From: a virus
Virus record (IMG/VR): IMGVR_UViG_3300003323_000394
Location: 1-41,967 of that record
Reading direction: 5' to 3' (one strand)
DNA: 41,967 bases
Every line of letters starts with the position of its first letter. Position 1 is the first letter of the stretch. Positions 1-41,967 of the stretch are shown piece after piece. The notes beneath the pieces were generated by a model. It ran no database searches, was not told where the DNA came from, and worked only from the letters and a program-made list of their open reading frames with translations. Position numbers and translations under genes: made by a program.

Positions 1-25
1 GACCGGGCGAAGATGGCTTGGGCGA
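1..25. repeat. Terminal direct repeat, copy 1 (circle junction)
   Basis: The first 25 bases are identical to bases 41943-41967. Such a short exact overlap is what an assembler leaves when a circular or circularly permuted genome is cut open. I read it as evidence that the contig is complete rather than as a packaged terminal repeat. The minus-strand genes at 80-777 and 39027-41924 then form one continuous arm. Confidence 0.85.
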
Positions 26-49
26 GGGCGGGATGTCAAGCTCGGTAGC

Positions 50-70
50 GATCAGGCTTCCTGCCTGATC
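50..70. terminator. Hairpin downstream of the 80-505 gene
   Basis: GATCAGGC and GCCTGATC form a perfect 8-bp stem around a 5-base loop, about ten bases past the stop codon of the minus-strand gene. There is no T-run on either side, so it is a weak terminator candidate and may instead be a processing or attenuation hairpin. Confidence 0.4.
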
Positions 71-79
71 CTCTCCCAG

Positions 80-505
80 TCAATCTGCTTGGTCATGGCT
101 ATCCTCCTTGACTTGCGCAGTGATCGGCATGACTTCTTCAAAGATGAAGTGCAGGTTCAACTCCGTCCGGTGGTCAAGCACGATGCCCCAGTATAGGTCG
201 AACTTGTGGGTGGTCTCGTAGATCACGCCAAGACCAGATAGCCACGAGTGCCTGAGCCAGAGGCCCGCCTCCTTTGCGAGTGCGAAGCCCGTGGCGATCC
301 GCAGATCGCCAAACCGGAGCAGGTAGCCGCCAACCACGTTCAGGTGGCACCTGTGCTTCTGGCCCTTCAACCACTTGATCGCCACCGGGTCAAACAGTTT
401 GCCACGCACAATCTCTTCCAGCCAGAACTTCTCAGGCTGGAAGATGACCTTGGAGCCGCCGTGCTTGAGCAGGGATTCGGTGATCTGAGCTTCAGTGGCC
501 GTCAC
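80..505 (-). CDS. Unknown phage protein, 141 aa
   Basis: A 141-residue soluble protein with no signal peptide or membrane segment. I do not recognise its family with confidence. A central stretch holds spaced Cys-His-Leu-Asn (about residues 53-56), a Gly-Leu-Trp-Leu-Arg-His-Ser-Trp block (about 81-88) and an Ile-Tyr-Glu-Thr-Thr block (about 95-99). This order resembles small uncharacterised phage proteins with CHxN...HSW...ETT signatures; that is a recollection of pattern, not a database match. Its start overlaps the stop of the upstream gene (502-777) by four bases, so the two are translationally coupled. The gene pair lies at the head of the minus-strand arm that continues through the circle junction. 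Confidence 0.75.
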   Translation of the reverse strand: MTATEAQITESLLKHGGSKVIFQPEKFWLEEIVRGKLFDPVAIKWLKGQKHRCHLNVVGGYLLRFGDLRIATGFALAKEAGLWLRHSWLSGLGVIYETTHKFDLYWGIVLDHRTELNLHFIFEEVMPITAQVKEDSHDQAD

Positions 506-777
506 TCCACCTTCCTCCTCGCCTGTCTCTTGATCTCGGCCAGTCGGGCGTCCTCAATCTCATCAATGAAACACTCCAGTTCCGCGATGAAGTCCTGATC
601 GTCTTCAGGCCAAAACTCGCGGTGCAGCCACTCGATCAGCACCTCGTCTAGGTTCGTGTCTCGCTTCCCGCAGAGGTTGGACGCGAAGTAAATCAGGATT
701 TGGGTAGCCTCGCCGCAATCCAGCTTCCTGCGCTCCACCAGCGAGTTGAACAAGTTGATCTTCTCGGCCAGAGCCAT
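502..777 (-). CDS. Unknown small acidic protein, 91 aa
   Basis: A 91-residue, mostly helical and acidic protein with a basic C-terminal tail (KRQARRKVE). I do not recognise it. The start is well supported: AAGGAGG lies about seven bases upstream on the minus strand, near 784-793. It is the first gene of the minus-strand transcript that also holds 80-505, and it diverges from the plus-strand gene at 1046. The shared upstream region carries a long inverted repeat (827-881) that could control one or both directions. Confidence 0.7.
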   Translation of the reverse strand: MALAEKINLFNSLVERRKLDCGEATQILIYFASNLCGKRDTNLDEVLIEWLHREFWPEDDQDFIAELECFIDEIEDARLAEIKRQARRKVE

Positions 778-826
778 TGCTCATCCTCCTTGACTTTGCA
801 CCACAAAAAGCCCAGCCCGTCGCTCA

Positions 827-881
827 GTTGTGGAGCCGATGCGACAGGCCGGGCCAGTTGTTCTCTTCTCGGCTCCACAAC
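827..881. promoter_or_regulatory. 13-bp perfect inverted repeat in a divergent intergenic region
   Basis: GTTGTGGAGCCGA (827-839) is repeated exactly in inverse at 869-881 across a 29-base spacer. It sits between the divergent genes ending at 777 and starting at 1046. The arms are long and perfect, so this is either a two-site operator or a long-loop RNA hairpin. I see no T-run and no convincing sigma-70 box directly attached. The rest of 778-1045 shows no gene. Confidence 0.6.
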
Positions 882-1045
882 CACAATCGTAACTGCTTCC
901 CAAATCCCGTCAATGAGTTTGATGGGGGACTGCTGAAAGAGAGCAGGACGGTAGATGTAAAGTGACGTGAGGTGCCACGGAATTTGGCTTTACAGCCAAG
1001 AAGAAAAAGTTGGTGCGCTCCTCGGCACCGGCACTCTTTTAGGAC

Positions 1046-1642
1046 ATGAAGCTCTACACTTGTTCCGAGGTGGCCAAGCTGCTCGGCGTCGAGGCGCAGG
1101 CCATCAGCTACCACCAGCGCGTCGGGCATCTCCCGCGCGGGTCGGTCAAGGTCGGGAAGCGCACCTGCTACACGGAGGCGGACATCGACAGGCTCCGCGA
1201 CTTCTTCGGCCTGACGCCAGCCCAGAAGCGCTCGGCGGCGAGCCTCTACTCCATTGTCCAAGCTGCTCGCGTCCTTGGCGTGGGCGATGCCCTGCTCACC
1301 TACCGGATCGACCGGGGCCAACTGCCACGCCCGCAGATCAAGAAGGGGGCGAGGTGGTACTACGACGACGCGGGCTTGGCCGAGCTTCGCCAGCAGATCG
1401 AGGCCAGCCCACCGAACTCGGCCAGATCGAACCCGTTCGAGCACGAAGGCTACCTGAACGTGAAGCAGGCGGCGGACTGGATGGGGATGCCCTCGATCAC
1501 GTTGCAGACGTGGTTGGACAAGGAGCGGGTGCCGCAGCCGACGCACGACATCGGCGGGGTGTCTTATTGGACGAGAGACGAGGTGCGGGCCATCAGGAAG
1601 GCGAACCGCGACTACTTCCTGAAGCGGCTGAAGCTGCTGTAG
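1046..1642 (+). CDS. Triple MerR/excisionase-type helix-turn-helix protein
   Basis: This 198-residue protein is built from three tandem DNA-binding modules of about 55 residues, each opening with a helix-turn-helix and closing with a wing. They begin near residues 4 (YTCSEVAKLLGV), 68 (YSIVQAARVLGV) and 136 (LNVKQAADWMGM), and each ends in a basic or aromatic wing strand followed by an acidic helix. MerR and excisionase-like proteins normally carry one module; three in a row suggest binding to a multi-site operator or a DNA-bending role. It is the first gene after a divergent region with a 13-bp inverted repeat, so it is a candidate lysogeny regulator or recombination directionality factor. 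Its exact role is inference. The RBS is weak (TAGGAC just before ATG). Confidence 0.8.
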   Translation: MKLYTCSEVAKLLGVEAQAISYHQRVGHLPRGSVKVGKRTCYTEADIDRLRDFFGLTPAQKRSAASLYSIVQAARVLGVGDALLTYRIDRGQLPRPQIKKGARWYYDDAGLAELRQQIEASPPNSARSNPFEHEGYLNVKQAADWMGMPSITLQTWLDKERVPQPTHDIGGVSYWTRDEVRAIRKANRDYFLKRLKLL

Positions 1643-1649
1643 ATACTGC

Positions 1650-1958
1650 GTGCGCTACATCGAACCTGACATCTTGAAGACGATGATGCTGGAGGCCCGC
1701 GACCGGGGCGTCGGCGACGAGCTTCTGCGCGCCGTGGGCCAGATCATCAGCGGCGTCTGGTGGAGGTACGGCCAAAGGTGCGACCGCGACGACTTCAGCC
1801 AGAACTGCTGGGTCGTCTTCATGAAGGCGGTGGAGCAGTATGATGGCGAGAGCAACGCCTTCTGCTACCTCACGTCCATCTTCAGGCGCGAGGCGGCGGT
1901 GCTGTGGAGGGCCGAGCAGAGGCACGCTCATGAAGCGATCCCGTGCTCCCTTCTGTGA
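1650..1958 (+). CDS. Phage sigma factor-like protein (T4 gp55-like)
   Basis: A 102-residue protein with the sigma region 2 signature: RDDFSQNCWVVF (about 46-57), then YDGESNAFCYLTSIFRRE (about 64-81) and a basic end. The arrangement D-D-F-x-Q...W...F...YD...NAF.YL resembles the small late sigma factors of T4-like phages (gp55) and cyanophages, which lack region 4 and read only a -10-type box. It starts at GTG, eight bases after the preceding stop. I infer that it directs host RNA polymerase to the CTACATA boxes found before late genes here. The homology call is fairly confident; the promoter link is untested. Its 3' end overlaps the antisense HNH gene by 31 bases. Confidence 0.7.
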   Translation: MRYIEPDILKTMMLEARDRGVGDELLRAVGQIISGVWWRYGQRCDRDDFSQNCWVVFMKAVEQYDGESNAFCYLTSIFRREAAVLWRAEQRHAHEAIPCSLL

Positions 1959-2206
1959 CAGAACTCGCAAAGGAGTTGAAGAAGGTGGAGATGCTGGTGC
2001 TCCCTGCCGACGATGGAGCGCCCTTGGTGGTCCTTGTAGGTGAGGTGGTGGACGTGCCCCTGCACGTCACGGTTTTCATCAGAGAGCAGGTTTCGGCCAC
2101 AAAGTTCGCAGGTTGAGTTTGCACGTCGCCAGATCACCGGAACCACGACCTGCCGCCAGTAGTGCCCGCTGAGAAACTGGCGATACCATAGTTGTCGTTG
2201 CGTCAT
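1928..2206 (-). CDS. HNH endonuclease (free-standing homing type)
   Basis: A 92-residue HNH nuclease if started at the ATG at 2206. A CELC zinc knuckle (33-36), a HVHHLTY core (51-57) and a closing CEFCHRREH (80-88) give the CxxC...HH...CxxCH layout of this family. It lies antisense to the flanking genes and overlaps the sigma factor 3' end, as free-standing homing endonucleases often do. An upstream in-frame extension to 2281 exists but does not look protein-like and would run through a hairpin. No ribosome site precedes the ATG; instead a CTACATA box lies eight bases upstream, inside that hairpin. Confidence 0.8.
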   Translation of the reverse strand: MTQRQLWYRQFLSGHYWRQVVVPVIWRRANSTCELCGRNLLSDENRDVQGHVHHLTYKDHQGRSIVGREHQHLHLLQLLCEFCHRREHGIAS

Positions 2207-2230
2207 ACAGTAGCTATGTAGCAACGACAA
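2192..2230. promoter_or_regulatory. Long hairpin covering the HNH start codon
   Basis: TTGTCGTTGC (2192-2201) pairs perfectly with GCAACGACAA (2221-2230). Inside, CATA (2204-2207) can pair with TATG (2215-2218). The HNH start codon (2204-2206) and its CTACATA box (2215-2221) lie within this structure. It could hide the start codon or act as a cruciform operator. Confidence 0.6.
2215..2221 (-). promoter_or_regulatory. CTACATA late-promoter-like box before the HNH gene
   Basis: CTACATA reads on the minus strand eight bases before the ATG at 2206. It matches the box found five bases before late-gene ATGs in this genome, but the spacing is longer. Confidence 0.45.
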
Positions 2231-2284
2231 TTTCACATTAAGAAATCGTTTGCTAGATAGACAGCAATTTGGTAAGCTCACTCT

Positions 2285-2291
2285 CTACCTA
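2285..2291 (+). promoter_or_regulatory. CTACCTA box upstream of the 2308 gene
   Basis: CTACCTA matches the late box variant seen at 15648 and 15906. Here 16 bases and a strong AGGAGG (2297-2302) separate it from ATG, so the transcript would keep a short leader beginning near the ribosome site. Confidence 0.4.
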
Positions 2292-2307
2292 ATGGCAGGA
2301 GGCCACC

Positions 2308-2535
2308 ATGAAGACGATCATCATCAACAAGAAGAAGGCAGTCATCTACACGATAGCCGATCTGGCACGAACCATCGGCATATCGGGGGTCGCGGCATGG
2401 AATAGGGTACGCATCTACGGAACGCTGCCTGTTCCTCCGGTCCACCTTGGGAATCGGGATTACTACGACGAGGAGACTTTCAAGGCAGCGGTCACTGCCT
2501 ACAACGAAAGCAAGACGGCCAGTGAGGAGAAATGA
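2308..2535 (+). CDS. Small MerR-type helix-turn-helix protein
   Basis: A 75-residue single-module DNA-binding protein. A helix-turn-helix (YTIADLARTIGISGVAAWNR, about 15-34) is followed by a wing containing GNRDYYDEETF (about 48-58). It is the same type of module as in the triple-domain protein at 1046, and probably a regulator or excisionase-like protein. The ribosome site is excellent: AGGAGG at 2297-2302, five bases before ATG. Its upstream region holds the HNH hairpin and a CTACCTA box. Downstream are two hairpins before the replication gene. Confidence 0.8.
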   Translation: MKTIIINKKKAVIYTIADLARTIGISGVAAWNRVRIYGTLPVPPVHLGNRDYYDEETFKAAVTAYNESKTASEEK

Positions 2536-2538
2536 AAA

Positions 2539-2567
2539 AGGCGTGGCCGCAAGCATCGGCCACGCCT
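2539..2567. terminator. Hairpin between the 2308 gene and the replication gene
   Basis: AGGCGTGGCCG (2539-2549) and CGGCCACGCCT (2557-2567) make a perfect 11-bp stem with a 7-base loop. Five A's lie before it, giving a T-run only for minus-strand transcription, so a plus-strand terminator role is uncertain. A second hairpin (CTGAGCG at 2578-2584 with CGCTCAG at 2601-2607) follows at once. Confidence 0.6.
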
Positions 2568-2635
2568 CTGTAAGCGTCTGAGCGCTGGGGCACGACTCCA
2601 CGCTCAGTTGAACATCAACCCGGAACAGAGGATCA

Positions 2636-4441
2636 ATGTCTGCATGTATCATAGCGCCTGACGCCCCAAAAAGCAACACGCAACCTCCACCTCTTCACGT
2701 CCAGACCTTCGAGGCGTTCGAGCCTTACGTCAATGTCTGGGACTGCGGGATGAAGACGGACACCATCCACCGCCCCCGCACAGAGGCCCTGAAGATCTTC
2801 CGCAAGGGCAAGCCGTGGAGCCTCCTCGATGGTGAGCCCTTCAACCCTTGGCTGCGCGTCCTCCAGTACAAGCTCACGCCCGAGGCCATCGCCGACCACA
2901 TCTTCGGTCGCAAGGACTGCGCCACCGACAAGGTGGTCCGCTATTTCACTGGCGGGATAGATGGCCTCACCCTCCTGATGGATGACCTCGACTGCCATCA
3001 CCAAGCCCAGCGGCCTTACCTGCAAGCTGGCGTGGATCTGATGCGCCGAACGTTCCCTGACCTCTTTGGCCGTGACTCTGGCGGCGGCTATCACTTCTAC
3101 CCGAAGATTGACTATCGCCAATGGGGCACCAGCAGGGCGGGCCGGGACCGCCTGCGGGCTTGGTGCCAGCGCCGCGAAGAGATCCTCGGCGACTACCTGC
3201 TCGGCCACGGCATCCTGTTGACCTTCGAGGTGAAGGGCCAGCCCAGCGGCAGTGTCCGGGGCCACCTCGCCAAGCTACCGTTCTGCACCTACCCGCCCTG
3301 CACTGGCCGCGATAGCTGGAACTTGACCATGTTGGCTGACTTCAAGGCCGCGCCGGTCCTCACGCTGGCCGAGGCCGACCGGGAGCTTGCCAAGGTGGCG
3401 GCTTGGACCGACGAGCACCAAGCCGACGTGGAGGCCAACCGTAAGAAGATGGCCGACCTGCTGGACGCTCCTCCTACCACCTCCACGCGCACACCTACTG
3501 TCCCTTTTATAAGTGAGTGCCTAACTCAAGACGATCTTGCCCCGGTGGAGCCCGCCCCGGTGCAGCCTGCGGTGGCCGACCTCTTCCTCGACACCCACAA
3601 GGTCTGTGACGCTGGCCAGTGGGTCCAGTACGTCAAGTTTGTGGTCGAAAGCGGGGTGCCCACCGAGGACAGGCTCGGCGAGGTGCTGGCTTCCTTGGCC
3701 CGGTGGTTCCTGTTCGTGGAGATGTTCGGACAGGACCGGGCCGAGGTGAAGGCCCTGCTGCGCCGGTTTGTTCTGACGAAACACAACGGCAAGATCACCC
3801 GCCTGCTGGACGGTCGCATCGACGAGGTTCTGGCGCAAGTGGACCGGACTGTCGATCTGGCCACGAGCGACACCAAGAACAAGCGGCTCTTTGCCGAGCT
3901 TCGCCAGAAGCGGGGCAGCGGCACCTACCGGCAGGTTTACTACTTCGCCCCGGTACTGCGTGGACTCTCTACCCCTTCCACACGCACACCTACTGTCCCT
4001 TTTATAAGTGAGTGCCTAACTCAAGCCGACCTCGATGCTATCGGCACCAAGGAGAAATGGACCTACGAGTCCGACCTGACGCGGTTGCCCGAGGACATCC
4101 TCGACCTGATCCGCCAGACCTTCAAGAAGGCCAAGCGACAACTGCGGACCAACAAGACAACTGGAAGGTGCCCGACGCTCGACGCCATCACCCGCCTGTT
4201 CAACTACCTGTTTTCGGGCCGAAAGTCAGGGACGCGCCGGGCCAGCCAGAAGCTCCTCGTCGAGATGGGGTTCAACACCAGTCAGGCCAAGAACAAGCCC
4301 ATCTTCGACCTGTTGGACAAGGCCGACCTGTTACACCGTGGCAACTACGTCGCGCACGAGCAATCGAGACAATGGATCTTGGGCAAGGTGGTGCTGGAGT
4401 CAATGACCCAACAGCGCGCCGAGAAGGTCAAGACAGCTTGA
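2636..4441 (+). CDS. Primase-polymerase-like replication protein, 601 aa
   Basis: The N-terminal half has the order of motifs seen in archaeo-eukaryotic primases and plasmid or phage prim-pols: MDDLD (115-119, metal-binding acids), DSGGGYHFY (147-155, SxGxxH-type motif) and a later TFEVKG strand (196-201). The middle (about 310-440) is helical. The C-terminus (about 470-601) looks like a winged-helix domain, as in replication initiators. No helicase Walker motif is visible, and no DNA polymerase gene exists in the window, so this is the only replication enzyme. The role is inferred from motifs. A peptide of 14 residues (285-298 and 450-463) is repeated with 43 identical bases; its codons (ATA, CTA, AGT) are unlike the GC-rich rest. 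Confidence 0.7.
   Translation: MSACIIAPDAPKSNTQPPPLHVQTFEAFEPYVNVWDCGMKTDTIHRPRTEALKIFRKGKPWSLLDGEPFNPWLRVLQYKLTPEAIADHIFGRKDCATDKVVRYFTGGIDGLTLLMDDLDCHHQAQRPYLQAGVDLMRRTFPDLFGRDSGGGYHFYPKIDYRQWGTSRAGRDRLRAWCQRREEILGDYLLGHGILLTFEVKGQPSGSVRGHLAKLPFCTYPPCTGRDSWNLTMLADFKAAPVLTLAEADRELAKVAAWTDEHQADVEANRKKMADLLDAPPTTSTRTPTVPFISECLTQDDLAPVEPAPVQPAVADLFLDTHKVCDAGQWVQYVKFVVESGVPTEDRLGEVLASLARWFLFVEMFGQDRAEVKALLRRFVLTKHNGKITRLLDGRIDEVLAQVDRTVDLATSDTKNKRLFAELRQKRGSGTYRQVYYFAPVLRGLSTPSTRTPTVPFISECLTQADLDAIGTKEKWTYESDLTRLPEDILDLIRQTFKKAKRQLRTNKTTGRCPTLDAITRLFNYLFSGRKSGTRRASQKLLVEMGFNTSQAKNKPIFDLLDKADLLHRGNYVAHEQSRQWILGKVVLESMTQQRAEKVKTA
3488..3530. repeat. 43-bp perfect direct repeat, copy 1
   Basis: Identical base for base to 3983-4025, exactly 495 bases (165 codons) apart and in frame. 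It is AT-richer than its surroundings and contains TTATAA and a TGAGT/ACTCA inverted pair. Identity at all third codon positions argues for DNA-level function or recent insertion. Confidence 0.95.
3983..4025. repeat. 43-bp perfect direct repeat, copy 2
   Basis: Second copy of the repeat at 3488-3530, also inside the replication gene and in the same reading frame. Recombination between the copies would remove 165 codons without a frameshift. It lies at the edge of the C-terminal winged-helix region. Confidence 0.95.
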
Positions 4442-4502
4442 CGGTCCACGCCTGACCTGAAACCTCGGTGCAGAAGTCCATGCCCAGACGCTCCTATAGG
4501 TC

Positions 4503-4763
4503 ATGGACACAATCCTTGTTGAACACGGTTGGTACAAGCGCTGCAAGCAGATGTTGGAGTGGAAGCCCGTCCCCAGCAAGGCGCGCTTCATCGAGTCAGT
4601 CATGGGCCAGATCGCGGCCAACCCCAAGGTCTTCCCGACCGTGCGGCAGGCCGATGTCCTCATGAAGATCTGGACGCACCTGAGCAAGCGTAACCCCTCC
4701 GAGGCCGAGCTTCTGGTCTTGGAGGCACTTGGCTTCAAAAGTTGCAACGCCTCGCTCTCTTAA
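4503..4763 (+). CDS. Unknown protein, 86 aa
   Basis: An 86-residue basic, largely helical protein with no recognised domain. The start at 4503 is preceded by CTCCTATAGG rather than a Shine-Dalgarno site, so translation may be leader-poor. It lies 61 bases after the replication gene and three bases before the next gene, in the same direction, so a role in replication or early takeover is possible but not shown. Confidence 0.65.
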   Translation: MDTILVEHGWYKRCKQMLEWKPVPSKARFIESVMGQIAANPKVFPTVRQADVLMKIWTHLSKRNPSEAELLVLEALGFKSCNASLS

Positions 4764-4766
4764 ATC

Positions 4767-5018
4767 ATGGCAACACAATACACCAACGTACACTTTGAGC
4801 CAACCTTCATCGGCCTCTTCAACGCGGAACAGCCCATCATACCGCTGATCTTCAAGGCCAACCATCAGGACCAACCTGAAGATGTGATCTTGTGGCTGAG
4901 TGGGCGCGCCTTTGAGCAACTCAAAGAAGTCATCGCCAAGGCCGAGGCGTCCTTCGACGAGGGCCACAACACCACGCTCGTCCTTGGAGCCGCGCAGAAA
5001 TCAGCCGAGGCTGTCTAA
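4767..5018 (+). CDS. Unknown protein, 83 aa
   Basis: An 83-residue protein with a beta-rich N-terminal half and a helical end (about 50-66), no membrane segment, and no family I recognise. No clear ribosome site precedes the ATG (CTTAAATC). It ends the plus-strand replication transcript: a strong intrinsic terminator follows at 5073-5111. Confidence 0.65.
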   Translation: MATQYTNVHFEPTFIGLFNAEQPIIPLIFKANHQDQPEDVILWLSGRAFEQLKEVIAKAEASFDEGHNTTLVLGAAQKSAEAV

Positions 5019-5072
5019 CTACCACAGAACTTTCAACCCTCAGCGGTCGTTCGTCATGCCCGCTGTTACCTC

Positions 5073-5111
5073 AAGGCCCCATGCCCCACTCCAGCATGGG
5101 GCCTTTCTTTT
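5073..5111 (+). terminator. Intrinsic terminator of the replication operon
   Basis: AAGGCCCCATGC (5073-5084) and GCATGGGGCCTT (5094-5105) form a 12-bp stem with a 9-base loop, followed by a T-rich tract (TTCTTTT). A textbook rho-independent terminator for plus-strand transcription. Confidence 0.9.
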
Positions 5112-5147
5112 GCCCGCCAAGGCCACCAGCCGCTCGCCACGGCCACC

Positions 5148-5178
5148 AAACACAAAGAGACGACCCAGAGGTCGCCTC
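5148..5178 (-). terminator. Intrinsic terminator, minus strand
   Basis: On the minus strand GAGGCGAC and GTCGTCTC pair fully, allowing one G-U pair, around a 6-base loop, followed by TTTGTGTTT. It ends the minus-strand transcript from 5443. Confidence 0.65.
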
Positions 5179-5197
5179 TCAATAGGAAAGCCGCCAG

Positions 5198-5443
5198 TCA
5201 CGCTGTAAACGCCCCGCCGAAGTGAAGGTCGATTTTCTTCTGGAGATCCTCCAGCGCCGCCTGCTTCGTCTCGCCCAGCCCAACGAAGCTCCCTCGCCGT
5301 GCAAGCCACTGCTCGCCCCGGTCCTCAAGCTGCAACGGCAGGCCCTCGACTGCAAAACGGCGCTCCACCATCGCGTCGAGTTTCTCCTTGTTCTCGCGCA
5401 TGTGCTCAACGAGCTTGTCCATGTAGTCGTCGCGGTCGTCCAT
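5198..5443 (-). CDS. Small HicB-like-fold protein (putative)
   Basis: An 81-residue protein. The start at 5443 (MDDRDDYMDK) has AAAGGGGG six bases upstream; the longer form from 5467 would begin inside a TACAAT box. An acidic helix leads into a short beta part and the pattern GSFVGLGETKQAALEDLQKKI, like the strand-turn-helix of HicB-type antitoxins (GxGxTxxEAxxxL). No HicA toxin is nearby, so I would not call it an antitoxin. The N-terminus of the ParB-like protein at 7725 has the same pattern. It is flanked by minus-strand terminators on both sides and so is probably its own transcription unit. Confidence 0.6.
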   Translation of the reverse strand: MDDRDDYMDKLVEHMRENKEKLDAMVERRFAVEGLPLQLEDRGEQWLARRGSFVGLGETKQAALEDLQKKIDLHFGGAFTA

Positions 5444-5493
5444 CCGACACCCCCTTTCGCTGACCATTGTAGCACAAAGCGTGCCAGCGAAAA

Positions 5494-5524
5494 GGGCGAG
5501 GGCCGGGTTTTCGCCCCGGCCCTC
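5494..5524 (-). terminator. Intrinsic terminator, minus strand
   Basis: GAGGGCCGGG (5498-5507) and CCCGGCCCTC (5515-5524) form a 10-bp stem with a 7-base loop just after the stop of the 5532 gene. The minus strand continues with GCCCTTTTCG, a short T-run. Confidence 0.75.
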
Positions 5525-5531
5525 TCTGCTG

Positions 5532-5765
5532 TTAGTTGTCCGACTCCTTCAGGACATTCAGGGCATCCAAGGTTTCCCCTGCTTCCTTGGCCGCTGCCTC
5601 GAATCGAGCCAGCAGGTTGAGGACTCGGCGGATGGCGTTGATGTCCTTCATGACTTCCGCCTGAGTCGCTGGTGCCATCGCCTCCAGTGTTGCGATGTCA
5701 CTGATGCTCGCCCCCATCCTCCAGAGCAGGGCTCGCACCACGATGAAGGTGTCCTTTTCTGTCAC
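5532..5765 (-). CDS. Unknown small helical protein, 77 aa
   Basis: A helical protein with no recognised family; helices run about 20-60 and a Leu-rich segment (RRVLNLLARFEAAAKEAG) could oligomerise. I chose the GTG at 5765 because GGAGG lies eight bases before it; GTG at 5771 is also possible, and a GTG at 5828 would begin almost at the promoter start site. The minus-strand promoter TTGACT/TATACT (5860-5833) with its GTTAWAC repeats drives it. As the only gene facing left from the divergent control region 5829-6120, it is a repressor-type candidate by position only, since no clear helix-turn-helix is visible. Confidence 0.6.
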   Translation of the reverse strand: MTEKDTFIVVRALLWRMGASISDIATLEAMAPATQAEVMKDINAIRRVLNLLARFEAAAKEAGETLDALNVLKESDN

Positions 5766-5832
5766 CTTCACCCCCTCCCTTCTGCCCCTCCTGTCCGACT
5801 CGTCTCGGGTCTCTGTTGCCCTCGACACTTAT

Positions 5833-5860
5833 AGTATAACCGTTTAACAGAAAGAGTCAA
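5833..5860 (-). promoter_or_regulatory. Sigma-70 promoter with GTTAWACN operator (leftward)
   Basis: On the minus strand TTGACT (5860-5855), 16 bases, then TATACT (5838-5833). The tandem 8-bp repeats GTTAAACG-GTTATACT (5848-5833) overlap the -10 box. It reads toward the gene at 5765. Confidence 0.75.
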
Positions 5861-5897
5861 CAGCCAACACCCTTTTTCTGTAAGAATTTTGTGGCCG

Positions 5898-5923
5898 TCT
5901 TAAGGAATCCGATCTTAAGGAAT
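5898..5923. promoter_or_regulatory. Direct repeat TCTTAAGGAAT, putative operator
   Basis: TCTTAAGGAAT occurs at 5898-5908 and again at 5913-5923, a 15-base period, midway between the divergent promoters at 5833 and 5939. This fits a two-site operator for a regulator acting on both directions. Confidence 0.5.
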
Positions 5924-5938
5924 TTTCTGCACACCCAC

Positions 5939-5970
5939 TTGTCTTCTTCAGTTAAACCGTTATACTGTAT
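5939..5970 (+). promoter_or_regulatory. Sigma-70 promoter with GTTAWACN operator (rightward)
   Basis: TTGTCT (5939-5944), 16 bases, TATACT (5961-5966). GTTAAACCGTTATACTGTAT (5951-5970) is repeated exactly at 7658-7677. The transcript has a leader of about 150 bases before 6121, with a hairpin at 6063-6092 (GGGCAG/CTGCCC plus GGTG/CACC) and no clear gene. Confidence 0.8.
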
Positions 5971-6120
5971 GTGTGCAGAAGATCTTTGACAACGCGGTGC
6001 CCGATGCCCCCGAGGGCGGTGTGCGGCAGGTTCCGAGCACACCAAGGGGATCAAACGAGAACGGGCAGGCGGTGCTTGCAACACCCCTGCCCCGGCCAAC
6101 GCTAACGAGGAGCGTTGACA

Positions 6121-6771
6121 GTGACCATTCAACACAACCTGCTGGGACAAGGCAACACGAAGTTGGGCGAGTGCATCTTCCACTTCAGCATCCCGGCATG
6201 GGAGACGTGTCCGGGCCGCTCTGCGGCGTGCGAAGTCTGCTACGCCATGCAAGGACGCTACCGCACCTACACGGTGCAGGATGCCCTCCAGAGGGCTTAC
6301 GACGCCAGCCAGCACGACGACTTCGCCCATCGCATGATCAGGGAGGTTCATCGCCGCTGGTGTCAGGTCGTGAGGATTCACGTTGCCGGTGACTTCTACT
6401 CGGTGGACTACGCCTGCAAGTGGCTGGAGATCGTGCGGCGGTGCCCCGACACGATCTTCTATGCCTACACGCGAAGCTGGCGCGTCGAGGACATCCGCCC
6501 CGTCCTCGAAGAAATGGCCCGGCTGGAGAACTTCCGCATGTGGTTCTCGGCGGACAGCGATACCGGCCAGCCGCCTTGCGTGCCCGAAGTGAGGGTCGCG
6601 TGGTTGATGCAGGATGCAGCCGAGCCCATCGAGGACGCCGACCTGATCTTCCGCGACAAGCCGCTGCGGCAGGAGAAGACTCGACGGATCGGGTTGACGC
6701 TGGTGTGCCCCGTGGAGAACGGCAGCGACACCTACACCGACTGCGGCATCTGCAAGTTCTGCTGGAAGTGA
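6121..6771 (+). CDS. Gp88-family protein
   Basis: A 216-residue protein. The N-terminus NTKLGECIFHFSIPAWETCPG, then ACEVCYAMQGRY (36-47), matches the Gene-product-88 family known from mycobacteriophages, where NxKxG, slPAxxTCPG and CYA motifs are diagnostic. Cysteines at 30, 37 and 40 and a Cys-rich C-terminus (CPVEN...DCGICKFCWK) look like a metal or iron-sulfur site. Biochemical function is unknown to me. GTG at 6121 is preferred because GAGGAG lies eight bases upstream, better than TTG at 6115. It is the first gene after the rightward promoter at 5939-5966. Confidence 0.8.
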   Translation: MTIQHNLLGQGNTKLGECIFHFSIPAWETCPGRSAACEVCYAMQGRYRTYTVQDALQRAYDASQHDDFAHRMIREVHRRWCQVVRIHVAGDFYSVDYACKWLEIVRRCPDTIFYAYTRSWRVEDIRPVLEEMARLENFRMWFSADSDTGQPPCVPEVRVAWLMQDAAEPIEDADLIFRDKPLRQEKTRRIGLTLVCPVENGSDTYTDCGICKFCWK

Positions 6772-6815
6772 TCAACAAGGGCACGGATGCCCTTCCCCTC
6801 TCAAGGAGTTCCCAC

Positions 6816-7013
6816 ATGCTGCAAGAACACAAGGACCGGCTGGAGTGGATCGTGGATGCCGCGAGCGTAGGCGAGGTGCTGATGGCTCTGGTGGAAATCT
6901 GCAACCTCAAGGCCGAACACGTCCAAGAGCACTGGCACGACAGCAACATGGCGGCAGGCTGGCGGGCCGACGCTCGCACCATCGAGAACATCATCAACAA
7001 GGTGGAGAACTGA
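6816..7013 (+). CDS. Unknown small protein, 65 aa
   Basis: A 65-residue helical protein with start ATG at 6816 set by CAAGGAG (6802-6808). Longer in-frame extensions overlap the Gp88 gene and are rejected. The sequence has an amphipathic N-terminal helix, a His/Trp-rich middle (EHVQEHWHDSNMAAGW) and a helical end. No family recognised. It belongs to the Gp88 operon, two bases before the next gene. Confidence 0.65.
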   Translation: MLQEHKDRLEWIVDAASVGEVLMALVEICNLKAEHVQEHWHDSNMAAGWRADARTIENIINKVEN

Positions 7014-7015
7014 CC

Positions 7016-7219
7016 ATGCGGAAGCACATGACCGACGCCGAGGCCCAACTTGCCGAGGCCCTCTCCAACCTGCTCACCACCGACTTCGAGGCCCAAACCA
7101 TCGTGAACTTCACGGACGGCTACAACGGCGGGATCGAGGTGCTGATCGTCGAACTCGATGAGGAGCGCCGCCTGTCGTGGTCGTGGCCGACCGTGGCCAA
7201 GGCGCTCGCCAGCAAGTGA
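7016..7219 (+). CDS. Unknown small protein, 67 aa
   Basis: A 67-residue protein starting two bases after the previous stop. Helix 5-25 is followed by beta strands (TIVNF..., EVLIVELDE) and a Trp-rich turn (RRLSWSWPTV), a compact alpha/beta fold. Function not recognised. A strong hairpin (7226-7250) follows. Confidence 0.65.
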   Translation: MRKHMTDAEAQLAEALSNLLTTDFEAQTIVNFTDGYNGGIEVLIVELDEERRLSWSWPTVAKALASK

Positions 7220-7225
7220 GCTTCA

Positions 7226-7250
7226 AAGGGGGACTAGCCCAGTCCCCCTT
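7226..7250. terminator. Hairpin overlapping the -35 box of the next promoter
   Basis: AAGGGGGACT (7226-7235) and AGTCCCCCTT (7241-7250) form a perfect 10-bp stem with a 5-base loop. There is no T-run after it. Its last two bases are the first two of the TTGACC -35 box at 7249. Confidence 0.65.
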
Positions 7251-7285
7251 GACCTTTCGCCCCAAATTGTTATACAGTTAAACCG
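7249..7285 (+). promoter_or_regulatory. Sigma-70 promoter with GTTAWACN operator before the RHH gene
   Basis: TTGACC (7249-7254), 16 bases, TATACA (7271-7276). The tandem 8-bp repeat is GTTATACA-GTTAAACC (7269-7284), with the two half-sites in the reverse order from the other three promoters. The gene downstream encodes a ribbon-helix-helix protein, so autoregulation is plausible. Confidence 0.75.
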
Positions 7286-7308
7286 ACACAACCCGAAAGG
7301 AGGGGGCG

Positions 7309-7542
7309 ATGGCAGCGAAGAAAACAGGCAGGCCCCAGAAGCCAGAAGACGAGAAGCTCAAGCTCCGGGCCGTGAAACTCGACCCCGAACTAGACGCCCA
7401 GCTAGAAGCCGCAGCCTACTGGACCCGCAGGTCGATGTCCGACATCATGAAGCGCGGCATCGAGCTTGCCGTTGAGGAACTTGCTCGCAAGAAAAACGGT
7501 GGCAAGCCCTTCGACCCGAAGCCGCCAGAAGACGAGGACTGA
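7309..7542 (+). CDS. Ribbon-helix-helix (CopG/Arc-type) DNA-binding protein
   Basis: A 77-residue protein with a basic N-terminal arm, a single beta strand (KLRAVKLDPEL, about 18-28) and two helices (ELDAQLEAAAYWT and SMSDIMKRGIELAVEEL). This is the ribbon-helix-helix fold, which binds as a dimer with the strand in the major groove; relatives such as CopG and omega bind short tandem repeats. Four phage promoters, including its own, carry tandem 8-bp GTTAWACN repeats over the -10 box, so it is the best candidate for their repressor. That link is inference. AAGGAGG lies about six bases before ATG. The acidic C-terminal tail (PKPPEDED) may mimic DNA or bind a partner. Confidence 0.8.
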   Translation: MAAKKTGRPQKPEDEKLKLRAVKLDPELDAQLEAAAYWTRRSMSDIMKRGIELAVEELARKKNGGKPFDPKPPEDED

Positions 7543-7549
7543 CACCAGC

Positions 7550-7570
7550 AGGGCCGCAAATCGCGGCCCT
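7550..7570 (+). terminator. Hairpin after the RHH gene
   Basis: AGGGCCGC (7550-7557) and GCGGCCCT (7563-7570) form a perfect 8-bp stem with a 5-base loop shortly after the stop. Only a weak T-rich stretch (TGCCATTTCC) follows. Confidence 0.55.
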
Positions 7571-7645
7571 TGCCATTTCCGGCCCGCCTCGTTCCGCTGC
7601 AACTCCTTTCTCCCACAACCTCTTGAGCGAAAACGTGGAGCAGTA

Positions 7646-7677
7646 TTGACACCTACGGTTAAACCGTTATACTGTAT
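7646..7677 (+). promoter_or_regulatory. Sigma-70 promoter with GTTAWACN operator before the ParB-like gene
   Basis: A perfect TTGACA (7646-7651), 16 bases, TATACT (7668-7673). The 20-mer GTTAAACCGTTATACTGTAT (7658-7677) is identical to 5951-5970. CGGTTAAACCG (7656-7666) is also a palindrome around its central base. Confidence 0.8.
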
Positions 7678-7724
7678 TTGTCGTTTGACTGGCACCCCGC
7701 ACGTTCGCTCAGAGAGACCTCGAC

Positions 7725-8156
7725 ATGCAAGCCAGCTTCACCAGCCACTACGCAGGCCCCGACGACCTGCACTGGACCTGCGCTCTCACCGACGACGGCA
7801 TCGACTTCATCGGCGAAGGCTGCACCAAGGCTGAGGCCCTCCAAGATGCCAAGGACCGCCTCATCATGTGGAGGTTCCAGTCCATGATCCAGATCGACAT
7901 CGAGAAGCTGCTCCCCGGCCCGCCGAGGCCCCACGACAACCTCTCGAAGCTCGCCGCCAGCATCGCCATTGACGGCCTCCACGAGCCGCTCAAGGTCGAG
8001 GCCCTGCCCGATGGCCTCTACCAGATCGTCTCTGGCTCTCGCCGCTTCAGGGCGATCATGGTGCTCTACGAGGCCGACGCCCCGGTGCTCCTCGCCAACC
8101 GCGTCGGACTGGCAAGGACCGTGTTCAAGTGGATTCCCTGTGAGGTGCTCCAATGA
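7725..8156 (+). CDS. ParB-like nuclease-domain protein with HicB-like N-terminus
   Basis: A 143-residue protein with two parts. Residues 57-118 form a ParB/sulfiredoxin-like domain: IDIEKLLP start, a helix (DNLSKLAASIAIDGLHEPLKV) and the box GSRRFRA (104-110, GxRRxRA). Stand-alone domains of this kind occur in many phages near methyltransferases and DNA-modification genes. Residues 1-48 resemble a HicB-type strand-helix unit (GEGCTKAEALQDAK). No centromere-like array is seen, so a partition role is not supported. It overlaps the next gene by four bases, giving coupling. The promoter at 7646-7673 drives it. Confidence 0.75.
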   Translation: MQASFTSHYAGPDDLHWTCALTDDGIDFIGEGCTKAEALQDAKDRLIMWRFQSMIQIDIEKLLPGPPRPHDNLSKLAASIAIDGLHEPLKVEALPDGLYQIVSGSRRFRAIMVLYEADAPVLLANRVGLARTVFKWIPCEVLQ

Positions 8157-8755
8157 CTACCCTCCACGCCAAGCTCATGCAAGCCCAGCAGAAGCCCCAG
8201 AAGGCCCAGCCAAGGCCCGCGAAGAAAGAAGACGACCCGAAGCCCATCGAGACTAAACGCGGCGTCAAGTGGCTGTTCAAGACGCCCGGTTACGGCATCG
8301 TCCAGATCACCGACAACGGCAGGCCGCTGGCCTTCATGGTGCTGCCCATGCCCAGTGACAAGGCCCGCGTCTTCGAGATGACCCGGCTGAACGGCAGCGG
8401 CAACACACACCGCTTCGTCGTGACGCTCGGCCAGTCGTGCGGCTGCTGCCAGCAGACTTGCCGACACCTGCCCGCCCTCGCCGCTCTGGACCGTCAAGGC
8501 AAACTCGACTTCGAGCCCGCGAGGAAGGAGCACGGCCCGCGCTACGCCGAGGTGCCACTCAAGCAGGCCCTCGGCACCGGCTGGGCCACCAGCAAGGCGG
8601 GCAAGAAGTACCCGGTGGCTGTGTTGAAGAAGGTGGAGGGATACCGCGTGATGGTGGCCGATCTCAAGAACGGCACCGCCCACAACGACTACGGCGCGGC
8701 TGGCTACTTCGTCGAGGAGGGCGAGGTGGCCGACATCAGGTGGTTTCGTGGGTGA
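8153..8755 (+). CDS. SWIM-like zinc-finger protein
   Basis: A 200-residue protein with a basic, Gln/Pro/Lys-rich N-terminal tail (about 1-36) and a globular remainder. Residues 96-105 read CGCCQQTCRH, which fits the SWIM zinc finger CxCx(n)CxH used for DNA or protein binding. The rest is unrecognised. It is coupled to the ParB-like gene (ATGA overlap) and followed by a methyltransferase-like gene, which suggests a DNA-modification or replication-associated trio. The function is not known. Confidence 0.7.
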   Translation: MTTLHAKLMQAQQKPQKAQPRPAKKEDDPKPIETKRGVKWLFKTPGYGIVQITDNGRPLAFMVLPMPSDKARVFEMTRLNGSGNTHRFVVTLGQSCGCCQQTCRHLPALAALDRQGKLDFEPARKEHGPRYAEVPLKQALGTGWATSKAGKKYPVAVLKKVEGYRVMVADLKNGTAHNDYGAAGYFVEEGEVADIRWFRG

Positions 8756-8763
8756 TTTGCTTT

Positions 8764-8802
8764 ATTGGGCACCCAGAGAGCCGTACACTCTGGGTGCCCA
8801 AT
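8764..8802. promoter_or_regulatory. 15-bp perfect hairpin before the methyltransferase gene
   Basis: ATTGGGCACCCAGAG (8764-8778) pairs with CTCTGGGTGCCCAAT (8788-8802) around a 9-base loop. No T-run follows on the plus strand. It fills most of the gap between 8755 and 8819, so it may attenuate, protect the mRNA end or serve as an operator. Confidence 0.7.
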
Positions 8803-8818
8803 TGCCACGGAGACGACC

Positions 8819-9376
8819 ATGAAGGCCAGCACCAAGAAGAGCCGCGCCAAGAACTACTGGCACTTCCGCAAGGACTCGCCCATCAGGCCCGAGAACCCTT
8901 TCGATTTCTACGCGACCCCTGCCTCCATCACCGAGGCCCTCCTCGCCCGCGAACGGTTCCGGGCCGAGATCCTCGAACCTGCCAGTGGTGACGGCGCGAT
9001 GGCCGAGGTGCTCCGCGCTCACGGCTACGAGGTTGACGAGGCCGACATCAGGCGTGGCCAGAACTTCCTCGACCGCAAAGAGCCCTGCTGGAACATCGTC
9101 ACCAACCCGCCCTATGGCAAGAGCATGGCCGAGGTGTTCGTCAGGCACGCCCTCAAGCTGGCCTTCCTCAAGGTGGCCATGCTCTTGCCGATGTACTTCT
9201 TGGAGGGGGTGTGCCGCCACGACATCTTCAACAACCCGGCCTTCCCGGTCAAGGCCACCTACGTCTTTTCGAGGAGGGCCAAGTTCGGCGAGGAAGGCCA
9301 CACCTCTCCGTTCGGCACCGTCTGGGTCGTGTGGGAGAGGAGGCACCAAGGACCGGCCACGTTCAGCGTGATCTGA
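8819..9376 (+). CDS. DNA adenine methyltransferase-like protein
   Basis: A 185-residue class I methyltransferase-like protein. DFYATP (29-34) opens the domain, EPASGDGAM (53-61) is the SAM-binding motif I, and TNPPYG (95-100) is the catalytic (D/N)PPY motif of N6-adenine or N4-cytosine methylases. It is short, with no obvious target-recognition domain, as in many phage orphan methylases. I infer a protective or regulatory DNA methylase; no restriction gene is adjacent. The ATG at 8819 is preferred over 8765, which would read through the hairpin; GGAG precedes it at about seven bases. Confidence 0.8.
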   Translation: MKASTKKSRAKNYWHFRKDSPIRPENPFDFYATPASITEALLARERFRAEILEPASGDGAMAEVLRAHGYEVDEADIRRGQNFLDRKEPCWNIVTNPPYGKSMAEVFVRHALKLAFLKVAMLLPMYFLEGVCRHDIFNNPAFPVKATYVFSRRAKFGEEGHTSPFGTVWVVWERRHQGPATFSVI

Positions 9377-9443
9377 CCTCGTAGCGGGTGCGGGAGGCTG
9401 CTAAAGTGGAGGTGGTGTATTCCTGTTCAACAAGGGGGATGCG

Positions 9444-9794
9444 ATGGCTGAGATGAAGCGATACTCAGGGTGGCGTGTCCACCATCCCATGTTCCTCCGG
9501 TCAAAGCCCGAAGAACTGGCGGATATGGTGGTCGAGATCAAGGGCATCGAGGCGAACTTCGAGCCGCACGACCTCTATGCCACCAAGGTAGAAGCCATCC
9601 AGCGGGCGAAGCACTACCTGACGGAGCAGAGAGATCTGGCGCTTAGCAACCTCGACTTCCTGTCGAAGCCGTACACGTCCCCCAACGGGATCACCTACAT
9701 CTGCCCCGAGCACTTGATGGAGAAGTGGCGGGAGGAGTGTCGGGCGAGTCTGGAGATCGCCGAAGCGGGGCTGAAGTTGCTGGCATCCCACTGA
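9444..9794 (+). CDS. Unknown protein, 116 aa
   Basis: A 116-residue protein with AAGGGGG a few bases before its ATG. The sequence is helical, with a long coiled segment from about 50 to 75 and another near the C-terminus. It holds a Cys in TYICPEHL (about 88-95). No family recognised. It is isolated: an upstream gap of 67 bases and a bidirectional terminator just after it (9832-9858). Confidence 0.65.
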   Translation: MAEMKRYSGWRVHHPMFLRSKPEELADMVVEIKGIEANFEPHDLYATKVEAIQRAKHYLTEQRDLALSNLDFLSKPYTSPNGITYICPEHLMEKWREECRASLEIAEAGLKLLASH

Positions 9795-9831
9795 CCGAGG
9801 ACAGAATCTAGTTCACCGCTCGGTAAGACGA

Positions 9832-9858
9832 AGAAGGCCCGCCTGACGCGGGCCTTCT
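9832..9858. terminator. Bidirectional intrinsic terminator
   Basis: AGAAGGCCCGC (9832-9842) and GCGGGCCTTCT (9848-9858) form an 11-bp stem with a 5-base loop between convergent genes, and outer GACGA/TCGTC bases can extend it. It separates the early plus-strand genes from the minus-strand gene next to attP. Confidence 0.8.
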
Positions 9859-9864
9859 CCTCGT

Positions 9865-10212
9865 CTAGCTGGTCGCGCCCCTGATCTGGGCCTCGCTCAT
9901 GTTTATCTCGTCTGGGTCGGAGTTGAGCACGGCCACGACATCATCGACAGGAAGCTGCTCCAGTCCCTTTTCGCCCTGCCTGAAGACGCAGAGGCGAAGA
10001 AACGGAATATCTTGGACCCGCTCGCCCTCTCGTGTCTGCAAGCCGTTGCGTTGAAAGAGTTCGGTCAGGTAAGTCATGTTCTGGTTGCCGGGGAGTGTTG
10101 TGCTCTCGACGAACAGGACTTGCACGGTTCGGGGGTCGCAACCGTATCGACCCTCTCCCGGCTCGACCTTGCGGATGGTGATCTTGGCCGCAACGTGCCT
10201 GTCCTTACTCAT
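9865..10212 (-). CDS. Unknown protein beside attP, 115 aa
   Basis: A 115-residue alpha/beta protein with no recognised motif; the start ATG at 10212 has GAGGTGG about eight bases upstream, and a GTG four codons earlier is also possible. Basic N-terminal strands (HVAAKITIRKVEPGEGRYG) lead to a central FVESTTLPGNQN segment and an acidic C-terminus. It is transcribed away from the integrase, with attP and its arm sites between them. By position it could be a recombination directionality factor or regulator, but the sequence does not show this. Confidence 0.6.
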   Translation of the reverse strand: MSKDRHVAAKITIRKVEPGEGRYGCDPRTVQVLFVESTTLPGNQNMTYLTELFQRNGLQTREGERVQDIPFLRLCVFRQGEKGLEQLPVDDVVAVLNSDPDEINMSEAQIRGATS

Positions 10213-10279
10213 CGTCAGTTCCACCTCTCCGAAAAGGACAAGGGCATCGGCACCAGCCGACGCCCCTCTTTCCGTACCG

Positions 10280-10326
10280 ATTTACCCCTCGTTTTACCCC
10301 CGGAGTTTACCCCCGGATTACCCCTT
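10280..10326. repeat. Left-arm integrase-type sites (ATTTACCCCCGG repeats)
   Basis: Four adjacent copies of a 12-bp motif lie here: 10280-10291 (ATTTACCCCTCG), 10292-10303 (TTTTACCCCCGG), 10305-10316 (GTTTACCCCCGG) and a degenerate one at 10317-10326. Similar copies flank the other side of the tRNA segment. They fit arm-type binding sites of a tyrosine integrase. Confidence 0.75.
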
Positions 10327-10354
10327 CCTAAGTCCGTGCGGCTCTTGCCTTTAA

Positions 10355-10403
10355 GGGGTGGGTGACCGGATTTGAACCGGCGACATCCAGATCCACAGTC
10401 TGA
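10355..10403 (-). other. attP: attP core: 3' half of a tRNA-His(GTG) gene
   Basis: On the minus strand this segment reads as the anticodon arm (stem TCAGA/TCTGG with one G-T pair, loop CTGTGGA, anticodon GTG at 10396-10394), the T arm with TTCAAAT loop and the acceptor strand CACCCAC plus C. The 5' half (acceptor strand GTGGGTG and a D arm) is missing upstream, so it is not a working tRNA. A phage attP core that matches the 3' end of a host tRNA restores that gene on integration; this fits exactly, with the integrase 98 bases away. Confidence 0.85.
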
Positions 10404-10438
10404 GTTGCTAAGCGTTTTCTAGCTTGTTTTTCGGGTGT

Positions 10439-10493
10439 CCGGGGGTAAAATGTACTTGAAATCGAACTGATTTACCCCCGGATTTACCCCCGA
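10439..10493. repeat. Right-arm integrase-type sites
   Basis: Three copies of the 12-bp motif: inverted at 10439-10450 (exact match to 10292-10303), then direct at 10470-10481 and 10482-10493, ending seven bases before the integrase ATG. Bound integrase here could also repress its own gene. Confidence 0.75.
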
Positions 10494-10500
10494 GGCAACC

Positions 10501-11808
10501 ATGCCCCGCAGCTACGAGATGAGTTGGGAAGGCGCTCCGAAGTACCGCTGGGTCAAGATGTTCAAGGGCACGCGCTACCGCGTCACCTGCGAAGAACTTG
10601 GAGCGATGGTCTGGACCGCCGAGGGTTCCTACAGGCTGGCGAACGAGTGGTGGCGGAAGAAGCTGGCCGAACTGACCCAGCCGCACCCCACGACCGCCAC
10701 GCTCGACCGCCACGAGATCGGCGACTTGAAGGAAGTGATCGCTCGTGGTGAGGCCGCGAAGGCGATGCTCACCTTGAAGACGGAAGACCCCGGCCTGCGC
10801 GAAACCTTCTACACGCCCAAGCTACACGACCACATCGTCGCCTCGGTGGCCGCGAAGCTCGAACCCGAGATGGTGCCGCCCGACCGCGCCCTCTCGAAGC
10901 TCGCCGAGCGGTTCCTCGCCGTCGAGCAGGCCCGTGGCAAGGCCGCTGGCACCTTCGGCGATCTGGCCTACTACGTCCGCAAGATCCAGACCGACTGCCC
11001 CCTGCTGCGGTCGCTCGACGCCAGCACCATCAACGAGGCCACGGTCACGGACTTCTACACTTGGCTGCGCAACCAGAGCGGTCAGGTGCCAGCCGTCCAG
11101 AAGAAGCTCTGGGGCTACTTCCGCCGTCTGGTCCGGTTTGTGGCTGGTCAACGGCTGTGCCCCATCCCCGTCAACCTCGACGACCGGATCTTCTCGTTCG
11201 AGGCCACCGCCAAGAAGATCAAGACCTACTCCGTCGAGAAGGTCCGGGCCATGCTCGCCAATCTGCCCGACCGCCTGAAGCTCTACGCCCATCTGGCCCT
11301 CAACTGCGGGATGTACGGCGTGGACATGGCCATGCTCCGTCACGAGGAACTGGCGGACGGGCGGATCACCCGGAAGAGGACCAAGACGCGCAACGCCGAG
11401 GACGTGCCTACCGTGGAATACGTCCTCTGGCCCGAGACGCTGGCGCTGCTGGCGAAGTTCCCCAGCCAGCACTCGGAGTACGTTCTGACCAGTGCCACCG
11501 GGACCCCGCTCTGGCGGGACGAGATCAGGGGCGGCAAGAGGAGCAAGACCGACCTCGTGCATGTCCAGTGGAACCGTGGCCGAGGCGAGGGCAGGGCCAC
11601 CAAGCCGCCGATCCCGCTGAAGGCCCTGCGGTCGGTCGCCGCGACCATCCTCGAAGGCCACAAGGACTACGGGCGGTTCACGTCGCTCTTCCTCGGCCAC
11701 TCGCCCGCCAGCATCAAGGACAAGCATTACGCCGCGCCGCCGCAGGCCCTTTTCGACGAGGCGATCCTCTGGCTTCGAGGGCAGATCCTCGGGCACGAGG
11801 CTGCTTGA
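10501..11808 (+). CDS. int: Tyrosine recombinase / integrase
   Basis: A 435-residue site-specific recombinase. An N-terminal arm-binding region is followed by a SAM-like core-binding domain (about 130-225) and a catalytic domain (about 245-430). Visible catalytic residues are Arg377 (LKALRSVAAT), His400 (LGHSP) and the nucleophile Tyr410 (KDKHY). The usual first Arg (TGLRxxEL) is replaced: residues 268-275 read NCGMYGVD, with Tyr272 where Arg is expected. This NCGM/NCGF pattern, with LWPET (309-313), is one I associate with planctomycete integrases. It joins attP (10355-10403) to a host tRNA-His gene. No clear ribosome site is seen; arm sites run almost to the ATG. Confidence 0.9.
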   Translation: MPRSYEMSWEGAPKYRWVKMFKGTRYRVTCEELGAMVWTAEGSYRLANEWWRKKLAELTQPHPTTATLDRHEIGDLKEVIARGEAAKAMLTLKTEDPGLRETFYTPKLHDHIVASVAAKLEPEMVPPDRALSKLAERFLAVEQARGKAAGTFGDLAYYVRKIQTDCPLLRSLDASTINEATVTDFYTWLRNQSGQVPAVQKKLWGYFRRLVRFVAGQRLCPIPVNLDDRIFSFEATAKKIKTYSVEKVRAMLANLPDRLKLYAHLALNCGMYGVDMAMLRHEELADGRITRKRTKTRNAEDVPTVEYVLWPETLALLAKFPSQHSEYVLTSATGTPLWRDEIRGGKRSKTDLVHVQWNRGRGEGRATKPPIPLKALRSVAATILEGHKDYGRFTSLFLGHSPASIKDKHYAAPPQALFDEAILWLRGQILGHEAA

Positions 11809-11885
11809 GCGCAAGGAAGACCAGTCACTCGACCTGCTGGGTGTCGGGGCGGGCCTTCTCGTTCCGCCTGTTCCGCCTACTGACC

Positions 11886-11914
11886 TTCAGCGCCGTTCTT
11901 AGGGTCGGTATAAT
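11886..11914 (+). promoter_or_regulatory. Promoter of the AbiTii cassette
   Basis: A perfect TATAAT (11909-11914) with a poor -35 (TTCAGC, 11886-11891) lies about 33 bases before the first AbiTii start. It gives this block expression independent of the integrase, as expected for genes active in a lysogen. Confidence 0.6.
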
Positions 11915-11947
11915 GGGGTGGGTTTTTCGACGAAGAAGGGGGATGCC

Positions 11948-12595
11948 GTGAACTTGGTGAACGAGCTACAGGTCAGCGCCGAGAATGACGAGGTGTTGAC
12001 CGTCCTCCGCAAGACGATGCGGCTCGCGTCGAAGCTCAGCCGCGACGACATCTCGGCGTGGTTGCTCGCCGAGCAAAACGGCTACCCTCGCGGTGATGCC
12101 GTTCCTGAGTATCGGCGAGTGCGCGGGCGGCTTGCGATTAACGTGATGGGTTACATCCCTGCCGGTTTCGGGATGCTCATGACGGGCGCGCAGGATCTTC
12201 CGGGGAGCAACTTCAACCCGGAGGTTCCAGTCATCGACTCGATCAGCACTGTCCAAACATGGATCGCCGACATGACCGATGGAAGTGAACTGAGCCTTCC
12301 GATTGATCGCAACTCCGACGTGGATCGCTTTCATCGTCGGCTCATTTCCCCCGACTTCAGGCACCAAGTTTCCTTCCTCCTCCATCTGAACCCCGCCCAA
12401 ATCCGAGCTATCCCCGAGCGGATCAAGGACAAGGTGTTGGAGTGGGCGCTCGCTCTGGAGCGCGCCGGGGTGACAGGCGAGGGGATGACGTTCAGCGCGG
12501 AGGAGAAGAAACTCGCCCACTCCGTCACGTTCAACATCAGCAATAGTCTCATCGAGCAACTGAGCAACTCGGGGATCAACCACAAGGGTAACTGA
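11948..12595 (+). CDS. AbiTii-domain protein, paralogue 1
   Basis: A 215-residue protein starting at GTG 11948, aligned with the start of its paralogue and preceded by AAGGGGG. The N-terminus has the AbiTii pattern: LVNELQ, a helix with LRKTMRLASKL, then ISAWLLAEQNGYP and VPEYRRVRGRL (about 46-57). AbiTii domains are tied to abortive-infection systems, but their activity is not established to my knowledge. Residues about 148-177 and 1-40 are nearly identical to paralogue 2, while the centre differs. The C-terminus ends in VTFNISNSLIEQLSNSG, a motif also found at the N-terminus of the gene at 13258. It begins a three-gene operon just after the integrase. Confidence 0.8.
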   Translation: MNLVNELQVSAENDEVLTVLRKTMRLASKLSRDDISAWLLAEQNGYPRGDAVPEYRRVRGRLAINVMGYIPAGFGMLMTGAQDLPGSNFNPEVPVIDSISTVQTWIADMTDGSELSLPIDRNSDVDRFHRRLISPDFRHQVSFLLHLNPAQIRAIPERIKDKVLEWALALERAGVTGEGMTFSAEEKKLAHSVTFNISNSLIEQLSNSGINHKGN

Positions 12596-12607
12596 GAAGG
12601 GCACGGC

Positions 12608-13258
12608 ATGAACCTCGTGAACGAGCTTCAGGTTAGCGCCGAGAATGACGACGTGCTGACCGTCCTTCGCAAGACGATGCGGCTCGCGTCGAAGCTCAAC
12701 CGCGACGACATCTCGGCATGGCTCCAAGCTGAACAGACTGGATACCCCGAGAACAGGAATGTCCCCGATTACCGGATGATCGGGGTGACGTTCGCGTACA
12801 ACACCAACGGACCTGTCCCCGATGGATATGGCCGCACCATGAACGGTATCCAATCCCTGCCGTCCCCTGATGCTGATGCCCGCGTGCCAATTGGCGCTCC
12901 GCTGTCTGCTGTGATGACGTGGATTGCGGATCTCGACAAGGGTGGGCACGGGATCTATCAGACCGTCGATGAGCGAATGGATCGGGTTCTTCGATCCATG
13001 TATCATTTTCATCCGATGTTCGCCCACCAGATCAGCCTCTTGCTTCGCTTGAACGACTCGCAGGTGAAGGCCATCCCCGACCGGATCAAGGACAAGGTGT
13101 TGGAGTGGGCGCTCGCTCTGGAGCGCGCTGGGGTGACGGGCGATGGAATGACGTTCTCCGTCAAGGACAAGCAGATCGCCCAGACGGTCACGTTCAACCT
13201 CACCAACTGCCACGTTGAGCAACTGAGCAACTCGGGGACCAACTCGAAGGGGAGCTAA
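12608..13258 (+). CDS. AbiTii-domain protein, paralogue 2
   Basis: A 216-residue paralogue of the preceding protein. The first 40 or so residues and the stretch IPDRIKDKVLEWALALERAGVTG are almost unchanged, also at DNA level, whereas residues about 45-145 share only scattered positions (GYP, WIAD). The C-terminus carries the same tail, VTFNLTNCHVEQLSNSG. Twelve bases separate it from the upstream gene, and it overlaps the next start by one base, so all three are co-translated. The mosaic pattern suggests duplication followed by divergence of a specificity region or partial gene conversion. Confidence 0.8.
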   Translation: MNLVNELQVSAENDDVLTVLRKTMRLASKLNRDDISAWLQAEQTGYPENRNVPDYRMIGVTFAYNTNGPVPDGYGRTMNGIQSLPSPDADARVPIGAPLSAVMTWIADLDKGGHGIYQTVDERMDRVLRSMYHFHPMFAHQISLLLRLNDSQVKAIPDRIKDKVLEWALALERAGVTGDGMTFSVKDKQIAQTVTFNLTNCHVEQLSNSGTNSKGS

Positions 13259-13941
13259 TGGCCACGTTCAACTTCAACAACTCGACGGTCGAACAGGTCA
13301 CGGACAAGGGCACGAACATCAAGCTCGTCAGCAGCAGCGGCAACAACGCCGTGACGCAGGACGGGGACATCACGCAGACGACGGGCGGCACGTCGGCGAC
13401 GAAGGACCGACTGACCATCGACGACATTGACAGCTTCTCCAAGGTGCGCGAGGTGGCCCCGGCCACCGTCGCGCCCTTGCTGAAGGGCGGCTACTTGGAC
13501 TTGGCTGAGGACGTGGTACAGAAGGCGCTGGAAGAGATCCTCACCGTCCCCCTTACCAAGAAGGACTGGGGCGGGGAGGTGAACGATCTGTACACGGCGA
13601 ACGTCGTCGTGGATGGAGTCCGAAGGCCGACCGCCTTTCTCCTCAAGGGGAACGGCCTGAAGAAAATGAAGATGGAGATCAAGAACTGCGGCAAGAACGG
13701 AGATCAGATCGTGCGGCTGTTCCAGAGCCCGGCCAATTTTTTTGTCATCCAATTCGTCGGCAACATCTCCGAGGGCGTCATCAGCCACGCGCAAAATGAA
13801 CTCGCGGCGCTGAAGGCGAAAGGACAGGAGGGCCAGTTCCTCATCCTCGACGGGCAGGATACGGCCCGCCTGATGTACGCCTACGGGAAACTGACGCTGC
13901 CCGCGTCCCCGCCCGCCCTGCCAGCGCCGCCCACCACCTGA
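13258..13941 (+). CDS. AbiTii-associated partner protein, 227 aa
   Basis: A 227-residue protein overlapping the AbiTii paralogue stop (TAATG). Its N-terminus, TFNFNNSTVEQVTDKGTN (3-20), repeats the C-terminal motif of both AbiTii proteins. A Thr/Ser/Gly-rich stretch follows to about 48. The remainder is alpha/beta, with GVRRPTAFLLKG (about 119-130), KNGDQIVRLF (about 144-153) and FLILDGQDTARLMYAYG (about 196-212). The strand ending in LLKG and the later blocks recall restriction-endonuclease-like folds, but canonical PD-(D/E)xK acids are not all visible, so nuclease activity is only a possibility. It is the likely effector or partner of the AbiTii pair. A terminator follows at 13987. Confidence 0.65.
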   Translation: MATFNFNNSTVEQVTDKGTNIKLVSSSGNNAVTQDGDITQTTGGTSATKDRLTIDDIDSFSKVREVAPATVAPLLKGGYLDLAEDVVQKALEEILTVPLTKKDWGGEVNDLYTANVVVDGVRRPTAFLLKGNGLKKMKMEIKNCGKNGDQIVRLFQSPANFFVIQFVGNISEGVISHAQNELAALKAKGQEGQFLILDGQDTARLMYAYGKLTLPASPPALPAPPTT

Positions 13942-13986
13942 GAAGCCGCCGAGGCCCAGATGAACCGGGCTCGACCTGACCAGCCC

Positions 13987-14020
13987 AGAGGCCATCGTGG
14001 AAAGTCCGATGGCCTCTTCT
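13987..14020 (+). terminator. Terminator of the AbiTii cassette
   Basis: AGAGGCCATCG (13987-13997) and CGATGGCCTCT (14007-14017) form a perfect 11-bp stem with a 9-base loop, followed by the T-rich TCTACTTCC. Confidence 0.8.
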
Positions 14021-14044
14021 ACTTCCTCAAGCCGCGAACCGGCC

Positions 14045-14072
14045 TTGCTTTCAGCCTGTCAAGGTGGATAAT
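14045..14072 (+). promoter_or_regulatory. Promoter of the AbiJ-like gene
   Basis: TTGCTT (14045-14050), 16 bases, GATAAT (14067-14072). The spacing equals that of the other sigma-70 promoters in this genome. It follows directly on the terminator of the AbiTii cassette, so the AbiJ-like gene is a separate moron. Confidence 0.6.
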
Positions 14073-14112
14073 GGGGACAGTATTCGCCCGTCCACGCAGG
14101 GAGACTCGCCCG

Positions 14113-14985
14113 ATGAGCCTGAACTTCTCGCAGCGTATGGGCTTGGAGCCCGCTACGCGGCCTTTCCAGAAGAACTCGATGGACCGCGCCCTGCGGACGA
14201 GCCTCTGGAATGCCTACCTTCTGCATTGCCATGAGACGAATGAGGCGTTCGTCCGGGTGCTGTGGATCGAGTTCTTGAAGTGGCCGTGGCCGGTGGACGA
14301 CATCTCCCTCCTCCTGAACGGGTATCAAAAGCGACTGGAGGAGTGGATTCTCGACCCGCAGAAGGCACCTTGGAACAAGGTGTACGAGTTCGTGGAGTTT
14401 GCCGCCGATTTGAAGGACAGGGCGAATCCCCCGCCACGCGTGAGAAGAAAGAAGTCGCCCACCGCTTCCCACGCCTTCATCGCGGCCTGCAACGACATCC
14501 TCGAACGTGAATGCTCGGCCTACCGCTTCGTCGGCAAGATCCTCGTGCCGCTGACCAGCGAGCAGGAAATCGAGGCCGTCCACAAGGCCGCGTCGATGGA
14601 CGACGACCTGCTGCGTCCGGTGTCCATGCACATGCAGCAGGCCGTGAAGCTCCTGTCGGACAGGAAGCAACCAGACTACCGCAACTCGATGAAGGAGTCG
14701 ATCTCTGCCGTAGAGGCCATCTGCAAGATCATCGCCGAGAAGGAGAAGGTGACCCTCGGCCCGGCCCTCGACGCCGTGCTGGCCAAGCTCGACCTGCATA
14801 CCAGCCTGCACCAAGGCTTCAAGGCAATCTACGGCTACACCAGCGACCACCACGGCATCCGCCACGGCCTGAAGGACGACGCCGAGCCCGAGGCCGAAGA
14901 CGCCACGCTCATGCTGGTCATGTGCTCGGGGTTCGTGAACTACCTCGTCGAGAAGGCAAGGAAGAAGGGGCTGCTGGCGACCTGA
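14113..14985 (+). CDS. AbiJ_NTD4 / HEPN-type abortive-infection protein
   Basis: A 290-residue protein with start ATG 14113; longer in-frame starts read through the promoter. The N-terminus (LNFSQRMGLEP...NSMDRALRTSLWNAY) fits the AbiJ N-terminal domain 4, whose members begin FSxRxGL and have LRxxLWN. The C-terminal half (about 195-285) has PDYRNSMKESISAVEAICKII and later HGIRHGLKDDAEP, resembling the helical HEPN-like C-terminus of these proteins; HEPN domains often act as RNases through R-x4-6-H, and RHG is a candidate. It is a single-gene abortive-infection candidate. GGGAG precedes the start at ten bases. Confidence 0.75.
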   Translation: MSLNFSQRMGLEPATRPFQKNSMDRALRTSLWNAYLLHCHETNEAFVRVLWIEFLKWPWPVDDISLLLNGYQKRLEEWILDPQKAPWNKVYEFVEFAADLKDRANPPPRVRRKKSPTASHAFIAACNDILERECSAYRFVGKILVPLTSEQEIEAVHKAASMDDDLLRPVSMHMQQAVKLLSDRKQPDYRNSMKESISAVEAICKIIAEKEKVTLGPALDAVLAKLDLHTSLHQGFKAIYGYTSDHHGIRHGLKDDAEPEAEDATLMLVMCSGFVNYLVEKARKKGLLAT

Positions 14986-15064
14986 CCCGCGACGGCTAAA
15001 AGGGGTTGCGTCACGAAGCGAATAACCAACATCGGGCGACCCAGCCGCCCTGAAGGAGATCGAG

Positions 15065-15580
15065 ATGAGTACGGCTAACAGCGGCACACCGGACCCGGCA
15101 CAGATCAAGGAGGCACTTCATCGCGTTGGCGTCTCCACTACCGATTTCACGAGCGTCTGGAAGCACCCCTTCGTCTGGATCGTCCTCGTGGTCTTCGCGG
15201 TTATCTTCCTGCTGACAGCGGTTCTCGCCGGGTTGGCGATCAAGGTGACGTGGTACGACAGGCAGAATTACGCGGGTGCGCTGTTGTCCATGAGGATCTT
15301 GCTCATGGCGGACGTGCTGCTCGTCGCGCTCGTGATGATCCCCATCGGCGTCGTGCTGGCATGGTTCGGCATCCGAGGTGACTTCAACGCCTCGGTGGAA
15401 GGGTCGGACGTGAAGGCGAAAATGACCACGACGACACCGGGCGTGCTCCTCTTCGTGTTGGGCTCGCTGCTCATGTACGGCGTGCTCTCAGCCAAGATCG
15501 AGATGAGTGAAGGGACTACGAGGGTCTATGGGACGAATGCTCCTCCTCCCGACACTCAACGCGAGAAGGAAAAGGAGTAA
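15065..15580 (+). CDS. Three-helix membrane protein
   Basis: A 171-residue protein with three likely membrane helices: about 35-60 (FVWIVLVVFAVIFLLTAVLAGLA), 75-101 (LLMADVLLVALVMIPIGVVLAW) and 122-141 (PGVLLFVLGSLLMYGVLSA), and a charged C-terminal tail. GAAGGAGA lies before the ATG. It stands between the AbiJ-like gene and a terminator, with no homology I can name. Candidates are a superinfection-exclusion membrane protein or a lysis accessory protein; its place in the cargo block favours the first. Confidence 0.7.
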   Translation: MSTANSGTPDPAQIKEALHRVGVSTTDFTSVWKHPFVWIVLVVFAVIFLLTAVLAGLAIKVTWYDRQNYAGALLSMRILLMADVLLVALVMIPIGVVLAWFGIRGDFNASVEGSDVKAKMTTTTPGVLLFVLGSLLMYGVLSAKIEMSEGTTRVYGTNAPPPDTQREKEKE

Positions 15581-15599
15581 CAGGGGAATAACCCGGCCC

Positions 15600-15635
15600 G
15601 AGGCCACCTTGAAGAAGGTGGCCTCTTCCTTTTCC
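15600..15635 (+). terminator. Intrinsic terminator after the membrane-protein gene
   Basis: GAGGCCACCTT (15600-15610) and AAGGTGGCCTC (15615-15625) form an 11-bp stem with a GAAG tetraloop, followed by TTCCTTTTCC. It closes the cargo block just before the first late-type promoter. Confidence 0.85.
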
Positions 15636-15647
15636 GAGCCGTGCCCA

Positions 15648-15654
15648 CTACCTA
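15648..15654 (+). promoter_or_regulatory. Late promoter box CTACCTA
   Basis: CTACCTA lies exactly five bases before ATG 15660. It shares box and spacing with the boxes at 15906, 22825, 27221, 30040 and 41150 (minus). Confidence 0.65.
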
Positions 15655-15659
15655 CCTGC

Positions 15660-15869
15660 ATGAAGCTCTCCAGTAACAACGTGGTGAAGCTCGTCGAAGA
15701 AGCCGCCCTCTACGGTGGCGCGGCGGCTCTCACCCTGATCTCCACCAGCCTCGCGGGCCTGAGCCTTGGCCCTGCGACCCCGCTGATCGCCACTGGCATC
15801 GGCCTTGTCACCAGCTACCTCTACAAGTTGCTCAAGGACAACGGCGTCAAGCCGCCAGCGGCGAGCTAA
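15660..15869 (+). CDS. Small hydrophobic protein, holin candidate
   Basis: A 69-residue protein with a short N-terminal helix (NNVVKLVEEA), two hydrophobic segments (about 15-32 and 36-55) joined by a Gly/Pro turn (LSLGPATP), and a basic, Pro-rich tail (LLKDNGVKPPAAS). Size and topology fit a class II holin, which would open the inner membrane at lysis, but no endolysin is recognised nearby. No Shine-Dalgarno site is present; a CTACCTA box lies five bases upstream. It sits between two terminators, so it is its own transcription unit. Confidence 0.6.
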   Translation: MKLSSNNVVKLVEEAALYGGAAALTLISTSLAGLSLGPATPLIATGIGLVTSYLYKLLKDNGVKPPAAS

Positions 15870-15872
15870 TCA

Positions 15873-15907
15873 AGGCCCGAGGCAGGCAAAAGGCTCGCCT
15901 CGGGCCT
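15873..15907 (+). terminator. Terminator-like hairpin after the holin candidate
   Basis: AGGCCCGAGGC (15873-15883) and GCCTCGGGCCT (15897-15907) form a perfect 11-bp stem with a 13-base loop. The 3' end of the stem touches the next CTACCTA box (15906-15912). Confidence 0.7.
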
Positions 15908-15912
15908 ACCTA
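15906..15912 (+). promoter_or_regulatory. Late promoter box CTACCTA
   Basis: CTACCTA exactly five bases before ATG 15918; its first bases overlap the preceding terminator stem. Confidence 0.65.
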
Positions 15913-15917
15913 TCTTC

Positions 15918-16169
15918 ATGACCATCCCAGCCGCCCTCGCCGCCGTCATCTACGCTGGCCAGACCTACGACAGCTTCTCCAGCAGCAACATCGCCAGCTT
16001 CCGCTACGACTACTTCAGCAACACGCTCATCGTGGACTTCCTCAACGGCAGCAGCTACGCCTATTCTGGCGTCCCAGAGCAGGTGGTGGTTGACTTCGCG
16101 CAGGCCCCGAGCAAGGGCCGCTATCATGCCGCTCACATCAAGTTCGGTTTCCCGTACACCCGCCTCTAA
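15918..16169 (+). CDS. KTSC-domain protein
   Basis: An 83-residue protein whose residues about 21-83 match the KTSC domain: SSNIASFRYDYFSNTLIVDF, then G-S-S-Y-A-Y-S-G-V-P and a closing SKGRYHAAHIKFGF. The domain was named for its fusion to lysyl-tRNA synthetase C-termini, occurs alone in phages, and may bind nucleic acid; its function is not established. No ribosome site is visible; a CTACCTA box lies five bases before ATG, so this is a late-type single gene. Confidence 0.85.
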   Translation: MTIPAALAAVIYAGQTYDSFSSSNIASFRYDYFSNTLIVDFLNGSSYAYSGVPEQVVVDFAQAPSKGRYHAAHIKFGFPYTRL

Positions 16170-16184
16170 TTCTGCCACCAGAAC

Positions 16185-16198
16185 GCTCTAAATAGAGC
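16185..16198 (+). promoter_or_regulatory. Palindrome with CTAAATA box before the 16199 gene
   Basis: GCTCTA-AA-TAGAGC is a perfect palindrome ending one base before ATG. It contains CTAAATA (16188-16194), a variant of the late box, four bases from the start codon. It may be both promoter box and operator. Confidence 0.5.
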
Positions 16199-16426
16199 AT
16201 GGAGCCCGACCACACCAAGCAGATCGAGAACGAAGACGCCGTGGCCAAGCTGTTCCGCCACGGCTGGGGCCGTCTCTGCCACGTCCTCATGCACGACGAC
16301 ACCATCCGCTTCAGGAGCGGCAAGATCAACATGAGCCGCCTGTCGGAGAAGATGGGCTGGACCGTCAAGCAGACGACCTACGCCATGCAGCGGCTCCGCG
16401 AGCTTCTGGAGGAGCCGTGTTCGTAG
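16199..16426 (+). CDS. Small winged-helix-like protein (putative)
   Basis: A 75-residue protein. The C-terminal half (NMSRLSEKMGWTVKQTTYAMQRLRELLEE) has the look of a helix-turn-helix, with MSRLSEKMGW as first helix and TVKQTTYAMQRL as recognition helix. I call it a putative DNA-binding protein. No Shine-Dalgarno site is present, and a palindrome with a CTAAATA box abuts the ATG. The next gene starts inside its last codons. Confidence 0.6.
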   Translation: MEPDHTKQIENEDAVAKLFRHGWGRLCHVLMHDDTIRFRSGKINMSRLSEKMGWTVKQTTYAMQRLRELLEEPCS

Positions 16427-16623
16427 AGGTGGCCGAGCCGTGGATGCTGGCCCAGCAAGACGACTGGCGGCAACTGAGGCCAGTCCACGCCGCCCTTGCC
16501 TTCATGGATCTCATGACGCTCTGGCTCGTGCTGGAGATGGTCAAGGGCGAGAACATCAAGTTGGACATCAAGCAGGATGGCAGCGGGTTTGGAGTAAGGA
16601 GAGAAGATGAAAAACAAAGTTAA
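16417..16623 (+). CDS. Unknown protein, 68 aa
   Basis: A 68-residue protein starting at GTG within the last codons of the upstream gene. A hydrophobic stretch (ALAFMDLMTLWLVLEMV, about 26-42) may be a membrane or buried helix. Its end overlaps the next start by 17 bases. No family recognised; the dense overlaps support it as part of a real operon. Confidence 0.55.
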   Translation: MFVEVAEPWMLAQQDDWRQLRPVHAALAFMDLMTLWLVLEMVKGENIKLDIKQDGSGFGVRREDEKQS

Positions 16624-16894
16624 AGACATAAGCCATCTCGGCGAAGAGTACAAGCGTTTCTCCAAGGTCGAGGACGCCCCAAAGGCCGTGACGACAACCT
16701 TTCATGGTGCTGCTGACAAGTTCGACTTCAAGCTGAATCAACTTGAGGTGATCGGTAAGCCCGGCCAGATTTGGCCCACGCAGGTATTGTTCGACGGCAA
16801 GCCACTGGCCGCGACCAAGGTGGTCATCACCATCGAGGCAGGTAAGGCCCACGAAGCGACCGTGACATACTACCCGGAGAAGGAGGACAAGTGA
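16607..16894 (+). CDS. Unknown protein, 95 aa
   Basis: A 95-residue, mainly beta protein with a basic N-terminus. The pattern from about 37 to 92 (FDFKLNQLEV..., TQVLFDGKPL, KVVITIEAG, ATVTYYPE) looks like a small beta-sandwich. AAGGAGAGAAG precedes the ATG. It overlaps the following GTG start by four bases. No homologue recognised; a small virion or host-interaction protein is possible. Confidence 0.65.
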   Translation: MKNKVKDISHLGEEYKRFSKVEDAPKAVTTTFHGAADKFDFKLNQLEVIGKPGQIWPTQVLFDGKPLAATKVVITIEAGKAHEATVTYYPEKEDK

Positions 16895-17103
16895 GAAACT
16901 ACTGGCTGAAGCGGGTCGAGGAGAACAACATCCGCGACATCCGCGAGCATCTTCGCAACACCATCTCGTCACGCATCCTCGGCCTGATCACCAAGGACAG
17001 GGCCGAGCACGAACTTCGCAAGGTGCTCGTCTTCATGGAGATGACTGATCTCAGCGACGACGTGATCGACGAACTGATCGAGGAACTGGAGAGACTGCTG
17101 TGA
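16891..17103 (+). CDS. Unknown small helical protein, 70 aa
   Basis: A 70-residue protein, nearly all charged helix (EENNIRDIREHLRNTI and DRAEHELRKVLVFMEM), with a very acidic C-terminus (DDVIDELIEELERLL). GTG start, with four-base overlaps on both sides, so it is tightly coupled to its neighbours. No family recognised. Confidence 0.65.
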   Translation: MRNYWLKRVEENNIRDIREHLRNTISSRILGLITKDRAEHELRKVLVFMEMTDLSDDVIDELIEELERLL

Positions 17104-17711
17104 AAGTCCTGATCGGCCTGCCGAGCTACAACGGCTGGCTCCGGGCCGAGCTTGCCGTCTTCCTCGCCACCGAGGCTACCGGCACCCTCTGGCCCGTCCT
17201 GCACGAGCCGACCGATGTGGCCCGCAACAAGCTGGTCCGCCACGCGCAGACCATCAAGGCCGACGTGCTGTTTATGTTCGACGCCGACGCCGCCCCGACC
17301 CAAGGCACCTTCAAGGCGCTGCTGGACAAGGCCATCGAAGAGCCCTGTGTCGTGGCCGCGCCCTACCTCAGCGGCTCTGGCCACCTGTGCGTAGAGGGCG
17401 TGCCGCTGGCCGAGGCCGTCAAGCTGGAGGGCCTGCACCGCGTCGGTAATGTCGGCACCCATGTCGTCGCCTACAGTACCTCCGTCTTCGAGAAGGTCAG
17501 CCCGCCCTACTTCAGCTACGGGTACAACGCGATGCACACGGCCCTGACCGACAGCGAGGACTGCGTGGCCCACCGCAAGCTGGCCGAGGCCGGTGTGCCG
17601 ATCTGGTGCGCCTTCGACCACTGGGCGGGGCACGTCATCACCAAGAAGCACGACAAGCCGCGTGTCGTCACGAGCGACGAACTGGCCGAGGTGCTGAAAC
17701 TGCTTGCTTGA
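17100..17711 (+). CDS. GT-A-fold glycosyltransferase (GT2-like)
   Basis: A 203-residue protein with the nucleotide-sugar fold of GT2-like enzymes: LIGLPSYNG at the N-terminus, VARNKLVRHA (40-49), and the DxD metal/nucleotide site in FMFDADAAP (59-66). A later acidic DSEDC and HWAGH (about 195 bases from the end) fit acceptor or catalytic parts. It would transfer a sugar from a nucleotide donor, perhaps to virion proteins or host surface glycans. It begins at GTG overlapping the upstream stop, and a late-type box follows it before the terminase gene. Confidence 0.8.
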   Translation: MKVLIGLPSYNGWLRAELAVFLATEATGTLWPVLHEPTDVARNKLVRHAQTIKADVLFMFDADAAPTQGTFKALLDKAIEEPCVVAAPYLSGSGHLCVEGVPLAEAVKLEGLHRVGNVGTHVVAYSTSVFEKVSPPYFSYGYNAMHTALTDSEDCVAHRKLAEAGVPIWCAFDHWAGHVITKKHDKPRVVTSDELAEVLKLLA

Positions 17712-17714
17712 AAC

Positions 17715-17721
17715 ATAACTA
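17715..17721 (+). promoter_or_regulatory. Possible late promoter box ATAACTA
   Basis: ATAACTA lies five bases before ATG 17727. It keeps the TAnnTA core and spacing of the stronger boxes, but matches less well. Confidence 0.4.
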
Positions 17722-17726
17722 CACGC

Positions 17727-18209
17727 ATGGGAACTAAGACAGAGGCTCGCAAGACGCGAGCACTTGAACGATCCCGCAAAGCGTGGGAACTCCGGTTGGC
17801 TGGCCATTCAATCACCCAGATCGCACGGACGCTCGGCGTGTCGATTGGCCAAGCCAGTATGGACGTGTCCCGTGCTTTTGCGGAGTATCGTCAGCAAATG
17901 GCCCTTGAGGCGGCTGAAGTGGCCCGCCTCGATCTGGCACGCCTTGAAGAGATGCTCGTGGCTCTGTGGCCTGCTGTCCAGCGTGGCGACACCAAGGCCG
18001 TCGCGCAGGCGATCAGCGTGCTCGGTCGCCGCGCTCGCATCCTCGGCTACGAGGCCGCGACCAAGCAGGAGGTGACGGTGACGAACGAGACGCCAGACCT
18101 CGATGCCTTGAAGAAGCTCCTCGAACAAGAACTCAACGGAGGCCCATGCACCAGCCCAACTTCTACCTCAACGCCACCGAGCCCACCAGTTACACCGGCC
18201 AGCCGATAA
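17727..18209 (+). CDS. terS: Terminase small subunit (putative)
   Basis: A 160-residue protein with a basic N-terminus, a helix-turn-helix (AGHSITQIARTLGVSIGQASMDV, about 25-47), a long helical middle (about 50-105) and a Pro/Thr/Ser tail. A DNA-binding helix-turn-helix plus helical oligomerisation part, directly before the large terminase region, fits a small terminase that recognises pac or cos DNA. The call rests on fold and position. Its 3' end overlaps the phosphatase gene by 64 bases. No Shine-Dalgarno site is seen. Confidence 0.7.
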   Translation: MGTKTEARKTRALERSRKAWELRLAGHSITQIARTLGVSIGQASMDVSRAFAEYRQQMALEAAEVARLDLARLEEMLVALWPAVQRGDTKAVAQAISVLGRRARILGYEAATKQEVTVTNETPDLDALKKLLEQELNGGPCTSPTSTSTPPSPPVTPASR

Positions 18210-18775
18210 GCCAGATCACCGATACCATCTGGATCGGCTCCCTCGCCGACCTCGGCCAGCCCGCCCGCCTGCACAACGCTGGCATCACGGCCTTGCTCTG
18301 CGTGGCCGAGGACATCAAGCCGCCGCTCGGCTGGCCCGACTTCGTGGCCGATCATGTTGGCCTCGTTGATGGCCCCAACCCGCCAGAAGTTTACGACGCC
18401 GCCGTGCTGGCCCTGCACGCTCTTCTGGAGAAGGGCCACGTCGTCCTCGTCTATTGCCACGAAGGCGTCAGCAGGAGCCCAGCCGTGGTTGCCCGCTACC
18501 TCGACAGCACCGACCCGAAGGGCTTCGACTACTGGCTGGCGTTCATCGAGGGCAGAAGGCACATCAACCCACACGAAGCACACAGACCGTCTGGACCTGC
18601 TTTGGCTGAGTTGTCGCCCTTAGCACCCTCTCAGCCCGAGCAGGCCCCGGCTGTCTTCGTCGAGCAGGCCGACGACCCGGTTGTGGTGAACGTGGACGTG
18701 AAGCTGAAGTGGGGTGACGGCAAGGTCACGCTCGTCAATTACAGCCCGAAGCAGTTCGAGACGCTGCCGGTGTAA
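18146..18775 (+). CDS. Dual-specificity protein phosphatase
   Basis: A 209-residue protein whose residues about 22-135 form a dual-specificity phosphatase domain. The active-site loop VYCHEGVSRSPAVV (102-115) supplies the nucleophile Cys104 and Arg110 (CX5R); the residue before Cys is Tyr instead of the usual His. Asp75 (GLVDG) is a good general acid. The C-terminal 70 residues are Pro/Ala-rich, then a beta segment (VVVNVDVKLKWGDG). It could dephosphorylate phage or host Ser/Thr/Tyr phosphoproteins. Start ATG 18146 has GGAGG before it. Its place between the terminase subunits is odd and suggests late, packaging-time expression. Confidence 0.85.
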   Translation: MHQPNFYLNATEPTSYTGQPISQITDTIWIGSLADLGQPARLHNAGITALLCVAEDIKPPLGWPDFVADHVGLVDGPNPPEVYDAAVLALHALLEKGHVVLVYCHEGVSRSPAVVARYLDSTDPKGFDYWLAFIEGRRHINPHEAHRPSGPALAELSPLAPSQPEQAPAVFVEQADDPVVVNVDVKLKWGDGKVTLVNYSPKQFETLPV

Positions 18776-18783
18776 GGAGGCCC

Positions 18784-20166
18784 GTGCAGCACCTTCTTGA
18801 ACAGGCGCTCGCCTCGAACAACGCGAAAGCCATCAGCCTCGCCCTGAAGCTGGTCCAGCACCCGCTCACCCGCTTCAAGCCGAGGCCCGATCAGTCCCAT
18901 CTCCTCGACCAGCAGAGCAGCTTCTACGAGGACAGCGGACACGGCATCGCCGTTGGCCTCGGCGGCAACGGCAGCGGCAAGAGCTATTGCAGCAGTGCCC
19001 GCGTGGCACGCTTCCTGTTCACCACGCCGCCGCCAGAGCCGCTGACGCCCTTCTGGGTGCTGTCGCAGAACATGGAGTTGGCCACGGGCACCTGCTGGCT
19101 CCAGAACCTCAGCAAGTTCATCCTGCCCGAGTTCATCCACGACACCGTTTGGTTCAGCGCCGCCAAGGGCCTGCCCCGCACGGTCATCCTCAAGCCGCAC
19201 GCCAACGGCAACTCGTGGGTCATCGAGTTCAAGAGCTACGATCAGGGCCGAGCCGCCCTGCAAGGCAGCAACGTCGCGGGCTGGTGGTGCGACGAACAGG
19301 CCGACTTCACGATCATCACGGAGCTTCTAGCCCGGACCCGCAAGTGGTCGCTGCCCGCCAACAAGACCTACAGCCTGACGCCCATCGACCCTGACCTGAA
19401 GCTGGAGGAGATCGCCGCCAACCCGGACCAGTGGCCCGACTGGACCTTCTACCGCTTCAACACCCGCTGCAACGACCAGATCAACCCGGACTTCGTGCGG
19501 CAGATCGAGGCCAACGAGATCAGCGAACTCGTCGAGACGCGCCTCACCGGGGCCTTCGCCACCTACGAAGGCCAGATCTACAAGCAGTTCGACAGCAAGC
19601 TGCACGTCGTCGAGCCGTTCGACATCCCGAGGACGTGGCTGCACGTCCGGGGCCTCGACCTCGGCTGGAGCCACGCCACGGCCTGCGTCTGGGGTGCCAA
19701 GGACCACGAGGGCAACCTGTTCATCTACCGCGAGTATCTCAAGAGCCACACCAGCGTCGAGGATCACGTCAAGGAGATCAACGGCGACTGGAGCACCTTC
19801 ATCAACCGGGGCAGCACCTATGCCGACCCAGCCGCCGCCCAGACCTTGCACGAGTTCGCCCTGCGCGGCCTGCCCACGGCCTCGGCCAACAAGGAGGTGC
19901 TGGCGGGCATCGCCACCGTGCAGTCGTTGCTGCGAGCAGGTGCAGACGGCAAGCCGAAGCTATTCATCTTCAAGTCGTGCCCGCTGCTGATCAGCCAGAT
20001 TCGCACCTACATCTGGGACAAGAGCAAGGCCGACAAGCCGCTGAAGGTGAACGACGACCTCGTGGACGCGCTGCGCTACCTGTGCCACTCGCACCGCATG
20101 GAGGGCGACAGGATCAAGTACGAGCCGCTGAAGCTGCCAGAACGGCAGAGAAAGTTGGGGTTCTGA
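18784..20166 (+). CDS. terL: Terminase large subunit
   Basis: A 460-residue packaging motor. Walker A is GGNGSGKS (60-67), Walker B ends in WWCDE (167-171), and the C-terminal RNase H-like nuclease shows Asp292 (GLDLGWSH), Asp348 (YADPA) and the NDDLVDALRY block (423-432). It powers DNA translocation into the prohead and cuts the concatemer. GTG start with AAGGAGG just upstream. The length is usual for the family. Confidence 0.95.
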   Translation: MQHLLEQALASNNAKAISLALKLVQHPLTRFKPRPDQSHLLDQQSSFYEDSGHGIAVGLGGNGSGKSYCSSARVARFLFTTPPPEPLTPFWVLSQNMELATGTCWLQNLSKFILPEFIHDTVWFSAAKGLPRTVILKPHANGNSWVIEFKSYDQGRAALQGSNVAGWWCDEQADFTIITELLARTRKWSLPANKTYSLTPIDPDLKLEEIAANPDQWPDWTFYRFNTRCNDQINPDFVRQIEANEISELVETRLTGAFATYEGQIYKQFDSKLHVVEPFDIPRTWLHVRGLDLGWSHATACVWGAKDHEGNLFIYREYLKSHTSVEDHVKEINGDWSTFINRGSTYADPAAAQTLHEFALRGLPTASANKEVLAGIATVQSLLRAGADGKPKLFIFKSCPLLISQIRTYIWDKSKADKPLKVNDDLVDALRYLCHSHRMEGDRIKYEPLKLPERQRKLGF

Positions 20167-20180
20167 CACTCTGTTACACC

Positions 20181-21200
20181 ATGCGTGTCTTCCTCCACAT
20201 TGACGGCACCGAGGGCCAGAGCCTCTACCGAGCCATCCTGCCAGCAAAGCACCTGACCGAACCGCTGGCCGAGGAGGGCATCGAACTGCACGCCGCCAGC
20301 AAGCTCACCAGCAGCGACTACGACGTGTTCATCTTCCACCGGCTGCTGTCACCGCTCTACATGGATCATGTGTTGCGGCTGAAGCGAGCGGGCAAAACGA
20401 TCATCTGGGAACTTGACGACGACGTGTTCCACCTGCCCGACTGGAACCCGGCCCGACGCTTCTACGAGCAGCAGGACAGCAGCCTGTACATCATGCGCGA
20501 CATGGCCGACCACATCATCGTCAGCACCGAACCGCTGGCGAAACTGCTCGGCCCCAAGGCCACCGTCCTGCCGAACCTGATCGACCTCGAACTGTGGCCC
20601 AGCCCGCCGCATAGGCACGACGGCCCGGTGCGCGTCGTCTGGGCTGGCAGCATCCACCACCAGAAAGACCTCGACCTGCTGGTGGAGCCGATCAACGACC
20701 TGCTGGACGAGTTCGGCGAGCAGGTGTACTTCCTGTTCTTCGGCGACCTGCCCGACGCCTTCAGCGAGGCCCTTCACGTCAAGTACACCCACCTTGTCCT
20801 CACCGTGCCTGCCGACAGGGTGAGGGGCAAGGTGGGCCTTGTGCAACTCGTGCCGACCAGCCAGTACCCCAAGACGCTCACGGCCATCCAGCCCGACATC
20901 GGCCTTGCCCCGCTCTGCGATCACCCATTCAACGACAGCAAGAGCAACATCAAGTGGCTGGAGTACAGCCTCGCCGGGGCCGCGACGGTGGCCAGCCCAG
21001 CGCCGCCCTACGCCTGCATCGAGTACGGCATTGACGGCCTGCTGGCCGACAACTGGCTAGACGAGGTAGCCGTGCTGATCGAGGAGCCCGAGCTACGCGG
21101 CCTGATCGCGGCCAATGCCCGCCTTCGAGTCGAGCAGGAGTTCTCGTGGCAGGGCAAGGGCAAGCAGGTGTGGCTCGACTTCTTCAGGAGCTTGAAATGA
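20181..21200 (+). CDS. GT-B-fold glycosyltransferase (GT4-like)
   Basis: A 339-residue protein. An N-terminal Rossmann-type half (MRVFLHIDG, then WELDDDVFHLP at about 75-85) and a C-terminal half with VRVVWAGSIHHQKDLDLL (about 152-169) and SNIKWLEYSLAGAATVAS (about 254-271) follow the GT4 pattern, where the second block binds the nucleotide sugar. Similar enzymes occur beside terminase genes in several phages, probably decorating virion proteins. The start ATG 20181 has no Shine-Dalgarno site. The 3' end overlaps the antisense LAGLIDADG gene by 17 bases. Confidence 0.85.
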   Translation: MRVFLHIDGTEGQSLYRAILPAKHLTEPLAEEGIELHAASKLTSSDYDVFIFHRLLSPLYMDHVLRLKRAGKTIIWELDDDVFHLPDWNPARRFYEQQDSSLYIMRDMADHIIVSTEPLAKLLGPKATVLPNLIDLELWPSPPHRHDGPVRVVWAGSIHHQKDLDLLVEPINDLLDEFGEQVYFLFFGDLPDAFSEALHVKYTHLVLTVPADRVRGKVGLVQLVPTSQYPKTLTAIQPDIGLAPLCDHPFNDSKSNIKWLEYSLAGAATVASPAPPYACIEYGIDGLLADNWLDEVAVLIEEPELRGLIAANARLRVEQEFSWQGKGKQVWLDFFRSLK

Positions 21201-22005
21201 GGCCGGGGAAGTGGCCAGACTTGGCACGATAGCCACGCGCGAGCCAGTAGTCGGCATTCTTCTGCTTCCTCGGCAGAGAGATTGGTGCCTTGCGGTACAA
21301 ACGATCAATGACGTGGATCGCTGCCATTCCTTGAACGGTGAATCTGTACATGCTCCCCGCAGTGAAGATGCTTCCCTTGTTAGGATAAATGCTTTGTGCA
21401 AAGTCTTGGAAGTGCCGACAACAGAGCTTACTTCCGATCAAACCTATGACGGGCCACGGGCGGGTTTTGATCACCCAGCCATCACCATCAATCAGACCAC
21501 GCCAGAAGTGATGGTTGTTCACGAAGATGGGAAGGACATCGGCGCTGAAGCTCTTCCGGGGGTGCATTCCCATTGAACGCAGTGTGTCACAAAGGCGCTT
21601 TGATGAAACCTGAAGTGTGGCCAAGGTGTGATCGTCCTTGACTTCAGTGTACACTGGTTGGTTACTGCCAAGGAAGTCTCTGAAGGACTCGACATGGCAG
21701 CGGTCCTTGTCAGCGAGCGAGAGCTTCAAGACGTAGTAGCTGCCTTTGCGTTTAGCCAAACCGCCATCCGCGAGAAGCAGACCAAACCAATAGGCACTAA
21801 CGTCCGTGATGATGTCGAAGGCGGCTTCGTTCAGGGAATAGGTGCGGCCAGCACCTCCCTTTCGCGGTTCCTTTCCGTGTCTGCGGAGGATGTTGGTGAC
21901 GGTCTTCTTGTCGATGCCGAACATGGCCCCAACCTCCCGCGAGGTAAGGCCAGTCTCGTACTCGGCAATGACTTTGAGTTCCAAAGCTGGAGTGAGTTTG
22001 TTCAT
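21184..22005 (-). CDS. LAGLIDADG homing endonuclease
   Basis: A 273-residue protein with two LAGLIDADG helices, WFGLLLADG (73-81) and WRGLIDGDG (168-176), so it should act as a monomer with an asymmetric site. A helix-turn-helix at about 18-42 (LTSREVGAMFGIDKKTVTNIL) adds DNA contacts. It lies antisense between two plus-strand glycosyltransferase genes and is AT-richer than they are, as expected of a recently acquired free-standing homing gene. No intron boundaries are apparent around it. Confidence 0.9.
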   Translation of the reverse strand: MNKLTPALELKVIAEYETGLTSREVGAMFGIDKKTVTNILRRHGKEPRKGGAGRTYSLNEAAFDIITDVSAYWFGLLLADGGLAKRKGSYYVLKLSLADKDRCHVESFRDFLGSNQPVYTEVKDDHTLATLQVSSKRLCDTLRSMGMHPRKSFSADVLPIFVNNHHFWRGLIDGDGWVIKTRPWPVIGLIGSKLCCRHFQDFAQSIYPNKGSIFTAGSMYRFTVQGMAAIHVIDRLYRKAPISLPRKQKNADYWLARGYRAKSGHFPGLISSS

Positions 22006-22044
22006 TCCCCGATATTACCAGATCAGATGTGAAAGGTCAATTCA

Positions 22045-22800
22045 ATGCTATCATTCAGTTCATCAGGGAACGCAGGCGATCTCTTCTTCGCCATCCCAAC
22101 CATCCTGTCCATGACGGAGCGCTTCGGCGGGCCAGCCAACCTCTACGTCAAGACGGACGTGCCCGCTGACTACCACGAAGGCAGGAACCATCCTCTCGGC
22201 AACGTTAGGATGAACACGGCCTTCGCCGAGTCCATCATCCCCTTGCTCAAGGCGCAGCCCGTCTTCAACGAGGTGGCGATCCACACCGACCAGCAGATCG
22301 ACATAGATCTCGACCTGTTCCGTTGCACCCAGATCAACTACGCGGCGGGCTGCTTGGCGCGGTTCTACTTCTACGCCTTTCAGGCCCACTACGACCTCGC
22401 CCAGCCGTGGCTGTGGGTTGAGCCCGATGAGCGGTTCGATGGCCGCGTGGTCGTGAACCGCACGGCGGGCTACAGGAACCCGCGCCTGTCGTACAAGTTC
22501 CTCAACGAGCACGCCCCGGTCTTCCTCGGCCTGCCGCGCGAGTTCGACGAGTTCAAGATGGACTGCCCCAGCGCCACCTACCAGCCCACCGCGACCTTCT
22601 TTGAAGCTGCCCGCATCATCAGGGCGAGCCGCGTCTTCGTGGCCAACCAGTCGAGCCTGTTCGCCATCGCCGAGGGCCTGAAGGTGCCGAGGGTGCTGGA
22701 GGTATGCCTGTTCAGCCCCAACGTCATCCCGCACGGGGCGACGGGTCGTGATGCCGTCAACCAGCTTGGCTTTGAGGCCAACGTGAAGGATCTCCTTTAA
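22045..22800 (+). CDS. Glycosyltransferase-like protein (GT9-like)
   Basis: A 251-residue protein. The opening FSSSGNAGDLFFAIPTI (4-20) matches the GxxGDxxxxxP start of heptosyltransferase-like GT-B enzymes, and VFVANQSSLFAIAEGLKVPRVLEV (about 193-216) matches their C-terminal nucleotide-binding region (NDSGxxH variant). The catalytic Asp and His are not evident, so activity is uncertain. It lies between a homing endonuclease and the portal, and probably modifies virion or surface sugars with the other transferases. Confidence 0.7.
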   Translation: MLSFSSSGNAGDLFFAIPTILSMTERFGGPANLYVKTDVPADYHEGRNHPLGNVRMNTAFAESIIPLLKAQPVFNEVAIHTDQQIDIDLDLFRCTQINYAAGCLARFYFYAFQAHYDLAQPWLWVEPDERFDGRVVVNRTAGYRNPRLSYKFLNEHAPVFLGLPREFDEFKMDCPSATYQPTATFFEAARIIRASRVFVANQSSLFAIAEGLKVPRVLEVCLFSPNVIPHGATGRDAVNQLGFEANVKDLL

Positions 22801-22824
22801 CGACAACTTCTGTCGCTTGTGTCA

Positions 22825-22831
22825 CTACATA
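22825..22831 (+). promoter_or_regulatory. Late promoter box CTACATA
   Basis: CTACATA exactly five bases before ATG 22837, which supports that ATG over the GTG at 22819 as portal start. Confidence 0.7.
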
Positions 22832-22836
22832 GCGAC

Positions 22837-24807
22837 ATGCAGAGCAGTGTCCAAGAAGCAGCAGCCAAGTTCAACAAGAGCCCGCGCACCATCCAGAGAT
22901 GGATCAAGAGCGGCAAGCTCGTCGCCCAGACGGTCAATGGCAAGGTCAAGTACGACCTGACCATCCAGCCCATCGGCGGTCTCAACCCAACCCAGACCAT
23001 CAGCACCAACCTCCCGCCACCAGCAGGAGGAAGCTGGATCGTCAACCCTGTCCAGATCCACACTGGCGTCATCACGGGCGGCAAGCGGTTCTACGTCCCC
23101 AGCGACCTCGCGGTCATCACCAGCCGCGACAACGCCCGCTCGATGTGGAATAACCTCGTCATCCGCGAGGCACTCCAGAGCCGCCTCTGGGCAGCAGCGG
23201 AACAGTCAGGCCACGTCGAGCCAGAAGATCCCAAGGACAAGCGGCAACTCAAGGTGGCCAGCGAGATCCAGAAGGTCATCGACAACATCCCCAACCTGTT
23301 GAAGCTGAAGTACAGCCTGCTGAAGAGCCGCTGGTTCGGCTGCTACGGCGCGATGCTCAAGTACCGCTGGAAGGCCCACCGCCTCGCCGTGGCCGACTGG
23401 AGCCCTGTTCATGGCGACTCGATCCTGTTCGCTCAAGACAACGATGACATCGCCGTTTACACGACCATCGGCGGTGGCGTCGGTGTCAAGCCCGTCACCA
23501 GCGAGGCCGGTTACATTGGACGTGCCCACGTCATCGAGGACGACCGCCAGATCGAGTTCGACGACCGGGGCCTGCCCTACCAGCGCATCGGCACCCATGA
23601 GCGGGACGCCTTCCTGCTCATGGCTTACGACCCCGACCCGACCGACTTCTTGGAGATCAGGCGAAGCGGCGCGGTCAAGGGCCTTGGCATCAGGAGCACC
23701 GTCTATCCGACGTGGTACGCCGCTCAGGAGGTGCTGGGCAACTTGATGGACTGGCTGGAGCGAATCGGCACCGGCCTGACCATCTACAAGTTCCTGCGCG
23801 GCAACGAGGCCAGCTACAACGCCGCCAAGGAGCTTGCCGAGAGCCAGTCCAATCAGGCCGTCATGCTCATCCCGGTTGATCCCGAGATGAACAGCGGCAG
23901 GCCCGTCGAGGGCGTGGAGAGGATCGAGCCCAGCGCCGTTGGCCTCGACAACATGCTGAAGGTGGTGGAAGACCTGTTCAACTCCCAGATCAGGCGGTTC
24001 ATCGTCGGGCAGGACAGCACGAGCCGCCCTGTCAGCAGCGGCCTCAACAGCAACCTCGCCGACATCCACGAGAACACCTTCAGCCGCATCGTGGCATTCG
24101 ACTGCCAAGACCTCGCCCAGTGCCTCACGCACCAGCTTGTCCGGGTGCTGCACAAGTGGAACCACCCAGACGACCTCGACTTCACCTGCAAGTACGTCAT
24201 CGACTACGACTCGTCCGACGTGGACAAGCAGATGCAGGCGATCAAGACGGCGTGGGAAATGGGCGTCGGGTTCGACGCAGATGAGGTGCGCAGCCTCACC
24301 GGCATGAGCAAGCCCGACCTCGATGCAGTCGTCTTGAAGAAGAACGAGGGCCAGCAGGCCGAGCACGCCCCGGAGCAGGGACAGCAGGAGGGCACCGACG
24401 AGCAGGCCGAGACAGCGGCGACAGGAGAACTGGCCCAGACGGTCGGTGGCCTGACGGCCATTTCGGCACTCCAACAGTCCTACTACGAGGGGAAGATCCC
24501 CCAAGAGGCGTGCATCGCCAACGTCGTGTTGCTGTTCGGCTTCAGCCGTGAGCAAGCCGCCAGCCTGTTCCCCGAGATCCCGCCCGAGAAGCTCACCGAG
24601 GACGAAGGGCAGGCCCCGCCAGAAGGAGCAGCACCAGAGGCAGAGGCCCCGCCAGAAGAAGGACTGGAGCTATTCCGTTACGCGAGCGAGGACGCCCCGG
24701 ACCCCGACGTGCAGCTTCTCGCCGTGGCCGAGATCCTCACCAGCGAGGCCGACGACGACCAGAAGCGCGGTGCCATCTACTCAGTGCTCGGCAAGGAGGC
24801 TGAGTAA
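22837..24807 (+). CDS. Portal protein (Mu gp29/DUF935-like) with N-terminal helix-turn-helix
   Basis: A 656-residue portal. Residues 1-40 form an excisionase-like helix-turn-helix (SVQEAAAKFNKSPRTIQRWIKSG), unusual for portals. The body (about 60-490) follows the Mu gp29 type: LAVITSRDNARSMW, a stretch of helices, GLGIRSTVYPTWYAA and VGQDSTSRPVSSGLNS (about 388-403). The C-terminal 130 residues are acidic, Glu/Pro/Ala-rich and probably flexible. The portal is the dodecameric gate for DNA entry and exit. Its stop overlaps the next start by one base (TAATG). The helix-turn-helix could contact terminase or DNA, which is inference. Confidence 0.85.
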   Translation: MQSSVQEAAAKFNKSPRTIQRWIKSGKLVAQTVNGKVKYDLTIQPIGGLNPTQTISTNLPPPAGGSWIVNPVQIHTGVITGGKRFYVPSDLAVITSRDNARSMWNNLVIREALQSRLWAAAEQSGHVEPEDPKDKRQLKVASEIQKVIDNIPNLLKLKYSLLKSRWFGCYGAMLKYRWKAHRLAVADWSPVHGDSILFAQDNDDIAVYTTIGGGVGVKPVTSEAGYIGRAHVIEDDRQIEFDDRGLPYQRIGTHERDAFLLMAYDPDPTDFLEIRRSGAVKGLGIRSTVYPTWYAAQEVLGNLMDWLERIGTGLTIYKFLRGNEASYNAAKELAESQSNQAVMLIPVDPEMNSGRPVEGVERIEPSAVGLDNMLKVVEDLFNSQIRRFIVGQDSTSRPVSSGLNSNLADIHENTFSRIVAFDCQDLAQCLTHQLVRVLHKWNHPDDLDFTCKYVIDYDSSDVDKQMQAIKTAWEMGVGFDADEVRSLTGMSKPDLDAVVLKKNEGQQAEHAPEQGQQEGTDEQAETAATGELAQTVGGLTAISALQQSYYEGKIPQEACIANVVLLFGFSREQAASLFPEIPPEKLTEDEGQAPPEGAAPEAEAPPEEGLELFRYASEDAPDPDVQLLAVAEILTSEADDDQKRGAIYSVLGKEAE

Positions 24808-26951
24808 TGGCTGGCTTCACCGGCAAGAAGAAGGACAAGCTCGGGAGAGAAACCTGCTGGCAGGACGGCAAGCGGGTGCCGTGCCCCAAGGAGGGCAAGA
24901 CCCCCAAGGGCAAGAAGACCGCCGCCGCCAGCGCCGAGGACGTGCGAGCCGACATCAAGACGACGCTGGCCAGAGGGGCGACCCCAGCCGATGTGGAGCG
25001 GATCGCCGCCGCGATGGCCAAGTTGTCCCAGAACGACATCAACGCCTTGAAGAAGGAGTTGTCCGTCAAGATCGGCGGCAAGAAGGAGGCGCAGGCCCGC
25101 GTTGTGGCCGAGCAGGCGTTGACGGGCAAGAAGACCACTACGCCCAAGGCCAGTGGCCTCGACGACGTGCGGGCTGACATCAAGACTACGCTGGCCCGAG
25201 GCCCCACGCCAGCCGATGTGGACCGCATCAGCGCCGCGATGGCGAAGCTGTCGCAGCAGGACATCAATGCCATCAAGAAGGAACTGGCGATCAAGGTCGG
25301 TGGCAAGAAGGAGGCGCAGGCCAAGACCATCGCCGAGCAGGCCCTCGCCACGGCCAAGCCCAAGGAGGAGCCCCAGAAGAAGGAGCCAGCCCCAAAGGCC
25401 GAGAGGCCCAAGCCAGCCCCAAAGGCGAGCGGCACGCTGGACCCGGACCTTTCGCCCACCGGCAGACGGGCTGTGATGAAGGCGGTGCAGGGCCTCCAGA
25501 AGTCGAAGGATCTGACGCCAGAGCAGAGGAAAGAGTTCTTCGACGCCACGCAGCGCGTCATCAAGAACATGCCGCCCAAGGCGCAGGAGCGGATGGCCCA
25601 GATCGGCTTCAACTACTTCGGCGACAAGGAGAAGCTGGTCGAGGGGATCGTCGATAGCTTCCCGCCCGAGAAGCAGTCCAAGGCCCGCGAGAAGCTCAAG
25701 GTGCCGCCCGCTGGAGTGTACTCACCTGTTCACGACGGCGTGTTCGTGGACGGTAGCCGTGTCGGCACCTCCACCGAAGCAGCCGCTCGCAAGCTGGGCC
25801 GGGCCGTCTATGCCCACGAGATTTACGCTCATGAGATGGCCCACGGCCTCGACGGCAAGACCTTCGCCCACAGCGCCGGTCCTGAATGGCAAGCGGCGTG
25901 GAAGGCCGAACTGCAAGGTGGCCAACTGACCGAGTACGCGGCAGGCGAGGCCCGCGAGGGCTGGGCTGAGTTTGGCAGGCTTCTCTTCGATGGAGAGCAC
26001 GACCTCAGCCAAGTCAAGCAGAAGTACCCGAAGTGCTGGGCCGTCTTCGACAAGCTCGGCTTCGCCCCGGAGGTGAAGGTCAAGGCGCAGTACGCGGCCA
26101 AGGGAGTTCATCTCGACGACATCTTCTCGAACAAGGTAGTGCTCGACAAGGACGGCACCCACGCCGACATGCTGATCGAGGACAAGGAGAAGTACAGCGC
26201 CGACTTCGAGGGCAAGCATCCGAGAGACGAGGACGGTCAGTTCACCGAGGGACAGGACCAGCAGGCCAAGAGCAAGCCACCAGCCAGCAGGAGCGGCCCG
26301 GAGGGGCAGGAGAAGGAAGAGAGGAAGGGCGGCAGGCGCAAGGGCGAGAAGCTGCCACCACCGGGGCCGGTGCCGCCTCGTGAGGAGCCCGTGGACGAGG
26401 AGCACGAGCAGCGACTCTTTGAGACACAAACGCAGGCATCGCAATCCCTGTACGATGCGGTGCAGGCAGGGACGATCACGCAGGACGAGGCCGACCGCAG
26501 GCTGGAGCGGATCAACGACGTGATCAACGTGTTGTCCGTGCGGGCTCTGGAGCGGTTCCATGCCAATACGGCGGGCTACCAGTGGCACGCGACTCAGGCG
26601 GACGTGAACGCCGCCTACGAGGCTATGTATCGCCCGCTGGAGGGAGGCGTCGGAGCCTTCTACGACGTGAACACAGGGCTCATCCATCTTGCGGACAACC
26701 ACACGCCGACTTATGCTGAGGAGGTGGCACACGCCATCGACGGCCCCAACTTCGAGATCAGCAACAGCCCAGAGTGGCGTGAGGCGTACCACCACGAGCG
26801 AGGGCGACTCAGCAATGACGCCTACCCCACTTCGGAACGGTACGAGTGGTGGGGAAACCTGATGCGTATTGCCCTCAGCGACCCCGCCTCGTGGGAGTTG
26901 ATCAGGAGGAGATTGCCGCGAAGTGATCGTGTGATGAGGAGATACCTATGA
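24807..26951 (+). CDS. Virion-associated protein with two lethal-factor-like metallopeptidase regions
   Basis: A 714-residue modular protein. Two repeats of about 68 residues lie near 43-110 and 118-186 (both with VRADIKTTLARG.TPADV and KKEAQA), then a Lys/Pro linker. A peptidase domain follows with HEMAHGLDG (342-350, HExxHxxD) and EGWAEF (384-389) as third-ligand region, the anthrax lethal factor-like (M34/ATLF) layout. A KHPRDEDGQF stretch (470-479) precedes a second copy with YAEEVAHAIDG (636-646), where the first His is lost. Its place right after the portal is where Mu-type phages keep MuF head proteins, which often carry effectors. I infer an ejected or capsid-bound enzyme. Confidence 0.7.
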   Translation: MAGFTGKKKDKLGRETCWQDGKRVPCPKEGKTPKGKKTAAASAEDVRADIKTTLARGATPADVERIAAAMAKLSQNDINALKKELSVKIGGKKEAQARVVAEQALTGKKTTTPKASGLDDVRADIKTTLARGPTPADVDRISAAMAKLSQQDINAIKKELAIKVGGKKEAQAKTIAEQALATAKPKEEPQKKEPAPKAERPKPAPKASGTLDPDLSPTGRRAVMKAVQGLQKSKDLTPEQRKEFFDATQRVIKNMPPKAQERMAQIGFNYFGDKEKLVEGIVDSFPPEKQSKAREKLKVPPAGVYSPVHDGVFVDGSRVGTSTEAAARKLGRAVYAHEIYAHEMAHGLDGKTFAHSAGPEWQAAWKAELQGGQLTEYAAGEAREGWAEFGRLLFDGEHDLSQVKQKYPKCWAVFDKLGFAPEVKVKAQYAAKGVHLDDIFSNKVVLDKDGTHADMLIEDKEKYSADFEGKHPRDEDGQFTEGQDQQAKSKPPASRSGPEGQEKEERKGGRRKGEKLPPPGPVPPREEPVDEEHEQRLFETQTQASQSLYDAVQAGTITQDEADRRLERINDVINVLSVRALERFHANTAGYQWHATQADVNAAYEAMYRPLEGGVGAFYDVNTGLIHLADNHTPTYAEEVAHAIDGPNFEISNSPEWREAYHHERGRLSNDAYPTSERYEWWGNLMRIALSDPASWELIRRRLPRSDRVMRRYL

Positions 26952-27160
26952 GCGAAGAACCGCTGAAGATCCGCTTTCCCAACCGGGTCGTGATCGACGA
27001 GTACGGCAACAAGGTGCTGCAACGGGTTGGGAGCGAGGAAGACTTTCAGGCTGATGTCAAAGCAGCCGCCGAGGCCATCTTCAACAGCCTCAGCCCGGAG
27101 GAGCAACAGGAAGTCCTGCGGGAACAGGAGGAGATACGAAAGCGGCGCGGGGCGAAATGA
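26948..27160 (+). CDS. Unknown protein, 70 aa
   Basis: A 70-residue protein that overlaps the previous stop by four bases. A beta start (IRFPNRVVIDEYG) is followed by a long charged helix (about 42-67). No family recognised; its place after the metallopeptidase gene suggests a small head or chaperone protein. A strong terminator follows. Confidence 0.65.
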   Translation: MSEEPLKIRFPNRVVIDEYGNKVLQRVGSEEDFQADVKAAAEAIFNSLSPEEQQEVLREQEEIRKRRGAK

Positions 27161-27178
27161 CGCCGACATGAATACCAC

Positions 27179-27211
27179 AAGGGCACCTGACAACAGGTGC
27201 CCTTTTTCTTT
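27179..27211 (+). terminator. Intrinsic terminator
   Basis: AAGGGCACCTG (27179-27189) and CAGGTGCCCTT (27194-27204) form an 11-bp stem with an ACAA tetraloop, followed by TTTCTTTG. It ends the portal transcript ten bases before a late box. Confidence 0.9.
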
Positions 27212-27220
27212 GCGCGGTGG

Positions 27221-27227
27221 CTACATA
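27221..27227 (+). promoter_or_regulatory. Late promoter box CTACATA
   Basis: CTACATA exactly five bases before ATG 27233, directly downstream of a strong terminator, so transcription must restart here. Confidence 0.75.
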
Positions 27228-27232
27228 CCTCC

Positions 27233-28513
27233 ATGCCACTGAAGCAAGGATCATCTCAGAAGGTCATCTCGGCCAACATCAAGGAGCTTGTTGAAGCGGG
27301 CCACCCGCAGAAGCAGGCCGTCGCCATCGCCGAGCGGAAAGCGCACAAGAGCAAGAACGCCGCCACCACGGCAGGCGGTGCCAACACCTTCGTCCCCTCC
27401 ACCAAGAAGTACGACGAGGACGGCTTCCACACCATCAAGTCGGTGCCAATCTTCGACGCTCACGACGGGCACGAAGAAGGACTCGACATCGACTTCGACA
27501 AGGATCTCCTCCAGAAGATCATCGACCAGTGCAACGCCCGCATCAAGGACACGGGCGACCTCGTGCCCGTGACGGACGGCCACACATCTGAAGATCCCAC
27601 CGTGCCCGAGCCTCAGATCCTCGGCTACGCTCACAACTTCACGCTGGGCCTGATTGGTCAGGACAAGCCGCGCCACTGCATCATGGCCGACCTCAAGATC
27701 CACAAGGAGCACATGGCCAAGGTCAAGCAGCTTCCACGCCGCAGCATCGAGTTGTGGCCAGACCTCTGCATCGACCCGGTGGTGCTCAAGGGGGCGGACA
27801 AGCCAGTTGTGGACAGCATCGCGCTCTTGGGAGCACAGCGGCCCGCGAGGGATCTTGGCTTGCTCTTCAGCAAAAAGCAAAGCGGCAAGACTAGATACAG
27901 GCACGAACTCAACCAGTTCAAGGAGAACATGGCCCCAGAAGAACTAGACCAACTCGTCGAGGCTTTGCTCGCTCACCCCAAGATGGTCGCCGCGCTCGCC
28001 CAAGACGAAGCGGCTGAGCACATGGAGATGGACGAGGAGCAGACACCCGAGGAAGAGCCCTTGAGAGAGGGCAAGGCGTGCATGGCCGAGGAGGAAGAGG
28101 AGCCCGACGAGGAGCAACTCGAACCCGCCAAGTTGCGGATGCAGCGCGATCAGGAGCGCCGCCGCTACGCCCGTCTTGAAGCAGAGCACAACGTCCTGAA
28201 GGAGAAAATCGCCGCCATCGAGCGCAAGGAGCGGGTTGCCAGCCGCAAGGCCGACCTGCTGGCGCTTGAGGGAGAGGGCTACTCCTTCGACATCGCCGAG
28301 GAGCTTGATTACGTCGCGGACCTCGAACCGGCCCGCTACAGCAAGCACCTCACCAAGATCAAGAAGAACTACCGCCGAGCACCCGTGGGCATCAACGTCA
28401 GGCCCGCCGCCGTGCCCGCAGAAGGTGGTTTGCCAGCAGCCAGCGCCGATCCCCATGAGGTGATGAAGGCCGCTGCCCTCAAGGCTCAAGAGCGTTACGG
28501 GAGGAAGAGCTAA
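27233..28513 (+). CDS. Head maturation protease / scaffold (Mu gpI-like)
   Basis: A 426-residue protein. Residues about 7-38 form a small helical unit (QKVISANIKELVEAGHPQKQAVAIA) common in phage and bacterial proteins. The centre (about 60-205) resembles Mu-type prohead proteases, with TDGH (114-117) and LPRRSIELWP (167-176) as likely His and Ser parts of the active site. The acidic segment (about 240-300) and coiled coil (about 300-345) fit a scaffold that is degraded on maturation. It precedes decoration and capsid genes, as expected. The start is set by the CTACATA box and terminator; an in-frame start at 27197 would lie in the terminator. Confidence 0.75.
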   Translation: MPLKQGSSQKVISANIKELVEAGHPQKQAVAIAERKAHKSKNAATTAGGANTFVPSTKKYDEDGFHTIKSVPIFDAHDGHEEGLDIDFDKDLLQKIIDQCNARIKDTGDLVPVTDGHTSEDPTVPEPQILGYAHNFTLGLIGQDKPRHCIMADLKIHKEHMAKVKQLPRRSIELWPDLCIDPVVLKGADKPVVDSIALLGAQRPARDLGLLFSKKQSGKTRYRHELNQFKENMAPEELDQLVEALLAHPKMVAALAQDEAAEHMEMDEEQTPEEEPLREGKACMAEEEEEPDEEQLEPAKLRMQRDQERRRYARLEAEHNVLKEKIAAIERKERVASRKADLLALEGEGYSFDIAEELDYVADLEPARYSKHLTKIKKNYRRAPVGINVRPAAVPAEGGLPAASADPHEVMKAAALKAQERYGRKS

Positions 28514-28914
28514 TGACACAACCAAACTTTGTAAACGGATCGGGCGGCAACATCAGCACGAGCGTCTTCGTGGTGCAGGACACCGGCAACCCGAAGGCTG
28601 TCAATCAGGCCGCTGACGCCACGCACTTCATCGTGGGCGTGTCGCAACAGTACGCCAAGTACGCGCCGATCCCGAACGCCACGACCGTCGCCGCTGACAC
28701 GCAGGGCGATCCCGTCTTGGTTTACACCGAAGGCGACACCTGCTGGCTGAACGCCACCACGGCTGGCTGGACCGCTGGCGATCGTTTGACGGCAAACGCC
28801 TCGGGTCAGGGCATCACGGCCTCGGGCACCAACTACTACGGTGCCATCGCGCTCACAACGATGTCGGGCGCTGGACTCGGCCAAGTCCAAGTTCTGCTAG
28901 GAAAGAATCCATAA
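28513..28914 (+). CDS. Head decoration protein (DUF2190-like)
   Basis: A 133-residue, Gly/Ala/Thr-rich beta protein directly before the capsid gene, the usual place of decoration or stabilising proteins. Features are a Gly-rich start, a DPVLVYTEGDTCWLNATTAG segment and an LGQVQVLLG end, much like DUF2190 capsid-decoration proteins. It overlaps the scaffold stop by one base (TAATG). The assignment rests on composition, size and synteny. Confidence 0.65.
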   Translation: MTQPNFVNGSGGNISTSVFVVQDTGNPKAVNQAADATHFIVGVSQQYAKYAPIPNATTVAADTQGDPVLVYTEGDTCWLNATTAGWTAGDRLTANASGQGITASGTNYYGAIALTTMSGAGLGQVQVLLGKNP

Positions 28915-28926
28915 TAACGGAGGAAG

Positions 28927-29973
28927 ATGGCATCTTATGTTTACCCCGGAGCAGCGGACGTATATGTCCCGTCTCTGTCCTCCGATCTTGTAATCGAGTT
29001 TTCGAGGAACCCCGACAAGTTCCCGCTCGTTCAATACGTCGATTACCGCATAGTTGACAAGCAGCGTGGCTACTGGGTCAACATGCTCAACGATGGTCAG
29101 GTCCGCATCACGTCGGACACTGACAACGTGTGGGCTGAGGCTGCTGATAGCCCGCAGTGGACCGATGGCGCAGCAGACTCCTTCACCTTCCCGCAGTTCA
29201 ACTGCATCAGGCGTCGTCAGTCGAAGCGACTCGGCCACCTCGCCATTGATCAGGCTGGCTGGGACATCGTGGCCCAAGCGTCTCGCTTCGAGGCCATGCA
29301 GATGATGACCAAGAGGGTGCGCCGCATCCACGAAACCCTCACGACTCAGGGCAACTGGAGCTTCGGCCTCAACAACGCCCTGTCGCACTATGCCACGGCT
29401 ACGACCGCTGGTGGTGGCACATGGTCCTCGGCGACGAGCACCAACACCTACATCCGCAACTCGCTGGCCTACGCGCAGATCCAGATCAATCAGGGCACCT
29501 ACGGCGTCGTGAGGCCAGAAGACCTGTATCTGGTTTTCAACCCGAACGTGGCCAAGACGGTCGCGCTGAGCGGCGAGTTCCTCGACTTCGTGAAGCAGAA
29601 CCCGACCGCCATTGCCATCTGGGAAAACCAGCCGCAGTTCAGGCTGTACGGCATCCCCGAGCAACTGATGGGCCTGCGGGTCGTGGTCGATGACACCACA
29701 TACAACTCAGCGGCCCCCGGTGCCTCGCCGTCGCTGCACTTCACGTTGTCGGACAGCTACGCCGTCCTGCTCACCAAGCAGCGTGCGGTCAACCCGGCAG
29801 CGGGCAGCGCCTTCAGCACCTTCAACGCCTTCTTGTACGAGGACATGAAAGTCGAGGTGTTCGACGACCCGGAGAACCGGCGCGTCAACATGTACGTCAC
29901 GGAGAACATCGACGACTCGGCCAACGGCCTCGTCGCTCCGCAGTCGGGCTTCTTGATCAAGATCGACAGCTAA
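28927..29973 (+). CDS. Major capsid protein
   Basis: A 348-residue protein after the protease and decoration genes and before the connector genes, with ribosome site GGAGGAAG before ATG. Regions fit an HK97-type capsid: a long helix with basic residues (about 110-137, DIVAQASRFEAMQMMTKRVRRI), a YLVFNPNVAK strand (about 200-209), a P-domain-like stretch IPEQLMGLRVVVDD (about 245-258) and LTKQRAVNP near the end. The call relies on size, synteny and this pattern. Confidence 0.8.
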   Translation: MASYVYPGAADVYVPSLSSDLVIEFSRNPDKFPLVQYVDYRIVDKQRGYWVNMLNDGQVRITSDTDNVWAEAADSPQWTDGAADSFTFPQFNCIRRRQSKRLGHLAIDQAGWDIVAQASRFEAMQMMTKRVRRIHETLTTQGNWSFGLNNALSHYATATTAGGGTWSSATSTNTYIRNSLAYAQIQINQGTYGVVRPEDLYLVFNPNVAKTVALSGEFLDFVKQNPTAIAIWENQPQFRLYGIPEQLMGLRVVVDDTTYNSAAPGASPSLHFTLSDSYAVLLTKQRAVNPAAGSAFSTFNAFLYEDMKVEVFDDPENRRVNMYVTENIDDSANGLVAPQSGFLIKIDS

Positions 29974-30000
29974 CATCTCCTCTGTCGTAGAGAGCGATCA

Positions 30001-30026
30001 CGCCCCGCAGCAATGTGGGGCGTTTT
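30001..30026 (+). terminator. Intrinsic terminator after the capsid gene
   Basis: CGCCCCGCA (30001-30009) and TGTGGGGCG (30014-30022) pair with one G-U, with a GCAA tetraloop and TTTT tail. It ends capsid transcription 14 bases before a late box. Confidence 0.8.
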
Positions 30027-30039
30027 CGTTGCGCCGCCA

Positions 30040-30046
30040 CTACATA
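30040..30046 (+). promoter_or_regulatory. Late promoter box CTACATA
   Basis: CTACATA exactly five bases before ATG 30052, right after a terminator. Confidence 0.75.
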
Positions 30047-30051
30047 CCACC

Positions 30052-30564
30052 ATGAGCTATGCCCAGCCCTCTGACCTGATCTCACGCTTCGATGCCCGCG
30101 TCCTTGGCGACTTGGCCGAGGACAACGGCACCCGCGTCAGCCCCTCTGGCCTCTTGACCGACCCCAACGTCCAGACGGCCCTCAACGACGGCGCGGCCAT
30201 GATCGACATGGCCTGTCAGGTCGGTGAGCGGTACACGCAGGCCCAGCTTGCCGCCCTCACCGGCACCGATCAAGCCGCCCTGTTCAGGCTCAACTGCGAC
30301 CTCGCGTTCACATACCTCTGTCAACGCCGTGGCCTCAAACCGCCGCAGTACGACGAGGCGTACAAGCGGAGCGAGGAGGTGCTGACCCGCCTGAAGGACG
30401 GAGCCCTCATCTTCAACGTGGCGGGTGATGTGGGGGCCGGTGTGGAGACGATCAACTTCCCCAGCACGCAGGCTTACGACAGCGTGAGGACCATCAGGAC
30501 GGCCACGCCGCAGTTCTTCCCGACGAGGCGTTTGCAGCGGGCATCTTCGTCCTCGACCAGTTAA
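30052..30564 (+). CDS. Head-tail connector protein (DUF1320/Mu gp36-like)
   Basis: A 170-residue protein. The opening SYAQPSDLISRFD and the later LNDGAAMIDMACQ and FRLNCDLAFTYLCQRRG fit the Mu gp36-like (DUF1320) family that follows the capsid gene in Mu-type heads. The mostly helical core and Ser-rich basic tail agree with an adaptor. The true start is 30052, supported by the box five bases upstream; the earlier start at 30013 would lie in the terminator. Confidence 0.75.
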   Translation: MSYAQPSDLISRFDARVLGDLAEDNGTRVSPSGLLTDPNVQTALNDGAAMIDMACQVGERYTQAQLAALTGTDQAALFRLNCDLAFTYLCQRRGLKPPQYDEAYKRSEEVLTRLKDGALIFNVAGDVGAGVETINFPSTQAYDSVRTIRTATPQFFPTRRLQRASSSSTS

Positions 30565-30572
30565 GGAGATCA

Positions 30573-31049
30573 TTGGCGACACTCAGCACGATTGTAGGCG
30601 GGCTCCAGACAGCCCTGACGACCGGGGCGAGCCCCGTCTTCACGGCGACGACCTGCTTCTTCAGTTTCGATCCTCGCAAGGCTCTGGCCTATCCGCCAGC
30701 CGACCAGTTCGCGGTCATCCAGCCCAACGACCTCAAGGTGAAGAACCGCGTCTTCAAGGGCGGCGGCAACATCAACTACACGATCAGTTGGGACACGACG
30801 ATCTGGCTGTTCGTTCGCTTCGCCGTGGACGTAGCCAACCGCGTTGACTCCTACCTGCTCGATGCCACCTACGGCTCGCTGGTCCTCACCGACAGCGTGA
30901 TGGAGGCGCTCCAGTCCTTCACCAACACGGAAGGCAACAACCTCTGGGGCTACCAGCTTGACAGCATCGACTGGCAGACCGAGGAGCGCAACGACGTGGG
31001 CTGGGCCGTCACCAAGATGAAGTTCCATACGGATGTGACGGGTCGCTAA
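30573..31049 (+). CDS. Tail-completion / head-tail joining protein (putative)
   Basis: A 158-residue alpha/beta protein starting at TTG with AAGGAGATC before it. The N-terminal helix (STIVGGLQTALTTG), beta middle (INYTISWDTTIWLFVRF) and later helix fit tail-terminator or completion proteins, which sit between connector and tail tube genes. The call is from synteny and size. A 614-base interruption by an antisense HNH gene follows before the next tail gene. Confidence 0.6.
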   Translation: MATLSTIVGGLQTALTTGASPVFTATTCFFSFDPRKALAYPPADQFAVIQPNDLKVKNRVFKGGGNINYTISWDTTIWLFVRFAVDVANRVDSYLLDATYGSLVLTDSVMEALQSFTNTEGNNLWGYQLDSIDWQTEERNDVGWAVTKMKFHTDVTGR

Positions 31050-31606
31050 GTCACATGTGCCCAACGGCGACCAAGAAGTATGTTGCTGATGGCTGTCTGC
31101 CCAACCTTGAACTGCTTCGCCAGTCTTGCTTGGGTGAACTCCCCAGTGGCGTACAGACGGCGAATTGATCTGACATCATCATCTGTGAGCTTGGCCGCTG
31201 GGTTCTTTTGTCCTCTGACCAACTCAGGATTGAGCTTGGCAGGTGGAACCCAATCAGACCAGCTTTTCGGATGCTTTCGCCGTGCAGATCGTTTTCCTGT
31301 CGGAATACACTCAGGGTGCGTGACCGCAGCATGTCGCCGCTTCCTAACGCAATCCTTCATGTTGTCTGTTTGAGTTCCGAGAAACAGGTGGTCGGGCCTT
31401 ACGCAACTGGGATTATCACAGTGATGAAGGACGAACATCCCAACAGGGATTGCCCCGTAATGAAGCATCCAGCTTAACCGATGTGAGTACCAGTTTACTC
31501 CATTCACAGTGCAACGACCGTATCCTCGTTTGTTGGTTGCACCTTGCCAGAGCCAACAATCGGCAGTCTTGTGTACTTTGAGCCAGAATCGTGTTGATGT
31601 ATCCAT
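31046..31606 (-). CDS. HNH homing endonuclease with C-terminal DNA-binding module
   Basis: A 186-residue protein if started at ATG 31606; a longer form from 31642 is possible. The N-terminal part has WLWQGATNKRGYGR (19-31), then the HNH core SHRLSW (41-46) and LHHCDNPSCVRPDHL (60-74). After a basic linker, residues about 140-184 (KLTDDDVRSIRRLYATG, LAKQFKVGQTAISNIL) form a NUMOD-type helix-turn-helix. It is antisense in the tail gene cluster, with stop overlapping the plus-strand gene by four bases, and AT-richer than its neighbours. A free-standing homing endonuclease. Confidence 0.9.
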   Translation of the reverse strand: MDTSTRFWLKVHKTADCWLWQGATNKRGYGRCTVNGVNWYSHRLSWMLHYGAIPVGMFVLHHCDNPSCVRPDHLFLGTQTDNMKDCVRKRRHAAVTHPECIPTGKRSARRKHPKSWSDWVPPAKLNPELVRGQKNPAAKLTDDDVRSIRRLYATGEFTQARLAKQFKVGQTAISNILLGRRWAHVT

Positions 31607-31663
31607 ACCTACGATTGTAACAACAGTGCCCCAACTGTTCAACCGACATCACCGGGAGATGAG

Positions 31664-31840
31664 ATGGAAGCCTACTTGTGGATGGTGAAGGGCTTTGGCG
31701 GGCTGGTGAAGACGCTGGAAGAGATGAGCGAGGCCCGCGAGAAGATGCCCGAGCACGTCAGGAACGAGCTACAGAACTGGCTCGAACGGCTGCGCCGCGT
31801 GATTGACATACAGAACCGACTAGGAGACGAATGCCCCTAA
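31664..31840 (+). CDS. Small tail-region protein, 58 aa
   Basis: A 58-residue protein from ATG 31664 to TAA 31838-31840, easy to miss by length cut-off. The sequence is one long charged amphipathic helix (TLEEMSEAREKMPEHVRNEL, then LERLRRVIDIQNRLG). GGGAGATGAG precedes the ATG, and its end overlaps the next gene by ten bases. Both signs support a real gene. Function unknown; a small connector or chaperone is possible. Confidence 0.7.
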   Translation: MEAYLWMVKGFGGLVKTLEEMSEAREKMPEHVRNELQNWLERLRRVIDIQNRLGDECP

Positions 31841-32322
31841 CGACAGCGACCCTGAACAACCAACTGAGCTTCACGCTCACAAGGACCAACACCGGCTTCA
31901 ACGCGACCAAGGCCAACAACAACTCGGTGACGTTCAACCTCAACGGGTTGAACGTCACGACGTTCAATCAGGTCTTCGCCCAGCAGTACACGCTCGCCGC
32001 TGCCGCCAATCAGGACATTGACCTGACCAGCTTGACGAACCTCGTCTATGAGAGCTTCTCCTTCGGCCATGCACTTCTCCTGATGGTGACGGCCACCGGC
32101 TCCCAATGCACCGTCACGCCGGGGCCGACGAACGGTCTGCAATGGTTCTTCGGCGGCAGCACCCAGAGCGTGATCATCCCTGCTGGCGGCTTCTTCTGCT
32201 TCAGCGAGCCAGTGACAGGGCCGGGGCACGTCGTTGACAGCACGCACAAGGTCTTGCGCTTCACCAACTCGGGCGGCACCTCGCTCACCTTGAACGTGGC
32301 CATTCTCGGCTCGACGACCTAA
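31831..32322 (+). CDS. Virion protein, probably tail, 163 aa
   Basis: A 163-residue beta-rich, Asn/Thr-rich protein with little charge. The first half (TFNLNGLNVTTFNQVF) and the later GGSTQSVIIPAGGFFCFSEP have the look of a jelly-roll-like surface or tail protein. TAGGAGACGA precedes ATG. Its place before the tail tube gene supports a tail role, but I cannot name the family. Confidence 0.6.
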   Translation: MPLTTATLNNQLSFTLTRTNTGFNATKANNNSVTFNLNGLNVTTFNQVFAQQYTLAAAANQDIDLTSLTNLVYESFSFGHALLLMVTATGSQCTVTPGPTNGLQWFFGGSTQSVIIPAGGFFCFSEPVTGPGHVVDSTHKVLRFTNSGGTSLTLNVAILGSTT

Positions 32323-32344
32323 CGGCAAATCGGCCTCCTCCTGA

Positions 32345-32351
32345 CTACATA
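32345..32351 (+). promoter_or_regulatory. Late promoter box CTACATA with leader
   Basis: CTACATA lies 26 bases before ATG 32378. Here the expected start site (about six bases on) leaves a leader with CAGGAGGATC, so tail-tube mRNA would have a ribosome site, unlike the leaderless set. Confidence 0.6.
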
Positions 32352-32377
32352 CCTGTACTAAGGATCTCAGGAGGATC

Positions 32378-32749
32378 ATGGCTTTCAATCCACTCGCCGG
32401 TAAGGCGGCATCAGTTTCAATCGGCACCGTGTCTTATGCCTTCGACGAATGGAAGGCCACGATCAAGAACGGGCTGTCCAAGGTGACGAACTTCACCGGA
32501 GCGGGCTTCGCTCAGTTCATCGCTGGCATCACCGACGCAAAGGTGACGCTCTCTGGACCCTATGACGAAGGCAACATGGCCTTCACCGTGGGCAACGCCT
32601 ACACGTTGATCCTCGGCTACACGAGCATGGTAACGCTATCCGTCCCGGTCCTTCTCGAAAGCATCGAGCCAGACGTGAAGGTCGAGGATGCCCAGCGCGT
32701 GTCGTTGAGCTTCCAGAGCACCGGCTCGTTCACAGCCGCCATCACCTAA
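32378..32749 (+). CDS. Tail tube protein (putative)
   Basis: A 123-residue beta protein with the layout of small tail tube proteins: AFNPLAGKAASVSIGT start, TGAGFAQFIAGITDAKVTLSGPYD middle (with a G-x-Y-D turn), and VSLSFQSTGSFTAA end. It is followed by the tail-assembly chaperones with a frameshift, then the tape measure, the standard order in long-tailed phages. AGGAGG lies five bases before ATG, and a late box lies further upstream, fitting high expression. Confidence 0.75.
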   Translation: MAFNPLAGKAASVSIGTVSYAFDEWKATIKNGLSKVTNFTGAGFAQFIAGITDAKVTLSGPYDEGNMAFTVGNAYTLILGYTSMVTLSVPVLLESIEPDVKVEDAQRVSLSFQSTGSFTAAIT

Positions 32750-32764
32750 TCAAGAAAGGACTGC

Positions 32765-33223
32765 ATGTCAGTTGTCGGAGAACTGATCGGCGGGCACCAC
32801 GAGTTTTGCCACAAGGGCAAGACCTATCGCGTCCGCCTGATCGACCAAGAAGTCAAGGACATCTTCGAGAAGAAGATGTTCGCCCACGCCAAGGAGTGCG
32901 CCAAGAACATCAAGGACTTGATGACGGAAGGCGAGTACGCCGAGCACGTCCATCGCATCCGCGAGGACTACATGGACGGGAAGTTCAGCTTGGAGACCGA
33001 GCGGGGCGTCGAGTTCATCAAGAACCGCAAGGGCGCGGTCCTGCTGGTCTCGCTCCTCTTTGGCGTCACCGAGCACGAGGCCCTGAACCTCATGGTGGAG
33101 CGGCACGCCGACGTAGCCGAGCTTCTCAAGGTGGTCTTCAAGGAGAGCTACCCGGTGATGGAGAGCGAGGAAGCCGGTGAGCCAAAAAACGCCCACCGGC
33201 CCGCACCAGTCGGGCACAACTGA
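32765..33223 (+). CDS. Tail assembly chaperone, short form (lambda gpG-like)
   Basis: A 152-residue chaperone of the kind that coats the tape measure during tail assembly. It is helical from about 30 to 140, with a tail that holds the frameshift site. The zero frame ends at 33223 shortly after the slippery heptamer. Position between tail tube and tape measure is typical. Confidence 0.8.
   Translation: MSVVGELIGGHHEFCHKGKTYRVRLIDQEVKDIFEKKMFAHAKECAKNIKDLMTEGEYAEHVHRIREDYMDGKFSLETERGVEFIKNRKGAVLLVSLLFGVTEHEALNLMVERHADVAELLKVVFKESYPVMESEEAGEPKNAHRPAPVGHN
33184..33215 (+). promoter_or_regulatory. Programmed -1 frameshift site
   Basis: AAAAAAC (33184-33190) sits in the right zero-frame phase (A AAA AAC) for a -1 slip. 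A small stem (GCCCG 33199-33203 with CGGGC 33211-33215) follows eight bases later. Confidence 0.8.
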
Positions 33224-33501
33224 GGGCCATCTACGCCACGCTCATCCAGCACTTCAAGCTGAGGCCGTGGGAGATCGCCAAGCTCACTGACCGGCAGATC
33301 ATGGATCTCTACTTCCATGCTCGTGAGGAAGACGGCTCCATCAAGCCGGTGGAGGACAAGCCGCCGCCTGACACGCTGGACTACCACCTCATGCATGTTG
33401 ACCTGTTGGTGGCAAACAAGGTGCTGACGCCCGAGGACGGCCAGAAAGCTAAGGAGCAAGTTAGGATCAAGTGGCAGCAGAAGAAGCAATCGCAGAAGTA
33501 G
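33190..33501 (+). CDS. Tail assembly chaperone extension (lambda gpT-like, by -1 frameshift)
   Basis: After a -1 slip on AAAAAAC the ribosome reads on for about 103 codons to 33501. The extension contains FKLRPWEIAKLTDRQIMDLYFHAREEDG, a typical gpT-like helical domain, then a basic Gln/Lys-rich end. It has no good start of its own before ATG 33301, so it is best seen as the C-terminal part of a gpGT fusion. The end overlaps the tape measure start by 31 bases. Confidence 0.75.
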   Translation, partial: RPPARTSRAQLRAIYATLIQHFKLRPWEIAKLTDRQIMDLYFHAREEDGSIKPVEDKPPPDTLDYHLMHVDLLVANKVLTPEDGQKAKEQVRIKWQQKKQSQK

Positions 33502-35096
33502 GCAAGGTAATCGCCCAGAGCCTCAGCGGCCTCGTGGGGCTGGTCTCCAAGGTGTTCAGCACCGGCCCAGCCCCAGCGGCCACCGCTCCGTCTGGTGGTG
33601 CAACTTCTTCCGCCCCGGCCAACACGACCGGCATCGACTCGGTGCTCCGTGCCCTGTCCAACTTGAACAAGGTGACGCTGGGCCTGTCCGGGGCGATGGG
33701 AAGTCTGCTGGCCTCGGTGGTAAACATCACGGCTCCCAGCAAGGCCCTGTCCGAGCGCTACGCCAAGGCGGTTGAAGAAGCGGCCAAGGCCAGCGAGGAC
33801 TACCAGAAGGCCGTCAAAGCCGCCGCAGCGGCTCAGGAAGCGGTCAAGGACGCTCGCCTCAAGGCCAACTTCACCGGACGCGCCGAGGACGTGGAGGCGG
33901 CGAAGCAGGCCGAGAGCAAGGCCACAGCCGCCCAGACCGACGTGGAGAAGAAGGCCGAGATCAAGACGAAGAAGGCGCAGGACGCCGAGGCGGTCAAGCC
34001 GAGCGGGCTGGCCGAGGTGGCAGCGGCCATCAGCGGGATCGCCGCGGTGGCCACCGCTGCCGTGGGTGCTATTGAACAGGTTATCGGGCAACTCAAGGGC
34101 TTCGTCGAGGCCCTCAACCCAGCCCTCATCAACCAGTTCAACAGGGCCATGCGTGATCTGCAAGCAACAGTAGGGGTTGCGTTCGAGCCGATCTTCGAGG
34201 TGCTCACCGGCACGTTCAGGCAGGTGGCTGGCTTGATCCTGCCTGTGATGGAAGAGCTTCGGCCCGTGGTGCAGCAGCTTACAGAGAGCTTTGCGGCCAC
34301 GCTCATCCCGCAGGTGAAGCTGGCGGTGTCGATCTTCTCGGCTCTCGCCCCGGTCCTGCGTGTCATCGCCAGCCTGTTCACCACGCTTCAGGGCGTCATG
34401 CAACCGATCTTCGGTGTCTTGCAGTTGTTCGCTACTGGCATCGGCTTCCTGTTCCAGCTTCTTGAAGTGGCCCTGTTGCCGCTGACGGAAGCCCTGAAGG
34501 TGGTTAGCGCCTTCTTCGAGGGCTTCAGCGAGTTGCTCAACGTGGTGAACATCGTGTTCAGCGCCTTGGTCAAAACGGTCGCCGACTTCATCAAGTCGCT
34601 CTTGGCTGGCTTCAACTTCAAGGGGATCGCCGATCTGGTCACGAGCACCTTCAAGAAGCTGATCGAGGCGATGCTGTTGTTCATCGGCTCGTTGGCCAAG
34701 TTCTTTGGGGCCAACAAGTTCCTGAAGAACCTGATCGAAGGGCTGAGCCCGAAGTCCGGTGCTGTGGCGGGCGGTCCTGCGAGCATCTCCAGCTTCGAGC
34801 AGATCTCGAAGGATTTGGCTGTTGCTGCGGCCACGGCGACGGGCACCAGCGGCGAGGCCGAGAAGAAGTCCGATCTGGGCGATGTGGTCAAGCAGCTTCG
34901 GGACATCGAGCGAGGCGGCGACTCGGGCTTCACGAAGCTGGTGAACAAGATCGACGAATTGATCGACACCTTCAAGGGAACGAAAGACAAGGCCGTCACT
35001 TACGTCAAGGAGGCGGCTACCACCACCACGAACCTTGCCACAAATCCGCTGGTGTCGCCGATTGGCTGGGCTGCGAGGAAGTTGCTCGGAGGATAA
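33471..35096 (+). CDS. Tape measure protein
   Basis: A 541-residue protein right after the frameshifted chaperones. A Pro/Ala-rich N-terminus is followed by a long alpha-helical, Ala/Lys/Glu-rich coiled coil (about 90-180) and hydrophobic helices (about 185-205, 255-340), which fit membrane insertion on ejection. A basic C-terminal part follows. At about 0.15 nm per residue, 541 residues predict a tail of roughly 80 nm, short for a siphovirus. GTG start with AGGA just upstream. Its stop overlaps the next ATG by one base (TAATG). Confidence 0.8.
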   Translation: MAAEEAIAEVGKVIAQSLSGLVGLVSKVFSTGPAPAATAPSGGATSSAPANTTGIDSVLRALSNLNKVTLGLSGAMGSLLASVVNITAPSKALSERYAKAVEEAAKASEDYQKAVKAAAAAQEAVKDARLKANFTGRAEDVEAAKQAESKATAAQTDVEKKAEIKTKKAQDAEAVKPSGLAEVAAAISGIAAVATAAVGAIEQVIGQLKGFVEALNPALINQFNRAMRDLQATVGVAFEPIFEVLTGTFRQVAGLILPVMEELRPVVQQLTESFAATLIPQVKLAVSIFSALAPVLRVIASLFTTLQGVMQPIFGVLQLFATGIGFLFQLLEVALLPLTEALKVVSAFFEGFSELLNVVNIVFSALVKTVADFIKSLLAGFNFKGIADLVTSTFKKLIEAMLLFIGSLAKFFGANKFLKNLIEGLSPKSGAVAGGPASISSFEQISKDLAVAAATATGTSGEAEKKSDLGDVVKQLRDIERGGDSGFTKLVNKIDELIDTFKGTKDKAVTYVKEAATTTTNLATNPLVSPIGWAARKLLGG

Positions 35097-36157
35097 TGCT
35101 TTTTGACTACTTGGAAGAGATCGACACGGACCAACCGGGCGGCGCTGGTTTCAGCATAGACGGTGGGCGAGCGGTTGCGACCTATCTCGTGAACACGCCA
35201 GATCCCGAGGATGATGTGTCCTTGCGTGACGCCATCACCGAGATCATCGGCACGACCTCGACCGATGTGGGCGACGGACGGCTCCAGAGGACGCCGCCCT
35301 TGGCTCATCCCCTCTGGCCTTGGTTGACAGCGAATGCCATCACGAACATTAGGGGCAAGGGCAAGGGCCAGCTTCTCGACGCCGACGACACCCTTGAGGT
35401 GCCGACGTTCCCGCAGTATTGGCTGTACCCCCAGTACGAGATCACGGTGGAGTTCAAACAGCAACAGTATTGCATCGCCACCGACGACAAGATCAACAAG
35501 ACCGAGGGCCAGACGTGGTACGACGAGACTGGGGCCTCGCATACCTACACGTCGGCCCCGGAGTGGACCCGATACACCACCTATGAGTTCATCCCGCAGA
35601 ACGACAGCGTGACGGCACAGATTGGCAACATGATCTTCGCTTCTGGGCCTGTGTCGGGACGCGGTTTCGTCTCGCCGATCAAGCAGTTCATGCCCAACGG
35701 CATCGTCAAGTTCATGTGGCGGCAGGTGCCGTTCAGGTATGTGGAAAGCAGCAACAGCTACCTGAACAGGTGGCGGGGCTACATCAACCAGCAATCGTGG
35801 TACGGCTGGCCCAAGGGCTCGCTGCTCTACGTCAATTACACGCCGAGGATGTACACGCCGCCTGTGCCCGAGGAAGATCAGTTTGCTCCGGGCGTCTTCA
35901 GCACCGAGAAGCTCTGTGACATCGAGTTCATCTTCATGTACACGTCGAGGAACACGACGGACACGATCTCGGCCCCGAGCAACAAGAACTTCGTGACGGC
36001 AGGCTGGAACCTGCTGCCCTCGTTGAACACGGACAGGTTGTTCCACTACGCCCTGACCAAGCCCAATCCGTCGCTGAGCATCAGCCAGACGCCCTCGTGG
36101 TACTCGGCACCGTTCGATGAGCTTTTCTATGATCCAGACGCCACAGGGGGCCTGTGA
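35096..36157 (+). CDS. Distal tail / tail-tip protein (putative)
   Basis: A 353-residue protein rich in Tyr, Trp, Phe and Pro, mostly beta, following the tape measure by a one-base overlap. GTSRTDVGDG-like N-terminal turns and the aromatic middle (YINQQSWYGWPKGSLLYVNYTPRMY is the longest such run, about 228-252) suggest a sugar-binding or structural tail-tip protein. By position it may be the distal tail protein or baseplate hub. I do not recognise the family. It overlaps the next start by four bases. Confidence 0.6.
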   Translation: MLFDYLEEIDTDQPGGAGFSIDGGRAVATYLVNTPDPEDDVSLRDAITEIIGTTSTDVGDGRLQRTPPLAHPLWPWLTANAITNIRGKGKGQLLDADDTLEVPTFPQYWLYPQYEITVEFKQQQYCIATDDKINKTEGQTWYDETGASHTYTSAPEWTRYTTYEFIPQNDSVTAQIGNMIFASGPVSGRGFVSPIKQFMPNGIVKFMWRQVPFRYVESSNSYLNRWRGYINQQSWYGWPKGSLLYVNYTPRMYTPPVPEEDQFAPGVFSTEKLCDIEFIFMYTSRNTTDTISAPSNKNFVTAGWNLLPSLNTDRLFHYALTKPNPSLSISQTPSWYSAPFDELFYDPDATGGL

Positions 36158-37449
36158 GCGATTTTCTGCCTAGCTTCTTCGATGGGAGCCCGGAGGTTGA
36201 TCCGTACCAGCTTCTCTTCCCTGTGCATCTGACAGGTGCCGAGCAGATTGACGGGACGTGGTACTACGACTGGACCGAGCAGAGTTTCGATCCTGCGACC
36301 GGGAGCTACCTCGACGCCGACAGCCCTCGTTCTGGCCGTCCCACAGACGGGCCGTTCTTGGTCGAGATCAACAACAACCAAGTCGAGACGCCATCTTATG
36401 CTTGGGCCAGAACGAGGGGCATCGTCAATGGCGATCCCTACTACGAGATCGTCGGCACGATCCAGAACAGCATCACCGTGCAGCCCTTCGTGGCCGTGAC
36501 GAACGTGTGCGTTACTGCCACTGGCAGCGATGGCGACATCAAGAGCATCGGCGTTCAGTACAGCTTGATTGATCCGACGACGGGGCTGGACATTGAAAGC
36601 TGGTGCGTCACCAACCCAACCGGGTGCTGCGGCGGATCGGGGAGCGGCACCGGGTGCCCGGACGGCTGTGGGGGCTGCACAGCCGCGCAGATACCGAGCA
36701 CCGTTTGCGTCGTCATCGAAGACCTTGCCGAACCTTCCTGCTGCTCTGCCAGAGTTCTGCCCGGTCATCCAGACAACCCTATCGCTTGCTTCCAGATGTT
36801 TTTGCAGCAGGGTGGCGGCTGCATCTACAGCTACATTCGTCGGCTGGTCCCACTCTGTCCTGACGGGAATGACGGTCCTTGCGACTTTGGCCTGACCTGC
36901 ATTCCGAATGGCACATGGCAGTTTGGTAACTTAGCGTTCAACGCTGACTTCTTGACGGCAACCTCCGTTCAGTGCAGCCCGTTCAAGCTGGTATTTGAAG
37001 GTGATCTTCACATCAGCGGCCTATGCTGGGGGCACACTTTCAGAGTCACGATAACCGAGGGCCTTTGCACTCCTTGCTGGGGCGGCTCGGGCAGCGGCGG
37101 CGGTGGTTGCAGTTGTACTCCGGGTAGTCCCAGCACCCTGCACCTGACCATCGGGAACGTGGCAAGTTGTCCATGCCTCGAAGGCAGTTACGCAATGTTA
37201 TGGAACACCACCGATCAGGCGTGGGAAACGATTGTCAGTAACGCTTGCGAGACTGGCGGAACTCTGAACGTGAAATTGTTCTGTTCACAGGACAACACTT
37301 CATGGACCCTGCAAGCCACTTGCAACGGCACCGATGCCTATAGCGAGCTACCTACCTCAGTAAGTTGCAGCCCGTTCCAGTTGACGTTCCCTGAGTGGGG
37401 CCTCAACAACTGCTGTATCGGCGAGGTATCCCTAACCGTGACCCTGTGA
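36154..37449 (+). CDS. Cysteine-rich tail-tip protein
   Basis: A 431-residue protein, beta-rich, with a striking number of cysteines concentrated after residue 120: CCGGSGSGTGCPDGCGGC (about 157-174), CCSARV, CPCLEG and CCIGEV among others, often in pairs. Three related segments of about 80-100 residues end in V-T-I or V-T-L strands (RVTITEG, SLTVTL), so it is probably built of repeated disulfide- or metal-linked beta domains joined by Gly/Ser linkers. It lies where receptor-binding or tail-spike proteins are coded. Its GTG start overlaps the previous stop by four bases. Phage tail proteins of this type are not familiar to me. Confidence 0.65.
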   Translation: MSDFLPSFFDGSPEVDPYQLLFPVHLTGAEQIDGTWYYDWTEQSFDPATGSYLDADSPRSGRPTDGPFLVEINNNQVETPSYAWARTRGIVNGDPYYEIVGTIQNSITVQPFVAVTNVCVTATGSDGDIKSIGVQYSLIDPTTGLDIESWCVTNPTGCCGGSGSGTGCPDGCGGCTAAQIPSTVCVVIEDLAEPSCCSARVLPGHPDNPIACFQMFLQQGGGCIYSYIRRLVPLCPDGNDGPCDFGLTCIPNGTWQFGNLAFNADFLTATSVQCSPFKLVFEGDLHISGLCWGHTFRVTITEGLCTPCWGGSGSGGGGCSCTPGSPSTLHLTIGNVASCPCLEGSYAMLWNTTDQAWETIVSNACETGGTLNVKLFCSQDNTSWTLQATCNGTDAYSELPTSVSCSPFQLTFPEWGLNNCCIGEVSLTVTL

Positions 37450-37455
37450 GGACTG

Positions 37456-39024
37456 ATGGCCCGACCATGCCACAAACAACATGAACTGAGCCCCGATACT
37501 TGTAGGCTGTGCTGGCTGACGTTGAACGATCCGTCCTATGCCCTCTCGTGGCGTGAGCCTCACCCGCTGCTGGAGACGATCCTCGCCACCCCCAACGCTG
37601 TTCAGATCCAAGTGACAGCAGACGGCCTTGGCGATCACCTTCTTGGCCTCACAGCTTCAGAGGGCTTAAGACGCCAAGGCCATCAGGTTGTTTACTGCGC
37701 CAAGGGCCACATCGCTCCTTGGCTTGAGCACGTCGGCGGGTATGACTGGCTTGTCACCTCACCCATCGAGGGCATTCACACCTTCAAGCCGCATGACACC
37801 TACCAGCAGCAGCTTCGGGAGAGAACTCGAAAGCCACGCTGGGAATATTACGCCGACGTGTGCGGCACCAAGGCGGTGCTGCCAGAGCGCAAGTCCCTCC
37901 CAGCCGAGCCCTTGGACTGGGCTCGGCAGTACACCGGCTCTGTTGTTCTCTGCCCCTTCTCGGCATGGAAGGACAGGACATGGATGCTCTCGCACTGGCT
38001 GGAGCTTGAGCGGCTGCTCAAGGAGCGAGGCCATCGGGTGCTCGTCTGCGACAACGATCAGAACAGGAGCCGTGCCTTCACGTCCGAGAAGATCTACACC
38101 GATCCCTTGCACGCCACAGCCCTTCTTTACATGGCTGGCTGCGTGGTGGCGAACGACAGCGGCATGGCCCATGTCGGGGCGATCCAGAGGACGCCGACCG
38201 TGGCCGTCTGTGCCTTGATCGAGGGCGAGAAGATCTTCGGCATCTACCCCACGGTGAAGGTGCTCAATGGGCCGTTTCGCTGTACCGGGTGCCACTGGGG
38301 CGGCGTGCTGCGAGCGGCTGCTGGGTGCTCGGATCAGGGCATGTGCGGCTCTCTGGCGGCAATCCGCCCCGAACAGGTGGCGGACGCCGTGGACGAGCTT
38401 ACCTGTCGCAAGGCAATCGACTATAGCCTCCTTGGCGCAGATCGGCTCAGTGTGCTGGCACGGCTGGCTCGGGAGTGCTCGCATCTTGCAGGCGATTACG
38501 TCGAGGTGGGCAGTTTCCGGGGCGGGTCGGCCCTGCGCCTCGCCACGGCGGCTCCCACCAAGAAGCTGCACGTCTTCGACAACTTCGAGGGTGGCCTGCC
38601 CAGTTCGGGCGGCGAGCACCACAAGGGGGAGTTCGCCTGCTCCGTGGCTGAGGTGGAGAAGCTGCTGGCGGGCCAGAACGTCGAGATCCATCCGGGGATC
38701 TTCCCCCAGACGGCAGGCGACATTCCAAAAGTTGCACTGGCACACATTGACGTTGACGTGTACGAGTCGTGTCGGGACGCCATTGCCTACCTCTGGCCCC
38801 GGCTGGTCGAAGGCGGCTCCCTCGTTTTCGACGACATCGACTGGCCCAAGACGCCGGGGATCAACAAGGCGCTGGCCGAGGCGGATCTGCTGGACAAGAT
38901 CCAGAAGACGGCCTCGATCCAAGGTGTCGTGCAGAAGGTCAAGGAGCCGGTGCAGCCAGTGCAGAAGGTGCGGCCCCTCGTCAAGAAGGTGGTGCGACGA
39001 CCGAAGAAGCCGTGTGGTTGTTGA
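37456..39024 (+). CDS. Fusion: heptosyltransferase-like (GT9) plus TylF-type methyltransferase
   Basis: A 522-residue bifunctional protein. Residues about 45-310 follow the GT9 fold: VTADGLGDHLLGLTA (53-67), VVLCPFSAWKDRTW (163-176) and VANDSGMAHVGA (231-242), the nucleotide-sugar site. Residues about 345-480 are a class I methyltransferase like TylF: GDYVEVGSFRGGSALRLA (346-363), HIDVDVYES and LVFDDIDWP with metal-binding acids. A basic Pro/Val/Lys tail ends in CGC. It would add a sugar and methylate it, or act on successive steps of a glycan. It ends the plus-strand virion block, with its stop two bases from a convergent gene. Confidence 0.85.
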   Translation: MARPCHKQHELSPDTCRLCWLTLNDPSYALSWREPHPLLETILATPNAVQIQVTADGLGDHLLGLTASEGLRRQGHQVVYCAKGHIAPWLEHVGGYDWLVTSPIEGIHTFKPHDTYQQQLRERTRKPRWEYYADVCGTKAVLPERKSLPAEPLDWARQYTGSVVLCPFSAWKDRTWMLSHWLELERLLKERGHRVLVCDNDQNRSRAFTSEKIYTDPLHATALLYMAGCVVANDSGMAHVGAIQRTPTVAVCALIEGEKIFGIYPTVKVLNGPFRCTGCHWGGVLRAAAGCSDQGMCGSLAAIRPEQVADAVDELTCRKAIDYSLLGADRLSVLARLARECSHLAGDYVEVGSFRGGSALRLATAAPTKKLHVFDNFEGGLPSSGGEHHKGEFACSVAEVEKLLAGQNVEIHPGIFPQTAGDIPKVALAHIDVDVYESCRDAIAYLWPRLVEGGSLVFDDIDWPKTPGINKALAEADLLDKIQKTASIQGVVQKVKEPVQPVQKVRPLVKKVVRRPKKPCGC

Positions 39025-39026
39025 AG

Positions 39027-39302
39027 TTACCCCACGGTGGCGACGATGCTGCTGGCGGCTGTGTCGAGGGTCTGCTGGATCTGCTGGCGGGCTGCATCAA
39101 CCGCAGCGGTCGCCTGCTTCACGGCATCGGCCTCGATGTTGTGCCTGATCCACAGGATTAGCTGCGCCTTTGCGAAGTCGGTCGCAGACTGCGGGTTGGC
39201 GCTGCCGTCTGGCAGTGTGGGCTGATAGCCGTACTGGTTGCAGACTGCCTGAACGGCCTGATCGAACAAGGCGTCAGGTGCCGAGATGGTGAGAGTCTTC
39301 AT
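39027..39302 (-). CDS. Unknown small fibre-linked protein, 91 aa
   Basis: A 91-residue protein. The N-terminal part (LTISAPDALFDQAVQAVCNQYGYQP) and the long helix near the C-terminus (about 60-85, Ala/Gln-rich) resemble small proteins that follow fibre genes in many phages, but the function is not known to me. AAGGAG lies before its ATG. It is the last gene of the minus-strand arm, 11 bases after the fibre gene. Confidence 0.65.
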   Translation of the reverse strand: MKTLTISAPDALFDQAVQAVCNQYGYQPTLPDGSANPQSATDFAKAQLILWIRHNIEADAVKQATAAVDAARQQIQQTLDTAASSIVATVG

Positions 39303-39313
39303 GATGCTCCTTC

Positions 39314-40783
39314 TTATGGAGTGGCCAGTGTGGTGACGGTGCCGCTCGGGCCACGGGCCTTGAGCTTGTTGTCGGCGGGATCGACATAGAGCAGGAAGCC
39401 GCCTGTGGGGTTCGTGGTGGGTGCCGTCGTGGCTGTCCCGACGAAAAAGACATTCACGCCCCCGCCGAAACTCCCCGCGCCGAACATCGCCACGTTGCTC
39501 TTGGCCGTCGAGCCGTCGTAGCCTATCTGGACGTTGCCGTCTGTGCCGATGCCGAACTTTGAGCCGCCGTAGATCTGCACGTCACCGCCGTTGGTGTTGC
39601 CAGCCGCCCCGTTGCCGCCATAAACCTGCACGTCGCCGCCCTTGGTTGGCGAGGCACTGCTTGAGCCATTGCCTGCATGGAGTAGCAGGCGAAGCCCTGT
39701 GCCGCCGTTTCCGCCTTTGTTGGGCGTCCGCACTTCGGCGTCCGTGTTCGCTGTATCGCCCAGCAGTTCGCAAAGACCATTCAGGAGTGTGAGCTTGGCG
39801 TTCGTGAGCATCATGATCTCGCTGCCGATTGATGGCGCGAAGAACATCGTGTTCGTTCCCGCTGTTCTCCTGATCCAGCCGTTCGAGTCGTTAAAGTAGA
39901 TCTTCGAGAGTGTTGTGATGTCGCCGTTGCTGTCCACCTTCGCCAGTGTGGCGCTGGTGCTGTCCTTCCATTCTTGCAGATCACCCGACTGGCTGGCCGC
40001 GCCTTTCACGACGACAGGAACATCCGTGGCACTCTGGGCAGTAACCGTGAGTGGGTTGCCCGAGGCGGTTGTCAGGGCTGCGGCCCCGGCGAAGTTGCCC
40101 GAGGCGTTGTACTGGATCTGGCCCGACGATCCTCCCGGTGAGGCCGATACGCTGGCCCATGAGGTGTTCGTCCCGTCCGTCGTCAGGAACTTGCCGTTCT
40201 GGCTCGTCTGGCTGGGAGCGAGGGCGTTGAAGGCGGCATTTGCTGTCGTCTGGCCAGTGCCGCCATGAGCGATGGCTACGGCGGTCCCGGCCCATGTCCC
40301 GGTCCCGATGGTGCCGACTGTCGTGAGGTTGCTGCTGCCCGGCCACGTTGAGAGGGCCGCGTTCTCGACATTGCTCAGGCCCACGTCCGTCTTGGTGACG
40401 GTATCCCAGACAGGGGGCGTCGAGGCCGATCCGGTGCCGACTTGCCGCAGGAACTCCCGCGTGGTGGAGGTGTTGCTGCTCACCGCGCCGAAGCTGCCCG
40501 ACGAGTTGATCTGCACGTCGTTGCTGCTGCCTGCTGGGGAGCCGCCACCGCCGCCCGACACCCAACTGGCGCTCGTCCCATCGGTGCCCAGCACCTTGCC
40601 GTTCTGGCCGCTCTGGTCGGGCAACAGAGCGTCGAGGCCCTCGGACGCTGTTGTCGCGCCCGTGCCACCCTCGCTGATGGGCAGGGGCAGCGAGGCGAAG
40701 GCGGCTGCGTTGATGATCGTCACCTGATCCTCAGTGACGGTCACGGTCTGGTTGTTGGGCTGGATGATTACCTGTGTGCTCAT
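39314..40783 (-). CDS. Tail fibre protein
   Basis: A 489-residue, Gly/Ser/Thr/Ala-rich protein with repeated fibre units: ISEGGTGATTASEGLDALLP (about 36-55) recurs as IAHGGTGQTTANAAFNALAP, each followed by QxGKxLxTDGTxxSW. The central part has KTDVGLSNVENAAL, a motif common to tail fibres. The C-terminal third has Gly-rich repeats (GGDVQVYGGN and GGDVQIYGGS), likely a beta-helix or trimeric shaft that contacts the host. AAGGAG precedes ATG. It is on the minus strand, opposite the other tail genes. Confidence 0.85.
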   Translation of the reverse strand: MSTQVIIQPNNQTVTVTEDQVTIINAAAFASLPLPISEGGTGATTASEGLDALLPDQSGQNGKVLGTDGTSASWVSGGGGGSPAGSSNDVQINSSGSFGAVSSNTSTTREFLRQVGTGSASTPPVWDTVTKTDVGLSNVENAALSTWPGSSNLTTVGTIGTGTWAGTAVAIAHGGTGQTTANAAFNALAPSQTSQNGKFLTTDGTNTSWASVSASPGGSSGQIQYNASGNFAGAAALTTASGNPLTVTAQSATDVPVVVKGAASQSGDLQEWKDSTSATLAKVDSNGDITTLSKIYFNDSNGWIRRTAGTNTMFFAPSIGSEIMMLTNAKLTLLNGLCELLGDTANTDAEVRTPNKGGNGGTGLRLLLHAGNGSSSASPTKGGDVQVYGGNGAAGNTNGGDVQIYGGSKFGIGTDGNVQIGYDGSTAKSNVAMFGAGSFGGGVNVFFVGTATTAPTTNPTGGFLLYVDPADNKLKARGPSGTVTTLATP

Positions 40784-40790
40784 GGGCTCC

Positions 40791-41138
40791 TTATGATGGG
40801 GTCACGCCTGCTTGGACAGTGAAGCTGCCCTCGATCAACCGCGTCTTGATGCCGCTGCCGCTCGTCAGGAGGAGGTCGTAGCTGTAGATGCCGGGGCCGA
40901 GGGCTGAGGTCTGGGTCGCTGACAGCGAGAGGGCGATGGTGCCAGCGGAGCCGCCCAGCGTGATCCCGCCGTTGCTGGTGGTCAGGGTGGTGACGAGGTT
41001 CCCCTGCACGTCCTTCACGTCAAGGTCGGCGGTGTAGCCGGTGAGGTTGATCGGGTTGCCGCTGGCGTCCTCCCAGAGCAGAGGGAGGGAGAACGTGGCG
41101 TACTGCTCGACGGTGATGTTGTAGATGCCTGCTGACAT
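40791..41138 (-). CDS. Tail-fibre-associated / baseplate N-terminal-type protein
   Basis: A 115-residue beta-sandwich-like protein (TFSLPLLWEDASGNPINLTGYTA... pattern, then LDVKDVQGNLVTTL and YSYDLLLTSGSG). This fold and the phrase LPLxWxDxxGxPxxLTGY recur in baseplate-upper-protein N-terminal domains and small tail proteins next to fibres. A CTACATA box lies five bases before its ATG on the minus strand, and there is no Shine-Dalgarno site. It probably links the fibre to the tail. Confidence 0.65.
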   Translation of the reverse strand: MSAGIYNITVEQYATFSLPLLWEDASGNPINLTGYTADLDVKDVQGNLVTTLTTSNGGITLGGSAGTIALSLSATQTSALGPGIYSYDLLLTSGSGIKTRLIEGSFTVQAGVTPS

Positions 41139-41143
41139 GAAGG

Positions 41144-41150
41144 TATGTAG
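41144..41150 (-). promoter_or_regulatory. Late promoter box CTACATA, minus strand
   Basis: CTACATA reads on the minus strand exactly five bases before ATG 41138. It is the only strong box on this strand, which shows the box keeps its spacing independent of strand. Confidence 0.75.
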
Positions 41151-41163
41151 CGGGGAAGCATGG

Positions 41164-41205
41164 AAAAGGCCCAGCGCGATCTCTCTGGGGCTTCTGAGGG
41201 GATGC
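41164..41205 (-). terminator. Possible terminator after the 41211 gene
   Basis: On the minus strand AAGCCCCAG and CTGGGCCTT pair with one mismatch, followed by TTCC. It is a weak terminator candidate between the membrane-protein gene and the fibre promoter. Confidence 0.4.
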
Positions 41206-41210
41206 TCGCT

Positions 41211-41924
41211 TTACTTCTTGCGGCACATCTCTTCTTTGTTGCCATTCTTGTAGATGACCACGAGGTTGCCGCTGCTGGTGAACTCGTACTTCAGGTCCAT
41301 CTCGCGGTCGTCCGTGGTGTCGATGTGGACCGTGTTGTTGCCGATGTCCTTCCAGTGGCCCAAGAAGTTGACGCCCGAGGCTGTCGCGCCCCAGCCGCCA
41401 TCTTTGTTGAACACCATCCCTGACTTGCTCTCTCTGACAGAAACCCACGCGCCGATGATGGTCTTGCTCTTCGGCGGGGGCGACTCCTTGGCGACGACCC
41501 GGACGAGCTTGGAGGCGTCCATCGTCCAGCCAAGCTGGTTCTCGTAGCTGGTTGGCTGAACGTGCAGCGTGACCTCGTGCTCCTTGCCGTCCTTGAGAAT
41601 CTCGAAGAGATCCTTGCCATCCTTGGTGTCCAGATCGGCGAGCACCTGTTCTTGCTTGCTGTCGGCGTGCAGTTCGAGTCTGAAGCCATCGCTCATCTTC
41701 TGGGCGATCTTGGCGCGCCCCTTGATGATGGCCCCTACACGGGGCCGCTGGGCCTTGTAGGCGAGCAGATCCATCTCCTCGGGCGGCTTGCTGACAGCGG
41801 CGCTTACCTCCCTCACCTTCTTGAAGGCGACGAAGGCCACGACACCGCCACAGGCCAGCATCATCATCAGGGCACCGGCACCAACCACACCGAGGACGAC
41901 CGCGATCTTCTGGTTCTGAGTCAT
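41211..41924 (-). CDS. Membrane-anchored protein, possible moron
   Basis: A 237-residue protein. The first 35 residues hold one hydrophobic helix (IAVVLGVVGAGALMMMLACGG), which is either a membrane anchor or a lipoprotein-type signal ending in LACG. The rest is a soluble domain: a beta part (about 60-150, GRAKIAQKMSDGFRLEL and HEVTLHVQP) and a Trp/Gly-rich C-terminal part (about 158-225; GAWVSVRESKSGMVF, HWKDIGNN) like calycin or DUF-type small beta-barrels. AAGGAG precedes the ATG. Such proteins often act at the host envelope, for instance in exclusion, but this is not shown. Its promoter region crosses the circle junction. Confidence 0.7.
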   Translation of the reverse strand: MTQNQKIAVVLGVVGAGALMMMLACGGVVAFVAFKKVREVSAAVSKPPEEMDLLAYKAQRPRVGAIIKGRAKIAQKMSDGFRLELHADSKQEQVLADLDTKDGKDLFEILKDGKEHEVTLHVQPTSYENQLGWTMDASKLVRVVAKESPPPKSKTIIGAWVSVRESKSGMVFNKDGGWGATASGVNFLGHWKDIGNNTVHIDTTDDREMDLKYEFTSSGNLVVIYKNGNKEEMCRKK

Positions 41925-41942
41925 GATGGGGCTCCTTGGGGC

Positions 41943-41967
41943 GACCGGGCGAAGATGGCTTGGGCGA
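41943..41967. repeat. Terminal direct repeat, copy 2 (circle junction)
   Basis: Exact 25-base repeat of positions 1-25; see the first copy. Confidence 0.85.

Follow-up and report, generated by a model that had tools for sequence, protein, structure and literature searches.

The window analysed here is an entire IMG/VR virus record (IMGVR_UViG_3300003323_000394) of 41,967 bases. It carries phage genes for terminase, portal, head and tape-measure proteins, together with an integrase gene (10501-11808, plus strand; phrog_1). A 25-bp direct repeat is found at its two ends (1-25 and 41943-41967), by which the record is probably complete or circular; an assembly overlap is also possible. The integrase gene adjoins an attP region (10281-10492) that contains the 3' half of tRNA-His(GTG) on the minus strand, flanked by arm repeats of TTTACCCC(CGG). 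Since the genome has both an integrase and an attP on the 3' half of tRNA-His, the phage is temperate. Integrase homologues occur in 12 of 95 Gemmataceae genomes, the best Gemmataceae relative matching at 44% over its full length. Moreover, the attP core matches Gemmataceae tRNA-His genes at 45 of 48 bases, and a relative (48%) of an AbiTii protein of the phage was found in a Gemmataceae metagenome-assembled genome. Judging from these sequence matches, the host is probably a member of the Gemmataceae or a near, Gemmata-like bacterium.

Four promoters, referred to as P1 to P4, lie between positions 5833 and 7673. P1 (5833-5860, minus strand, TTGACT-16-TATACT) points leftward and P2 (5939-5966, plus strand, TTGTCT-16-TATACT) diverges from it; P3 (7249-7283, TTGACC-16-TATACA) and P4 (7646-7673, TTGACA-16-TATACT) are also on the plus strand. 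The first gene behind P1 (5532-5771, minus strand) encodes a 79-residue protein with no convincing family, and is followed by a gene for an 81-residue protein (5198-5443, minus strand) for which no family was found. P2 precedes a gene for a GP88-family protein (6121-6771, plus strand; PF17338, E 8e-40) and two small plus-strand genes without assigned function (6816-7013 and 7016-7219). P3 lies upstream of a gene for a 77-residue ribbon-helix-helix (RHH) protein (7309-7542, plus strand). This gene forms a single-gene unit between two hairpins on the plus strand: a 10-bp hairpin at 7226-7250, directly before and overlapping the -35 box of P3, which is a possible terminator or insulator, and a hairpin at 7548-7573 (fold z -3.8), which is a possible terminator. 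Finally, P4 is followed by a gene for a 143-residue ParB_N-domain protein (7725-8156, plus strand), overlapped in the same operon by a gene for a 200-residue protein without assigned function (8153-8755, plus strand). Further on, a 15-bp hairpin with a 9-nt loop (8764-8802, fold z -6.6) stands just ahead of a DNA methyltransferase gene at 8819. A search against Rfam gave no match.

Across the 41,967 bases of the genome there are eight copies of the heptamer GTTAWAC. They are without exception arranged head to tail in four pairs, with a period of 8 bp. These pairs are located at 5834-5848 within P1 (minus strand, GTTAAACGGTTATAC; GTTAAAC at 5842-5848, GTTATAC at 5834-5840), at 5951-5965 within P2 (plus strand, GTTAAACCGTTATAC; units at 5951-5957 and 5959-5965), at 7269-7283 within P3 (plus strand, GTTATACAGTTAAAC; GTTATAC at 7269-7275, GTTAAAC at 7277-7283, near the start point) and at 7658-7672 within P4 (plus strand, GTTAAACCGTTATAC; units at 7658-7664 and 7666-7672). 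The sequence-only reading had described four TTGnCn-16-TATACW promoters, each with two tandem 8-bp units of which one is the -10 box itself, and all four were recovered at the positions that it gave. It had also reported that the order of the units is swapped at the 7249 promoter with the period kept, as is indeed seen at 7269-7283, and that 5951 and 7658 share an identical 20-mer (GTTAAACCGTTATACTGTAT); the two copies match exactly.

Single GTTAWAC units are expected 1.3 times, and the observed count of eight was reached by no dinucleotide shuffle. The exact tandem is present four times in the genome, with no further site at up to two mismatches, where dinucleotide shuffles predict 0.04 sites; exact tandems appeared in none of 300 shuffles. 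A motif-blind test was weaker, since 4 of 200 shuffles (about 2%) also produced a family of four tandem 7-mers with a period of 8. However, all four pairs occupy the same place on a promoter, and this removes the doubt about the tandem family. Thus, the presence of four tandem GTTAWAC pairs on promoters is confirmed as a real feature of this genome.

The pairs and the promoters are tightly interlocked. In all four promoters, a 16-nt spacer separates TTGnCn from TATACW, whose TATAC falls inside one of the units. The unit at the -10 box is GTTATAC in every case, and the second unit is always GTTAAAC. The latter lies 8 bp upstream of the -10 unit, in the spacer, at three of the four promoters, but 8 bp downstream of it at P3. 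Such a shift of 16 bp is not what one would expect of an element read by sigma factor, whereas a repressor site can shift in this way, and the unit is therefore better explained as an operator than as a promoter element. A genome-wide sigma-70 scan that was blind to the units placed P4 first, P1 second and P2 third, with P3 lower. These three top-ranking promoters share 79-83% of their sequence over 36-38 bp, and a single cassette may have given rise to all of them. Their likeness could also mean that a strong promoter has merely been duplicated, with GTTAAAC as a passenger and no regulator involved. P3, however, is no copy of the cassette, and yet both units are present there at the 8-bp period and in register with the promoter, though in swapped order; we judge simple duplication to be very unlikely. 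P3 is the sole independent arrangement and carries the operator argument. Altogether, shared operators over the four promoters are well supported. No operator is present at the candidate promoters upstream of the integrase gene (10424) and of the AbiTii genes (11886), and these genes could therefore stay on in a lysogen.

Two other repeats were noticed around P1 and P2. Between these promoters, the 11-bp direct repeat TCTTAAGGAAT occurs in two copies 15 bp apart (5898-5923), with no other exact copy anywhere in the genome; the pair is a possible site for a second regulator. A 13-bp inverted repeat (ATTTTCTGCACAC / GTGTGCAGAAGAT, 5922-5983) flanks P2 and its operator, and possibly serves a second regulator as well.

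We then consider which protein could bind the tandem pairs. The protein encoded at 7309 scores 24.9 bits against Pfam RHH_1 (cutoff 20.5) over residues 22-56, which bears out the earlier claim of an RHH protein encoded behind one such promoter, here P3. It also gave weak matches to PHROG repressor families (E 0.0017-0.004), the best family being annotated as "transcriptional repressor". A single-sequence structure model of the monomer was poor, with one long helix, no strand and a pLDDT of 73.5, and no structural match was found for it. The RHH gene's own promoter is among the several that share the tandem sites. The unit GTTAAAC can be written GTT-A-AAC and is nearly identical to its own reverse complement, as would be expected for the site of a symmetrical dimer. 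The RHH protein appears to be the likeliest binder of the operators.

The same near-symmetry means that direct and inverted repeats cannot be fully separated by sequence alone, and the 15-mer is also legible as an inverted repeat. The sites might then be operators of another phage protein, such as an HTH dimer on the imperfect palindrome GTTWWACnGTWWAAC. Further DNA-binding proteins are indeed encoded in the genome. The best candidate among them would be a protein that carries three consecutive HTH domains of the MerR type (1046-1642, plus strand), or else an unrecognised small protein, for example one encoded behind P1; a small HTH-like protein (2308-2535) is another possible binder. However, the promoter strand shows GTTAWAC in each of the eight units, and the direct reading needs one variable position where the inverted one needs three. 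The triple MerR-type protein is encoded 4 kb away and resembles the excisionase/activator family, whereas the RHH gene itself sits behind one of the sites. Binding by such another protein is thus conceivable, but we hold it to be unlikely.

The closest relatives found for the 7309 protein raise a different question. They are RHH proteins encoded beside ParA in Gemmataceae elements (loci L099-L103), with 32-40% identity over the aligned region and a common AAYW motif. Together with the ParB_N gene behind P4, these relatives could suggest that the repeats act chiefly as centromere (parS) sites and that the RHH protein is a centromere binder of the ParG/omega type. The relatives differ from the phage protein in having ParA adjacent and a longer N-terminus with the stretch RSTIKNDPFxxVIP, which the phage protein lacks, and no GTTAWAC tandem was present in the Gemmataceae loci retrieved for them. 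A tblastn search with a Gemmataceae ParA over the whole 41,967-base record found no ParA in the phage, which has an integrase and an attP. Moreover, each phage site has two units, whereas activation of ParA by the plasmid protein omega takes four or more repeats in an unbroken row (PMC9499535). With no ParA found, the RSTIKNDPFxxVIP stretch absent and fewer units than omega requires, a role in repression is a better fit than one in partition. A main role as centromere sites seems to us highly improbable.

Several known RHH regulators can be compared with the phage protein. MetJ is an RHH repressor that binds tandem 8-bp near-palindromic boxes and requires a co-repressor, and CopG is an RHH repressor of its own gene; unlike the phage protein, both are host or plasmid regulators and recognize other sequences. 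CopG was one of two analogues, with omega, that the sequence-only reading had named for binding to tandem repeats, and this part of the claim stood less well, its operator being less alike. Arc and Mnt of the temperate phage P22 are also RHH repressors, and P22 has a separate CI-like repressor in addition. They share the fold and the temperate phage setting with the 7309 protein, but their operators are different. Arc and Mnt are mentioned in PMC10516654.

The analogy with omega proved good. Omega (ParB) of plasmid pSM19035 binds tandem repeats of 7 bp at a number of promoters, its own being one of them, with one dimer per unit (PMC9499535). As is proposed for the phage, its RHH dimers sit on short tandem units that overlap several promoters, the protein's own among them. 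The two differ in that omega has non-palindromic 7-bp units in arrays of 7-10, a ParA partner and a function in partition, whereas the phage has two units per site, an 8-bp period and no ParA. F55 of the archaeal virus SSV1 is an RHH regulator of lysogeny whose tandem repeats lie in early promoters and in the promoter of the F55 gene itself (PMC5569661; PMC9608457). Both F55 and the 7309 protein are small viral RHH proteins with tandem repeats at several promoters, including their own, in a virus with a persistent state. However, the SSV1 repeat is ATAGATAGAGT, and binding and repression have been demonstrated for F55 and are what we infer for the phage protein; the likeness is one of layout. 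F55 (PMC5569661) and MetJ appear to be better analogues than CopG, and the design as a whole resembles the already known systems of SSV1 F55 and plasmid omega.

Taken together, the repeats, their positions on the promoters, the RHH gene and the temperate genome make it reasonably probable that the tandem pairs serve as operators for a single repressor, the 7309 RHH protein being the strongest candidate, and that this repressor would block host sigma-70 RNA polymerase at the four promoters. The presence of other DNA-binding proteins in the phage, notably the triple MerR-type protein, speaks against this assignment, as do the strand missing from the structure model, the possible origin of three promoters from one cassette, the modest motif-blind result and the failure to find a related phage, in which conservation would give an operator its usual support. 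That the operators are real and well placed is clear; that the RHH protein is their repressor is likely but unproven. One RHH dimer would bind each near-palindromic GTT-A-AAC unit, so that two dimers lie side by side. The repressor would cover the -10 box at all four promoters and, at the RHH gene, the start point too, and would thereby repress its own gene in a negative feedback. Its other targets would be the leftward genes at 5532 and 5198 and the operons that begin with GP88 and ParB_N. During lysogeny, the repressor would keep these genes silent. After a new infection, they would be the first to be expressed, until the RHH protein has built up and turns them off. Binding, cooperativity, repression and timing by the 7309 protein are elements of this scheme that we infer. 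If the repressor is indeed the RHH protein, the phage has a defined switch in which the four operators are known, and bacterial viruses have a counterpart to the archaeal F55 circuit. A limited literature search, which yielded general papers only, found no description of a gene control circuit in temperate phages that infect Gemmataceae or other Planctomycetota.

The four promoters are presumed to be early. This is consistent with their being the best host-type promoters, with the temperate nature of the phage and with a different start motif at some virion genes. This motif, CTACMTA, stands exactly 5 nt before the ATG of six genes without an obvious Shine-Dalgarno sequence, several of them just behind terminator hairpins. 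Six matches have the 5-nt spacing, against 0-1 at other spacings. Sites lie at 15648, 15906, 22825, 27221, 30040 and 41150 (minus strand), among others, and the motif looks like a leaderless promoter class. A 102-residue protein (1650-1958, plus strand) matches Sigma-70 region 2 with a score of 24.5 against a Pfam cutoff of 24, and could read the CTACMTA promoters. If these promoters are leaderless and read with a phage sigma-like protein, the four sigma-70 promoters would represent a host-read set that is expressed first. A broader scenario can be imagined, in which an RHH protein of plasmid partition, having lost its ParA, took over the part of a CI-like protein as lysogeny repressor in a Planctomycetota phage, with all host-type early promoters under the tandem operator and the others leaderless and served by the phage sigma-like protein. 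This scenario is speculative and we rate it as doubtful.

Related phages with the same repeats were also sought, and none was found in the collections covered. Neither the RHH, GP88, TerL and integrase sequences nor two operator patterns identified a relative in IMG/VR, and the RHH sequence had no convincing match among phages, plasmids, PDB entries and GTDB genomes. The GP88 alignment search returned 80 loci; the operator was absent from all of them, and their matches to other genes of the phage were scattered and weak. Gemmataceae integrase loci had no other phage gene in common with the window. An unrelated phage fragment from the RHH alignment search (L138) was set aside, as its RHH gene lies inside an operon and has no comparable site. 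Finally, a group of plus-strand defence genes was observed behind the integrase gene (11918-14985), comprising two AbiTii paralogues (59% alike), a PDC-S32/AbiJ_NTD4 protein and a small gene between.
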